Positions 1-44,232 of a DNA stretch of 44,232 nt are shown here, one piece after another. The position numbers and the translations under genes were made by a program. The stretch spans positions 1 through 44,232 of IMG/VR virus record IMGVR_UViG_3300045996_001049; one strand, written 5' to 3'. The stretch comes from a virus. Every line of letters starts with the position of its first letter. Within the stretch, counting starts at the first letter, position 1. Under the pieces are notes generated by a model. It was not told the DNA's origin. It did not search any database and saw nothing but the letters and a program-made list of their open reading frames with translations.

Positions 1-190
1 GCAGTTCATTGATTGTAGCAATTTGTTGTTGACGAACACTTTCCCTCTGCACAATCGCATCCCAAATGGCTTTTACCGTTAGTTCCTCGCCATTCTCGAA
101 TACAACGGTCGTTTCGGGATTGGTAAGCGGTTTTCCTTCTTTTACATCTTCGGGAAATGCTTCGACTACGTTCGATTTAGTTCTAGCCAT
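1..190 (-). CDS. Phage protein of unknown function, 3' end cut by window edge
   Basis: Only the first 63 codons are inside the window. The protein starts MARTKSNVVEAFPEDVKEGK and is hydrophilic and charged, with no motif I recognise. A good ribosome binding site (GAAAGGATTACA) precedes the ATG. It follows the tail fibre gene by 16 bases on the same strand, so it is probably the next gene of the late operon, perhaps a fibre accessory or chaperone, but nothing in the visible part shows this. Confidence 0.75.
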   Translation of the reverse strand, partial: MARTKSNVVEAFPEDVKEGKPLTNPETTVVFENGEELTVKAIWDAIVQRESVRQQQIATINEL

Positions 191-206
191 TGTAATCCTT
201 TCTTGT

Positions 207-3200
207 TTAAGCGACTTTCATCACGTAAACGAGTGAGTAGTAGGGCGGGGTATGCCCCGCAGAAGCGGAGTCAAATGCGGCAATGTCGACGTCGTGATCG
301 TGTTCGGAGATTTGGCGAGTAACGACCGGGCCGCCGCCTCCAATGTCGATTGCGACCGTTGCGCCCGATACCGCAGAGGACGTGTTCGGCGGATCAATCG
401 AATGAACGTGAGTGCTGGAGCCTCCTGTAAGGTTTGCGCCCAACACGGTTGCGCCTAAAATAAACAGATTTTCAAGATCGGGAGTGGTAATACTGTTGAC
501 GGTTCGACCGTCGCAAACCGCCCAATCCGCCGAAGGGCTGCCGCTTGTGCCGTCTACCGATTGCCCTGGTTGAGGCGACCACATTTTAATCTCGCCAATC
601 CAAGACTCTCCTGATACCGAACTTTCAATAATGTTGCCGGAACTGTCGGTTCCGAGAACAGCTTTTGAAGTCAGTCCTGTGAGCCTTGCGGCAGGGGCAA
701 TCATCGTTCCCGCCGCAAGGTTTAATCCTGAGTTATTGAGCGTATGGTTAGCAGCAGTTCCGAAAATAAGAGACTTGATCCAAGCGGTTCCATCATCCGC
801 CCAATACCCTGCCGAAACGTGATTTTTTTGCAGGTCGATCCAGTTTCGAGTGAGGCCGGAAGGCGTATCAAGAATCACCATATTGCCGTTGACGTTTGTT
901 CCGGTAGGCCCTGCTCCTCCCGATCCGGCCCCAATCGCCAAAATCCCGCTATCAACGGGAAGGACCAATCCCGCGCCATTGGTGAACGTCAGCTTTGTCG
1001 CGCCGTTTTGCTGGATCGTGAAGAAATCGGAACTTGTGCCAGACGGCATATTGATTCCGAGATACGTCCCTCGGTTGCTTGCGCCGGAAAGCGCGTTCCC
1101 AAGGCGCAAAAGCGCGGAAGATTGAGAGTTCGTCTGCGAGGTTCCAAGATCGGGAGTTCCCGTAATGGCGAACGTATAATCGCTTGCGGCGTTCGCAAGA
1201 TTGCGTGTCATAATGGCTTTTTCATCGGTTGTATTCGATATGACAAGCGTTGCATCCCAAGAAGGCGTTGTCGCGGGAAGGGAAGAAAGAATAACGTTCC
1301 CGCTTCCGTCCGTAGCCAAAACGCCTGCTGACAGCAGTCCTGTCAGGCGAAGAGAAGGCGTAATGGTTGTCCCTACGACAGTAAGCCCTGTGCTATTAAA
1401 CGTGCCTCTGACCGCGTAGGAACGATCTCCTGTGCCGCTTGATCCGGGAGTAGGGGTCCAGATCGTGACGGATGATCCTGCGTTCCCTGTGGACACGCCT
1501 GAAAACAGTCTTAAATCTCCGCCAGCTTTATTGGTTGCTAAAGTTGTCGCGCTTCCTGCGAGAATGGAGAGCGTGTTTCCCGCCGTATCCGATGCCGTCC
1601 TTCGCGCTAGTTGGATGATTTTAGAAGTTTCGCCGGGGAGTTGAACCAAGCCGCTTGCGTAGACTCTTAAAACTTCCGCCATAATGCCTGGGTTTTGATG
1701 AAGTTTAATCGAGAAAGACGTTCCGGCTTGATCGGTTCCCGCGAACGTTCCTTCCGATACAGCATCCAGAGCCATTACCGTTCGATTCGTAATGGTTGAA
1801 AGGTCGTCGGTCGTTACGGCGAATCGGCCTACGACTTCATCAACCAACACATCCGTATCAGGGCTTGTAATCGTGAACTGACCGTCTGTTGTCACGTCTC
1901 CGGTAGCGACAACCCCGCCAACGTTGATAACGTCCGTCGTTGTCGCGCCTTCATCCGTAACGTCTTGAAGGTCCTGAACGCTTCCGGTGACAGTTGAAGA
2001 AAGCACTCCCGCCGTAAGGTCAAGTCCCGTTCCTATGGCAATGGCCTGCATATTGCCTGTAGTCGAACTGTTGTGAGTTCCTACGAGCCTCGCTGCCGTA
2101 ATGGAGGAAAGCCCTGTGCCGCCTTTTGCAACCGTCGCTACGGGAAGATCGCCTACAACAAGGGTTCGGAGAGAGAGCGCACCCGTAGTTCCGTCAGGCG
2201 TGGCAAGGAAACTATTCGCCGTTTGTCCAGTCGTAGCGGCAATCGTAAGAGTGCCATTGGTTGTAATCGGGCTTCCCGTAACGGTGAAATATCCTGGCAC
2301 AGCCAAAGCAACACTCGTTACGGTTCCGGTTCCGGCAGATGTTGATTCAATAATATTTCCGCTTGCGTCCGTTCCGAGAACGGCTTTGGACAGCAACCCG
2401 GTAAGTTGCCCCGCAGGAGCGATAACTTTGCCGGAACTGAGCGTCAATCCCGCGCTATCAAATTTCGCTCTTTCCACAAGCCCGGTAGCGGCTTGGCTGG
2501 CCTTCGTTGAAATGAGAAGGTATCCGGTTGCGCCTGTGCCGTCATTTGCCGTTACCGGAGCCGAGATAGCAGCGTAAACGCCTACGTTTTCAGCAGCAGA
2601 GGAATGGCCTCGGAAGCTGATTTCACTTCCCGCGTTCGCCGTTGCCGTTTGAGTTTGAAGCCGGAAGTTCGTATCAAGCAACCCAGTAGTTATTTCGGTT
2701 CCTGTGCCGTAGATATGAAGCTGTGTTTCAGGGGTCGCAAGTCCAATGGCTAACCCGCCGATGGAAAGCGTTTCTCCCGTAGTGCTTCCTCTTAAAGCAA
2801 CGCTATCTATCGTATCGACTTCAACGGCAATGGCGGAAACCGATAGAACGTTCCCCGTCAGATCAAGCCCCGAACCAATGGTGATCGACCTGAGATTTCC
2901 GCTTGTCGAAGCGGCATCCGTTCCAACCAAAGAGGCAACCGTAAAAGCGGAGACTCCGGTTCCGCCTTTGGACGTAGGCACAATCGGCAAATCGTTTGCG
3001 ACAATAGAGCGAAGCGCAATTTCTCCCGTAACGCTATCGGGAGACGCTAAAAAACGATTGGCGGTCAATCCGGTTGCAAGCTCTACCGTTAGCGTTCCCG
3101 TAGTCGTTACCGGAGAGCCGCTTACGGCAAGCCAAGGAACGTCCGTCACGTCCAAAGCAACAGAGGCAACAGTTCCCGATCCTCCTCCCGCCGCACCTGG

Positions 3201-3665
3201 CATCGGAACGAGCGTATGAAGCGGAGTGATTCCCGTAATCGCGCCTGCGGAAGTGACGATGGATGCCAGCAAGTGCGCCGGAACTTCTTCCGTCGAAGGA
3301 TCGGTAAGGCTATCGGTTACGGCATATTGGGGAGCCGCGTCCGTATTGGATTGCAGTTCCCAAAGCCATGAAGTGTCGTTGTCAGGAATGGGCCAAGTAG
3401 CGGCATCCGCAAGCACCAATACATTATCGACAAGAGAGGTATGAGGCGCGATTTCAGCCAACAACCCGCCGCCGTCAGAAACCAGATCGCCTGTCCAACT
3501 GTCTTCGTAAACGCCTCTGCCGAAGGTAGTTGAAAGGAAACTTTCAAGATGGTTTTCGACCAGTTGAATATTGAACTCGAAAGAGTTTTTCGTGTCGTTG
3601 TATTTGTTAAGAAATACGTCGCCGTCTTCGCCTTCTATCCCGTCAGGAGTGAGTTCTAGTATCAT
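207..3665 (-). CDS. Tail fibre protein with tail-collar-like C-terminus
   Basis: This 1152-aa protein is probably a distal tail fibre that contacts the host surface. The N-terminal 160 residues would attach to the tail. The middle is built from repeats: a roughly 110-residue unit starting GTVASVALD near residue 165 recurs as GTVTSVALA near residue 447, and a short unit (LTGLLSKAVLGTDASGN) appears near residues 415, 770 and 995. The last 130 residues (GEIKMWSP...WAVCDGRTV...TPDLENLFILGA...HDHD...PPYYSLVYVMKV) have the layout of phage tail-collar domains. AGGAGAAA precedes the ATG, which overlaps the previous stop by 4 bases. The fibre role is inferred from repeats, collar domain and position after the tail tip genes. 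Confidence 0.8.
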   Translation of the reverse strand: MILELTPDGIEGEDGDVFLNKYNDTKNSFEFNIQLVENHLESFLSTTFGRGVYEDSWTGDLVSDGGGLLAEIAPHTSLVDNVLVLADAATWPIPDNDTSWLWELQSNTDAAPQYAVTDSLTDPSTEEVPAHLLASIVTSAGAITGITPLHTLVPMPGAAGGGSGTVASVALDVTDVPWLAVSGSPVTTTGTLTVELATGLTANRFLASPDSVTGEIALRSIVANDLPIVPTSKGGTGVSAFTVASLVGTDAASTSGNLRSITIGSGLDLTGNVLSVSAIAVEVDTIDSVALRGSTTGETLSIGGLAIGLATPETQLHIYGTGTEITTGLLDTNFRLQTQTATANAGSEISFRGHSSAAENVGVYAAISAPVTANDGTGATGYLLISTKASQAATGLVERAKFDSAGLTLSSGKVIAPAGQLTGLLSKAVLGTDASGNIIESTSAGTGTVTSVALAVPGYFTVTGSPITTNGTLTIAATTGQTANSFLATPDGTTGALSLRTLVVGDLPVATVAKGGTGLSSITAARLVGTHNSSTTGNMQAIAIGTGLDLTAGVLSSTVTGSVQDLQDVTDEGATTTDVINVGGVVATGDVTTDGQFTITSPDTDVLVDEVVGRFAVTTDDLSTITNRTVMALDAVSEGTFAGTDQAGTSFSIKLHQNPGIMAEVLRVYASGLVQLPGETSKIIQLARRTASDTAGNTLSILAGSATTLATNKAGGDLRLFSGVSTGNAGSSVTIWTPTPGSSGTGDRSYAVRGTFNSTGLTVVGTTITPSLRLTGLLSAGVLATDGSGNVILSSLPATTPSWDATLVISNTTDEKAIMTRNLANAASDYTFAITGTPDLGTSQTNSQSSALLRLGNALSGASNRGTYLGINMPSGTSSDFFTIQQNGATKLTFTNGAGLVLPVDSGILAIGAGSGGAGPTGTNVNGNMVILDTPSGLTRNWIDLQKNHVSAGYWADDGTAWIKSLIFGTAANHTLNNSGLNLAAGTMIAPAARLTGLTSKAVLGTDSSGNIIESSVSGESWIGEIKMWSPQPGQSVDGTSGSPSADWAVCDGRTVNSITTPDLENLFILGATVLGANLTGGSSTHVHSIDPPNTSSAVSGATVAIDIGGGGPVVTRQISEHDHDVDIAAFDSASAGHTPPYYSLVYVMKVA

Positions 3666-6600
3666 GTCCAGGTTTCTCCTAACGTTGTGGATTGAAGCGT
3701 AACGAGTTCATTAGCAGAGTTAAAATAAACGCCGACGAAGGTTCTTTTTGCCGTATTTAGAAAATCAAAACTAAAGTGTTGTTCAGGAACGGAAGCCAGT
3801 ATCAAAGCATCCTGGGAAGAAAGCCCCGCCCACGTCAACCATGTCGCGCCTTCGTCCCTGGACCTTCGCATATAAAAGTTATTGTTGTGCCAATAAGACA
3901 GGTAGAGAAGCCCTAGATGCTCCTCGTATCTTACGACACCCCATTTGCCGGGACAAACCACTTTGATTTTCCATTCCGTATCCGCGCCAAGTTTCGTATT
4001 CTTCAGCAGAAGGAGATTGCCATTGTCCAAATGGCCTGCCACATAAAGCGGATAAGCGCGATTGGCTTCATTTTTAGCAATCCAGGGGCCGTTAAGCCCT
4101 GTTCCGATTTCAAAGCGAGTGTAAGCGATTTCCGCGCCCATTCTTCTAGCCAGTTTAAGTGTATCATCTTCGACTAGGACAACGAAACTATCCAGATCGG
4201 AAGAGGTTACGATAACGGGGTTGCCTTCTCCCGAAGAGAATACGGCTTTCCCGCCAAACGCTACCCATATAATTCCGCGTGAAAAGGTAGGAATGGGAAC
4301 GGATGCGAAATTAGTTCCGCCTCCTCCCGAACCGGAAATGGGCAAGGGATATACTTGTTCGTAAGGCGTATCGGGAGAACTGCGCCATTCCATTCCTATA
4401 AGATCGCGAAGTTGATGCTCAAACTTTCCTGCCCTATCGGAAGTCGTGTCGTCTTCAATGATAACGAAACCATTAATGTAATCCGCAATCGTCGGATAAA
4501 TCCCTAATGGCGGTTGAACGGCAATCACTCTGGTTGATACGGGCAAATGCGTATCGGGGTCGTAAACCAATCCGATTGCGCCGAAGCCAACCGTCGCTTT
4601 GATTTCAAACTCCATATTGCTTTCTGGATAAACCTTAACCGCCCCATACCCTCTCTTTGACGCGAGGATCGCCGGACACGTCTTTCCAAAGGTTTCCTCT
4701 AACCAGATAGCGAAGTTCGGAGAAAGCGTCTCTGCGCTCTCGTCTTCGGGATCGCCTCCCGGCGCAACCGACCAACCTTCCTGCAAACTGATTTCCACCG
4801 TTAAATCGCTAATAAGTAAACAACTTTGAAAGTTCGACGTTTCATCGGCTTCATAGATCGGAAATCCCCACTTGGAATATCCATCTAGCCATAAGGAACG
4901 GTATCCGTCCGTTATGGCGGTAATCCCGCCAAGTTCAAAGTTCTCAATGCTGAAATGATCGGAAAGCGGATTCGGATGATGAACCTCTACAATGGTTTTC
5001 GCTTTTTCCTTCAGCGTCAAAGATTGCAGCGTTACCGTGATTCCGGCAGGAAAAGAATACGTGACTTTTTTAATAGACTGGATGCCGTCATGCCCGATGA
5101 TTTCAGCCGTGTCTTTAAGCAACCCCGGCAGGTCCACTTCATGTTCGATTAAAGCCGTTGTTAAAGGAACGGTAATCGTCACGGTAAAGGGTTGGCGAAC
5201 GGGATTGTAGCCATAATCCTTCGCTTCATCCGGTTTTACTCGAATATTTTCATATTCAACCAGAATGGTTAAATTACACGGCGCGTTCGCTTTGGCTTTC
5301 ACGTAGAGATAACGGTAAGTAGACCAGTTGAATATATCGCTGTCAGGCCGAAGTTTCTTTCTGACTTTAGGCCATTCCGCTAAAGAAGATTCAAAATACT
5401 CAGGAGACGCTTCTCCTCCGGTAAACCATAAAAGAACGTCTTCCGGTATTTCGTCTCCGTAATCGGAAAACCATGAAGCAGGCCCCGCGCCATAATCAGG
5501 AGAAATGTCGTTAAAATCATTCCGGTAATTGCGCTCTATCTTAGGATTTGCGCCCGTAGCGACACATTGCAAAGTGCTTCCCACAACCGAAGTTGTGCAA
5601 TGGGTAGCAGTCCAGGCAAATCCGATAGGATAGGTTCTAACGAACGTTTCAACCGTCAGGGAAGGCGCGTGATCGAGCGTCATTGCCTCCCACGATTGCC
5701 CTGTCTTTAACGTAATGCAATCGTAATCGGCAGGATCGTAGCCTATATCATCCAAATCATTAGGAAGTATGTCGTAATGGCTTGGGTTTTGCTCTTTGCT
5801 TTTTGTCGTAATCGGAGGGTCAATCGGCGTTTCGTATTCGCTTTCATAATTGGTTATCCGAAGCGGAAGTTTCGTCTCTTCCCAATTATTGACCGCGCCT
5901 TTTAATCTGACAGTATAATCGGGAACGATATAGACGCTTCCCGTAGAGTTGCCCCTGAAACCGGAGATGCCGGGAGCGTTTTTCGCTTCAAAATCAAAAC
6001 GGCTTGCGGTTACGGGCGTTCCCTGCAACTTGGTAGGCGCGACAGGGTTATTAAAGTTGTAAGCAATGCCGCCCCATTCATTCGGGCCATGAAAAGACTG
6101 CACGTTCGCGGTTGCAAAAATAGCGTTCGGATACGGCAACCCGTCAGGATCGGGTTCGTAATAAGCCGCATTGAAATACATTCCGAAACCGTTATCGACA
6201 AACCCGCCGAAGTCCGAAAGATCGCCTTCCGAAAAACCGTTGGCCCATTCCGCAAGCGTGTCGTTTTTATTGTAATGGTTGGAAAGTAACGACGGAACAT
6301 CATTGGAAGGTTGAGGGTCAATTTCCGAGCCTCCGCTAGAAGAAATCAACCATGTGGAATAGACAGGCCCGACAGGTTTCATGTAAAGGGCTTGAACCAT
6401 ATCGTTCTGCCTGCCGGGACGGATTAAGCCGTGCGACCAACTCTCAAAAGCCCATTCCTCGCAAGCGACAGTAGACGTAAAATCCATCGTAACGCTTTCA
6501 GGTGGAACCAAATCGGGATTATCTTCATCCCAACTCGCATCGGCATCATTGGCCCACATAACAATAGGCTGACCATTCATCGTAACTGTCGTTACCCAGG

Positions 6601-6874
6601 AAGGATCGGAAGAACCTTCTCGTAGCGGATTGCTTGCCGTTCGCCCGGTAATGATTTCAAACAACGGACCAAATCCCGCGTATCCTCTTACTCTATGCCC
6701 TTGAAACTGTCCCGGCACGTAAGGATGACGATAATTGCTTCCGACCCATCCCGAACCATCCGATGTTCCGCCGCAAAAGTTGAGAGTGAGCCGACCGGAA
6801 ACGACATACGCTTTCTCAAACGTGCGCTTGTATTTTCGTATGTAATCCGCGCCTGTCAATCCTCCGAAGGGCAT
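3662..6874 (-). CDS. Large tail structural protein of unknown function
   Basis: A 1070-aa protein without a motif I can assign. It is rich in W, Y, G and P and looks like a chain of beta-sandwich domains. There is no signal peptide or membrane segment. The C-terminal 150 residues (RRSRDEGATWLTWAGLSS near the end) resemble BNR/sialidase-type beta-propeller motifs (S-x-D-x-G-x-T-W), a feature seen in some carbohydrate-binding tail proteins. It lies between the tail tip protein and the tail fibre and overlaps both neighbours by a few bases. I infer a tail-tip or side-fibre role, perhaps in receptor binding. Confidence 0.7.
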   Translation of the reverse strand: MPFGGLTGADYIRKYKRTFEKAYVVSGRLTLNFCGGTSDGSGWVGSNYRHPYVPGQFQGHRVRGYAGFGPLFEIITGRTASNPLREGSSDPSWVTTVTMNGQPIVMWANDADASWDEDNPDLVPPESVTMDFTSTVACEEWAFESWSHGLIRPGRQNDMVQALYMKPVGPVYSTWLISSSGGSEIDPQPSNDVPSLLSNHYNKNDTLAEWANGFSEGDLSDFGGFVDNGFGMYFNAAYYEPDPDGLPYPNAIFATANVQSFHGPNEWGGIAYNFNNPVAPTKLQGTPVTASRFDFEAKNAPGISGFRGNSTGSVYIVPDYTVRLKGAVNNWEETKLPLRITNYESEYETPIDPPITTKSKEQNPSHYDILPNDLDDIGYDPADYDCITLKTGQSWEAMTLDHAPSLTVETFVRTYPIGFAWTATHCTTSVVGSTLQCVATGANPKIERNYRNDFNDISPDYGAGPASWFSDYGDEIPEDVLLWFTGGEASPEYFESSLAEWPKVRKKLRPDSDIFNWSTYRYLYVKAKANAPCNLTILVEYENIRVKPDEAKDYGYNPVRQPFTVTITVPLTTALIEHEVDLPGLLKDTAEIIGHDGIQSIKKVTYSFPAGITVTLQSLTLKEKAKTIVEVHHPNPLSDHFSIENFELGGITAITDGYRSLWLDGYSKWGFPIYEADETSNFQSCLLISDLTVEISLQEGWSVAPGGDPEDESAETLSPNFAIWLEETFGKTCPAILASKRGYGAVKVYPESNMEFEIKATVGFGAIGLVYDPDTHLPVSTRVIAVQPPLGIYPTIADYINGFVIIEDDTTSDRAGKFEHQLRDLIGMEWRSSPDTPYEQVYPLPISGSGGGGTNFASVPIPTFSRGIIWVAFGGKAVFSSGEGNPVIVTSSDLDSFVVLVEDDTLKLARRMGAEIAYTRFEIGTGLNGPWIAKNEANRAYPLYVAGHLDNGNLLLLKNTKLGADTEWKIKVVCPGKWGVVRYEEHLGLLYLSYWHNNNFYMRRSRDEGATWLTWAGLSSQDALILASVPEQHFSFDFLNTAKRTFVGVYFNSANELVTLQSTTLGETWT

Positions 6875-7104
6875 TACTCAACCGTTCCCATCCTAACATC
6901 GCTCGTTAAAGGAGTAACGCCTAAGATAAACTGCTGTTTGCCGTCAACGTCCGTAAGCGATACCGAAGCCTGTCCGTCTGGCAAGGCGAGAGCGTCTTTT
7001 AGAATATTCGCTCCGAACGCTTGCCGCGTCGTCACCATTGGCTGTATATGGCTAACGCCTCTCGCCTGCCTGCCCAAACTCGGATTATATCTCACGTTCG
7101 TCAT
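6874..7104 (-). CDS. Small tail-module protein, unknown function
   Basis: I place the start at 7104, giving a 76-aa protein (MTNVRYNPSLGRQARGVSHI...). GGAAAGATGGT lies just upstream there, while the longer reading would run far into the preceding gene. It overlaps the tail tip gene by 20 bases, and its TAA overlaps the next ATG. The composition suggests a small beta-rich structural piece. I recognise no family. Confidence 0.7.
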   Translation of the reverse strand: MTNVRYNPSLGRQARGVSHIQPMVTTRQAFGANILKDALALPDGQASVSLTDVDGKQQFILGVTPLTSDVRMGTVE

Positions 7105-9463
7105 ACCATCTTTCCGCAACGTAGGTTGTAGGCCGATTGATATACTGTCCCGCAAACGCTTCGTTGCAATCGTTTTTATGATCGACCTTGAAACCGATAA
7201 TGCGGTAATCGTGAGTGGAAAGCGACGTTCCGTTCGCCCTGTAAGATTTTATCCGAACCAAATCCCAAAGCCTAACGGTAGGTTCCCAATCCGCTTCAAA
7301 CTCAATATGCTGCCGCGTTCGGCTTCCGCGAAGAAAGAGTTTGCCGAGGGCCGCGTTAACGAGTTCGGGCGTGTTCAACGCGCTATCGAGCATGGCGACA
7401 TAGCGTTTTTCACCTAACCAGTTGGCAGGCTGCGCGGCTTTCGTTTCCGTCGCCAGATACCGAAGCGAAGCGTCAATGCTGTCTTTATCTTCCTTGTATT
7501 TGATGATCGGCGTTTGCGTTTCATCCATCCCAATGCAATGAAGCGCATTGAATTGGGGTTCGATCAAATAGCTTCGGAGGTTCCTATGGACGCTCCGGTA
7601 AGCCGTTTCAACGGTTGCGCCCCCTCCTCCCACGTCTTCAGGAAGAATGGCAAGATCGTGAGTAGGCCAGAACACCTTAACCGGAGTCGTTGAAAAGTTA
7701 GACGGGTTTTTAAAGAAGAAGCGATACTCGTAAAATCCGGTCAGGATATTCAAATACGGGCGATAGCCATAAACCCATCTGAACGGATATTCGGATGAAG
7801 ACGTATAAGTATCGACAATGTAATCCAGCCAATCGGTAACACTTCTTACAACGTCCGTTAGATTGGTAGGATCATCGTCGGCTTCCCCTTTGGAAAGTTT
7901 GGTGGATTTTTTCGTTTCGCCTGTCTTGCGGTCCACAAAAGAAGGGGTTTCGTCTATATCCCACCATGAACCATCTTTCGGAAATCCTACGGCAACGAGC
8001 AACGCTTTTACCGCGTCGTCAATACCCATACCATCCAAACGGTTCATATCGGCAACGAAGGTATTGTTCAACCATCGCTGCATATCCTGCAAGTCCATCT
8101 CAAGGAATTGCTGATTGCCTTTGACGGAATGAGTTGGCTTCGTGAGGATGCCTTTGATCCAAACGTTCCCGTCCTCGTTCCATTCAAACGGTATGTTGAA
8201 CAGGTTTTTAAGCTGACCGTGATTATGCCCGTTCTTCAGCTTGATGGAGCCTGTCATCAGCTTTTCATCTTGGTTGTGGTTGAACTCTATTACGTCCGTC
8301 AGGAAATCAAGCGATTCATCCTGCGTCTGCTGTCGCAACGCTTCTTGTCGGATTTCTCCCCGGTAAAAGAAAGGAGAGTGATAAATGTCTTCTTCCTTCA
8401 CATTCGGACGCGCCAGCTTCACTACGGGCTTTACGCTGTAGCGTTTCATCGACGTTAGCGGATTCTTATGGTAAGTTACCGTAACGTGAGACGGCAGGAT
8501 AATCCGGTTCATTCGGTCGTATTCAATACTTTGAATGGTTTCCGCTAGAACAGGCTCTCGCTCCGTAGAGAACAAGTCAGGGTCAATCGGTTCAATGGTT
8601 CCCGTTGATTTCTTAGCGGCTTCCGAACCTTCCGACGCTCCGGTAAACGCAATCGGGCGGATTTGATGAGCGACTTTTTGATTGGCGACTATCGTATAGT
8701 AGGCGAGTTCGGTCAGCTTGGAAATCAGATCGCCGCCTTCGCTTCGCGGAATGTTCTCATCCTGCCACATAAACGAACCGCCCGAAGACGACGTAATCAA
8801 AATACGGTTTCTGCCGTGAGGAAGGATGAACACTTTATGCCATTGTTCGGTAAGGCTTCCCCATCGGTTCGGAACCAAATCGCCCTCCGCCAACTTTTGA
8901 AGAGACGAGCCTACGCCTTTGGAAAGATACCCTTTGCCGTCAGCATTGATGTTCAGCGTAAACATTTTGTTCACGTCGTTCGACCCGAACTGAATAGATA
9001 AAATGGTTCGCTGACCTAGCGTAGGCCCGTAAGCCCTGAAATGAATGGCAAGGCCGCGATTGGCGGGAAGCGGCTTCTTGCTTCTGAGCGTTCCGGTATC
9101 CGACTTGTTGATGTGGACCCAATCTTTTTCGTGTAGGCGAGGATATTCCGTCCATTGGCCTGCAACGATGGAATAATAGTCCAGCTTCTCCCTGGCAAAC
9201 TCTTTCTTGGTTGAAGTGTTCGTTTCCCACGAAGGATCAAGATACGCAGGCATTAAGGTGATAGGCGAGTTGATTTCAGCCGATGTAATGACTTTGACGG
9301 GACCTGCGCCGTAGAACTTCTGAGGAGGAGGCCAAGCGTAAGTATTCGTAAACTTCCACTTGTCTACGCTTGCCCCAGGCCGCACGTCGAAAGCGAACCC
9401 CGATTCCTTAACCGAGATATATCGTATCCCCGCGCTTTCGGTGAATTTATCGCATATCGGCAT
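7085..9463 (-). CDS. Putative tail tip / baseplate hub protein
   Basis: This 792-aa protein directly follows the tape measure gene, where tail tip (Dit/Tal or hub-type) proteins are normally encoded. The N-terminal 250 residues look like a jelly-roll or LamG-type sandwich (LAIHFRAYGPTLGQRTILSIQ). The C-terminal part carries a pattern typical of hub proteins (EADWEPTVRLWDLVRIKSYR...HDYRIIGFKVDH), in which a beta-barrel domain defines the tube end. Assignment rests on position, size and this pattern, not on a catalytic motif. It may combine distal-tail and tail-associated functions in one chain. Confidence 0.6.
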   Translation of the reverse strand: MPICDKFTESAGIRYISVKESGFAFDVRPGASVDKWKFTNTYAWPPPQKFYGAGPVKVITSAEINSPITLMPAYLDPSWETNTSTKKEFAREKLDYYSIVAGQWTEYPRLHEKDWVHINKSDTGTLRSKKPLPANRGLAIHFRAYGPTLGQRTILSIQFGSNDVNKMFTLNINADGKGYLSKGVGSSLQKLAEGDLVPNRWGSLTEQWHKVFILPHGRNRILITSSSGGSFMWQDENIPRSEGGDLISKLTELAYYTIVANQKVAHQIRPIAFTGASEGSEAAKKSTGTIEPIDPDLFSTEREPVLAETIQSIEYDRMNRIILPSHVTVTYHKNPLTSMKRYSVKPVVKLARPNVKEEDIYHSPFFYRGEIRQEALRQQTQDESLDFLTDVIEFNHNQDEKLMTGSIKLKNGHNHGQLKNLFNIPFEWNEDGNVWIKGILTKPTHSVKGNQQFLEMDLQDMQRWLNNTFVADMNRLDGMGIDDAVKALLVAVGFPKDGSWWDIDETPSFVDRKTGETKKSTKLSKGEADDDPTNLTDVVRSVTDWLDYIVDTYTSSSEYPFRWVYGYRPYLNILTGFYEYRFFFKNPSNFSTTPVKVFWPTHDLAILPEDVGGGGATVETAYRSVHRNLRSYLIEPQFNALHCIGMDETQTPIIKYKEDKDSIDASLRYLATETKAAQPANWLGEKRYVAMLDSALNTPELVNAALGKLFLRGSRTRQHIEFEADWEPTVRLWDLVRIKSYRANGTSLSTHDYRIIGFKVDHKNDCNEAFAGQYINRPTTYVAERWYDEREI

Positions 9464-9466
9464 AAG

Positions 9467-11161
9467 TTAACCATTGCTCATAGAGTAGCCATGTCGGTTT
9501 GCATCGTAGAGGAACTTGTTCAGAATTTCCTCTACTAGCTGATTGAAGTTTGAGCCATTAGACCCGCTTACTTCAACTTTTAGCGGAGGTTTTTTCATCG
9601 GATTGCCGATGCCGGGGAGTTCGGAAGCGTTCACGCCGATTTGAGCGATGCCAGATTGTCCGACGATTTGCCGGATTGCGTTCGCCATTGTATTAGCAGC
9701 ATCTTGCCCAGGCTTGGTTCCGAGAGGCGGTTTGGGAGGATCGGTTTTCACGCCGTTAAAAGCGTTCATATAATCGTAAGCAATATCTTGCATAGATTTT
9801 ACACGTGCTTCGTCGCCGCGCTTCATGCCTTCCCGAACATTATCGAATACTGCTCTAAAGTTAGCAGGCATAGGTAGAATATTCGCCACAGCCATTATTG
9901 CTCTTAAAATTAGATTTACAGTTGTAAGAAATAGTAATCCTCCTATTTGAAGGAGTCGCATACCTTGAGTCATGTAATCAATAAAAACTTGCATCCCGTA
10001 TGCGCTCTTGGCAATATTTTGCGCTCCTGAAGGACCTGCCGCAGCCCGTTTGAACTGCTCCCAACTATCCATCATATTTGATATGGCGACTTCAGCCGAG
10101 TTACGAAAAATCTCCATTGCTCTTGGAAATTTCTTTTCAAACGTTTCTATAATGGCTTTTTGCGCTTTATCGAACTGCGTGATAGGACCGTGAGCCGGAA
10201 TAACACCGGGACCTGCATTTTGAGCAACATCGGCTCTCGTAATACCGAAACCTCTGATAAGTCTCGCAAAGTTGCCGGATGCCCCGATACCGACCGCCAT
10301 AGCTACATCGCTAAAATCCCGATTGAACATTTTTGCAAGGCCGCCCATCGCCATTAAGTTTCTGCGAGTAGGCGCAATGCCAAGAGCGTTCAATCTGACA
10401 AAGGCTTCAGTAGCGGAAGCTACGCTAAATGGCGTGGTTTTGGCGAACTGCACGATCCAATCAAGAGCCTGTTTTCCCTGTTCTTTTGAACGATAAAGCA
10501 CTTCCAACTGGTTCTCGAAACGTTCAAACTCTATGGCGGTTTTAGCCACAGCTACGCCGAACTGACCTACGGCAGTCGCAGCCATTACAGCCGCAGCTAC
10601 GCCTAAAGCAGCGCGACCCGCAGCGCGATTGGCGAGCATTTCATCGTATTCTTCTGTTGCCTGATTGAGTGCTTTTTGCGCTACGGTGACTTGTTTAATC
10701 CCATCTTTTTGAGCAGCAGCGAATTGAACGCCTGCATTTTTATGCGCCGCTTGACTGGCTGCTATTGCGGCCTGTTGTTGAGCGAACGCCATTGGCATTG
10801 CGCTGTCTCTGATACGCGCTTGCTTATCTAAAGAAGCATTATAAGCGTTTCGATCCATTCCAGGAAAACGAGACGATCCCGCAACTTCATATTGAACCTG
10901 CAATTGAGCCATACGGCGGGTCGTTTGAGCAACCCGCCTATTCGCAGCGATAATGGCGGCAGAGGTAGCAGCCTGCGTTCGCTGCATATTCGCAGCCGCA
11001 GCAGATTGAGCGCGACTTGCCGCTACGGAAGCGTTATTTACGGCATCCATCGCCGTTTCGAGTGTCTTATGCCCTTTAACGAGGCGCATCAATTGATCGG
11101 TAGCAGTAGATACCCCTTGAAATTCGACTCTGCTTATTAAACGATCAATAATATCAGCCAT
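9467..11161 (-). CDS. Tape measure protein
   Basis: The tape measure sets tail length and is ejected with the DNA. The N-terminal 180 residues are an Ala/Gln-rich coiled coil. Residues about 210-300 carry the classic tape-measure signature (FERFENQLEVLYRSKEQG, then WIVQFAKTTPFSVASATEAF, then NFARLIRGFGI). Two hydrophobic stretches, near residues 180-208 and 400-430, could insert into the host membrane. At 564 residues it is short: about 0.15 nm per residue would give a tail near 85 nm. It begins at the TAA of the chaperone extension (TAAATAATG) with GAGGAAG upstream. Confidence 0.9.
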   Translation of the reverse strand: MADIIDRLISRVEFQGVSTATDQLMRLVKGHKTLETAMDAVNNASVAASRAQSAAAANMQRTQAATSAAIIAANRRVAQTTRRMAQLQVQYEVAGSSRFPGMDRNAYNASLDKQARIRDSAMPMAFAQQQAAIAASQAAHKNAGVQFAAAQKDGIKQVTVAQKALNQATEEYDEMLANRAAGRAALGVAAAVMAATAVGQFGVAVAKTAIEFERFENQLEVLYRSKEQGKQALDWIVQFAKTTPFSVASATEAFVRLNALGIAPTRRNLMAMGGLAKMFNRDFSDVAMAVGIGASGNFARLIRGFGITRADVAQNAGPGVIPAHGPITQFDKAQKAIIETFEKKFPRAMEIFRNSAEVAISNMMDSWEQFKRAAAGPSGAQNIAKSAYGMQVFIDYMTQGMRLLQIGGLLFLTTVNLILRAIMAVANILPMPANFRAVFDNVREGMKRGDEARVKSMQDIAYDYMNAFNGVKTDPPKPPLGTKPGQDAANTMANAIRQIVGQSGIAQIGVNASELPGIGNPMKKPPLKVEVSGSNGSNFNQLVEEILNKFLYDANRHGYSMSNG

Positions 11162-11349
11162 TATTTAGAATTCTTCCTCATCGCTTTTTCGTTTTCCTTC
11201 TGCTCTATTCGAGCGAAGGCTTGCATTTCAACCCACTCGGTTAGCGTCAAGTCTAACTCACTCGGATGCCGCTTCAGATATTTGAAACTTAGAGCCAAGG
11301 TCATCAGCCGGAAACGAATCGTTCCGCAGCTTTTCCTCCGCAGCGTCAA
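11161..11349 (-). CDS. Tail assembly chaperone, frameshifted extension (gpT-like)
   Basis: This open frame overlaps the end of the chaperone gene and is +1 relative to it (equivalently -2). The -1 frame has a TAA immediately there, so the common -1 slip would not reach it. The protein (LALSFKYLKRHPSEL...LTEWVEMQAFARIEQ) looks like a chaperone C-terminal domain. The first possible start is a TTG with no convincing ribosome binding site, so it is probably made as a fusion. Candidate slip sites are TTT followed by C, in GTTTCAAA near 11284 and GTTTCCGG near 11311. Reinitiation at the internal ATG at 11304 is the alternative. Confidence 0.6.
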   Translation of the reverse strand: MTLRRKSCGTIRFRLMTLALSFKYLKRHPSELDLTLTEWVEMQAFARIEQKENEKAMRKNSK

Positions 11350-11740
11350 CGCTTCCCGAAGTCAATCCTGAAATCATCAGAATGCGGTTTGAAATAATGG
11401 AAGCGACAGGACCGAGATTATCCAGCATTTCAAACGCTTCATCAATGGTTAGTTCGGGATCGACCATACACTGACAACAGTATGCCGCAGCGTAAATATC
11501 TCGCTCGGAATATCGCTTGCCGTTAATGCCGACGTTCTCATTGATCTTGTTCAGCTTTTCAATCTCGGATTGAATCGCGTTGAACTCAGGAGTATCGGCA
11601 ACGGCGCGAATGGTTACGTCTCCGTCATATTCCGGTTTGTTGATTGGAAAATCTTCTTGATAAATACGATCCGCTTTTTTAAGAAGTTCTTCCTTGGATA
11701 GTTTTTTTCGGGCTTTGGGAAGTTCGTAGAGACTGCTCAT
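11258..11740 (-). CDS. Tail assembly chaperone, short form (gpG-like)
   Basis: A 160-aa acidic helical protein encoded directly before the tape measure, the invariant place of the tail assembly chaperone, which coats the tape measure during tube polymerisation. It begins MSSLYELPKARKKLSKEELL and ends FQISEAASE. AAGGAGAATAG gives a good start. A second open frame overlaps the 3' end by about 100 bases and continues to the tape measure start, as in lambda gpG/gpGT, so a longer frameshifted form is likely. Identification is mainly by position and this overlap. Confidence 0.75.
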   Translation of the reverse strand: MSSLYELPKARKKLSKEELLKKADRIYQEDFPINKPEYDGDVTIRAVADTPEFNAIQSEIEKLNKINENVGINGKRYSERDIYAAAYCCQCMVDPELTIDEAFEMLDNLGPVASIISNRILMISGLTSGSVDAAEEKLRNDSFPADDLGSKFQISEAASE

Positions 11741-11749
11741 CTATTCTCC

Positions 11750-12292
11750 TTATATTGCGACAGTCGTATTAACCAATAAATCGCCTTGACCTGTAATCGT
11801 GCCATTTTGCATAGTTAAACCATCAAGATTAAACGTAAGCCGCGCATCCGTAAGCAATCCTACTCCCGTATAAACGTTAGCAGGAGTCGCGCCGTAGACA
11901 GTTGAGCCTCCCGGTCGCATAATGGCTACCGCAACTTGACCGCGCTCGATTTCCGCATCTCTTGAATTTTCCGCGCCTGCACCGGGAGTAACTGCATATT
12001 GAAGCATACTAAAAGGAGCCAGTGTTTTTTCAAGCACCGTTCCCAAATCGACAAACCATTGTTTGCGCTTCGTTCGATTTTGAACGAAACCCATAATCTG
12101 AGGGTCCATTACATCATGAGGCAAAAAAGCGTTGACGTTTTCCTTGGTAAACCGAAGAGTGCAATCGGTGAAAATGCCTAGAATGTTTTTATAGGTCAGT
12201 GTCCCTGGTTGACTGCCGCCGACGTAATTTCCGACTTTCATTACAGTCACGTCGCAGGTAAACATTCGGATAGATGGATCAAGAACAGCCAT
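11750..12292 (-). CDS. Tail tube-like protein
   Basis: A 180-aa beta-rich protein ending NGTITGQGDLLVNTTVAI. It lies just upstream of the chaperone and tape measure, where the major tail tube protein usually sits. A strong AGGAGTATTCATT leads the ATG. It is the last of three consecutive proteins of similar length with a similar layout (a K/R-x-W-V strand in the middle, then a long beta hairpin and a terminal strand pair). My best guess is that this or its upstream neighbour is the major tube subunit. Confidence 0.6.
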   Translation of the reverse strand: MAVLDPSIRMFTCDVTVMKVGNYVGGSQPGTLTYKNILGIFTDCTLRFTKENVNAFLPHDVMDPQIMGFVQNRTKRKQWFVDLGTVLEKTLAPFSMLQYAVTPGAGAENSRDAEIERGQVAVAIMRPGGSTVYGATPANVYTGVGLLTDARLTFNLDGLTMQNGTITGQGDLLVNTTVAI

Positions 12293-12303
12293 AATGAATA
12301 CTC

Positions 12304-12795
12304 CTAAGTAGTGATTATTTCAACTGTAGGAGGGCCGTATCCTACCAGTGTAAGAGACTGTTCGGCTTCCTCTCCTCCTAAAGAAAGTTCGGAAGTATCG
12401 GGAGTCATTTGACCGTAAACGCGAATTCTATCTCCATCCGTATTCGCAGGACCTTCTAAAGAGAATACGAGATTGCCATCTTCAGAATTCATTGCTGCTT
12501 CAAACAAACTCCAAGAAAGCCCGTCTCCGCTATCTTGATCGGCAGTTCCCGCAAAACGATTAACTGCCGCCGTGCAATTGACCGTCCATTCACGGCTTCT
12601 AATACGCGGGTATCGCCAGGGAGCCTCTACAGGATCGACCGCAACTTCGGATTCCATCGTTTCGGAAGAGATAGAAATTTCAAGCGTCTTGAAAAATTGC
12701 CGCAAATCGTATTGACGATCCCGAACAGAATCTTCAAGAGTTGCAGATACTATTTCCCAATTAAAGGCTCTCTTTGCAATATCTGCAAGGGGCAT
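12304..12795 (-). CDS. Tail tube-like protein (possible paralogue)
   Basis: A 163-aa beta-rich acidic protein (MPLADIAKRAFNWEIVSATL...). The middle reads SREWTVNCTAAVNRFAG and the end SLTLVGYGPPTVEI. The upstream neighbour has QKWTCEVEMAQDCSVL in the middle and VTFSMWGTPEPIPV at the end. Length, strand pattern and terminal motif agree, so the two are probably paralogues. AGGAGACAGAA precedes the ATG. Tube subunit, or a minor tube or tail-completion variant, is inferred. Confidence 0.55.
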   Translation of the reverse strand: MPLADIAKRAFNWEIVSATLEDSVRDRQYDLRQFFKTLEISISSETMESEVAVDPVEAPWRYPRIRSREWTVNCTAAVNRFAGTADQDSGDGLSWSLFEAAMNSEDGNLVFSLEGPANTDGDRIRVYGQMTPDTSELSLGGEEAEQSLTLVGYGPPTVEIITT

Positions 12796-12804
12796 TTCTG
12801 TCTC

Positions 12805-13305
12805 CTAACTTACGGGAATGGGTTCAGGTGTTCCCCACATTGAAAAAGTTACGGTTTGAAGTTGCGGCCCATCCATTGCAACTATATCGGAAAACGTTCG
12901 GATATTCCCGCGTTGCGCGTAAGGAGTAGCCAACAAGTCAGGATTGATTGCCAATACCGCTTTTTTAAAAACAAGCCAGTAGGGACCTGCACCGATGCTT
13001 CTAAAAAGATGATAAATGCTATCGTAGTTGGAAGTTAAAACGGAACAATCCTGCGCCATTTCGACTTCGCACGTCCATTTTTGACGATATGGCAACGGAT
13101 AACTTCCAGTATCCCAAGTGCCTGCCCCTTCGTCTTCCGCAATGTCGCACGTCAAACGAAAGGAGCGAAACAACGCTAACATATTATACAACCTATGATC
13201 GGGGTTGTCATAATCAAGCACCGAAAAATCCAAGATGCCGTTATAAAGCACAAGCGTATAAACGTCCGATGCGAATAGCCTATTTTCTGGATAACTATCC
13301 GGCAT
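12805..13305 (-). CDS. Tail tube-like protein (possible paralogue)
   Basis: A 166-aa protein (MPDSYPENRLFASDVYTLVL...) between the tail-completion genes and the other tube-like genes. It shares the middle W-T strand and G-P/T-P terminal pattern with the next gene. Its start overlaps the previous gene by 11 bases, with AAAGGCGA as ribosome binding site. No enzymatic motif is visible. It could be the first of three tube subunits or a distinct tail terminator. Confidence 0.5.
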   Translation of the reverse strand: MPDSYPENRLFASDVYTLVLYNGILDFSVLDYDNPDHRLYNMLALFRSFRLTCDIAEDEGAGTWDTGSYPLPYRQKWTCEVEMAQDCSVLTSNYDSIYHLFRSIGAGPYWLVFKKAVLAINPDLLATPYAQRGNIRTFSDIVAMDGPQLQTVTFSMWGTPEPIPVS

Positions 13306-13753
13306 TTCGCATCGCCTTTCGTATCGCTTCCGGTTCTACTTTTCTGCGATATTTTCTTACGTCTTCTCCTACTTTTTGCAGGATCGGACGCGCAATCATC
13401 TTAGACGTTCCGCGCATATATTTCGCGTAAGGACGATCATTCCAAATCGAAGACGTATATCCTTGAGGCGTTTTCTGAGTATTCACATACCAACTGCGAG
13501 AGAACGCGCCGGATTGCATATTGATTTGAAAAGAAGGAAGAGGAGGCGTTCCTTTTCCTCCTCCTTTACGGTAAGGCGCGTAACCTTTGCGGGAAGGAAG
13601 TTTATAAGCGGTATTGGATGAATACTCAATGGCTTTCTTTCGAGCGTAATCCATCACGTCGTTTTCGGCGCGTTGAATCGCGGGACTAAGATTATTCATC
13701 CTATTCCGCCACCTTGCCGCAAACAAACCTTTTTGGGATATGTGAAGTCTCAC
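13295..13753 (-). CDS. Tail completion / neck protein (HK97 gp10-like)
   Basis: A 152-aa very basic protein. It has the layout of HK97 gp10-type neck proteins: an N-terminal helix (RMNNLSPAIQRAENDVMDYA), a loop with Y-K-L-P-S-R-K-G, then a sheet around GAFSRSWYV...NDRPYAKYM and a C-terminal R/K helix. The start codon is GTG, overlapping the preceding TGA. It sits in the expected neck position before the tube genes. Confidence 0.65.
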   Translation of the reverse strand: MRLHISQKGLFAARWRNRMNNLSPAIQRAENDVMDYARKKAIEYSSNTAYKLPSRKGYAPYRKGGGKGTPPLPSFQINMQSGAFSRSWYVNTQKTPQGYTSSIWNDRPYAKYMRGTSKMIARPILQKVGEDVRKYRRKVEPEAIRKAMRNAG

Positions 13754-14223
13754 ATCACTCTCGATTCAATTAACTGAAAACGAAGCCCGACGTATCCGCC
13801 CATCATCGCTGTTCCCTGCGTTGGCATAACAGGCCAAGGGCGGGAAGAAGGGTTCCAACTTATAGAGACGGGAATAAGATTATTGACCTGCCGTTTTAAA
13901 TGCGGATCGCGGAAACAAACCGTCACCATATCGGAAAGTTTCTCCCGCATCGTTGCTATGGCGTGTTCATCGGCAACCTTTTCCGTAACCAACCATAAAT
14001 AGAGAGGGAAATCCCAGGTTATGTCCATCGCAGCAGGGCCGATATTACCGGAAACTTCTTCTCCTAGTTCTATTATGGCCCAGGGGAAAGCAAATTTACT
14101 CGGATCAACTTCCGTAGGTTCATCTCCCGCTTCAAGGATAGGCGAGTCTTCGGGAATATCCCAAACGTCAGCGATACGATCCCTTAAAGCGGAGAAAAAA
14201 CACTCGAAATCGGCTCTAATCAT
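13750..14223 (-). CDS. Putative tail terminator / neck protein
   Basis: A 157-aa acidic protein (MIRADFECFFSALRDRIADVW...). An N-terminal helix followed by WAIIELGEE, PLYLWLV and GGYVGLRFQLIES strands gives the alpha/beta pattern of tail terminator proteins (gpU-like), which cap the tube where it meets the head. Assignment is by gene order (adaptor, stopper, terminator/completion, tube) and strand pattern; the roles of this and the neighbouring gene could be swapped. Confidence 0.5.
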   Translation of the reverse strand: MIRADFECFFSALRDRIADVWDIPEDSPILEAGDEPTEVDPSKFAFPWAIIELGEEVSGNIGPAAMDITWDFPLYLWLVTEKVADEHAIATMREKLSDMVTVCFRDPHLKRQVNNLIPVSISWNPSSRPWPVMPTQGTAMMGGYVGLRFQLIESRVM

Positions 14224-14587
14224 AAGATGCCGCTATTTCCGCCGGAAGGCCGTTTAGTTTCTCAAGAGTGCATCGCCAGTATTCTTTCGGCTTGGTTTGA
14301 TGCATGACAGGTAGGTTCACAAGCCAATAAGAACCTTCCTCTATGTATTTGATGATCCAGTATTGCTCAAGTTCCGTAATGGCTGCTCCTTTGAACACAA
14401 CAGATTGTAAATCCACCGTCGCATCAATGGCAATGCCGAGTTCCATCCGTTCGCGGGAGCGAATTTCGTGAAATCGACATTCAATGGCTGAAGCGTTAAG
14501 CGTATACTCCGCTGTCAGCACCTTATTTTGATCGCCTATATCCTGGCTAGGTTGCCATATATCGCAGGTATGCCCTTCGCCTATCAT
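14216..14587 (-). CDS. Head closure (stopper) protein
   Basis: A 123-aa beta-barrel-like protein (GHTCDIWQPSQDIGDQNKVL...YWIIKYIEEGSYWLVN). Small proteins with an N-terminal D-I-W strand and a central I/V-K-G-A turn in this position are usually the head closure or stopper proteins that plug the portal. The ATG overlaps the stop of the adaptor gene (ATGA). Confidence 0.55.
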   Translation of the reverse strand: MIGEGHTCDIWQPSQDIGDQNKVLTAEYTLNASAIECRFHEIRSRERMELGIAIDATVDLQSVVFKGAAITELEQYWIIKYIEEGSYWLVNLPVMHQTKPKEYWRCTLEKLNGLPAEIAASYD

Positions 14588-15027
14588 GTAGGATCATACC
14601 CGTAAGGAAGCGGAAGGCCGGAAATCCAGGGGTTGCTAGGGTTCATCCCTGTAAAATCGGTATAAGGAAGCGGAGCCGTTTTCGTCATTACGCCGATAGC
14701 GATACCAAATCCTGCCGCATCCAATTGAAGTTCGGTTTGAAGTTGAGCCGCTACGCGGTCATACATCTTCCACCAATGATCGAAAACTTGGCTCTGTTTT
14801 TCTTCAATATCCATTTCTTTTGTATCATACCAATTCGCCGCTTCCGACAAGATGAAGTTGAGCGCGTGGTATTTTACGGAAGCGTAAAGAAGCGAAAACG
14901 TAGGATCGTCCAAAATGGTTTCGTAATAATCCCACAACAATTCCAAATCATCAGAAAATTCTTGATCGCCGGATTTGCCGAGTTCGCGAATCATCATCCG
15001 CTTCATGGAGGGAATGTCAAAACTCAA
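14584..15027 (-). CDS. Head-tail adaptor protein
   Basis: A 147-aa helical protein (SMKRMMIRELGKSGDQEFSD...FSLLYASVKYHALNFILSEAANWYD). The helix bundle and acidic composition are typical of head-tail adaptors that bind beneath the portal. The start codon is TTG with GGAGGAA eight bases upstream, overlapping the previous gene by 11 bases. No in-frame ATG lies nearer that ribosome binding site. Confidence 0.55.
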   Translation of the reverse strand: MSFDIPSMKRMMIRELGKSGDQEFSDDLELLWDYYETILDDPTFSLLYASVKYHALNFILSEAANWYDTKEMDIEEKQSQVFDHWWKMYDRVAAQLQTELQLDAAGFGIAIGVMTKTAPLPYTDFTGMNPSNPWISGLPLPYGYDPT

Positions 15028-16198
15028 CGGAGGTTCCTCCGATCAACGTCTTCGTTTTCTTTACGGATTTGCCGCAACTCTCGCCTGAAATGGAAACGGA
15101 GTAAGACGTGCCAGTAGTTAACGCGCCAGCTATCAAGACTTCCCAGTAACCGTAATCATCCGGCGTAACTTCCACTTCACCTGATTTATCCAGATAAAGG
15201 ACTGTGCCTATCAGATCGGAAGTTCGACGGTATTTAATGGTAAGAGGAGATATTTCTTCCCCATAAACCGTAGGAAGAACTTCTCCCCATAAACGGCAGT
15301 AATAAAAAGGAGGATTTTCAACGGAACCGATAACGTCTTCGGACGCTCTAGGATCGAACTGATTTAGAGAATGATTTTTATTCGTGTAATACCAGTTAAG
15401 TCCGGTTCCTACGCCATTGCCAATATCTACGCCGAAACCGTCTATGCCGCTTGCATCTATCTCTTCTCGAATGGTTTCCCAACGGTCAATCGGGACATAC
15501 GTTGACGGATACCCGAAACCATCGTAAGAGCGATAAGCGACCGCCGTATAAAGAAGAATGTCTTCCTGTTCCGCAAATCCTTTAACGTAATCGAGAACGC
15601 CTGCTCTCGCAATCAACCCGCGTTGTTCATCTTCCTCATCCGACATATAGTTCTTAATCATTATACCGTCTTGAAGGGTTGCGTGTGTTCCAAGCGTGGA
15701 AGCCGTCTCTCCCGTTGAAAGAGCAGGACCGAGAGTAAGTTCAGGATAAGTCGATTCCGCAAACACTTCGTAACCGTGATTGTGAACACCTATAATGGCT
15801 AAATTTTGATCGGTTCTCGTAAACGTGCCGTCGTTAAATCCGGTGTAATCTCCAGTATCTGTCGCATCGAAGTTGGCAATGTAAATGCCGTCCAGCAACT
15901 CCCCGAAAGTATCGTGAAGCGCAATTTCTTTATTTGTCCAAACGATTAAGGCATCGCCGGAATCCTTGCTAGTCCATCCGTAAACTTTCGTATTCGGAGC
16001 AATGCGTTTTAAAGCCGTAAGTATGGAAAACGTTCGGTCGATTTCATCCGCATCCGAAGGCATATTGATAATGACTTTATCAAACCGTTTCAATACATTT
16101 ATCGCCGCATTGACGTAAGCGAGGCCGTATCCGCCTGAAGCCTCTCCAAGCTGAGATAACGTTCCCAAATATTTAAGAATGTTCGCTCTAGTCAACAT
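15017..16198 (-). CDS. TIM-barrel-like protein with Ig-like C-terminus in the head module
   Basis: A 393-aa protein not expected between capsid and neck genes. The N-terminal 250 residues alternate strands and helices as in a TIM barrel (RFDKVIINMPSD, PNTKVYGWTSKDSGDALIVW, ELLDGIYIANFDATD, NLAIIGVHNHGYEVF, IDGFGVDIG) and recall spherulin-4-type glycoside hydrolase-like proteins. The last 90 residues look like an immunoglobulin-type domain. The gene opens a new transcription unit behind a strong terminator. It has no ribosome binding site, but TATCAT lies exactly six bases before the ATG. A capsid decoration or glycan-binding role is a guess. Confidence 0.5.
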   Translation of the reverse strand: MLTRANILKYLGTLSQLGEASGGYGLAYVNAAINVLKRFDKVIINMPSDADEIDRTFSILTALKRIAPNTKVYGWTSKDSGDALIVWTNKEIALHDTFGELLDGIYIANFDATDTGDYTGFNDGTFTRTDQNLAIIGVHNHGYEVFAESTYPELTLGPALSTGETASTLGTHATLQDGIMIKNYMSDEEDEQRGLIARAGVLDYVKGFAEQEDILLYTAVAYRSYDGFGYPSTYVPIDRWETIREEIDASGIDGFGVDIGNGVGTGLNWYYTNKNHSLNQFDPRASEDVIGSVENPPFYYCRLWGEVLPTVYGEEISPLTIKYRRTSDLIGTVLYLDKSGEVEVTPDDYGYWEVLIAGALTTGTSYSVSISGESCGKSVKKTKTLIGGTSVEF

Positions 16199-16213
16199 AG
16201 TTATATGATACCA
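16199..16213 (-). promoter_or_regulatory. Extended -10 promoter, probable leaderless start
   Basis: Read on the minus strand, TGGTATCAT ends six bases before the ATG at 16198. It is an extended -10 element (TGN plus TATCAT) and would place the transcript start at or next to the A of the start codon. No -35 is convincing, and no Shine-Dalgarno sequence precedes the gene. The small terminase gene has the same arrangement. It overlaps the terminator's T run. Confidence 0.45.
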
Positions 16214-16246
16214 AAAAAGGGAAGGGAACGTTTAATCCCCTTCCCT
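16213..16246 (-). terminator. Rho-independent terminator
   Basis: On the minus strand, AGGGAAGGG and CCCTTCCCT pair as a 9-bp perfect stem around an 11-base loop, followed directly by a run of T. It lies just after the small protein gene that follows the capsid gene, so it ends the terminase-to-capsid transcript. Confidence 0.85.
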
Positions 16247-16270
16247 CTTCACTCTCTCCGTTAGAGACTT

Positions 16271-16555
16271 TTAACTGTTTGCAGGCCGACCGGGACGCTT
16301 TTTCTCATCAGGATCAGGTTGTCCTGTCGCTTCGCCGGAACGTCTTGCAGGTTCAAGCGTAGCATCTGCCGCATCTGTCGGTTCGACTTCATCAGCAGGA
16401 ACTTCAGTTGTCAGGTATCCGTCTTCGATCAAGCGATTCAGCTTTTTGTCGCTGTATCCCGAAACGTCAATCGGATCGCCTACGATGTTGCTGCCTACAC
16501 CGGATTGCTTGATGTAGTAGGTTGATTTTCGATCTGCCGCTTCCTTGGAAGCCAT
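16271..16555 (-). CDS. Small head-module protein with basic tail
   Basis: A 94-aa protein. The first half (YYIKQSGVGSNIVGDPIDVS, then DKKLNRLIEDGYL) is a small compact domain, the middle is acidic and disordered, and the end is KKRPGRPANS, which resembles an AT-hook-like DNA-binding tail. AAAAGGAGTTATTACT precedes the ATG. It directly follows the capsid gene and precedes the terminator. It may be a minor head or head-tail joining protein; I do not recognise the family. Confidence 0.65.
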   Translation of the reverse strand: MASKEAADRKSTYYIKQSGVGSNIVGDPIDVSGYSDKKLNRLIEDGYLTTEVPADEVEPTDAADATLEPARRSGEATGQPDPDEKKRPGRPANS

Positions 16556-16569
16556 AGTAATAACTCCTT

Positions 16570-17586
16570 TTAGGAAACGTCCATCAAGACGATGGAGCCA
16601 GGATACCAGAGAATCGGACCGCCATTGTGACCGCGATGGATTTCAATGGTAGGAGGAACCGCCTTGCCTCTCGTATCGTTCACGAAAGCGTAAGGGCCGC
16701 TTGCCCCGCCAGGATTGTTGGCATTGAACGTCATAGCGTATTCGCCCAACGCTTCGCCATTCGGACGCTGACCGACCGCCACCGCTTTGCCGTCAGGAAT
16801 GAACCGAACAATGGCATCGCTGTCGTTGTTATACCAACCATCGTAAACCTGAATGTTGGCAAGTCCGTCGCCAGTGAGAATTTCCTGAAGACCGGGACGA
16901 TTGTTCACAGGCTGAAGTCCGGTAACGCGCCTTCCGCCAAGGTCAGCAGCGTTTGTATTCTTCATCATGTTTCGGAACGTCGCGTCGTTCATGTAAACCG
17001 TCGCGCCTGCGCCGAAGTTGGTTCCGTATGTCGGACCAAGAGTAATGAGAGCCGCAAGATCGGCAAGGGGAGTAGCGGAAGCGATGGTTGCCCAGGTCGT
17101 TGCGTTGTAATCGGTAATGGAGAAGGTATCGGTATGCAATACCTGCCCATTCGGACCTGTTACGCTGAAAGACTTGGTTGTGAGCAGCGTCCAGCCGATA
17201 TATTTGATGCGCCGAACTTCGCGTTGAGCCAGCATAGTCGTATATTTGTCGATGATGTTGTCCATCGTCATACGCTCGTTGACTGTGCCGATTTCACGCG
17301 CCAGCATCGTCATTTCGGTTTCATTCACCACCATGAACTCGCCGTAAACTCCCGGCTCGAACAGGTAGCGTTTGGAACCGAGTTTGTTCACTCTGGCAGG
17401 AGGCCCATCAAGCCCTCTCGCCTGTTGCAAACCGTAGTTGTTGTCTTCCACTTCCCATTCGAGGTAATGAGAATCCTCATTGGCAATGGGAAGAATGGTT
17501 GAAATCGGATCATCCGCCATTAACGCTTCGATCTTAACCGAAGTGATCTTGCGGAGAGTTTGTGTGGTAGGCCAAGTATATGCCAT
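16570..17586 (-). CDS. Major capsid protein (lambda gpE-like family)
   Basis: This 338-aa protein forms the shell of the head. Length and pattern fit the phage major capsid protein E family: an N-terminal arm (ITSVKIEALMADDPISTILPI), a middle region with ERMTMDNIIDKYTTMLAQRE, an alanine-rich helix (ATPLADLAALITLG), and a C-terminal domain with VRFIPDGKAVAVGQ and KAVPPTIEIHRGHNGGPILW. AAGGAGAG is nine bases before the ATG. It follows the protease and decoration genes, the lambda-like order. Confidence 0.85.
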   Translation of the reverse strand: MAYTWPTTQTLRKITSVKIEALMADDPISTILPIANEDSHYLEWEVEDNNYGLQQARGLDGPPARVNKLGSKRYLFEPGVYGEFMVVNETEMTMLAREIGTVNERMTMDNIIDKYTTMLAQREVRRIKYIGWTLLTTKSFSVTGPNGQVLHTDTFSITDYNATTWATIASATPLADLAALITLGPTYGTNFGAGATVYMNDATFRNMMKNTNAADLGGRRVTGLQPVNNRPGLQEILTGDGLANIQVYDGWYNNDSDAIVRFIPDGKAVAVGQRPNGEALGEYAMTFNANNPGGASGPYAFVNDTRGKAVPPTIEIHRGHNGGPILWYPGSIVLMDVS

Positions 17587-17600
17587 TTAGTTTGCTCTCC

Positions 17601-18131
17601 TTAGAAGCGGAAGATCGTGATGTTAGTAGTGCCGACATAAGAAGTCATTTCAATCGTCGCGTTCAGATCGACCAGCGCGGCGGCGAGTTGAGTAGCGTCA
17701 GGCGCGGTTCCTGCGCCCGAAGATGCGTGGCCTGCGCCGTAGTAAAGATCATCGGATTTGAAGCAACCGCCGAAATACATATCAATGTTGGTTCGCTGTT
17801 CGCCGTGAGGACCGATTGCCCCGCCTACCGTAGTAGAGTTGGCATACCAGTATTTGCCGTCCGTGCCTACAACAATGTCGTAAGGCAGGATGCACTTGGC
17901 GGATTCGAGTCCGTCAACCGGATCGGCGGGAGTATTGTTGTAGGGAGCGAACTTCATGACGTTCCCCGGCACTTCCGCATCGACCAGTTTTTGACCGAAT
18001 AGCGTTCCTCTTTTGTAAAACGTGATTGCAGAAGGCAAAACCAGTTGAACCACCTGAGTTTTGACCAACTCAGGACGCATAAACGGCTCAAGTTTGCCTG
18101 CGGTAATCGTTTGGATCGCAGCAGTAGGCAT
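17601..18131 (-). CDS. Head decoration protein (lambda gpD-like)
   Basis: A 176-aa protein lying between protease/scaffold and major capsid, the usual place of the gpD-type decoration protein that cements the expanded shell. The start (TITAGKLEPFMRPELVKTQV), the central GTLFGQKLVDAEVPGNVMKF and the DPVDGLESAKCILPYDI strand-turn pattern fit that family. Its ATG overlaps the previous TAA, with AAGGAGAACAAGTA upstream. It is longer than lambda gpD (110 aa), and the extra C-terminal part is unexplained. Confidence 0.6.
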   Translation of the reverse strand: MPTAAIQTITAGKLEPFMRPELVKTQVVQLVLPSAITFYKRGTLFGQKLVDAEVPGNVMKFAPYNNTPADPVDGLESAKCILPYDIVVGTDGKYWYANSTTVGGAIGPHGEQRTNIDMYFGGCFKSDDLYYGAGHASSGAGTAPDATQLAAALVDLNATIEMTSYVGTTNITIFRF

Positions 18132-19102
18132 TACTTGTTCTCCTTACCGAGAACGGCTCTCCCAAGAGGACCTTTTCCCATGATACGCTTGTATTCAGCG
18201 TCCTCGTCTTCAGTAGAAGCACCGGAGAACAGGATTTCTCCCTGTTGCAGTTGTTCGCCGTCTTTTCCGAGAGGAACCATATTTTTGTAAAACTGTTCGA
18301 GTTCGGCAACGCGAGAAGGCGTTTCAGCAGAGAAGGCGATTCCCGCAGACAAATCGCGCTCATCATCGGCTTGCGCCCGAAGCATACGATTTTTCAAAGC
18401 CGTCACTTGCTGTTCAACCGTTAGCGTATCCGTTCCCACGATTTTCCCGGCATCCAGTTGAGCCGTAGAAAATGCAAGGGCTTTTTCGTTCTTGAACGCT
18501 TCAAGCTGCTGTTTGAGCAGTTCGTTTTCCTTGGAGAAAGCGGGATCGACTTTCGGCTCCTCTTTCGGCTCCTCTTTCGGCGGGTCCTCCACCTTTTGAG
18601 GAGTTAGAGAAGCAAACGCCTCGCTAATCCATGTTTTGAACTCATCTTTGGTGAAGGACATATCTTCGTCATCCTTTTTGAAGTGTTGATCGTATGAGAA
18701 CGCAAGTCTCTCGGAAAGAGCCGCGTCTTTTACTCTTGGATCGGGAACCAAGGAGCAAGATTTAATGGCGAGAGTTTCCGCGTCGAACAGCAGGGAAACC
18801 GTTTTGTTGGGAATAGCCACTTCCACCCATTCAGGCCATTCGGATTCGCCAAACATCAAAGTGTAGTCTTCGTTGGCAAAAGCCTTCGTCAACTGCCCTA
18901 GCTTGCCGTCGAAGATGGACGCGATTTTCTTAGCGTCCAAATGGTTGTGCGTAATCGGAACAGGGAAAGTCGTATTCTCAATGGCTTGCTTGATTTTCTC
19001 AGGCGTGAAATCAATCCCCTTGTCAGGGTAAAGTCCTGCCTCGAAAATCTTCCCGCGCCGTTTCGCGTTTCCGACGCTAAACTTTAAGCACAAATCCGAC
19101 AT
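18131..19102 (-). CDS. Prohead protease-scaffold fusion
   Basis: A 323-aa protein. Residues 1-140 have the layout of phage prohead serine proteases: an N-terminal FTPEKIKQAI helix, then PVPITHNHLD (H52 and H54), then AIKSCSLVPDPRV (S115 or S117). The candidate Ser/His residues are placed by analogy. From residue 145 on, a charged and coiled-coil segment, including a KEEPKEEPK linker and FSKENELLKQQLEAFKNEK, looks like the scaffold. Such fusions process themselves during head maturation. It precedes the decoration and capsid genes. Confidence 0.65.
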   Translation of the reverse strand: MSDLCLKFSVGNAKRRGKIFEAGLYPDKGIDFTPEKIKQAIENTTFPVPITHNHLDAKKIASIFDGKLGQLTKAFANEDYTLMFGESEWPEWVEVAIPNKTVSLLFDAETLAIKSCSLVPDPRVKDAALSERLAFSYDQHFKKDDEDMSFTKDEFKTWISEAFASLTPQKVEDPPKEEPKEEPKVDPAFSKENELLKQQLEAFKNEKALAFSTAQLDAGKIVGTDTLTVEQQVTALKNRMLRAQADDERDLSAGIAFSAETPSRVAELEQFYKNMVPLGKDGEQLQQGEILFSGASTEDEDAEYKRIMGKGPLGRAVLGKENK

Positions 19103-19145
19103 ATCAGCCTTTGTTAGTTAGTGAACAAACAAACTTCCTGCTTTA

Positions 19146-19174
19146 CATATAGCAGGTTGGAAAAAGAAATACAA
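19146..19174 (-). promoter_or_regulatory. Candidate promoter before protease gene
   Basis: Minus strand: TTGTAT, 17 bases, TATATG (preceded by TGC as an extended -10). It lies in the 72-base gap after the portal gene. A 6-bp hairpin (CCTGCT/AGCAGG) overlaps the -10, so the site could instead be a weak terminator. Confidence 0.4.
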
Positions 19175-20614
19175 CTAGGCGTTCTCTGAACTCCCACTAT
19201 TTTGCGCTTTCAGCATGGGAGCCGCAGCCGTGTTCTCCAAAGTTTTCCAGTGTAATTCTTCCATTTTTTTATATGTCTCATCATTGAGCGCACCCAATCC
19301 TGTTTCCGTAAACAACTTGTTCCACATTTGAGGCGGGATCATATTCGTCATAAGGAGTTTGGACACGCCGGATGCGGAAGTCAGGAAGTCATCTTTGTTG
19401 AGGCCAGGGAGAATGATCCTGGGAACTGCGACCAATCGGGAATAATTCCTCCGAACCAATGGCTTTGCAAGGAAACGCCGGATAAAGTTTTGGGCAACCA
19501 TTCTGCCATACGTGACAGGCATATTCATGATTTCCTGCCCGATGACCGGAGCGCGTCCTGCTCCTGCGCCCTTCTCCGTAGCGGCAACCTGCCCCGTAAT
19601 GGCTTTAATGATTTCCTCATTGAAAATATCCAGAGCCAGTTTGAACGGCATACCGTCGTTTGAAGTCGGTTGGATCGGGTTCAGCTTCGTTCCGTTCGCT
19701 ACAGCCATAACGGACGTATTCTGGAACTTGATAACTTCGGCAACCACCTTTTCAGCAGGGTCGATGACAGCCGTAGTATCAATGGTTCCATCGGCTTTCA
19801 CGCGATTTCTGCGTTCAGCGTTCGGAGCCATTTCAACCCAGATAGAGCCAGTAGAAGAAGTCGCCAGATACTTAAGATACTCCGGCTTGACCTGCTGCTT
19901 GAACCACCACGCATCATAAGCCGAGCGTAAATCGGACGTGCCTCTAGGATCGCTGTCCCTCGGTTTCCAGGATAGCCATGCAAAGTGATCGCGCCAGTAT
20001 TCCAAGGGAAAAACGATTTCGTTGTTGCCATAAGCGTTTATCGGCCTGAATGTATTCGGAGGGAGAGGCTGATTGATGCGAGTTCGACCTACAATCCCGA
20101 TAACGTTCTTATGCACGTCAACGTAAAAACCGACTTCCTCACGCGCTTTAACTTTCAGCCGCTTGATCGTCCACGCCTTCAATCCCTTGATGCGAAGGTT
20201 GCTTTCGACAGGCGTGTTCCATACGATTTCACAAATCTTATTGCCAAGAGCCATAGCGGAAAGCATATCCGGCAAAACTTCGGTCAGGAGAGGCGTTTCT
20301 TCTATTTCCTCAAGGAGAGCGTTCTTAACGAAATCCGCGACTTCCCTATCGGCGGAACTCTCGCTTGCAGGATAGACTTCAAGCCCGCCGCCGAGGATAC
20401 CATAAATCAGGAGGTTGATCGACGCTTTAACCTGAGCGTCAAGGAGCATTTTATCGTATAGATCGACTTGCAGATATTCGGTGTTTTCATCTATCGAACG
20501 AGGAAGCGTTCTTTCTTCGCCATTGTGCCAGAGGCCGTAACTCCACGAAGCGACATATTCCTTCGTCGCTTGCTCGGATAGCGGATTCAGTTCATCGAAT
20601 AAGAGTTCGGGCAT
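19175..20614 (-). CDS. Portal protein (DUF935 / Mu gp29-like)
   Basis: The portal is the dodecameric DNA gate at one head vertex. The 479-aa sequence fits the DUF935 family: VKASINLLIYGILGGGLEVY near residue 65, LSWKPRDSDPRGTSDLRSAY near 225, DAWWFKQQVKPEYLKYLA, and a C-terminal TNMIPPQMWNKLFTETGL. It lies after the terminase genes as usual. No Shine-Dalgarno sequence precedes the ATG; a hairpin and a possible 23-aa leader reading frame ending four bases upstream may control its start. Confidence 0.85.
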   Translation of the reverse strand: MPELLFDELNPLSEQATKEYVASWSYGLWHNGEERTLPRSIDENTEYLQVDLYDKMLLDAQVKASINLLIYGILGGGLEVYPASESSADREVADFVKNALLEEIEETPLLTEVLPDMLSAMALGNKICEIVWNTPVESNLRIKGLKAWTIKRLKVKAREEVGFYVDVHKNVIGIVGRTRINQPLPPNTFRPINAYGNNEIVFPLEYWRDHFAWLSWKPRDSDPRGTSDLRSAYDAWWFKQQVKPEYLKYLATSSTGSIWVEMAPNAERRNRVKADGTIDTTAVIDPAEKVVAEVIKFQNTSVMAVANGTKLNPIQPTSNDGMPFKLALDIFNEEIIKAITGQVAATEKGAGAGRAPVIGQEIMNMPVTYGRMVAQNFIRRFLAKPLVRRNYSRLVAVPRIILPGLNKDDFLTSASGVSKLLMTNMIPPQMWNKLFTETGLGALNDETYKKMEELHWKTLENTAAAPMLKAQNSGSSENA

Positions 20615-20617
20615 AGT

Positions 20618-20689
20618 TTAAACAAAGCGGGGAGAGAAGGAGGACTCCCCGCTTGCCGTTCCATCGTCGCAGGAGAAGATACGGGTCAT
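20618..20689 (-). CDS. Possible 23-aa leader peptide before portal
   Basis: A short frame (MTRIFSCDDGTASGESSFSP...) runs through the hairpin and ends in TAA four bases before the portal ATG. As the portal has no ribosome binding site of its own, ribosomes ending here could restart at the portal. Its own ribosome binding site is weak (ACAGAG directly at the ATG). It could well be chance. Confidence 0.25.
   Translation of the reverse strand: MTRIFSCDDGTASGESSFSPRFV
20625..20654 (-). terminator. 10-bp GC-rich hairpin before portal start
   Basis: On the minus strand, AAGCGGGGAG pairs with CTCCCCGCTT around a 10-base loop, followed by TTGTTTAAACT and then the portal ATG. It could be a partial terminator that reduces read-through from terminase into portal, or a translational control element. 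The loop reads TCCTCCTTCT, close to the anti-Shine-Dalgarno end of 16S rRNA. Confidence 0.55.
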
Positions 20690-20706
20690 CTCTGTATGAT
20701 GTTTGT

Positions 20707-20735
20707 ATGATAGTTTATTAACAAACAATAGGCAA
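20707..20735 (-). promoter_or_regulatory. Candidate promoter before portal
   Basis: Minus strand: TTGCCT, 17 bases, TATCAT, with the -35 just at the end of the terminase nuclease gene. The -10 is identical to those before the small terminase and the TIM-barrel gene. A near-palindrome (GTTTGTTAATAAAC) sits in the spacer and could be an operator. Confidence 0.45.
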
Positions 20736-20736
20736 G

Positions 20737-21465
20737 TTACTGCCCAAATTCCCCTAAATATCCTACGGGTTTATACGTTCTTTGAACTCCCGCATTGATC
20801 GGATACCATTTTTCCTGTCCTCCCGATACGGGTTCAACGTATTTAGGGACACAAGACCATAAATAAATAGCAGCCATGCAGAATTCTATCACGCAATCAT
20901 CGAAACTTCCGCCTACCGCTTCAACTTTACGATTTTCTTTTTTCACGAAAGCGAACATTTCTTCCAGCGTTCTAAGACTATTCACTTTCATCGAACCGTC
21001 TTCAAAAAGTTCCTTACCTGCTTCAAGCATCAACGGACGGGTTCTAAGATTGGTAGGCCAACCAATCTTTTCATCTTCGTGAACGTATAAACCATTAGGA
21101 CCTATTGGATAATCGGAATTGTTTTCGATTTTTTCCAATACCGCCCCGCCATATTGATTATTCCGTTCCACGATCAACGCGCAGCCTCTCGGATCGTATA
21201 AATATCCAAGTTCCATCAACATTTGAGCGAAATAAGAGGTAGGCCAGTGACCATGTATTTGAGCCAACTGCTCCCACGTATTCATATCCCACACGCTTGC
21301 TACGGAAAAATCGTGCTTCCCTAGCGAGTTCAGCCCTTCCGCAACGTCAGCCGTTATAAACACTTCCCGGCTCGGATGCGGTTCATGATAGATATGAAAA
21401 TAGTTGTTTCTCAACTCCTCATCAGTGGAGAAGCTTTCCATGCATTTAAGCAAATGCGGAAACAT
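20737..21465 (-). CDS. terL: Terminase large subunit, separate nuclease domain
   Basis: A 242-aa protein equal to the C-terminal, RNase H-like nuclease half of large terminases, which cuts DNA before and after packaging. Motifs: FITADVAEGLNSLGKHDFSV with the first acidic residues near 40, then ALIVERNNQYGG, then the DD pair in GGSFDDCVIEFCMA. Its frame is +1 to the ATPase gene and overlaps it by 20 bases. GGAGTGGATT precedes its ATG, so it can be translated separately. It could be a naturally split terminase, a frameshift fusion, or less likely a sequence error. Confidence 0.8.
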   Translation of the reverse strand: MFPHLLKCMESFSTDEELRNNYFHIYHEPHPSREVFITADVAEGLNSLGKHDFSVASVWDMNTWEQLAQIHGHWPTSYFAQMLMELGYLYDPRGCALIVERNNQYGGAVLEKIENNSDYPIGPNGLYVHEDEKIGWPTNLRTRPLMLEAGKELFEDGSMKVNSLRTLEEMFAFVKKENRKVEAVGGSFDDCVIEFCMAAIYLWSCVPKYVEPVSGGQEKWYPINAGVQRTYKPVGYLGEFGQ

Positions 21466-22501
21466 AATCCACTCCGTTGCTGTAAGAAACTTGCTCTATC
21501 CGAGCGAGTTCTTCCCCTAGTTTTTTGTTGTTGAAGTAGGACATTCCCGAAGTTCTGAACGCTTCCTGCCAGTAGAGAGGGAAGTTTTGGGCAAACAAAT
21601 CCTCAGACTCAAGTTCGGCAATCTTCCACCTTCGCCAAGCGATTTGGTTTATGGTGAGTTTCCAGTCCCGCATAAGCCCTAGTTCTTCATCCGTAATGTC
21701 TTCGGGAATGAACTCCGTTGGAAGCATGTGCCATTGTTTAGGGAAGAGTTGATATTCGGGGAAATCTTTCCAACTGTAAAACAATGGCCTGAACACGCTT
21801 CTACCGGACATAGCCTCAAGCCAACGCCTGTGAAAATCGTTCCCAACCCCTCTTGCCGTCGATTCGATGATGATATTTCCGCCCATCGGAACCGCGTTCA
21901 TTAGACCATCCGCTACGGCTTGCATGGCTCCATCGGGCCAACGCGGGATTTCTGTTAGAAGCACGTTGTTGACGGTTTGAGACGCGCCGAAGTCTGCGCT
22001 TCCTGCCGTTCCTACGAGGATAGAGGCTTGGATTTCAGGCCAGAAGAGTTCATACTTTGAAGCGGTTCCCGGTTTGCCGAAGCGTTTTTTCACATGAACG
22101 GGGAGCATTTCATACATCAACCGGACTTTTTTGAAGAGTTCGACCGTTGAAGGCAAATCGTGAGCCATGATAATGGTTTTCTTATACCCGGTGTGCAAGG
22201 TATCCATAAAATACAAACCAACCGTATTCGTAGAAAACCCTAACTGACGGCTTTTAAGAATGATCCTCCGAACACCGGAAAGTCCTACTGCGCACGTTCG
22301 CCAGTCTATATCTCCGAATACGTTGTCATTGAAAGCCGCTTGGATACTGTTCGGATAAAACCGTTTAAGTCCCGCTTCTTTAGTTGAAATATACAGATCA
22401 CCGTAGGAAAGCGGCAGAATAGCGGCGAGTTCGGACGGATTCTTTGCCTTTAGTTCTTGGTAAATGGCTTCAGCGTATGCTTCGGGATCGAAATTATCCA
22501 T
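21446..22501 (-). CDS. terL: Terminase large subunit, separate ATPase domain
   Basis: A 351-aa protein equal to the packaging ATPase half of the large terminase. Visible are the Q-rich Walker A variant LKSRQLGFST (residues 82-91), Walker B VNNVLLTEIPRW with E184, and the coupling motif IIIESTARG (209-217). Terminases are usually 450-600 aa in one chain; here the frame stops (VSAFA, TAA) where the nuclease domain would begin, and the next gene supplies that domain. The start overlaps the stop of the membrane peptide gene (TAATG). Confidence 0.85.
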   Translation of the reverse strand: MDNFDPEAYAEAIYQELKAKNPSELAAILPLSYGDLYISTKEAGLKRFYPNSIQAAFNDNVFGDIDWRTCAVGLSGVRRIILKSRQLGFSTNTVGLYFMDTLHTGYKKTIIMAHDLPSTVELFKKVRLMYEMLPVHVKKRFGKPGTASKYELFWPEIQASILVGTAGSADFGASQTVNNVLLTEIPRWPDGAMQAVADGLMNAVPMGGNIIIESTARGVGNDFHRRWLEAMSGRSVFRPLFYSWKDFPEYQLFPKQWHMLPTEFIPEDITDEELGLMRDWKLTINQIAWRRWKIAELESEDLFAQNFPLYWQEAFRTSGMSYFNNKKLGEELARIEQVSYSNGVDYVSAFA

Positions 22502-22605
22502 TATTTACCGAATTTCGTCAAAGCGTTTCCAACGTAAAAGAACAACGCGATAATTGCGAAAATAAGCCCGATAACAACTCCTAATGTAAATACACCTAAA
22601 TCCAT
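22501..22605 (-). CDS. 33-aa single-span membrane peptide
   Basis: MDLGVFTLGVVIGLIFAIIA then LFFYVGNALTKFGK: one transmembrane helix with a short basic cytoplasmic end. It is tightly coupled on both sides, its ATG overlapping the small terminase stop (TGATG) and its TAA overlapping the large terminase ATG. GGAGGAGG is ideally placed before the ATG, so it is very likely translated. Function unknown; a holin-like or membrane-docking role is conceivable. Confidence 0.75.
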   Translation of the reverse strand: MDLGVFTLGVVIGLIFAIIALFFYVGNALTKFGK

Positions 22606-23267
22606 CAATCCTCCTCCCGGTTCATCGCATCAACCAATTCCGGTTTCGGCAGTATCCGAGTAGGCATCCCGGCTTGAAGTTTCTCCCGATCCTCCAAAGT
22701 CCTTGCAACGACGGCGGCTCTCACCTGTTCCAATTGATCGGGCTTCAGATTACCCTCCTGCTCCAAAGCCGCGAATACCGTATTGTAAGTAATGCTAATC
22801 GGTTGACTGTCTATCTCTCCCAACTCTTCTCGCTGTATCTTCGTCAATCGCTCCCAAATAACGATCATTCTTTCGAGCGTAGTGATTTGATCCCGAAGCG
22901 GAAGTTCGTCCATCCTGCCAACGATCTTTACCGCAAGTTCCGAAGATAGTTTCTCAACAACGCTAATGTTCTTATTGATGAACGACATTCGACGGAGTTT
23001 AACGTCTCCGTGATTTTCCATATATTTATCGGCGTATTTATCATGCAAAGCGGTAATGGCGAGTTTCAGCCGGAACTCCCACTGATACCGCTTGGCCCAC
23101 TCCCTGACTTCCTCAGCCGTATAAATCTGCTTGTAGATTGCTCTTAGTCGTTGCGCTATAGTATGATAGTCTATAGAGCCGTTGTCATCTACGCCCACTT
23201 CAAGCGCAAGGCAAAAGGCGTTGTAAGCGATTAAGGGTTCTTCGGCGTGTTGATTTAAGATTTTCAT
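22605..23267 (-). CDS. terS: Terminase small subunit
   Basis: A 220-aa helical protein immediately upstream of the large terminase. The N-terminal part (DYHTIAQRLRAIYKQIYTAEEV...WAKRYQWEFRLKLAI) looks like the helix-turn-helix domain that recognises the packaging site; the rest is a coiled coil suited to ring formation (VVEKLSSELAVKIVGRMDEL). I place the start at 23267 because TATCAT lies exactly six bases before it; there is no ribosome binding site, which suggests a leaderless message. Confidence 0.65.
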   Translation of the reverse strand: MKILNQHAEEPLIAYNAFCLALEVGVDDNGSIDYHTIAQRLRAIYKQIYTAEEVREWAKRYQWEFRLKLAITALHDKYADKYMENHGDVKLRRMSFINKNISVVEKLSSELAVKIVGRMDELPLRDQITTLERMIVIWERLTKIQREELGEIDSQPISITYNTVFAALEQEGNLKPDQLEQVRAAVVARTLEDREKLQAGMPTRILPKPELVDAMNREED

Positions 23268-23282
23268 AAGACGATGATAGCA
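23268..23282 (-). promoter_or_regulatory. Extended -10 promoter, probable leaderless start
   Basis: Minus strand: TGCTATCAT followed by six bases and then the ATG of the small terminase gene. Same geometry as before the gene starting at 16198. The 38-base gap to the divergent plus-strand gene leaves no room for a leader with ribosome binding site. Confidence 0.45.
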
Positions 23283-23304
23283 GATTCTTTGGGATGAGGC
23301 TAAT

Positions 23305-25494
23305 ATGGCTTGGAACAATGCGGATAGAGACGATTTCGATGAAAGATTCGACCGCGCCCTTTCCCCCTTAATCGACGCGCAGGCTCTACGCGATTTGCTT
23401 GAAGAAACCGTTCTCTATAAAGACGGCCCCGTTATTCCTCTTTCCAAAACCATTGAGAACACGCTAACCACCGAAGCGGCGGCGGATGAAAGAGCAGCCG
23501 CTATTCAAGCCCTTATCGCTGCCGCGCCTGACGGCGCAACCATTCTCGTAGATCAAATGTTTGAACTCGCTTCCACCGATAGAAGCATTGTCGGAAGGCT
23601 TGATTTCTCGGAAGCCTCCATTCGACTAGACGACCGAAACAATATCACCTTTCAAGGGTTGGGACCGCACACCGGATTTAAGCAATTCTCCGAAAACAAC
23701 AATAAAATGCTTCGGTTTCTGGATTGCCACAACATCGTTTTCAGAGATATGAAGCTGGATGGTTCGGAAGATACGCTCACTGACGATTCGGACATTTCCG
23801 AAGGCGTATCCGATTACCGCGATTTGGTTTTAATGGAAGATGAATCAAGCGACTTTACTTTCGAGCGCGTTGTATTCACCCGTTTCGCCAATACTGCCCT
23901 TGTCGATAAGACGGACGTAACCAAATCACTAGACGGGCTAAACGGCACTTCTTACGATTCCGGCGCAACAGACGTTAAAAACTCTCGGCTGACGGTGCAA
24001 AACTGCCGTTTTCTTGATGGTAAAACCTGCCTGAATACATTAGGACGCTCTAGCGGAATCATCTATTCCCACAACCACCATAAAAATGTTTTCTGTTCCG
24101 TAAAAGTTGATGGGCAGTTGGAAAACGCCATTGCGGGAACCCCTCTTCTCACCGCTTTCCCAACCGCTTCCGGCAAAACCATTATCAATGGCAACACTTA
24201 CCGGGATTGCGGTTCTCATGCCGCGTTCACAGCCGGAATGATTGAAGTTCAAGAAGGTTCGGACGGCGTTGAGATAACGAACAACGTTATGGAGAACATC
24301 GCAGGCGGTTATGGCGTATTGCTAACCCCAGGACAAATCCCCACCGCTTCAACGAACATTCTCATTGCGAACAACATCTTCAACAAGTTCGTATCCGGTT
24401 CGGGAACGACTGACCCTACCTGTATCCGATTGGACATTAACGCCGGAACTACTGTTCAAGGCATCAAAATCGACGGCAACATTTTCTCGAATCTTGGTTC
24501 AGGAGCCATTCTGCTTCAACCGAGTATTTCCGCTTCCGCCGTTATAAGAGACGTGGAAATCATCAACAACACGTTTCAGGATTGGGGAAAAACGCAAAGC
24601 GGTAGCGGAGGGTGCATCCAAACCACAAACGCTCCTGCCGTCGCTTCCACTCTTGAAAATATCGTCATTCGCAACAACAACTTTATACGGCTTGCGGCAA
24701 CGGCAGATAATACGACGGCAACAACCCATCCGCCTGCAATCCAACACGGAGGAGCATCCGCTACTCATACGGTAACAGGACGTTATCTTGTTCAAGGAAA
24801 CCGCTTCAAACTGAAAGAATACGCCAACATCGCCGTTCGATTTTTCAGAGGCGCATCGCTCGAATTCGTTGACAACATTTGCGAATGGGGCGATTACTTG
24901 ATGTATTGCGATTTATTGAATGTAGAAAACAACCAATTCATCGGTTCTCGGTTGAACGTAGGCGTAGACAACTCTTCCGCGCCTGTCTTGCTTCTCTTCA
25001 ATAATTCATTTCAAAAAGTAGGCGCAGAGTCGATGTTGGTGCGACTTGCAGGAGCCGTCACCATTAAAGAAAGCGGCAACTTCTACGACCAAACGCTTCT
25101 TTCTCCTGTCCAATATTCAAGCACCGGACAAACCCGAACTCTACATAACCCTGCAATGAAAAACCGACCGGAAGTTCAGCTTCTTTCCGGCACAACGCTT
25201 AATGTTTTTGTCTACACAGGCCGAAACGTTATCTATACCGGGACGGCGGGAACGACTCTTAGTTTGCCTGTAACGAACTCTTCTCTCGGAACGCTTCCTC
25301 CCGGTTGGATGATTACCGTAGTAGACGGAGGAGGTAATGCGGGAACAAATAACATCGTCATTCATCCGGCTGTAGGGGACATTCTAAACGGCGACACGCA
25401 AGCCGTAGCGGAAGCCGACCTTACCATAGCGACAAACTACGGATCGCGAACTTTCATTTACAGAGGCGCAGGCGTTTGGAACTCTTGGATTTAA
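23305..25494 (+). CDS. Tailspike / right-handed beta-helix protein
   Basis: A 729-aa protein. After an N-terminal helical segment (residues 1-80) it has about 15 rungs of a pectate-lyase-like parallel beta-helix, seen as repeated N-N-x-F/I patterns (ITFQGLGPHTGFKQF, LTVQNCRFLDG, VEITNNVMENIAGG, ILIANNIFNKF, IKIDGNIFSNLG, VEIINNTFQDWG, IVIRNNNFIRL). Residues 630-729 form a different beta domain (LNVFVYTGRNVIY...). Such proteins act as tailspikes that bind or cleave surface polysaccharide. No catalytic residues can be named. It starts a plus-strand unit opposite to the other tail genes. Confidence 0.75.
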   Translation: MAWNNADRDDFDERFDRALSPLIDAQALRDLLEETVLYKDGPVIPLSKTIENTLTTEAAADERAAAIQALIAAAPDGATILVDQMFELASTDRSIVGRLDFSEASIRLDDRNNITFQGLGPHTGFKQFSENNNKMLRFLDCHNIVFRDMKLDGSEDTLTDDSDISEGVSDYRDLVLMEDESSDFTFERVVFTRFANTALVDKTDVTKSLDGLNGTSYDSGATDVKNSRLTVQNCRFLDGKTCLNTLGRSSGIIYSHNHHKNVFCSVKVDGQLENAIAGTPLLTAFPTASGKTIINGNTYRDCGSHAAFTAGMIEVQEGSDGVEITNNVMENIAGGYGVLLTPGQIPTASTNILIANNIFNKFVSGSGTTDPTCIRLDINAGTTVQGIKIDGNIFSNLGSGAILLQPSISASAVIRDVEIINNTFQDWGKTQSGSGGCIQTTNAPAVASTLENIVIRNNNFIRLAATADNTTATTHPPAIQHGGASATHTVTGRYLVQGNRFKLKEYANIAVRFFRGASLEFVDNICEWGDYLMYCDLLNVENNQFIGSRLNVGVDNSSAPVLLLFNNSFQKVGAESMLVRLAGAVTIKESGNFYDQTLLSPVQYSSTGQTRTLHNPAMKNRPEVQLLSGTTLNVFVYTGRNVIYTGTAGTTLSLPVTNSSLGTLPPGWMITVVDGGGNAGTNNIVIHPAVGDILNGDTQAVAEADLTIATNYGSRTFIYRGAGVWNSWI

Positions 25495-25495
25495 T

Positions 25496-25873
25496 ATGGC
25501 TGATTTCACTCTCCTTGACTTCGATCCCGATGATTTTTTCGTAGACGTTCCCGAACTGTCTCTGCGAATGACTCAAATCCATGCCAATTTGAAACTAACG
25601 ACTTCAGGAGGAGTAGTCTCCCGGCAAAAATACGCAAGCCGATTGTATTCCATCGAAGGTTCCGAACTGGAAAACGAACGGCTTGCCATTGTAGCCTTAA
25701 CTCCCGCAGGAGGGACTTTGTTGCTTGAAAACAACAATATCTGGACTACCGTTAACGAAGTCGATAATACGGGAACGCAAATCGCGCCTACCGTAGACGT
25801 AAGAAAAGTTGCCGATCTTTCTCAAGGAGCATGGGCGACTTTAAAAACCAACCTGCTTGCTTTGCTCAGTTAA
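25496..25873 (+). CDS. Small protein in tailspike operon
   Basis: A 125-aa protein (MADFTLLDFDPDDFFVDVPE...) with an acidic N-terminus and a beta-rich rest. It starts one base after the tailspike stop, so it is probably translationally coupled. I recognise no family; it may be a spike adaptor or chaperone. Confidence 0.65.
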   Translation: MADFTLLDFDPDDFFVDVPELSLRMTQIHANLKLTTSGGVVSRQKYASRLYSIEGSELENERLAIVALTPAGGTLLLENNNIWTTVNEVDNTGTQIAPTVDVRKVADLSQGAWATLKTNLLALLS

Positions 25874-25886
25874 ATCGGAGTTTGTA

Positions 25887-26132
25887 ATGGATTTTACCGT
25901 AGGAACGATTACAAGATGTTCGGGAAACAACCATTACACTATCCCCATAACGGTAGGCCAAGTTACCAGGGACATTAAAGTAATGGCATCCGACCTGCTG
26001 ACCGATTTTGAAAATCTGGACGAAGTGAGGGAAGCCATTATAAATCGCCTCAGAAGCGCGAAGAAAGAAGCCAATGCAAGCACGTTTGCCCAAACCCGCA
26101 CCGCGCTTGAAGGAAATACGTATAAACTCTAA
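25887..26132 (+). CDS. Small protein in tailspike operon
   Basis: An 81-aa protein (MDFTVGTITRCSGNNHYTIP...) with an N-terminal beta domain and a C-terminal basic helix (REAIINRLRSAKKEAN). I chose 25887 rather than an earlier ATG because CGGAG lies eight bases upstream. Its TAA overlaps the next ATG. No family recognised. Confidence 0.65.
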   Translation: MDFTVGTITRCSGNNHYTIPITVGQVTRDIKVMASDLLTDFENLDEVREAIINRLRSAKKEANASTFAQTRTALEGNTYKL

Positions 26133-27148
26133 TGGCTAACCAACTTCTCAATATAGGCGAGTTCCCGACAACCGCCCCTTTCGGCGCAACGTCTCTCCTC
26201 ATGGATGCGGCAGGGGAAATGATCGCGTTCATTGTCCTTGCGCCCAAAGCCGGAAACATTCATAAAATCCATTTTAATACGGGAACGGTAACGACCGGGG
26301 AAACCTTGAAATGCAGCCTGCAAAACGTCGATATGGCGACAGGCGACCCTGACGGCACTCCCGATCAATCGGGAACCATCGTCGTAGCGAACGCTGACGA
26401 TAACGTTTGGCTCAACGTTACGCTAGGCGCGGATCGCACCGTCGCTAAAGGCGAGATTTTTGCCGTCGTCTTTGAATGGAACGGTTCCGCAGCGAACCTG
26501 AACCTTCGCACCGGAGGCGCAGGACTTTACTCGAATATTTACGCCGATCATTATACGGGAAGTTGGGCAAAATCCGCCACCGCGCCTACCTGCGTTTTGG
26601 AGTATTCCGATGGTTCTTTCGGGTTTATCCCTGGTTGCCAACCCGGTATCGGAACCAACGTCGATTTCAACTCCGGCAGTTCCCCGAACGAACGCGCTCT
26701 CAAGTTTGAAAGTCCTGTTCCTTTCCAGTGCGGAGGATTCGGCTTCCTTGGGCGGCTGACGGGCGATGCGGATATGGTTCTCTACGATGCCGCGCTTACC
26801 CCGCTTTCCACCATTAGCTTCGATACCAGCCTTAAAACGTCCACTGCCGATATTAAAGTAGCGGGACTGTGTTCGACGGACGTAAGCATTGCCGCGAATA
26901 CGGTTTACTATTTGAGCGTCAAGCCGACTTCGGTTACGAACGTTCGCCTTGTCTGGATGGACGTTGGCGCGGCATCTTGGCTAAACCAGTATCACGGCGG
27001 TTCGGCATTTCGGTATGCGGATCGCACCGGAGCAGGAGCGTTTACGGAGATTTCCACAAGGCGGCCTGTTATATTTATGTTGCCGTCCGGTTTTTCAGAC
27101 GGCGTAGGCGGCGGTTCAGGTTCCATTTTTGGGAGCGTATTGAGGTAA
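26132..27148 (+). CDS. Beta-rich structural protein, probably receptor-binding
   Basis: A 338-aa protein with almost no helix. Two sandwich-like halves are suggested by KIHFNTGTVTTGETLKCSLQ...TIVVANADDNVWLNVTLG and by ALKFESPVPFQC...VYYLSVKPTSVTNVRLVWMD. The end is glycine-rich (GVGGGSGSIFGSVLR). It begins at the TAA of the previous gene (TAATG). Membership in the tailspike unit suggests a virion fibre or sugar-binding role; this is inference. Confidence 0.6.
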   Translation: MANQLLNIGEFPTTAPFGATSLLMDAAGEMIAFIVLAPKAGNIHKIHFNTGTVTTGETLKCSLQNVDMATGDPDGTPDQSGTIVVANADDNVWLNVTLGADRTVAKGEIFAVVFEWNGSAANLNLRTGGAGLYSNIYADHYTGSWAKSATAPTCVLEYSDGSFGFIPGCQPGIGTNVDFNSGSSPNERALKFESPVPFQCGGFGFLGRLTGDADMVLYDAALTPLSTISFDTSLKTSTADIKVAGLCSTDVSIAANTVYYLSVKPTSVTNVRLVWMDVGAASWLNQYHGGSAFRYADRTGAGAFTEISTRRPVIFMLPSGFSDGVGGGSGSIFGSVLR

Positions 27149-27150
27149 TC

Positions 27151-29064
27151 ATGTATTTGGGATCGTGGGCCATAGATAATCTGGTAACTTTTTCCGTCAA
27201 TACGCACGCAGCTTCGACAGGAGCCGCGACGGATGCCGACAGCCCTCCCACATACCGGGTTTACGAGGATGAAACCGGAACCGCCATATTAAGCGGAACT
27301 ATGGCAAAGTTGGACGACGCCAATACGCTAGGATTCTATTCCGAGCAGATCACGCTTTCCGCCGCGAACGGATTTGAAAAAGGTAAATCATATAATATCT
27401 ACATTTCCACAGCCGTAGGCGGCGTTACGGGAACGACCAACCGAACGCTTCAAATCGAAGCCGAAGTGGACGCGAACGTTGTCAGCGATAAAAGCGGATT
27501 CGGCCTTGCCAACGATGCGATTACCGCCGCAGTCATTGCCACAAACGCTATTGATGCCGATGCCATAGCGGATAACGCTATCGACGCGGGAGCGATTGCT
27601 TCCAATGCGATCACATCAGCCAAAATCGCTGACAACGCGATCACGGCGGCAAAGATAGCGACAGATGCCATAGACGCGGATGCATTGGCGGATGGAGCCA
27701 TTACTTCGGGAGTGTTCGCAGCCGGAGCGATTGACGCGGGAGCGATAGCAACGGATGCCATTGGTTCGGCGGAAATATCGGCAGCCGCAGTTACTAAAAT
27801 ACAAACCGGGCTTTCCACTCATGCCGCCGCAGACGTATGGGCGGTTGGAACACGCGCCATTACCGACAAAGACGGATTCAGCCTGTCTGCTCTCGGCATC
27901 CAAGCCATATTTGATCGTCTTACCTCCAATCTTGTCACCACAGGCTCTTTCGGAAAACTGATTGTAGACAACCTGACCAATCTTGCCGCGAAGATCGGTT
28001 CGGGGATTACGGGAACGGGCAATGAAACCATTGAGAAGGGCCTACGATCCTTGGTTGATCCCGATATTCCAGCCGTTCCCACATACCTGGGAGCGCAATA
28101 CAACCCTGCGACGGACGGGCTTCCTCCGATTTCCGATCTAATGGATGGTTTGGAACTGGAAGCGGAAACAACCAACGTTTCGCTTACGGGAATCGACACG
28201 GATACGAACCTGTTGCTCACCCGCATTACGGGCGCGGTTATGCTTGCAAGCGCATACGTCGCTCCTTCAAACGCAAGCATCGCAAGCATCCTGGCGATTG
28301 CAAATAAACTGGATACGGCTCTTGAACTGGACGGCAGCGTTTACCGATATACCGTGAACGCGCTGGAACAAGCCGCAAGCGGAAGCGGCCCTACGCTGCA
28401 ACAAATCCTTGACGGGATTACCGCCGACCACGGAGCAGGCCCTTACGGGCCGGGAGACGGTTCGGGAGCCAATACCGTGAACGTTACGGTAAGAAACTCC
28501 GTAACGGTCGCAGGGATACCGGGAGCCTTGGTTACGGTCTACGCCAATAACGGAACGACGTTGATCGACCAGAAGCGAACGGGGCTTACGGGGATCGCCA
28601 TATTTTCCTTGGACGACGGCGATTATAAAGTCAGCGTCAATCCGTTGCCGGGTTATAGCAGCCTTGCCTTGCAAGTGTTGACCGTCAACTCAAATCCCGA
28701 AGATGCGACTTACAACCTGGTTCCGATCACGCCTTCGATCCCGCCGACTTCCGACCTTCGCACCATCGCCATTTATCGGTATAAGATCGACGCTACGCCG
28801 GAATCCGATATTGTGGTTTCCGCGCAACTCGCCGCCAACGACCTTGCCACCATAGACAACGCGCTGCTTTCCTTGGCTGTTCTAAACGACGTAACGGATG
28901 CTGACGGTTACGCTGAACTTCAACTGATTACCTACGAAGCGATGACTTCAGGGAGAAAGCGGTATAAGATCAAGATAGGCACGCAGGAGTTCAGCGTTCA
29001 AGCCCCTCCTGCCGGAGACGGGCCTCTCAACTTAGAGGATCTTCTTCTTCTCGATAGCGATTAA
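27151..29064 (+). CDS. Fibre-like protein with AI-repeat stalk and carboxypeptidase-regulatory-like domain
   Basis: A 637-aa protein. I place the start at 27151, behind TTGAGGTAATC; a longer open frame upstream overlaps the previous gene in another frame. Residues 1-110 form a beta domain. Residues about 117-220 are a repetitive stalk with the unit D/N-A-I-x-A-x-x-I-A-x (AIDADAIADNAIDAGAIASN). Residues 445-520 resemble an Ig/carboxypeptidase-regulatory-like domain (VTVAGIPGALVTVYANN...TGLTGIAIFSLDDGDYKVSV). This is a tail fibre or baseplate protein by composition. It ends just before a bidirectional terminator. Confidence 0.65.
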   Translation: MYLGSWAIDNLVTFSVNTHAASTGAATDADSPPTYRVYEDETGTAILSGTMAKLDDANTLGFYSEQITLSAANGFEKGKSYNIYISTAVGGVTGTTNRTLQIEAEVDANVVSDKSGFGLANDAITAAVIATNAIDADAIADNAIDAGAIASNAITSAKIADNAITAAKIATDAIDADALADGAITSGVFAAGAIDAGAIATDAIGSAEISAAAVTKIQTGLSTHAAADVWAVGTRAITDKDGFSLSALGIQAIFDRLTSNLVTTGSFGKLIVDNLTNLAAKIGSGITGTGNETIEKGLRSLVDPDIPAVPTYLGAQYNPATDGLPPISDLMDGLELEAETTNVSLTGIDTDTNLLLTRITGAVMLASAYVAPSNASIASILAIANKLDTALELDGSVYRYTVNALEQAASGSGPTLQQILDGITADHGAGPYGPGDGSGANTVNVTVRNSVTVAGIPGALVTVYANNGTTLIDQKRTGLTGIAIFSLDDGDYKVSVNPLPGYSSLALQVLTVNSNPEDATYNLVPITPSIPPTSDLRTIAIYRYKIDATPESDIVVSAQLAANDLATIDNALLSLAVLNDVTDADGYAELQLITYEAMTSGRKRYKIKIGTQEFSVQAPPAGDGPLNLEDLLLLDSD

Positions 29065-29074
29065 ACAAAAAGAA

Positions 29075-29099
29075 AAGCCCTCCCGATGAAGGAGGGCTT
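29075..29099. terminator. Bidirectional Rho-independent terminator
   Basis: AAGCCCTCC and GGAGGGCTT form a 9-bp stem around a 7-base loop. T-rich tracts follow on both strands (CTTATTT on plus, TTCTTTTTG on minus). It separates two convergent gene blocks. Confidence 0.9.
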
Positions 29100-29104
29100 C
29101 TTAT

Positions 29105-29338
29105 TTACTGCGTTTCAGTTCTATCTTCTACTAGTCTTTTAGCGAGTCCTTGTTGTTGTATTGCGATTTCAGACAATTTTTCTATAATATCTACTCTTGA
29201 AGTTTCTTTTTGATGTAGATAGGTTATGGCAATCATCAAACCGTCATGCAGCCCTTCATGGCGACCGAGATGATAATGGTTTGCCATTAGGATAGTCAGT
29301 TTCTCGATATGCTTATCAGAATTGAAAAGATCGCTCAT
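29105..29338 (-). CDS. Small phage protein, unknown
   Basis: A 77-aa helical protein (MSDLFNSDKHIEKLTILMAN...HHEG-type region HYHLGRHEGLHDG). Last gene of the minus-strand early block. The ATG overlaps the previous TGA (ATGA). Not recognised. Confidence 0.65.
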   Translation of the reverse strand: MSDLFNSDKHIEKLTILMANHYHLGRHEGLHDGLMIAITYLHQKETSRVDIIEKLSEIAIQQQGLAKRLVEDRTETQ

Positions 29339-30276
29339 TCCTTCACCTGTGCACCTGTTACGCTGAACCCATCCGCTTCCGTTTCTCTGAGAGGTTCGTA
29401 TTCTCCTTCAAGCGCAGGAACTTGTTTATAAACGTCAGGAATAGCGACTAACACGGAAAACATCTTTACTTTACCCTCTCCTTCGGCTGAAACCTCATCT
29501 CGAATATACGTGCCTGTTCGACCTGCATATTCGTGAGGAGGAAGCAGTTTCACCATTTGACCGTATTGAATGGGACCGCGTAGGAAATCTTCCGTCGCTT
29601 TGATAGAAGCCTTCCAATCCTCCTCGAAACGATTGAGAATCGTTTTCTCTTCTTGATTTCTCTCCTTGCCGAAATACGCTCTAACAGCAGATTGTATTGT
29701 ATTATGAAACCCTTCAAGCACGTCCAACGCTTGAAGCAGGAGATAATCCGCGAAGGTATCTACGTTCTCTTGCTCTTTGGAGTTAAGGAACGATTCATAG
29801 TAATCGAAACATACTCCTTTGTTAGCGGAATATTGTGTCAAATAGTAGTCCAAACAATTCCCTATTCGCATAATATCAGCATTAACAGGCTGCTTTCGTA
29901 ACTCCGTATTCACCTGTTCAAGCAAATACTCAGAAAACGTCGGTTGCATGGAAGGATCGCGTGTCGGAACAATACTTGCCCAACCGCTTTCTTCTTTCGA
30001 CGTAGACACTACTTGTATGCAAGTATCTCTTAAAGCATCCGTATAAGAAGAAGAAAGGGTATCTTTAATGGTTTTCACGTATTCTAGCCATTGTTCCTGT
30101 TCTTTCGTATATTGCTTTACCGTATCTGTAGATTGAAGCTGTTTCTTTTCATTCTCCCGTTCACACAACTTGCAAATCTTTGCTCTCGGATTGATCGAAA
30201 CGTTGTGAATGGAGCAAATCCAACCTCGTTCCGTTACGTCTATATTAATCGACATGGTTGTCGGCATAGTCGCCAT
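29335..30276 (-). CDS. Phage protein with N-terminal zinc-ribbon-like motif
   Basis: At 313 aa, the largest gene of the early minus block. Residues 21-39 read C-S-I-H ... C-K-L-C, a possible zinc site. The remainder is helical and acidic (WLEYVKTIKDTLSSSYTDAL, DYLLLQALDVLEGFHNTIQS) with a beta-rich end. I recognise no family. The TAA of the preceding gene overlaps its ATG. Confidence 0.65.
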   Translation of the reverse strand: MATMPTTMSINIDVTERGWICSIHNVSINPRAKICKLCERENEKKQLQSTDTVKQYTKEQEQWLEYVKTIKDTLSSSYTDALRDTCIQVVSTSKEESGWASIVPTRDPSMQPTFSEYLLEQVNTELRKQPVNADIMRIGNCLDYYLTQYSANKGVCFDYYESFLNSKEQENVDTFADYLLLQALDVLEGFHNTIQSAVRAYFGKERNQEEKTILNRFEEDWKASIKATEDFLRGPIQYGQMVKLLPPHEYAGRTGTYIRDEVSAEGEGKVKMFSVLVAIPDVYKQVPALEGEYEPLRETEADGFSVTGAQVKE

Positions 30277-30515
30277 TACTCTTCCTCCAATGCTTTCAAA
30301 TCGGCAAGTGCTTGCTGTGCTATCGTATATCCATCTGCACTATGATCGTATTCGTCTATAAATCCTGTTTTACCTCTTGTCCAGTAACTTTCATTTGCAT
30401 ACTCATTCACACAATTCAGTAATATCTCTTCCCTCCTTTCCAGAAACTTCACCTGTTCCCGCAATTCTGAAATGATTTCCGTAGTTTTCTCTTCTGACAA
30501 CACTTCTTTAGGCAT
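30276..30515 (-). CDS. Small coiled-coil protein, unknown
   Basis: A 79-aa protein: the N-terminal half is a charged coiled coil (EKTTEIISELREQVKFLERR), the end is ADGYTIAQQALADLKALEEE. GAAGGAGC precedes the ATG. It overlaps the previous gene by 8 bases. Not recognised. Confidence 0.65.
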   Translation of the reverse strand: MPKEVLSEEKTTEIISELREQVKFLERREEILLNCVNEYANESYWTRGKTGFIDEYDHSADGYTIAQQALADLKALEEE

Positions 30516-30738
30516 AATGCTCCTTCATATAATCCTCAATCGGAATGATTTCCACTCGATTGCAGTTGTAAATGTCCAGATACTTTTCGTCACACGTCGG
30601 ACAGCCGTTTATAATCACGTTATCGACGTGCTGTTCCCAAGCATCCGTGAGAAGTTGTTTTTTCGCTTTTTCTCTTCCTTTTACCGTAGCCATAAAGGTA
30701 ATCTCAGGAAAAAGGAAGAGTATTCGGAAGTATTTCAC
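30508..30738 (-). CDS. Small phage protein, GTG start
   Basis: A 76-aa protein with a hydrophobic start (KYFRILFLFPEITFMATV) and a C-P-T-C pair near residue 46. The start codon is GTG overlapping the previous TGA (GTGA). An internal ATG at residue 16 is an alternative start. Not recognised. Confidence 0.6.
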   Translation of the reverse strand: MKYFRILFLFPEITFMATVKGREKAKKQLLTDAWEQHVDNVIINGCPTCDEKYLDIYNCNRVEIIPIEDYMKEHYA

Positions 30739-30890
30739 GTCTTTTTCGACTTCTCCCCTCGTTTCTTAGCAAGCGTATCAAGTTTCTGTTTCTCCCTGAT
30801 TAACTCCGCTTCCTCGTCTCTGCCCAGATGTTCGAGAGCCAGTTGTTCTTTGAACAAATCGGCGCGTCTTTCCTCGTTTTCTTTTCTCAC
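30735..30890 (-). CDS. 51-aa highly charged protein, GTG start
   Basis: A GTG-started frame with an ideal GGAGGT upstream and 4-base GTGA overlaps with both neighbours. The protein is almost entirely Arg, Lys and Glu (RKENEERRADLFKEQLALEH...KKRGEKSKKT), a single long helix. The double stop-start overlap strongly supports that it is real. Confidence 0.7.
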   Translation of the reverse strand: MRKENEERRADLFKEQLALEHLGRDEEAELIREKQKLDTLAKKRGEKSKKT

Positions 30891-31150
30891 CCTACCTCCT
30901 CATCCGTTTTTGCCATATTAAGCAAATCGCCTGCCGTATAACTCGCGTAGCCTGACGCGCTACCTTCCGATACGGAAATAACAGGCGTTTCCTTTCTCAC
31001 AACTTCCGCTTCGACCGTCACACCCGCTTTCCCGCGAGACTGCTTGATAACCATTCCAGTTCTATCAAACAGCAACCTTAAACCGTATTCTTGATCCAGA
31101 TACAGTTCGATAGCCTTCTGGATTTCATCTTCACCGATAATCGTTTTCAC
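30887..31150 (-). CDS. Small phage protein, GTG start
   Basis: An 87-aa protein (KTIIGEDEIQKAIELYLDQEYGLR...) with helix, strand, and a low-complexity Ser/Ala-rich region (VSVSEGSASGYASYTAG pattern). GTG start with GGAGGATATA. It overlaps the previous gene by 20 bases. Not recognised. Confidence 0.65.
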   Translation of the reverse strand: MKTIIGEDEIQKAIELYLDQEYGLRLLFDRTGMVIKQSRGKAGVTVEAEVVRKETPVISVSEGSASGYASYTAGDLLNMAKTDEEVG

Positions 31151-31400
31151 TATATCCTCCTTCCGATTTAAACTTGCTCACCGTTCGCTCCTGCGTTGTC
31201 AAATGCCAATACCTGCACTCAGCGCACTTGTAGGGCGCATATTCCATCGTTCGATAAGGTGTTCCGTTCTTTTTTATCTTTACCCTCCTTCCATTCACTC
31301 GTTTCCGGTTATCTTGATCGTAGTTGATTTGCGCTGCTGAAATGGAAGCGGTTATTTTATCAGGATACACCTGCTTCTCCTGACAAGACTTATGGACCAT
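31131..31400 (-). CDS. Small basic protein with C-x2-C motif
   Basis: An 89-aa basic protein. KCAECRYWHLTTQ supplies a C-x2-C...H site, and a second C lies at residue 6. The ribosome binding site CAGGAGGTAGGT is near perfect. First gene behind the promoter at 31418-31446. This small C-x2-C-x3-H pattern is common in phage proteins of unknown role. Confidence 0.65.
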   Translation of the reverse strand: MVHKSCQEKQVYPDKITASISAAQINYDQDNRKRVNGRRVKIKKNGTPYRTMEYAPYKCAECRYWHLTTQERTVSKFKSEGGYSENDYR

Positions 31401-31417
31401 ACCTACCTCCTGTATTA

Positions 31418-31446
31418 AGTATAAGACACTTTACAGATAAAATCAA
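31418..31446 (-). promoter_or_regulatory. Early promoter, minus strand
   Basis: Minus strand: TTGATT, 17 bases, TATACT, in the 50-base gap before the gene starting at 31400. Spacer end and -10 (GTCTTATACTTA) match the promoter at 33936-33964 almost letter for letter. Confidence 0.8.
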
Positions 31447-31450
31447 GACG

Positions 31451-31741
31451 TTAGTAGTTTGCCTCATATTGACTAAGCAACTCTTCCAACTCCTTAATCC
31501 TCTCCTGATACTCATTCAGCTTGGCTATTTCATCGCTCCACTTCTCGAAACTGAACAGGAAACCGTTATCGGTAGGAGTTAGTTTCTGTATCTCAGGATA
31601 GAAAACGCCTGTATGCGCAAACTTAGACAACGGGTGTCGTTCCGCTACTATATCGTGAGCCTGCGTTTCATTCTCCGCTTCGACTAAAGCAACTCCTCGC
31701 CAATCTCCGTCAGCCGCTTCCAATAAGTAAATGTTTTTCAT
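31451..31741 (-). CDS. Small phage protein, unknown
   Basis: A 96-aa protein: an N-terminal alpha/beta fold (KNIYLLEAADGDWRGVALVE...AHDIVAERHP) and a C-terminal coiled coil (EYQERIKELEELLSQYE). GGAGAGGAA precedes the ATG. Last gene of the middle early block. Not recognised. Confidence 0.65.
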   Translation of the reverse strand: MKNIYLLEAADGDWRGVALVEAENETQAHDIVAERHPLSKFAHTGVFYPEIQKLTPTDNGFLFSFEKWSDEIAKLNEYQERIKELEELLSQYEANY

Positions 31742-31935
31742 TTCCTCTCCACCTTCGTTCGGTAGTCTTCCTTCACCTTGCCATTACAGTGTTCGCAGTA
31801 GTAATAGCAGTTCATACAATGGTTTCCAGGCCCGAACGCATCTGAAATGTAGACTTGCGATACAAGAACCAACCATTGTTTGCAAACACTACAGACAGGT
31901 AATCGGATAGACGGAGTTTTTGTTTCAGTATTCAT
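31738..31935 (-). CDS. Small zinc-finger-like protein
   Basis: A 65-aa protein with three Cys pairs: CSVC, CMNC and CEHC. It most likely folds around zinc. GAGGTTGCCCG precedes the ATG, and it overlaps the next gene by 4 bases. Role unknown; such early proteins often bind host enzymes or nucleic acid. Confidence 0.65.
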   Translation of the reverse strand: MNTETKTPSIRLPVCSVCKQWLVLVSQVYISDAFGPGNHCMNCYYYCEHCNGKVKEDYRTKVERK

Positions 31936-32131
31936 CGGGCAACCTCACTCTGCTAAACTGCACGTCAGGAAACTCGAAACTCAAGCTTACGCAGAATAAA
32001 GCCGCTTCCACAAAGTTGCAGACAACCGGACAAATCGTCTCTCCCTTCGTAGGATGAACGCCTTTGATAGCGTATCTGCCTTCGACCTGTGAGGCTTCCG
32101 CAAAGGAAAGCGCGTTCTTCTCTTCAACCAT
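31925..32131 (-). CDS. Small phage protein, unknown
   Basis: A 68-aa protein (MVEEKNALSFAEASQVEGRY...). I prefer the start at 32131, where ATG overlaps the preceding TAA and GGTGG lies upstream, over one seven codons earlier. Not recognised. Confidence 0.6.
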   Translation of the reverse strand: MVEEKNALSFAEASQVEGRYAIKGVHPTKGETICPVVCNFVEAALFCVSLSFEFPDVQFSRVRLPDEY

Positions 32132-32433
32132 TAGAGTTCCACCGCCTTCCATTTTTTCAATCTGGAAACGTCTTGCATAATGTAAGACAGTTGAAGTTCA
32201 AACTGCCTACGCTTATATGCGACAGGTTTATTCAACTCCTCCAAATCACTCCCATCTACTAAAGCAACCGGAACAAAATCTCCCAAATACTCTACAACCT
32301 CGAAATAAGGTTTAGACTGACATATCCTACCGTAAATGTGAACTTCGTATTCACACTGATTGATCCACGTTCTGAGACGTTTCTTCAGATCAGGCGTTAA
32401 CGGTTCTTTCGCTTTGATGACAGGCAACGGCAT
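32131..32433 (-). CDS. Small phage protein, unknown
   Basis: A 100-aa basic protein (MPLPVIKAKEPLTPDLKKRL...RTWINQCEYEVHIYGR) with a C-terminal helix (RRQFELQLSYIMQDVSRLKK). Not recognised. Confidence 0.65.
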   Translation of the reverse strand: MPLPVIKAKEPLTPDLKKRLRTWINQCEYEVHIYGRICQSKPYFEVVEYLGDFVPVALVDGSDLEELNKPVAYKRRQFELQLSYIMQDVSRLKKWKAVEL

Positions 32434-32434
32434 A

Positions 32435-32701
32435 TTATTCTTCTTCCCTTACCTGCCACTCGTTAGCAGGGAGATAGCGAATTACACTTAAAATCAAACT
32501 ATCGTTAATAATGCCTTGCCACGATTGCCCTTTCAGATTAGAAAAGTTATGCCCGTCATCATCTTTCCAACCGTATATGTAAAAACCTTCGTGATTCCAG
32601 TAATGGGATTTTTCTAACGGTGTAAAAATATCTCCCGGCTTCAGATCGTCCAAAGTCAGAGCAGTTTTCTTTTTGTTCGTTACGTCCGTTAGTTCGATCA
32701 A
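32435..32701 (-). CDS. Small phage protein, TTG start
   Basis: An 88-aa protein with a beta-barrel look (LTLDDLKPGDIFTPLEKSHY...GFYIYGWKDDDGHNF). The start is TTG, with AAAGGAG at proper distance; no ATG lies nearby in frame. Its start overlaps the previous TGA. Confidence 0.6.
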   Translation of the reverse strand: MIELTDVTNKKKTALTLDDLKPGDIFTPLEKSHYWNHEGFYIYGWKDDDGHNFSNLKGQSWQGIINDSLILSVIRYLPANEWQVREEE

Positions 32702-32901
32702 GAGTTTTCTCCTTTCAGTTGGGCGAGTTCGTATCTCACATGAACCAAATGCGATAGCAAATCCGTAAGTTCTTCGTTTAAGGCGTAAAATTTTCTTTTT
32801 GATTGTCGCACCCTCAATTTTAAAATTTCTTTCGCTTCCTCTCCATTCTTCAAATCCTGTCTCAACTGCGCGATTCGATGTTGCCTCTCTTCCTCAGTCA
32901 T
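32698..32901 (-). CDS. Small coiled-coil protein
   Basis: A 67-aa protein that is one long charged helix (EEERQHRIAQLRQDLKNGEE...). GGAGGATGA precedes the ATG. Possibly an oligomerising or host-binding early protein; not recognised. Confidence 0.65.
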   Translation of the reverse strand: MTEEERQHRIAQLRQDLKNGEEAKEILKLRVRQSKRKFYALNEELTDLLSHLVHVRYELAQLKGENS

Positions 32902-33095
32902 TCATCCTCCAAGATTTCCCAATACGAATCCAGATGATTGTTTTGCATATCTATTAAATACGCATCCAAGTAATCTTCAAGTTTCATTCCGTTCAAATCT
33001 TCTTCCGTAACTTCTATTTCGTCTGTATGTTCCGCGCCCACATATCCGATGGACACCACCATCTTCACTCTGATTGGAAAATCGTATTCAGTCAT
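32898..33095 (-). CDS. Small acidic protein of a phage-conserved type
   Basis: A 65-aa protein: IRVKMVVSIGYVGAEHTDEI followed by an acidic helix and WEILEDE. The pattern V-S-x-G-Y-V-G-A followed by E/D-rich strands and a final W-E is one I associate with a widespread small phage family of unknown function. GGAGGAAAA precedes the ATG. Confidence 0.65.
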   Translation of the reverse strand: MTEYDFPIRVKMVVSIGYVGAEHTDEIEVTEEDLNGMKLEDYLDAYLIDMQNNHLDSYWEILEDE

Positions 33096-33310
33096 TTTTC
33101 CTCCACATTCTTTAAATAAACCGTAACGGAATAGTCGCTATTGCCTTTTTTTAAATCAACAATCCAAAGAACGCTTGCCACTTCTCCGCAGATTAAAACA
33201 TCTTCATCCATTTCAAGATATACGGTGTCTTCTACTGAAGGAACAAACGGCATCGTTAACGTCCCGTATTCTTTTCCGTCCCTCTGTCCCCAAAAACATA
33301 CGCTAATCAC
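33092..33310 (-). CDS. Small beta-rich protein, GTG start
   Basis: A 72-aa protein (ISVCFWGQRDGKEYGTLTMP...DTVYLEMDEDVLICGEV). Start codon GTG with GAGAGGAG upstream. The motif of an extended strand followed by P-x-P-S/P-x-x-G/E-D resembles that of the gene at 35301-35495 (GSIMLPFCPYKGTILYL), so the two may be distant relatives. Confidence 0.6.
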   Translation of the reverse strand: MISVCFWGQRDGKEYGTLTMPFVPSVEDTVYLEMDEDVLICGEVASVLWIVDLKKGNSDYSVTVYLKNVEEK

Positions 33311-33503
33311 GTATTACTCCTCTCACTTCCAGCCGCCGTTCAGCACTTCTCTCCAAAGCCCGTATCGCCATATCCAATGCACCCACTTCCGCGTAATCGA
33401 AGGAAGTCCTATCCCCCTCTCCGTTGTCTTCCCTCTCCATAATGCGGATGCGGAGCCACCTTCGCCTGCGCTGCAGAACGTCGATTGCCTCTGATTTTGT
33501 CAT
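33303..33503 (-). CDS. Small helical protein
   Basis: A 66-aa protein (MTKSEAIDVLQRRRRWLRIR...YAEVGALDMAIRALERSAER). I place the start at 33503 behind GAAAGGAGAAAGA. The paired helices with D/E-x-x-A-L-x-x-A-I-x-x-L recall small phage proteins of unknown role. Confidence 0.65.
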   Translation of the reverse strand: MTKSEAIDVLQRRRRWLRIRIMEREDNGEGDRTSFDYAEVGALDMAIRALERSAERRLEVRGVIRD

Positions 33504-33514
33504 TCTTTCTCCTT

Positions 33515-33685
33515 TCAAGAAAACACTCGCCATAAAGCCCATATGACTGCGCCGATTATGAGCAGCCATACGAAGTTCGTAGCGCGTTCGTCAGGAAACT
33601 CGCCTAGTGCGAGAAATCCGGCCCATAGAATACTTCCTGCGAGGATTGCCAGTATCCCATACGCAACCACTAATGAAATCTCCAT
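33515..33685 (-). CDS. 56-aa two-span membrane protein
   Basis: MEISLVVAYGILAILAGSIL is a first transmembrane helix, and FVWLLIIGAVIWALWRVF a second; a short charged loop (GEFPDERATN) lies between. GAAAGGAGAGAGT precedes the ATG at 33685; an earlier ATG five codons upstream lies inside that ribosome binding site. Length and topology suit a holin-like or superinfection-exclusion protein, but no function can be shown. Confidence 0.65.
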   Translation of the reverse strand: MEISLVVAYGILAILAGSILWAGFLALGEFPDERATNFVWLLIIGAVIWALWRVFS

Positions 33686-33696
33686 ACTCTCTCCTT

Positions 33697-33912
33697 TCAT
33701 TCGACTTCGTAATAATACTGCCCGAAACGCTCGCTGTTAACGTCTTCGTCCAAATGTAATGGAATCCAATCATTTCCTAAATCGAACCAGATCTTCAATT
33801 CTTTTTCATCTTCAAATCTTTGACTTCCTCTTGCATAGATTGAAACATGAACTCTCGCTTCAAACTTTAATTGCACTTGATCGCCATGAACCAGGTAGCA
33901 TCTATGCTTCAT
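33697..33912 (-). CDS. Small phage protein, unknown
   Basis: A 71-aa protein (MKHRCYLVHGDQVQLKFEAR...). GATGAAAGGAGAGAGT precedes the ATG; the same leader is repeated before the next gene. First gene behind the promoter at 33936-33964. Not recognised. Confidence 0.65.
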   Translation of the reverse strand: MKHRCYLVHGDQVQLKFEARVHVSIYARGSQRFEDEKELKIWFDLGNDWIPLHLDEDVNSERFGQYYYEVE

Positions 33913-33935
33913 ACTCTCTCCTTTCATCCTCTATA

Positions 33936-33964
33936 AGTATAAGACGTATCTTGGATAAAGTCAA
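33936..33964 (-). promoter_or_regulatory. Early promoter, minus strand
   Basis: Minus strand: TTGACT, 17 bases, TATACT, followed by the ribosome binding site of the gene at 33912. It shares GTCTTGAyTTTATC and CGTCTTATACTTA with the promoter at 31418-31446. Confidence 0.85.
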
Positions 33965-33973
33965 GACGATATT

Positions 33974-34168
33974 TTACTTTTCCAAACTTTTCCTAGCAGT
34001 TTCTCGCCACATTTCAGCTTTTTCCTGAGTTTCTTTCAACGTCGCTTTCAGTTCGTCATTTTCTTTCAGAAGTTGTTCGAGCATTTCCACGATCTTTCCT
34101 ACTCCGCATCCGCTATAAAAACGGGTTTCCCATTCGATTTCTCCCCGCGTGAACGTTCGTTTAGCCAT
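33974..34168 (-). CDS. Small coiled-coil protein
   Basis: A 64-aa protein: a short start (MAKRTFTRGEIEWETRFYSG) then a continuous charged coiled coil (LLKENDELKATLKETQEKAE). GGGAGGAGAAAT precedes the ATG. Last gene of the first early block. Not recognised. Confidence 0.65.
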   Translation of the reverse strand: MAKRTFTRGEIEWETRFYSGCGVGKIVEMLEQLLKENDELKATLKETQEKAEMWRETARKSLEK

Positions 34169-34466
34169 ATTTCTCCTCCCTCTCTTCCATCCAGATTACT
34201 TCCAACGAATCCAAAATCTCGCCTTCCTTATTTATAAGGCAATGTTTAATCAGGGTTTTCTTAACTTCCTCTAAAGCCGGAACTCCGAAGGTCTGCCTTC
34301 GATTGGGATGATCTGGAACCGGATACGCCGTCCATTTCCAAACCATAAGAAGGGTTGTCAGCAGTTGCATTTTCTGAATCACGCCTTCCATTCTCACGGA
34401 ATGGATTTCGTAATTCGCATCGTTTAGAACGTCTAACATTTTCTCTTCCAGAGTTGGGTAAGCCAT
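34161..34466 (-). CDS. Small phage protein, unknown
   Basis: A 101-aa protein (MAYPTLEEKMLDVLNDANYE...). The start at 34466 overlaps the preceding TGA (TGATG) with GGAG upstream. Mixed helix and strand; not recognised. Confidence 0.65.
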   Translation of the reverse strand: MAYPTLEEKMLDVLNDANYEIHSVRMEGVIQKMQLLTTLLMVWKWTAYPVPDHPNRRQTFGVPALEEVKKTLIKHCLINKEGEILDSLEVIWMEEREEKYG

Positions 34467-34657
34467 CAAAGTTTCTCCATTTCCTCGGTCAGCCATTTTA
34501 TCCCCGCTTTATATTTCTTTATCGCCATATCCGAACCGGCTTTGGAATACTTCCCTTGCGATTGCATACTACATTCATGAGCAACCATATTTTTAGCAGC
34601 GAACTTGAGTGCTTGCAAAATCTCCCGCTTCGTCGGTTCGTATTCCTCTTCAGCCAT
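34466..34657 (-). CDS. Small basic helical protein
   Basis: A 63-aa protein (MAEEEYEPTKREILQALKFA...) with GIKWLTEEMEKL at the end. The ATG overlaps the preceding TAA. Not recognised. Confidence 0.65.
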   Translation of the reverse strand: MAEEEYEPTKREILQALKFAAKNMVAHECSMQSQGKYSKAGSDMAIKKYKAGIKWLTEEMEKL

Positions 34658-34914
34658 TATTCCTTAATCTCCTCATATCGCTTCACGGACCTATCCCGCA
34701 GAGCGAACCATAAAATATCTATCGGCACATACATAACGTTTTGATCTATTCCGTCAATCGTTCGATCAGGATACGTCACATTCTCAATCGCAACTACGCC
34801 GAGTTGATTATCTCCTTTGTAAACGTCGACAATGCGGTAAATAGTTTGGCTTACCATTATAAGCTGCCCGTCAGCGTAAGGCTTGCTTTCCGATTTTACC
34901 GTTTCCTCTTCCAT
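34657..34914 (-). CDS. Small beta-rich protein, unknown
   Basis: An 85-aa protein (MEEETVKSESKPYADGQLIM...YRIVDVYKGDNQLGVVAIEN) with a small-barrel look. I chose the ATG that overlaps the preceding TGA (34914), with AAGGAG upstream. Not recognised. Confidence 0.6.
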   Translation of the reverse strand: MEEETVKSESKPYADGQLIMVSQTIYRIVDVYKGDNQLGVVAIENVTYPDRTIDGIDQNVMYVPIDILWFALRDRSVKRYEEIKE

Positions 34915-35111
34915 CAATCCCACTCCTTCGCGCCCAAATCCCGCAGAACTTTCTTCGCTTGTGCAATCGTTTGGTAAACCTTCCTCGAATGGATAGGAGT
35001 TGTAGATACGCCTTGCATAGGCATCACCGTCACTCTGAACGTATCATCGGGATAGGTTGTAATCTTGCCTACCATAAATCCTTCTTCGTTGTATCCGAAT
35101 ATGTCAGCCAT
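34914..35111 (-). CDS. Small phage protein, unknown
   Basis: A 65-aa protein (MADIFGYNEEGFMVGKITTY...). I chose 35111 because AGGGAATAACA leads it; nine codons further upstream is an alternative. It ends with a helix (TIAQAKKVLRDLGAKEWD). Not recognised. Confidence 0.6.
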   Translation of the reverse strand: MADIFGYNEEGFMVGKITTYPDDTFRVTVMPMQGVSTTPIHSRKVYQTIAQAKKVLRDLGAKEWD

Positions 35112-35301
35112 TGTTATTCCCTTTATCCATTTCTTCATACGCTTTAAGAATCGCTTCTTTCGGGATTTCCAGATATTTCAAAAATTCTGAAAGCGAATAC
35201 TGTGTCGCAAGTGTCCACGTCGTAATGTAAATCATATTAGTTAGCGGATGGTAGTTGATTAAAACGCCGTCTCTGCCTTCCCATATTTTTATCTGAGCCA
35301 T
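35104..35301 (-). CDS. Small phage protein, unknown
   Basis: A 65-aa protein (MAQIKIWEGRDGVLINYHPL...) with a strand-rich start and helical end. The ATG overlaps the preceding TAA. Not recognised. Confidence 0.65.
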   Translation of the reverse strand: MAQIKIWEGRDGVLINYHPLTNMIYITTWTLATQYSLSEFLKYLEIPKEAILKAYEEMDKGNNNG

Positions 35302-35495
35302 TAGAAAATATGCCTTTCCGTAATCAGCTTATAGCGTATGCAGTCTTCGTTTTCTTCTATGATTATCTCATGCACTCTGTAATGACCTTTATATTTCAAA
35401 TAAAGGATCGTTCCTTTGTAGGGGCAGAACGGCAACATTATACTGCCCACGTTGCCGTGAATGTTTCCTACGCATATTTCATACTTAACTTCCAT
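35301..35495 (-). CDS. Small beta-rich protein, unknown
   Basis: A 64-aa protein (MEVKYEICVGNIHGNVGSIM...YKGHYRVHEIIIEENEDC). Small-barrel look; the L-P-F-C-P-Y-K-G-T turn recalls the gene at 33092-33310. Its ribosome binding site is weak, and it starts three bases behind the previous stop. Confidence 0.6.
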   Translation of the reverse strand: MEVKYEICVGNIHGNVGSIMLPFCPYKGTILYLKYKGHYRVHEIIIEENEDCIRYKLITERHIF

Positions 35496-35498
35496 CTT

Positions 35499-35741
35499 TC
35501 AATTATTTTCCTTTTCTTTCAACTGTCTCCACAACTGAACGGAAATCTTTTCCAACCATTGCCAACGGTTGAACTCCTCTTCCGAGATAAGAATTCCCGT
35601 CCTTTTTCTTGCCTCTACAAAGTTATCCAGCGTTCTCGGATAAGGGTATAAATCCTCCTCTTTATCTCTCTCCCATTCTTTCGGCATTAGTTTTCCATTT
35701 ACTACGGTCGTTTCATTTTCCTCTTCAAACCATTCTTTCAT
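35499..35741 (-). CDS. Small acidic protein, first gene of the minus-strand early region
   Basis: An 80-aa protein rich in Glu, Trp and Lys (MKEWFEEENETTVVNGKLMP...). AGAAAGGAGGAGAAATC precedes the ATG, and a near-consensus promoter lies 24 bases upstream of the ATG, so it is likely one of the first and most strongly expressed genes. Not recognised. Confidence 0.7.
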   Translation of the reverse strand: MKEWFEEENETTVVNGKLMPKEWERDKEEDLYPYPRTLDNFVEARKRTGILISEEEFNRWQWLEKISVQLWRQLKEKENN

Positions 35742-35764
35742 GATTTCTCCTCCTTTCTGTATCT

Positions 35765-35793
35765 ATTATAGGACGTATTGGGGATGATGTCAA
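35765..35793 (-). promoter_or_regulatory. Strong early promoter, minus strand
   Basis: Minus strand: consensus TTGACA, 17 bases, consensus TATAAT. Flanks (GTC before the -35, ACGTCC before the -10) match the two downstream early promoters. Confidence 0.9.
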
Positions 35794-36138
35794 GACTTTA
35801 TTTTTTAAAATTATTATAGGATTTGGAGGGTTGTAGGATGAAGTAGGGACGTTAGGGAGTAAGGAAATTATTAAAAATTCGTAGCGGTGAGTCGCGTTTT
35901 CACTAGTATTATTGATAGGGAACAAAAGTTCGGGTCCCATCTGAACCGCGAGAACGGCGGGGGTCCGCGAGAACCGCCGGAGCGCGAGCCTGGCGGCGGG
36001 ATACGACCCAACACCCCAAACCCTACCCCGAACGCGTCAGCGTCAATCCTGGGGCAAATGAGAGGGTATCAAGCGTAACGGCCTACCCTACCCAAATAGC
36101 TATAAATACCCCTATCAAAAATAATAGTGAAATAGGTG
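35794..36138. other. Divergent control region with GC-rich repeat cluster
   Basis: Gene-free stretch between the two divergent early blocks. The first part is AT-rich (35796-35825). A GC-rich island follows (about 35930-36060) with a 10-bp direct repeat CCGCGAGAAC at 35946-35955 and 35965-35974, and alternating GGCGG/CCGCC blocks (35956-35960, 35974-35978, 35992-35996) that can pair in alternative ways. It could hold operators, an origin or an attenuator; I see no gene in it. Confidence 0.5.
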
Positions 36139-36166
36139 TTGACATCCTCTGTAGACCTGCTACAAT
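36139..36166 (+). promoter_or_regulatory. Strong early promoter, plus strand
   Basis: TTGACA, 16 bases, TACAAT. It drives the plus-strand block starting at 36224. Downstream, the leader has three copies of AGACGAA (near 36179, 36190 and 36201). Confidence 0.85.
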
Positions 36167-36223
36167 AGGGTCAAGCAAGACGAACAAGAGACGAAGGCAA
36201 GACGAAAGAGAAAGGTAACTAAG

Positions 36224-36400
36224 ATGAACTCTTACACCGAAGCAAGAAACCTGTTAAACCATGTGACAAAATATCATTCTAACAAACGAATAGCAAGAAC
36301 TGCTCAAATAACGAAGGATGCGATTATTCAAATCAACAAGGAAAACGGCGAGAAAGCGTATATCAGCAACAAAGAAGAACTTCTCAACTATATGCAATAA
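36224..36400 (+). CDS. 58-aa basic protein, unknown
   Basis: MNSYTEARNLLNHVTKYHSN and a basic, helical remainder ending KEELLNYMQ. AAAGG lies before the ATG. First gene behind the plus-strand promoter. The sequence T-A-Q-I-T-K-D-A-I-I looks like it could form a helix-turn-helix with the following strand, but the protein is short and I do not recognise it. Confidence 0.65.
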   Translation: MNSYTEARNLLNHVTKYHSNKRIARTAQITKDAIIQINKENGEKAYISNKEELLNYMQ

Positions 36401-36417
36401 ACGAAAGGGAAACCATT

Positions 36418-36606
36418 ATGAAAAGATACGTTCTAAGAGATCAACACAATCAGTTCTATGCAGGCTGGGATAACATCATCGGAAAACCTCTGTTCGGCAC
36501 GGCTCAAAAAGCCAAAGTGTTCTTCTCTCCTGTCCTGTGCAAGGAAGCGCAAGGTCGGCTTAATCAGCTAGGGTATTCCTTCAAACGTATGACGGTATCT
36601 GAATAA
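36418..36606 (+). CDS. Small phage protein, unknown
   Basis: A 62-aa basic protein (MKRYVLRDQHNQFYAGWDNI...FGTAQKAKVFFSPVLCKEAQ). The layout, a strand with Y-x-G then K-A-x-x-F then helix, is seen in small phage proteins of unknown role. ACGAAAGGGAAACCATT leads the ATG. Confidence 0.65.
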   Translation: MKRYVLRDQHNQFYAGWDNIIGKPLFGTAQKAKVFFSPVLCKEAQGRLNQLGYSFKRMTVSE

Positions 36607-36611
36607 TCCGC

Positions 36612-36635
36612 TAGGGGAGGGAGTAACCTCCCCTA
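36612..36635 (+). ncRNA. 9-bp hairpin behind a stop codon
   Basis: TAGGGGAGG pairs with CCTCCCCTA around GAGTAA, starting five bases after the preceding stop. No T run follows, so it is not a normal terminator; mRNA stability or processing is more likely. A purine-rich (AG)n tract before the next ATG follows. Confidence 0.6.
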
Positions 36636-36664
36636 AGAAATCCGAAAGAGAAAGAGAGAGAGAG

Positions 36665-36865
36665 ATGAAACAACTAACCTATGTAGCGGCCTCAAACTAC
36701 CGCCCCGCGAACAATCAGGAGGAAGCGGTAGCGGTAGCAGTATGGGATAAAGCAACCCGCCGATGGTTCGAGGGCAAGGAAAACGCCTATGTCAGCGTGA
36801 AGCATTTCCGAACCGTCGCCAACCGAGAAATGGAATCCGCGAGAGTATTCAGGATCGGCTTCTAG
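36665..36865 (+). CDS. Small phage protein, unknown
   Basis: A 66-aa protein (MKQLTYVAASNYRPANNQEE...). A strong purine tract (GAAAGAGAAAGAGAGAGAGAG) of which the last bases abut the ATG may act as ribosome binding site. Not recognised. Confidence 0.6.
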   Translation: MKQLTYVAASNYRPANNQEEAVAVAVWDKATRRWFEGKENAYVSVKHFRTVANREMESARVFRIGF

Positions 36866-36879
36866 AAAGGGCAACCATT

Positions 36880-37083
36880 ATGTATCTAATCCGAGTAGAG
36901 TTCAACGCGGAAAACCGTCATCACAGCTATGCAAAATGCGATTTCTTCGCCAACCGAATCAATGGGGTCGTTTCCTTCTCGGTATTTGAACCGCAATACT
37001 TTTTCTCCAAAACCGAGGCAATGGCAGTAGCAAAATGGGCGGGACTGAACAAATTCGGCAAGGTAACTTATCTAGCAGTTTAG
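36880..37083 (+). CDS. Small phage protein, unknown
   Basis: A 67-aa basic protein (MYLIRVEFNAENRHHSYAKC...FSKTEAMAVAKWAGLNKFGK). I chose 36880, behind GAAAGGGCAACCATT; a longer frame would run inside the previous gene. The K-T-E-A-x-x-x-A helix recalls the gene at 36418-36606, a possible distant relative. Confidence 0.6.
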   Translation: MYLIRVEFNAENRHHSYAKCDFFANRINGVVSFSVFEPQYFFSKTEAMAVAKWAGLNKFGKVTYLAV

Positions 37084-37085
37084 GC

Positions 37086-37177
37086 CGCTTGCTTCAACCC
37101 AGGGGCCTCTTGTAAATAGGCCCATCAACCATTATTGCCCTATTTGCCAAGAGCAAGCGTATAAACAAGTAGGGCAA
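37086..37177 (+). ncRNA. Predicted RNA pseudoknot
   Basis: It begins three bases after a stop codon. A 12-bp stem (37135-37146 with 37166-37177, one G-U pair) closes a 19-base loop. The loop holds AGCAAGCG (37152-37159), which pairs perfectly over 8 bp with the upstream CGCTTGCT (37086-37093). A 6-bp hairpin (GGGCCT/AGGCCC, 37103-37123) lies between. The interleaved pairing makes a pseudoknot. It matches no ribozyme or riboswitch class I can name. It precedes the gene at 37203. Confidence 0.6.
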
Positions 37178-37202
37178 ACAAACAAACAGAAAGGGTTAAA
37201 TC

Positions 37203-37409
37203 ATGCAACCGACAGGTTATGTCCACAACGCAGCTGTTCTCTGCCCCAAGTGCGCCGCCAATCTGGACTTCCCGTTTTTCGACAGGGACATGGGCGTGGA
37301 AATCGCTTCCGAAGATCAAATGAACGTGGTTTTCTCCTGGAATGAAACCGATTCCGTTCAATCCTGCGATAACTGCCAAGAAACCATTGACACAACAGTA
37401 ATCGGCTGA
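37203..37409 (+). CDS. Small zinc-ribbon-like protein
   Basis: A 68-aa protein with CPKC near residue 14 and CDNC near residue 55, a likely zinc ribbon (VHNAAVLCPKCAANLDFPFF, SVQSCDNCQETID). Such proteins are common among early phage genes; role unknown. AAAGGG precedes the ATG. Confidence 0.65.
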   Translation: MQPTGYVHNAAVLCPKCAANLDFPFFDRDMGVEIASEDQMNVVFSWNETDSVQSCDNCQETIDTTVIG

Positions 37410-37514
37410 AAATCCCCGCACACGCAAAATTCTCACTCTACGCGATAAATCACCCGCAAACCATATTCTATCGCCTCTACGGTCAACGTAGGGGCAAGAA
37501 AGGGTATTCCTGAA

Positions 37515-37604
37515 ATGGATAACTGCTTCCGAGTATGGAAACTCAAACAAAACCACGAATGGCCATTCTGGGGTATTGGACACATTCCGAGCCTACTGAG
37601 GTAA
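37515..37604 (+). CDS. Possible 29-aa peptide
   Basis: MDNCFRVWKLKQNHEWPFWG...IPSLLR, Trp-rich. AAAGGG lies ten or more bases upstream. The only support beyond an open frame is that a structured RNA begins two bases after its stop, as behind other genes here. Confidence 0.3.
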   Translation: MDNCFRVWKLKQNHEWPFWGIGHIPSLLR

Positions 37605-37606
37605 AA

Positions 37607-37688
37607 AACCCGCCAAAAATCCACGGAGAAGCGAAATTTCACCCTAAAACGGGTTCAGACACGCAAACCAGGTAATTTCGCCTCTCCG
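37607..37688 (+). ncRNA. Long bulged RNA stem with pseudoknot potential
   Basis: CGGAGA (37624-37629) pairs with TCTCCG (37683-37688), GCGAAATT (37631-37638) with AATTTCGC (37674-37681), ACC (37641-37643) with GGT (37671-37673); only one mismatch and a two-base bulge interrupt. The loop contains CGGGTT (37650-37655), complementary to AACCCG (37607-37612) upstream. This is the same topology as the pseudoknot at 37086-37177. Confidence 0.55.
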
Positions 37689-37732
37689 CCAATCCTAGAG
37701 CCATTTAGGACTATTCCCGAAAGGATAATCCA

Positions 37733-37936
37733 ATGCCAATCGCCACAATCCGAACAACATCCGAAACTTTTACCGTTTACCGAATCCAAAAAGGCTTTTA
37801 CGCCATTGGAGAATTCGGAACCCGAACCCAAACTTTCAAAACCATTGAAAAACTGCAAGATCAGCTAGAAAAATCTTCTCGGATTACAAAAACTTTTTCC
37901 CGCTACGATTTTTTGGCAGCAGGCAGGCAATTATAA
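37733..37936 (+). CDS. Small basic phage protein, unknown
   Basis: A 67-aa protein (MPIATIRTTSETFTVYRIQK...FYAIGEFGTRTQTFKTIEKL) with strand-turn-strand and a C-terminal basic helix. GAAAGGATAATCCA leads the ATG. Not recognised. Confidence 0.65.
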   Translation: MPIATIRTTSETFTVYRIQKGFYAIGEFGTRTQTFKTIEKLQDQLEKSSRITKTFSRYDFLAAGRQL

Positions 37937-37955
37937 AAACCCGGAATCCTCCCCT

Positions 37956-38005
37956 GGGGGTGTATATTATATATCCCCTACGGGGATATAATATAATATA
38001 CCCCC
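37956..38005. repeat. 50-base imperfect palindrome
   Basis: GGGGGTGTATATT... to ...AATATACCCCC: GGGGG and CCCCC ends, AT-rich arms and a CCCC-TAC-GGGG tip. The arms are almost complementary (23 and 24 bases). It could extrude as a cruciform or form an RNA hairpin; it starts 19 bases behind a stop codon. Confidence 0.75.
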
Positions 38006-38099
38006 TTTTCGGGAAAGGATTTGAACTTGTCTAATAGGACCAACCGGAGGGGTCCGTTACTTCTTACCTGGCGGAACCCTCCCTTGCCTATAGCGAGCA

Positions 38100-38120
38100 T
38101 TAGGCGTAAACCACGCCTAA
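38100..38120. repeat. Hairpin repeat copy 1
   Basis: TTAGGCGT, AAACC, ACGCCTAA: an 8-bp perfect stem. Copy 2 lies about 200 bases downstream. Its last two bases overlap the first iteron. Confidence 0.7.
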
Positions 38121-38165
38121 CGATACACTCATTTTCCCCTTAACGATACTCTCAACGATACTCTT
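38119..38165 (+). repeat. Three 12-bp iterons
   Basis: AACGATACACTC (38119-38130), AACGATACTCTC (38142-38153) and AACGATACTCTT (38154-38165); the last two are directly adjacent. Possible binding sites for a replication or regulatory protein. Confidence 0.7.
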
Positions 38166-38301
38166 TCCTTATTATGCAACGCTTTATTGCTTATCAAATG
38201 GTTTTATAGAGCAACCAACCTATTTCAGACCCATTTTTCGCTTAGGTGCACTCGTTTACAAAGGAGAATATAAGAGGACGTTTACCAAGATACAAGCGCA
38301 C

Positions 38302-38320
38302 AGGCGTAAATCCACGCCTA
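38302..38320. repeat. Hairpin repeat copy 2
   Basis: AGGCGT, AAATCC, ACGCCT with flanking TAA; almost identical to the hairpin at 38100-38120. The two mark a 200-base segment. Confidence 0.65.
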
Positions 38321-38495
38321 ATACCTTTTAATGGCTCTCACGAGTATGAACGCCTGTTTACTCCACTACTAAAGACGGTCGCGTTGTAAAGGATTGACAG
38401 AAGGCTGACTTGCTGTTGAGCAAGCGTTGAAATTAACTCAAATAGGACGTAGTAAAGACAATAAAAATAAACTTTGAAGATGTTTAAAAAACTAC

Positions 38496-38524
38496 TTGAC
38501 ACCCTATTTCAAACCGTTTATACT
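38496..38524 (+). promoter_or_regulatory. Strong promoter, plus strand
   Basis: TTGACA, 17 bases, TATACT, 45 bases before the gene at 38570. The leader carries two AGACGAAG copies. Confidence 0.85.
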
Positions 38525-38569
38525 GGTATCAGTTGAGACGAAGTAAAGACGAAGAGAGGACATAAACCG

Positions 38570-38779
38570 ATGGTTAAACTGCATTGCCCAAAGAGAAAAT
38601 CGACAGAGGCTCCGGTTCCGAACGTTACGCTTTCCTGGAATGATTTACAGATAACGATAGATGAGCAGTATATGCCGACAAAACTTGTCAGACTTCTCCC
38701 TCCTGCCTACGTTCACGCAACAGAAGAGCAATGGAAACCCTTTATAACACTCGCTATCGCAATGGGTTTAATGAAGTAA
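38570..38779 (+). CDS. Small phage protein, unknown
   Basis: A 69-aa protein (MVKLHCPKRKSTEAPVPNVT...) with a hydrophobic helical end (WKPFITLAIAMGLMK). GAAGAGAGGACATAAACCG leads the ATG. First gene behind the promoter at 38496. Not recognised. Confidence 0.65.
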   Translation: MVKLHCPKRKSTEAPVPNVTLSWNDLQITIDEQYMPTKLVRLLPPAYVHATEEQWKPFITLAIAMGLMK

Positions 38780-38804
38780 CAAGACGAAGAGAGGATGAAA
38801 TAAG

Positions 38805-39002
38805 ATGAAAACCTACAAGATAATCAGACACTTCTTCAAGTCCAACCGAAAGCAAACGCTTATAACGGGCTTGTCTTTGGAAACGGCCCAAGCGCATTGT
38901 TCAAACCCTGAAACCTCTTCCCGAACGGCGACAAGCAAAACCGCAAAGGAACGCACAAAACGAAGCGGCCCCTGGTTCGACGGATATTCCGAAGAAAAAT
39001 AA
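38805..39002 (+). CDS. Small phage-conserved protein
   Basis: A 65-aa basic protein: KTYKIIRHFFKSNRKQTLIT, then SLETAQAHCSNPETSSRTAT, then SGPWFDGYSEEK. The pattern Y-K-I-I-R, L-E-x-A-Q-x-H-C-x-x-P-E-T-S-S-x-T and P-W-F-D-x-Y is widely shared among phages of unrelated hosts; its function is unknown. AAGAGAGGATGAAATAAG leads the ATG. Confidence 0.75.
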   Translation: MKTYKIIRHFFKSNRKQTLITGLSLETAQAHCSNPETSSRTATSKTAKERTKRSGPWFDGYSEEK

Positions 39003-39032
39003 ACAACAATACAACCATTCCAAACAACTTCC

Positions 39033-39067
39033 TTGCTTGCTACAAACCCAAAATGTAGCAAGCAAGA
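39033..39067 (+). ncRNA. 13-bp perfect hairpin
   Basis: CTTGCTTGCTACA (39033-39045) and TGTAGCAAGCAAG (39055-39067) pair perfectly around a 9-base loop. No T run follows. It lies between two genes of the same operon, just before a ribosome binding site, so mRNA protection or processing is more likely than termination. Confidence 0.7.
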
Positions 39068-39087
39068 CACACCGAAAGGGAAATGAA

Positions 39088-39387
39088 ATGACAGACATTC
39101 AAGAAGAATACAGTGTGAACGAATACGGTCTGATTACTGACCCAGGCAAGTTTGAAGGAGAGCCGATTTATATTCCGGTATTCTATGATTTTTGTCTGGA
39201 ATCGGGAGCCGATGAGGAACTTTACGACGATTGCGAGACTCTCTTTTCTTTCTTCAAGATAGACGGTCTTGATACGGCGCAACATGGCATCCCTGCCGAA
39301 TGTGCAGGAAAAGTCCTTTGTTTGTGGGAAACGGAACAGGGATTCGTTAATCACACATGGTTTAATGAAATTCCAGACAGTATGTAA
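39088..39387 (+). CDS. Acidic phage protein, unknown
   Basis: A 99-aa very acidic protein (MTDIQEEYSVNEYGLITDPG...YDFCLESGADEELYDDCETL). I chose 39088 behind CGAAAGGGAAATGAA. A 13-bp hairpin precedes and a hammerhead ribozyme follows, so its message could be cut out as a separate unit. Charge and size would suit a DNA-mimic-type inhibitor, but this is speculation. Confidence 0.65.
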   Translation: MTDIQEEYSVNEYGLITDPGKFEGEPIYIPVFYDFCLESGADEELYDDCETLFSFFKIDGLDTAQHGIPAECAGKVLCLWETEQGFVNHTWFNEIPDSM

Positions 39388-39388
39388 A

Positions 39389-39440
39389 AGACGAAACTCT
39401 CTTCGGAGAGTCTTAGGCTGATAGCCTAACTGACGAGTCT
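39389..39440 (+). ncRNA. Type II hammerhead self-cleaving ribozyme
   Basis: All core elements are in the right order: AGAC (stem II), GAAA core at 39393-39396, stem III CUCUC-UUCG-GAGAG, GUC with cleavage after C39412, stem I UUAGGC-UGAUA-GCCUAA, core CUGACGA at 39430-39436, and GUCU closing stem II with AGAC. A96-U411 (39396 with 39411) forms the conserved 15.1-16.1 pair. Stems are 4, 6 and 6 bp with no mismatch. Stem II is open, which makes it type II. It starts two bases behind a stop codon and 20 bases before the next gene. Known family, function in phages unsettled. Confidence 0.9.
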
Positions 39441-39459
39441 ATGAAGAAAGGATAATCAA

Positions 39460-39672
39460 ATGCTAGAGAATTGGCGTATAGGCGACAGAGTGAGAATAAA
39501 CGATCCAAGGCATCATTTCCCGAAAGAATACAACGGCAGAGGATACGAGATTATCAGCGCGTTTATCGGAAAAGAATACTCGACAATCTGTTTAAAAGAC
39601 TTAAACGATAGTTACTACGATCAATCCGTAACAATCGGAAGCGACAGGTTTTACTGCTTGGAAAAATGCTGA
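39460..39672 (+). CDS. Small phage protein, KOW-like
   Basis: A 70-aa protein (MLENWRIGDRVRINDPRHHF...). The start W-x-I-G-D-R-V-R-I has the look of a small SH3/KOW-type barrel. GAAGAAAGGATAATCAA leads the ATG; the ribozyme cleavage site is 48 bases upstream. Role unknown. Confidence 0.6.
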   Translation: MLENWRIGDRVRINDPRHHFPKEYNGRGYEIISAFIGKEYSTICLKDLNDSYYDQSVTIGSDRFYCLEKC

Positions 39673-39689
39673 AAAGGAGAGGTATCAAA

Positions 39690-40169
39690 ATGGCAAACGC
39701 TACAACTTACAATGGTTATACGAATCAGGAAACCTGGACAGTCAGTTTAATCATCGACAATAACGAGGGACTGTCTGATTACTACACGAATCGAGCCGAA
39801 GAGATTTTTAACGGGAATGAATCAGATACCGACACGCTAGGCGAATGTATCACGAAGCTGGAGCGTGAAATGGAAGGTTTATTCACACAGGATAGAGAGG
39901 ACTTGCCCAAACTTCCCGATCCGTTTGAATCCCTTCTGACAAACGCGCTTCAAAGCGTAAACTTTCGAGAACTCGCAAAAGACTTTATAGAGGAAGCAGA
40001 AAAAGAATGGCAGGAAGAGGAAAACAACAAGCGGCCGGATTTATCCTGCGACCAATGCACTCTTCTTATCCTTAATGGCATCCCTTGCCATGAACTCGGT
40101 TGCCCTAACAAGGGCAAGGTAAAACGAGACGGGGAATGGATTGCAGAAGAAAGCGAAGAGGCGGAATAA
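39690..40169 (+). CDS. Phage-conserved two-part protein (TNxETW family plus C-P-N end)
   Basis: A 159-aa protein; start at 39690 behind AAAAGGAGAGG. Residues 4-110 have the pattern TYNGYTNQETWTVSLIIDNN seen in a widespread phage family. The end (LSCDQCTLLILNGIPCHELG, then CPNKGKVK) is the C-x2-C...I-N-G-x-x-C-H-E-x-G-C-P-N motif that often forms its own small phage protein. The two appear fused here. Function of both is unknown; the second part probably binds zinc. Confidence 0.7.
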   Translation: MANATTYNGYTNQETWTVSLIIDNNEGLSDYYTNRAEEIFNGNESDTDTLGECITKLEREMEGLFTQDREDLPKLPDPFESLLTNALQSVNFRELAKDFIEEAEKEWQEEENNKRPDLSCDQCTLLILNGIPCHELGCPNKGKVKRDGEWIAEESEEAE

Positions 40170-40387
40170 TGAGATTCACAGAATCAAAAGATGGAATAGA
40201 GCGTTGCACTGTATCGGTAGCACACCGTTTGAGATTAACGAGAAAGGAACTAGAGCAGTTAACTGCTCTAGCTAAATTGAACGGCAGGAAAAGCATCAAA
40301 GAATACATAGCATCTCAACACGTGAACATAGAAATGGCTATGTGGGATGCCATTTCGGAATTTCAAGAAAGCGAGGAAACAGAATAA
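40169..40387 (+). CDS. Small phage protein, unknown
   Basis: A 72-aa protein. LRLTRKELEQLTALAKLNGR and KSIKEYIASQHVNIEMAMWD suggest a ribbon-helix-helix-like fold with a strand at the start (ERCTVSVAHRLRL), so it could be a small repressor. The ATG overlaps the preceding TAA with GAGG upstream. Confidence 0.6.
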   Translation: MRFTESKDGIERCTVSVAHRLRLTRKELEQLTALAKLNGRKSIKEYIASQHVNIEMAMWDAISEFQESEETE

Positions 40388-40392
40388 ACTTC

Positions 40393-40449
40393 TTAGGCGT
40401 GTTCATACCTTCCAAGGTAGGGGACTAGGGTTCAAACTCAAACGCCTGA
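40393..40449 (+). ncRNA. Structured RNA with T-loop-like arm, copy 1
   Basis: TTAGGCGT (40393-40400) pairs with ACGCCTGA (40442-40449), one G-U. Inside are a 5-bp hairpin (TACCT/AGGTA, 40406-40419) and CTAGGGTTCAAACTC, in which TTCAAAC has the tRNA T-loop pattern. It starts five bases behind a stop codon. No anticodon arm or D arm is seen, so it is not a normal tRNA. The element at 41220-41283 is similar. Confidence 0.55.
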
Positions 40450-40490
40450 TTGCTACACAGTCAACTAGAAAGATACGAAAGGGAAAGAGA

Positions 40491-40970
40491 ATGAAATACA
40501 GAGAAGCAACGGCACAAGATATTCACACTGAAAACGGAATTTTCATTTCACAAAACAAGGGCTTTGGTTGTGCAAGCATTAGCCTTTATCCCGAACAATT
40601 CAAATGCGATTCCTGCAAGGAAATTTTCCATCGGTCTGTTGGCTATGGCTACCAGAGTAAAGACGATCTTCTTTTCCCTGTTTGTTACGCCTGTTGCGGA
40701 AAAGAGGATGAAAAACAAATGAGGGAAACAGGAAAAGCCGTTCTTTACCTTTCCCACGAAGTAAAAGGAGAATCGAAAATCCATTACGCAGGCAATTGGC
40801 CAGGAACTTTAAAAATCCGTATCGGCGGCGCAATCAAGTATTCTTGGCATAACTTCGCAGGGAAAGATGGGCGTAGGGATGTATGGTTCAAATTCGACGG
40901 TTCATGGTGGCATGGCGTTAACATTGGCGATAATGATCTACTACGCTGCAAAAGACTGAAAGGGAACTAA
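40491..40970 (+). CDS. Phage protein with Cys pairs
   Basis: A 159-aa protein, start at 40491 behind CGAAAGGGAAAGAGA. CDSC near residue 44 and CYACC near residue 72 suggest a zinc site. The second half is Gly/Trp-rich and beta (HYAGNWPGTLKIRIGGAIKY, VWFKFDGSWWHGVNIGDN), a pattern I associate with small phage proteins carrying a G-N-W-P-G/S motif. Function unknown. Confidence 0.65.
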   Translation: MKYREATAQDIHTENGIFISQNKGFGCASISLYPEQFKCDSCKEIFHRSVGYGYQSKDDLLFPVCYACCGKEDEKQMRETGKAVLYLSHEVKGESKIHYAGNWPGTLKIRIGGAIKYSWHNFAGKDGRRDVWFKFDGSWWHGVNIGDNDLLRCKRLKGN

Positions 40971-40975
40971 CTATT

Positions 40976-41209
40976 ATGAAACACACGGCAATTCGTTTGA
41001 ACGCAGGCAATGATCGAAACGGGAATCCGAGAAGAGTCTTTATCGTATTCAACACCGAAAATAGTTGGATCGTAGAAGCGATAGACGAAGGATACGATGG
41101 CGACAAGGAATTATTGGAAAAGTATCCTGATTTAAAAGGACACTTCCCGCCGTCTTTTTATACGACGGTAACAGAATATAAATTGCTTTTAAAGAATTAT
41201 TCCAAGTAA
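40976..41209 (+). CDS. Small phage-conserved protein
   Basis: A 77-aa protein: RLNAGNDRNGNPRRVFIVFN, then WIVEAIDEGYDGDKELLEKY. The pattern R-R-V-F-I-V-F ... I-D-E-G-Y-x-G is shared by many small phage proteins of unknown function. AAGGGAAC leads the ATG. Confidence 0.7.
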   Translation: MKHTAIRLNAGNDRNGNPRRVFIVFNTENSWIVEAIDEGYDGDKELLEKYPDLKGHFPPSFYTTVTEYKLLLKNYSK

Positions 41210-41219
41210 CGACAATAAA

Positions 41220-41283
41220 AAGATACCCGCTATCCCTCCACAATGACTGGAGAGAGTAGCTAGGTTCAAAGCCAGGGTATCTT
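41220..41283 (+). ncRNA. Structured RNA with T-loop-like arm, copy 2
   Basis: AAGATACCC (41220-41228) pairs perfectly with GGGTATCTT (41275-41283). Inside are an extended hairpin (GCTA/TAGC, then CTCCA/TGGAG around a 7-base loop CAATGAC) and CTAGGTTCAAAGCCA, with a T-loop (TTCAAAG) closed by G-C pairs. It looks like a tRNA without D arm; the loop has A, not U, before the anticodon position, so I do not call it a tRNA. It starts ten bases behind a stop codon. Confidence 0.6.
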
Positions 41284-41351
41284 ATGGCAGGATGAAAAAG
41301 ACGTGTTGGAGGTCATTTTCAAGTGGAGAAATCCAAAGGAGAGAAATAACT

Positions 41352-41666
41352 ATGATAGCCTACGAAGTCAAACCTTACCAGATAAACACAAAAAGACAAA
41401 TTTTTCCTTCCCCTCCTTTTGCTTCGCTTAATCCACAACTTTTGCCTGATCATTGGGAATATCAAATCATCCGAAGGGATGACAGCGATCCTGACACCGT
41501 AACCTATTGGGATTCTATAGAGTGCGACAACGGGATGCCTTCCCAATGGGCGCAAACGGAAAAAGAAGCGAGAGAAGCAGGGGAGAAGATGCTTTTAGAG
41601 GATTCAGAGGAAGAGTTAGCGGAACTTTGCAGAAAGCCGTATTTTGACGGAAAGGACTTTGAATAA
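41352..41666 (+). CDS. Acidic phage protein, unknown
   Basis: A 104-aa protein (MIAYEVKPYQINTKRQIFPS...). I chose 41352 behind CAAAGGAGAGAAATAACT. The end is a strongly acidic helix (EAREAGEKMLLEDSEEELAE). Its TAA overlaps the next ATG. Not recognised. Confidence 0.65.
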   Translation: MIAYEVKPYQINTKRQIFPSPPFASLNPQLLPDHWEYQIIRRDDSDPDTVTYWDSIECDNGMPSQWAQTEKEAREAGEKMLLEDSEEELAELCRKPYFDGKDFE

Positions 41667-41959
41667 TGCCTGAAATTACTTCGGATTCGTTCGTCAGTGA
41701 ATCTACCTTAATGGCTTGGGCTTGGCCTGGCGGGTATCCTCTGTATTATTTCAATGAAGTCAACGGGAAAGCGTATTGCGCCGAGTGCGCTTCTTTACTC
41801 GTTAAGTCTCCTTGGATGGATGATTGCATTTCACACGTTGACGTTAATTGGGAGGATGGTTCTATGTATTGTTGGGAGTGTAACACCTGCATTGAATCGG
41901 CGTATGGCGAAGATTTAGAAATCGTTGAGCATGGTTATCAGGAAAGGGTAGGAATATGA
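41666..41959 (+). CDS. Small zinc-binding-type phage protein
   Basis: A 97-aa protein. GGYPLYYFNEVNGKAYCAEC, then MYCWECNTCIESAYGE. The pattern G-Y-P-L-Y-Y, C-x2-C, Y-C-x-x-C-N/x-x-x-I-E-S-A-Y-G occurs in a family of small phage proteins of unknown role. Four Cys in two pairs probably hold zinc. Confidence 0.7.
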   Translation: MPEITSDSFVSESTLMAWAWPGGYPLYYFNEVNGKAYCAECASLLVKSPWMDDCISHVDVNWEDGSMYCWECNTCIESAYGEDLEIVEHGYQERVGI

Positions 41960-42183
41960 GGCTAAAACCAAAAACAGGCGACCTTATCACAGATGATTTT
42001 AGGACTTGGCAAGCGATGGGAGGACCTGAAATGCAGTATTCGGCTCAAGGCATTAAAACTTCTCCCGAAACGTGGGAGGAAGAGTTAAACAGCGTCTTTG
42101 AAAACTACGGCATTTCTCCCGACGTGTATTTTGCCAAACCTAACGGAAATACTGTGCTGATTAAGAAAGGTGAAAGCGAATGA
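41956..42183 (+). CDS. Small phage protein, unknown
   Basis: A 75-aa protein (MRLKPKTGDLITDDFRTWQA...). Overlaps both neighbours (ATGA). GGTAGGAAT leads the ATG. Not recognised. Confidence 0.65.
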   Translation: MRLKPKTGDLITDDFRTWQAMGGPEMQYSAQGIKTSPETWEEELNSVFENYGISPDVYFAKPNGNTVLIKKGESE

Positions 42184-42389
42184 ATGAAGTAACCATTAAA
42201 ATCAAACGAGAAGGTAACGAGTATAAAATGTGTTTTGAAGAGGGTGGAGAGGAGAAAGGTCCGTATTGTCTTATTTCAACTGAATTGCTTGAATGGAAAC
42301 CTATGATGGTTTTCGGATATTTATACGAAGCCATTAGAAAGATGAATCAAATGAATGCAGCATTGACAAACAAGACGAAAAACGGATAG
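42180..42389 (+). CDS. Small phage protein, unknown
   Basis: A 69-aa protein (MNEVTIKIKREGNEYKMCFE...), strands then a helix (MVFGYLYEAIRKMNQMNAAL). The ATG overlaps the previous TGA. A promoter overlaps its 3' end. Not recognised. Confidence 0.65.
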   Translation: MNEVTIKIKREGNEYKMCFEEGGEEKGPYCLISTELLEWKPMMVFGYLYEAIRKMNQMNAALTNKTKNG

Positions 42390-42392
42390 AAT
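42363..42392 (+). promoter_or_regulatory. Candidate promoter, plus strand
   Basis: TTGACA, 18 bases, TAGAAT, inside the end of the preceding gene and about 80 bases before the gene at 42472. The spacer contains AAGACGAAA. Confidence 0.5.
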
Positions 42393-42471
42393 AGAGACAC
42401 GTTAGAAACTTACTTAGTCTGATAAAATCATTTAAACTCATTCTACTGTCCTATTTACGAGAGGAGAAATT

Positions 42472-42630
42472 ATGAATCGAAAACAGTATTATGCCTATCA
42501 GTCTTACAGACGAGCGATAGGAAAGTTACACAAATCCTGTAGAGGGGAACGGAATGTTTCCAATCCTTTATGGAAACATTTTCAACATGCTTGTCAACAG
42601 ATGAGAAAGGCTTATGAGGAAACTACATGA
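42472..42630 (+). CDS. 52-aa basic protein, unknown
   Basis: MNRKQYYAYQSYRRAIGKLH... with two Cys, otherwise Arg/Lys/Tyr-rich and helical. GAGGAGAAATT leads the ATG, and it ends overlapping the next start (ATGA). Not recognised. Confidence 0.65.
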   Translation: MNRKQYYAYQSYRRAIGKLHKSCRGERNVSNPLWKHFQHACQQMRKAYEETT

Positions 42631-42899
42631 TCGAAACAGGCGAAAAACTTCCCGAAGAGGAATGGGAGAGAGAAGTTAGACCGAAGAGACAGAGACAGGC
42701 TAAACGTTCAACGGGAAGGAAACAAACCATTAGAAACAGAGACGGATCGAAACCGGATTCGGATTGGAGATTTAATTTCAAGAAAGAGAGGAAACCGAAA
42801 ACATTTTCGCAAGCCTTTTTCACAACATTTTTTTGGATCGTAGGGCCTGTTTGGCTTTTGTTTCACCTGTTGGCTTTTATAGGAGGGATGAGTCGATGA
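42627..42899 (+). CDS. C-terminally anchored membrane protein
   Basis: A 90-aa protein: a charged, basic cytoplasmic part (REVRPKRQRQAKRSTGRKQT) and one transmembrane helix at the end (FWIVGPVWLLFHLLAFIGG). It overlaps the next gene, also a membrane peptide, by 4 bases. The pair could form a membrane complex; function unknown. Confidence 0.65.
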   Translation: MIETGEKLPEEEWEREVRPKRQRQAKRSTGRKQTIRNRDGSKPDSDWRFNFKKERKPKTFSQAFFTTFFWIVGPVWLLFHLLAFIGGMSR

Positions 42900-43003
42900 A
42901 CTCGAAACTAGCGGATAACTTTGCTAAATGTTTCGTATCGGCTGCCTTTGTTTTCTTTTTCTACCAGTTGTTCAAGTTCGTTACCGAGAAAGGTTGTGGT
43001 TAA
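42896..43003 (+). CDS. 35-aa membrane peptide
   Basis: MNSKLADNFAKCFVSAAFVF then FFYQLFKFVTEKGCG, one transmembrane segment. AGGAGGGATGAGTCG leads the ATG, and the overlap with the previous stop (ATGA) supports translation. Function unknown. Confidence 0.65.
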   Translation: MNSKLADNFAKCFVSAAFVFFFYQLFKFVTEKGCG

Positions 43004-43004
43004 A

Positions 43005-43295
43005 ATGGCTGAAGTTAAAGTGTTCCAGTGTGATCTATGTCCGAAAGGCGAACTGTTGTCTTATCTTACTGAGCGTGACGTGGTTGCCATTACGATTCCT
43101 GGCGTTAAGATCGGAGAGCATACCTACCGGAAGAACGACGGACACGCTTGTTATGATTGCGGAAAGAAGCTATCTGATTTGCTTGGGAACGTGCTTGAAC
43201 AAGTAGCAGAGATTCCCGCCGCCTATGTGAAACATTCCGAGAAAGGCGAAGAGAGAATGGGAGAAGAAATGTCGTATCGACCGGGGAGGAACTGA
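43005..43295 (+). CDS. Small zinc-binding-type protein
   Basis: A 96-aa protein: FQCDLCPKG near residue 7 and CYDCGKK near residue 49 suggest one zinc site; between them is a strand-rich segment (ERDVVAITIPGVKIGEHTYR). I chose the ATG two bases after the previous stop. Its TGA overlaps the next ATG. Not recognised. Confidence 0.65.
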   Translation: MAEVKVFQCDLCPKGELLSYLTERDVVAITIPGVKIGEHTYRKNDGHACYDCGKKLSDLLGNVLEQVAEIPAAYVKHSEKGEERMGEEMSYRPGRN

Positions 43296-43741
43296 TGCAC
43301 GATTTTAAAGTGGGAGATAGAGTGGTAGTGGTTGCTGATTTACGGCATCTTTGTTTGCCTGAATCTAATTATATGATAGGTCAGTTTATAGGAATGACCG
43401 GCAGAGTATTTGAAAAAGAAGAAGATAGCAATAATTACGGAGTATATTTGCATCCTGTAGGAGAAGAATATTTTCTTCCTGCTGAACTCATGCCTCTCCT
43501 TGAAAAAGAGAAAGAAAAACCGTTGTTTGAAGGAGAGTATTGGTTGTCTTCTGCTTTTCCAAGCGCACACGGAGATTTAGTAGGCTATTTATTAAACAGA
43601 AACAGTCCTGATTGGGATGAGGGCGTAAAAGTTCGCGTTGTGGAAATCAGAGAGGAAGAGAAAGAACCTCGGTTGTGTTGGAATTGCGATGCACCTACTG
43701 ACGGAGACACTTGTTCCTGTTGTGGATTGATAAATGTCTGA
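43295..43741 (+). CDS. KOW-like protein with C-terminal zinc ribbon
   Basis: A 148-aa protein. Residues 1-70 start FKVGDRVVVVAD and continue as a small beta barrel; the end (CWNCDAPTDGDTCSCCG) is a compact zinc ribbon. It overlaps the helicase start by 8 bases, so the two are probably co-translated. Role unknown, perhaps nucleic-acid binding. Confidence 0.65.
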   Translation: MHDFKVGDRVVVVADLRHLCLPESNYMIGQFIGMTGRVFEKEEDSNNYGVYLHPVGEEYFLPAELMPLLEKEKEKPLFEGEYWLSSAFPSAHGDLVGYLLNRNSPDWDEGVKVRVVEIREEEKEPRLCWNCDAPTDGDTCSCCGLINV

Positions 43742-44232
43742 CCTAACGCCTTTTCCTCATCAGCTTGAAAATCGTAATTGGATGGTGCAGCAGAAGCGGT
43801 GCATTTTGGGAGACGATCTTGGAACGGGGAAATCTCTTTCAACCATACTGACGCTGAAAGCACTCAAACACTCCAAAATGCTGATCGTTTGTCCTGTAAG
43901 TTTAAAAAGAAATTGGCAGAATGAATTTCAAATGTGGTATCCAGAATGTCCGTTCACAATCCTTGAAGGTAACGCTAGAAAGCGAGAGCAGACACTTTCC
44001 GAATACCTAGGTAAAAATGGGGTCTTATGCTGCAACTACGAACAACTAAGCATAGACAAAGAAAGAAGACGTTCTTATGAAGCTGAATTGATAATAAAAA
44101 TGGGTTTTGAAAGCATGGTTTGTGATGAAAGCCATGTCCTGCGTAACTGGCGAACGCAAACTTACAAAGGAGTGAACAACGTTGCTCAAAATATTCCTTA
44201 CCTGTATCTGCTGACAGGAACACCTATTTTCA
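43734..44232 (+). CDS. SNF2-type helicase/ATPase, cut by window edge
   Basis: The visible 166 residues hold helicase motifs I to III of superfamily 2: a Q-like start (FPHQLENRNWMVQQ), Walker A GDDLGTGKS near residue 38, motif Ia (MLIVCPVSLKRNWQNEF), the DEAH-type box CDESH near residue 131, and LLTGTP near 162. DESH with LTGTP fits the SNF2 group, which in phages acts in replication, recombination or transcription. The C-terminal half lies outside the window. Ribosome binding site weak; overlap with the previous gene suggests coupling. Confidence 0.88.
   Translation, partial: MSDLTPFPHQLENRNWMVQQKRCILGDDLGTGKSLSTILTLKALKHSKMLIVCPVSLKRNWQNEFQMWYPECPFTILEGNARKREQTLSEYLGKNGVLCCNYEQLSIDKERRRSYEAELIIKMGFESMVCDESHVLRNWRTQTYKGVNNVAQNIPYLYLLTGTPIF

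Follow-up and report, generated by a model that had tools for sequence, protein, structure and literature searches.

The viral record analysed here, a stretch of 44,232 nt from IMG/VR record IMGVR_UViG_3300045996_001049 that we refer to in full as the window, carries a complete type II hammerhead ribozyme on its plus strand (39389–39440), between two co-directional phage genes. We consider it likely that this is a self-cleaving, non-pseudoknotted type II hammerhead serving as a punctuation mark between cistrons. The ribozyme had been proposed from the letters of the DNA alone, and its identity is supported by its sequence, an independent covariance model, compensatory changes among relatives, and its placement.

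Read directly, the RNA begins with the 5′ strand of stem II (AGAC, 39389–39392), which forms 4 bp with GUCU (39437–39440) and, like the element as a whole, is supported by covariation in relatives; stem II is open, and stems I and III are closed by loops. Next come the core nucleotides G12 A13 A14 (GAA, 39393–39395), which are invariant among relatives, and the 6-bp stem III hairpin (39396–39411), in which ACUCUC (39396–39401) and GAGAGU (39406–39411) enclose a UUCG loop and A39396–U39411 is the pair closing on the core, A15.1–U16.1. The GUC cleavage triplet (39410–39412) lies directly 5′ of the cut that the hammerhead consensus predicts between C17 (39412) and U1.1 (39413). The stem I hairpin (39413–39429) consists of UUAGGC (39413–39418) and GCCUAA (39424–39429) around the loop UGAUA (39419–39423) and has 6 bp, or 7 if U39419–A39423 is counted; it is followed by the second core strand, C3 U4 G5 A6 N7 G8 A9 (CUGACGA, 39430–39436), and the 3′ strand of stem II. 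All 13 core positions on the acceptance list of PMC3088659 are present, including H17 (C39412), and the core-closing pairs given there correspond to U39413–A39429 (N1.1–N2.1), G39437–C39392 (N10.1–N11.1) and the stem III pair named above. The sequence-only reading agrees with this in its coordinates, its 4-, 6- and 6-bp stems, the core, the triplet and the cut. The minimum free energy structure of an isolated 61-nt segment is exactly the ribozyme fold (z = −2.5). Judged by its sequence, the window copy is predicted to cleave itself at 39412/39413.

A lenient type II descriptor applied to 400 dinucleotide shuffles of the whole window gave three weak matches, none of them with stems of at least 6/4/6 bp, and the viral-contig loci of our first scan contain 180 descriptor copies, versus none in the same sequences reversed. 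Covariance model R1, built from 20 copies in other phages with the window copy left out, scores the latter at 61.9 bits (E = 1.6e-15); both this value and the shuffles, none of which produced an equally strong match, uphold the earlier judgement that a chance match is very unlikely. In the alignment of these 20 relatives, all 16 pairs are formed in every row and 13 of the 16 show two-sided changes, distributed over all three stems (stem II occurs as GGAC/GUCC, AGAC/GUCU, GGUC/GACC, GACC/GGUC and UGCC/GGCA), although this covariation serves as an illustration, since the rows were chosen by a descriptor that requires pairing. Over the 44-kb window, R1 finds nothing besides the copy at 39389–39440, and a search for further or degenerate hammerheads in any of the three permutations, tolerating one core substitution, found none elsewhere in the window, which thus has a single copy where the clusters of PMC3088659 have several per operon.

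A covariance-model search had been suggested as a check, with the absence of a hit counting against the ribozyme. Rfam 15 indeed yields no window match at gathering thresholds: RF02276 (Hammerhead_II) stays below its threshold of 37 bits and does not appear even at E ≤ 10 among the matches listed, a listing that omits one same-clan match with a lower score. At low threshold, a single permuted and truncated Hammerhead_3 match, split into halves, scores 24.2 bits. We reject the missing match as a refutation, since RF02276 overlooks nearly all other intact phage copies too; in 15 array-bearing loci that hold dozens of intact copies it recovers three, all of which have a large loop I. Because RF02276 misses the subclass to which the window copy belongs, a test by Rfam alone would wrongly reject the ribozyme.

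Dividing 171 distinct viral type II copies by the size of loop I accounts for the silence of Rfam. The large-loop subclass (loop I of at least 8 nt) comprises 24 copies, 15 of which have a 3-bp stem II, and corresponds to the published type II consensus; it also provides a positive control, a loop-to-tail pseudoknot of at least 4 bp being possible in 17 of the 24 copies, versus 6.3 expected from swapped tails. The remaining 147 copies, among them that of the window, have a loop I of 5–7 nt (4 nt in one case) and a stem II that is nearly always 4 bp long. The pattern used to fetch the copies fixed GAC/GUC in stem II as well as the GUC triplet, so that the 147:24 ratio is biased. For the short-loop subclass the pseudoknot can be rejected, with 11 of 147 copies able to form it versus 11.7 with swapped tails, and in the window copy the longest Watson–Crick match between loop I and the sequence downstream of stem II is 3 bp, short of the 4 bp used here to define a pseudoknot. 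The Rfam miss is a limit of the model, which describes the pseudoknotted subclass, and not of the motif. For the same reason standard annotation misses these phage elements, and a corrected model could annotate hundreds of phage ribozymes. Reviews describe type II contacts as usually Watson–Crick pairs (PMC6155905). The short-loop subclass may already be covered in part in the supplement of PMC3088659, as that paper notes that the pseudoknot is missing from many hammerheads.

The short-loop copies share a signature of two nucleotides: 143 of the 147 have an A directly preceding stem II on its 5′ side, and 143 have a U directly following the sixth base pair of stem I. A second set of 87 copies, retrieved with a stricter fetch pattern and partly overlapping the first, repeats it (A in 86, U in 80), as do the distinct viral type III copies (A in 34 and U in 33 of 38). 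In the window, these nucleotides are A39388 and U39419, the first nucleotide of loop I, which adjoins residue 1.6. In the crystal structures of the sTRSV and Schistosoma hammerheads, one tertiary pair is common to both: the last A of loop II forms a Hoogsteen pair with the U next to residue 1.6 (PMC2553840). The type II copies show the identical register when loop II is opened 5′ of that A, which makes A39388 the equivalent of the last loop II nucleotide. From this agreement in sequence we infer that the window copy uses a Hoogsteen contact between A39388 and U39419 in its stem I loop.

The ribozyme is placed in sense between the stop codon of one ORF and the ribosome-binding site of the next, as in the known phage clusters. 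The upstream ORF (39088–39387, +; 99 aa), which has relatives in two other loci (L002 and L003), ends with TAA (39385–39387) 1 nt before stem II. The AUG of the downstream ORF (39460–39672, +; 70 aa) lies 19 nt past the ribozyme and 47 nt past the predicted cut, and is preceded by the Shine-Dalgarno-like sequence AAAGGA (39447–39452, +). Neither ORF has a match in PHROGs or Pfam, and none of 50,697 records of annotated phages resembles the ribozyme region or its flanking genes. Just upstream of the 39088 ORF lies a perfect 13-bp hairpin (CTTGCTTGCTACA / TGTAGCAAGCAAG; 39032–39066, +; fold z = −7.4), whose window form found no match in an exact search of other viral contigs. The record as a whole belongs to a tailed phage with matches to portal, terminase, tape measure and major head proteins; for the major capsid protein, only two Microcystis phages, at 32% identity, were found among annotated phages. 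The window contains no tRNA.

The ribozyme sits in a run of small co-directional genes downstream of a promoter-like site, TTGACA-17-TATACT (38496–38524, +), that matches the consensus at 11 of 12 positions; it is among the few sites with 11–12 matches in a scan whose total number of promoter-like sites is not above chance. Calling the neighbouring genes early genes, as had been done before, is reasonable in view of this strong sigma-70-type promoter and the small size and common direction of the genes, with early status itself remaining a presumption. Other consensus-like sigma-70 promoters (11–12 of 12) occur at 35793–35765 (−), 36139–36166 (+) and 42363–42392 (+), and frame two divergent early gene runs.

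The same placement recurs among relatives. For viral type II copies in sense, the main peaks lie at −1 to +3 nt from the stop codon to stem II and at 14–30 nt from the ribozyme to the start codon, the window spacings being 1 and 19 nt; the tails of these distributions are unreliable because ORFs were called crudely (65 of the 180 copies overlap an ORF call by more than 20 nt). Whole-record scans (L375–L379) revealed arrays of 7–11 type II copies on one strand, as in a 39-kb record (G016) with 11 copies within 5 kb (G016:14425–19244; L375). The intervals in such arrays frequently contain a single ORF, and in several of them the A directly before stem II belongs to the stop codon itself, TAG or TAA. 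Neighbours in an array differ in stems I and III and keep a constant core. Of the copies that lie outside any fetch pattern, the core is exact in 65 and carries one substitution in 1 + 1; by this sequence evidence the ribozyme core is under selection among relatives. Such hammerheads are phage-associated: one pattern matches at least 149 viral loci, against 16 stretches in the genomes of bacteria and archaea (257 Gb).

Hammerheads of type I (L173–L250 and other loci) and type III (L124–L172 among others) are both common in phage contigs too. Type I copies are placed similarly to type II, and type III copies lie 20–80 nt past the stop codon. Scans with equal fixed-base content returned 106 stretches of type I, 102 of type II and 49 of type III. 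A lean towards type II is seen only in loci with more than one copy (15 of 102, versus 3 of 106 for type I and 1 of 49 for type III). We considered that type II might be favoured since its hairpins cap both new ends, and rejected this idea: type II is not preferred overall over type I in phages, so hairpin protection of both ends cannot be the general selective reason.

Punctuation between cistrons, the reading that we consider likely, would work as follows. A polycistronic mRNA, probably started at 38496–38524, would be transcribed through the ribozyme, which would fold with its 4-bp stem II and with the stem I loop docked on stem II via the U39419–A39388 Hoogsteen contact. The mRNA would then cut itself between C39412 and U39413, most likely co-transcriptionally. 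The upstream piece would end in the UUCG-capped stem III hairpin and a 2′,3′-cyclic phosphate, and the downstream piece would start with a 5′-OH and the stem I hairpin, with 47 nt to the AUG of the 39460 ORF and an intact ribosome-binding site. The two genes would thereby come to lie on separate mRNAs with structured ends, with no need for a host RNase, and each cistron would be freed from common decay. Hairpins and modified ends are expected to slow exonucleases and 5′-end-dependent decay, and the benefit would presumably be independent stability or translation of each cistron. Several observations speak against punctuation. The window has one copy, so that most junctions in the same operon would stay uncut, and in longer transcripts ribozyme-free folds are predicted to be more stable by 2–3 kcal/mol, according to nearest-neighbour energies that ignore tertiary contacts and co-transcriptional folding. 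Further points against it are the ribozyme of the nearest phage and the L002 record, both described below, and the lack of a preference for type II over type I. Whether the Rfam-invisible subclass with its conserved A–U contact constitutes a general, host-RNase-independent punctuation system in environmental phages, which would resolve whole early operons into mRNAs of a single cistron by means of as many as 11 ribozymes each, lodged between stop codons and ribosome-binding sites, we regard as an evenly balanced question.

A competent hammerhead could also lower or tune expression, if the cut leaves the upstream or downstream message unprotected, perhaps in a manner gated by translation. While stopped at the UAA (39385–39387), a ribosome would sit over stem II and the first part of stem III and would thereby hold up folding. 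In most relatives the stop codon directly adjoins stem II, and the context from 39340 onwards favours folds in which the ribozyme pairs with the upstream coding sequence. However, tight packing is to be expected of compact phage genomes, and same-strand gene gaps in the loci are short (median 27 nt); moreover, where an array has a ribozyme behind almost all of its genes, the arrangement resembles punctuation more than selective tuning. We therefore think tuning unlikely as the role of the window copy.

The closest relative with an early region, a phage in a 62-kb record (G019) whose major capsid protein is 95% identical to that of the window phage, bears on whether the ribozyme has a role at all. 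Its early region has one ribozyme, of the pseudoknotted subclass (L386:1131–1196, −; G019:21131–21196), with a 6-bp loop-to-tail pseudoknot and a core, CUGAAUGA, that has one extra nucleotide at N7 and is unique among about 300 distinct copies; this CUGAAUGA copy is possibly inactive, or possibly a new core variant. It follows an unrelated gene, and the hairpin before that gene (L386 around 1475–1519) is made of the same TTGCTTGCTA repeat as that of the window, with its arms swapped. In addition, the window genes 38805–39002 and 39690–40169 correspond to one fused 152-aa ORF in this phage (L386/L385; G019:20222–19764); no relatives of the 39690 ORF were confirmed by scan. The block of about 690 bp that separates the two genes in the window, composed of hairpin, ORF, ribozyme and ORF, is without counterpart inside the fused ORF, and the difference would go back either to an insertion that split one gene or to a deletion that fused two. 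Since the gene is unrelated and the place different in G019, the block moves or is exchanged, and the ribozyme is not bound to a particular gene; in the L002 record, a relative of the upstream gene is present and a ribozyme copy is absent.

The window copy could accordingly have come along with an exchanged gene cassette, as a relic or hitch-hiker whose sequence is intact but which has no role in this phage. The nearest phage lends itself to such a view, with hairpin, unrelated gene and ribozyme elsewhere in the operon the homologues of 38805 and 39690 fused without an insertion, and an extra nucleotide in the ribozyme core. Its single ribozyme, with this core and after an unrelated gene, means that the lineage may be able to do without the activity, which also weighs against punctuation. 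The window copy, however, has no defect in core or stems, and the near absence of core substitutions in relatives suggests that decayed copies do not persist for long, which makes a relic highly improbable in our view.

We give similarly little credence to the formation of circular or spliced RNAs, in which the unit between two type II cuts, having half ribozymes at its ends, would re-form a hammerhead and be ligated. The 5′-OH and 2′,3′-cyclic phosphate ends are ligatable, and because the open stem II is mostly GGAC/GUCC, neighbouring halves are often pairable (94 of 151 adjacent pairs). In arrays, however, adjacent stem IIs are compatible no more often than by chance (64 of 104, versus a permuted mean of 63.0) and many arrays mix incompatible stem IIs; neighbours being neither matched nor mismatched beyond chance, we reject both a design for circularisation and an avoidance of cross-pairing. 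Circular or spliced products were sought, and none were found, in PMC3088659, and the single copy of the window leaves no excisable unit. A chance match to the hammerhead pattern can, in view of the shuffles, the score from the independent model and the expected placement between stop codon and ribosome-binding site, be dismissed.

Hammerheads clustered around single genes in (pro)phage operons were described, and processing into single-gene mRNAs was proposed for them, as early as 2011 (Perreault et al. 2011, PMC3088659); cleavage was shown there for tandem phage hammerheads in vitro and for one triple arrangement in E. coli (PMC3088659). Both the ribozyme type and the idea of single-gene mRNAs are thus already known, and the window copy is a new example, in a subclass that public models miss. 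It shares core, permutation and operon setting with the type II hammerheads of bacteria, prophages and metagenomes in that study. In the same paper, however, the type II consensus has a pseudoknot between loop I and the 3′ tail in the majority of cases, whereas the window copy and most viral copies combine a loop I of 5–7 nt with a 4-bp stem II and show no pseudoknot signal beyond background. Likewise, RF02276 has the same permutation and core and is modelled on the pseudoknotted subclass. With the sTRSV-type (type III) hammerheads the window copy shares the A–U Hoogsteen register, but type III molecules have a closed loop II and an open stem III, whereas the window copy has its loop II opened, with the A directly preceding stem II on the 5′ side. 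The HDV-like theta ribozymes of gut phages, which are found at the 3′ ends of tRNAs and serve tRNA processing (PMC10879173), are likewise small, self-cleaving and situated in Caudoviricetes operons, but differ in fold.

Placement, arrays and the A–U signature lead to simple predictions on the role of phage hammerheads, a question since 2011: 5′-OH ends should occur at U39413, and activity should be lost in mutants of A39388 or U39419. Specialists aware of the 2011 work will find little surprise in the ribozyme itself, yet the question of its function becomes testable. The early mRNAs of phage T7 are separated at RNase III sites, for which host RNase III is required. There, too, a polycistronic early transcript is cut between a stop codon and the next ribosome-binding site, with hairpins at the new ends, a likeness that is one of analogy and not of kinship; T7 depends on host RNase III for this step, whereas the window RNA is predicted to cut itself.
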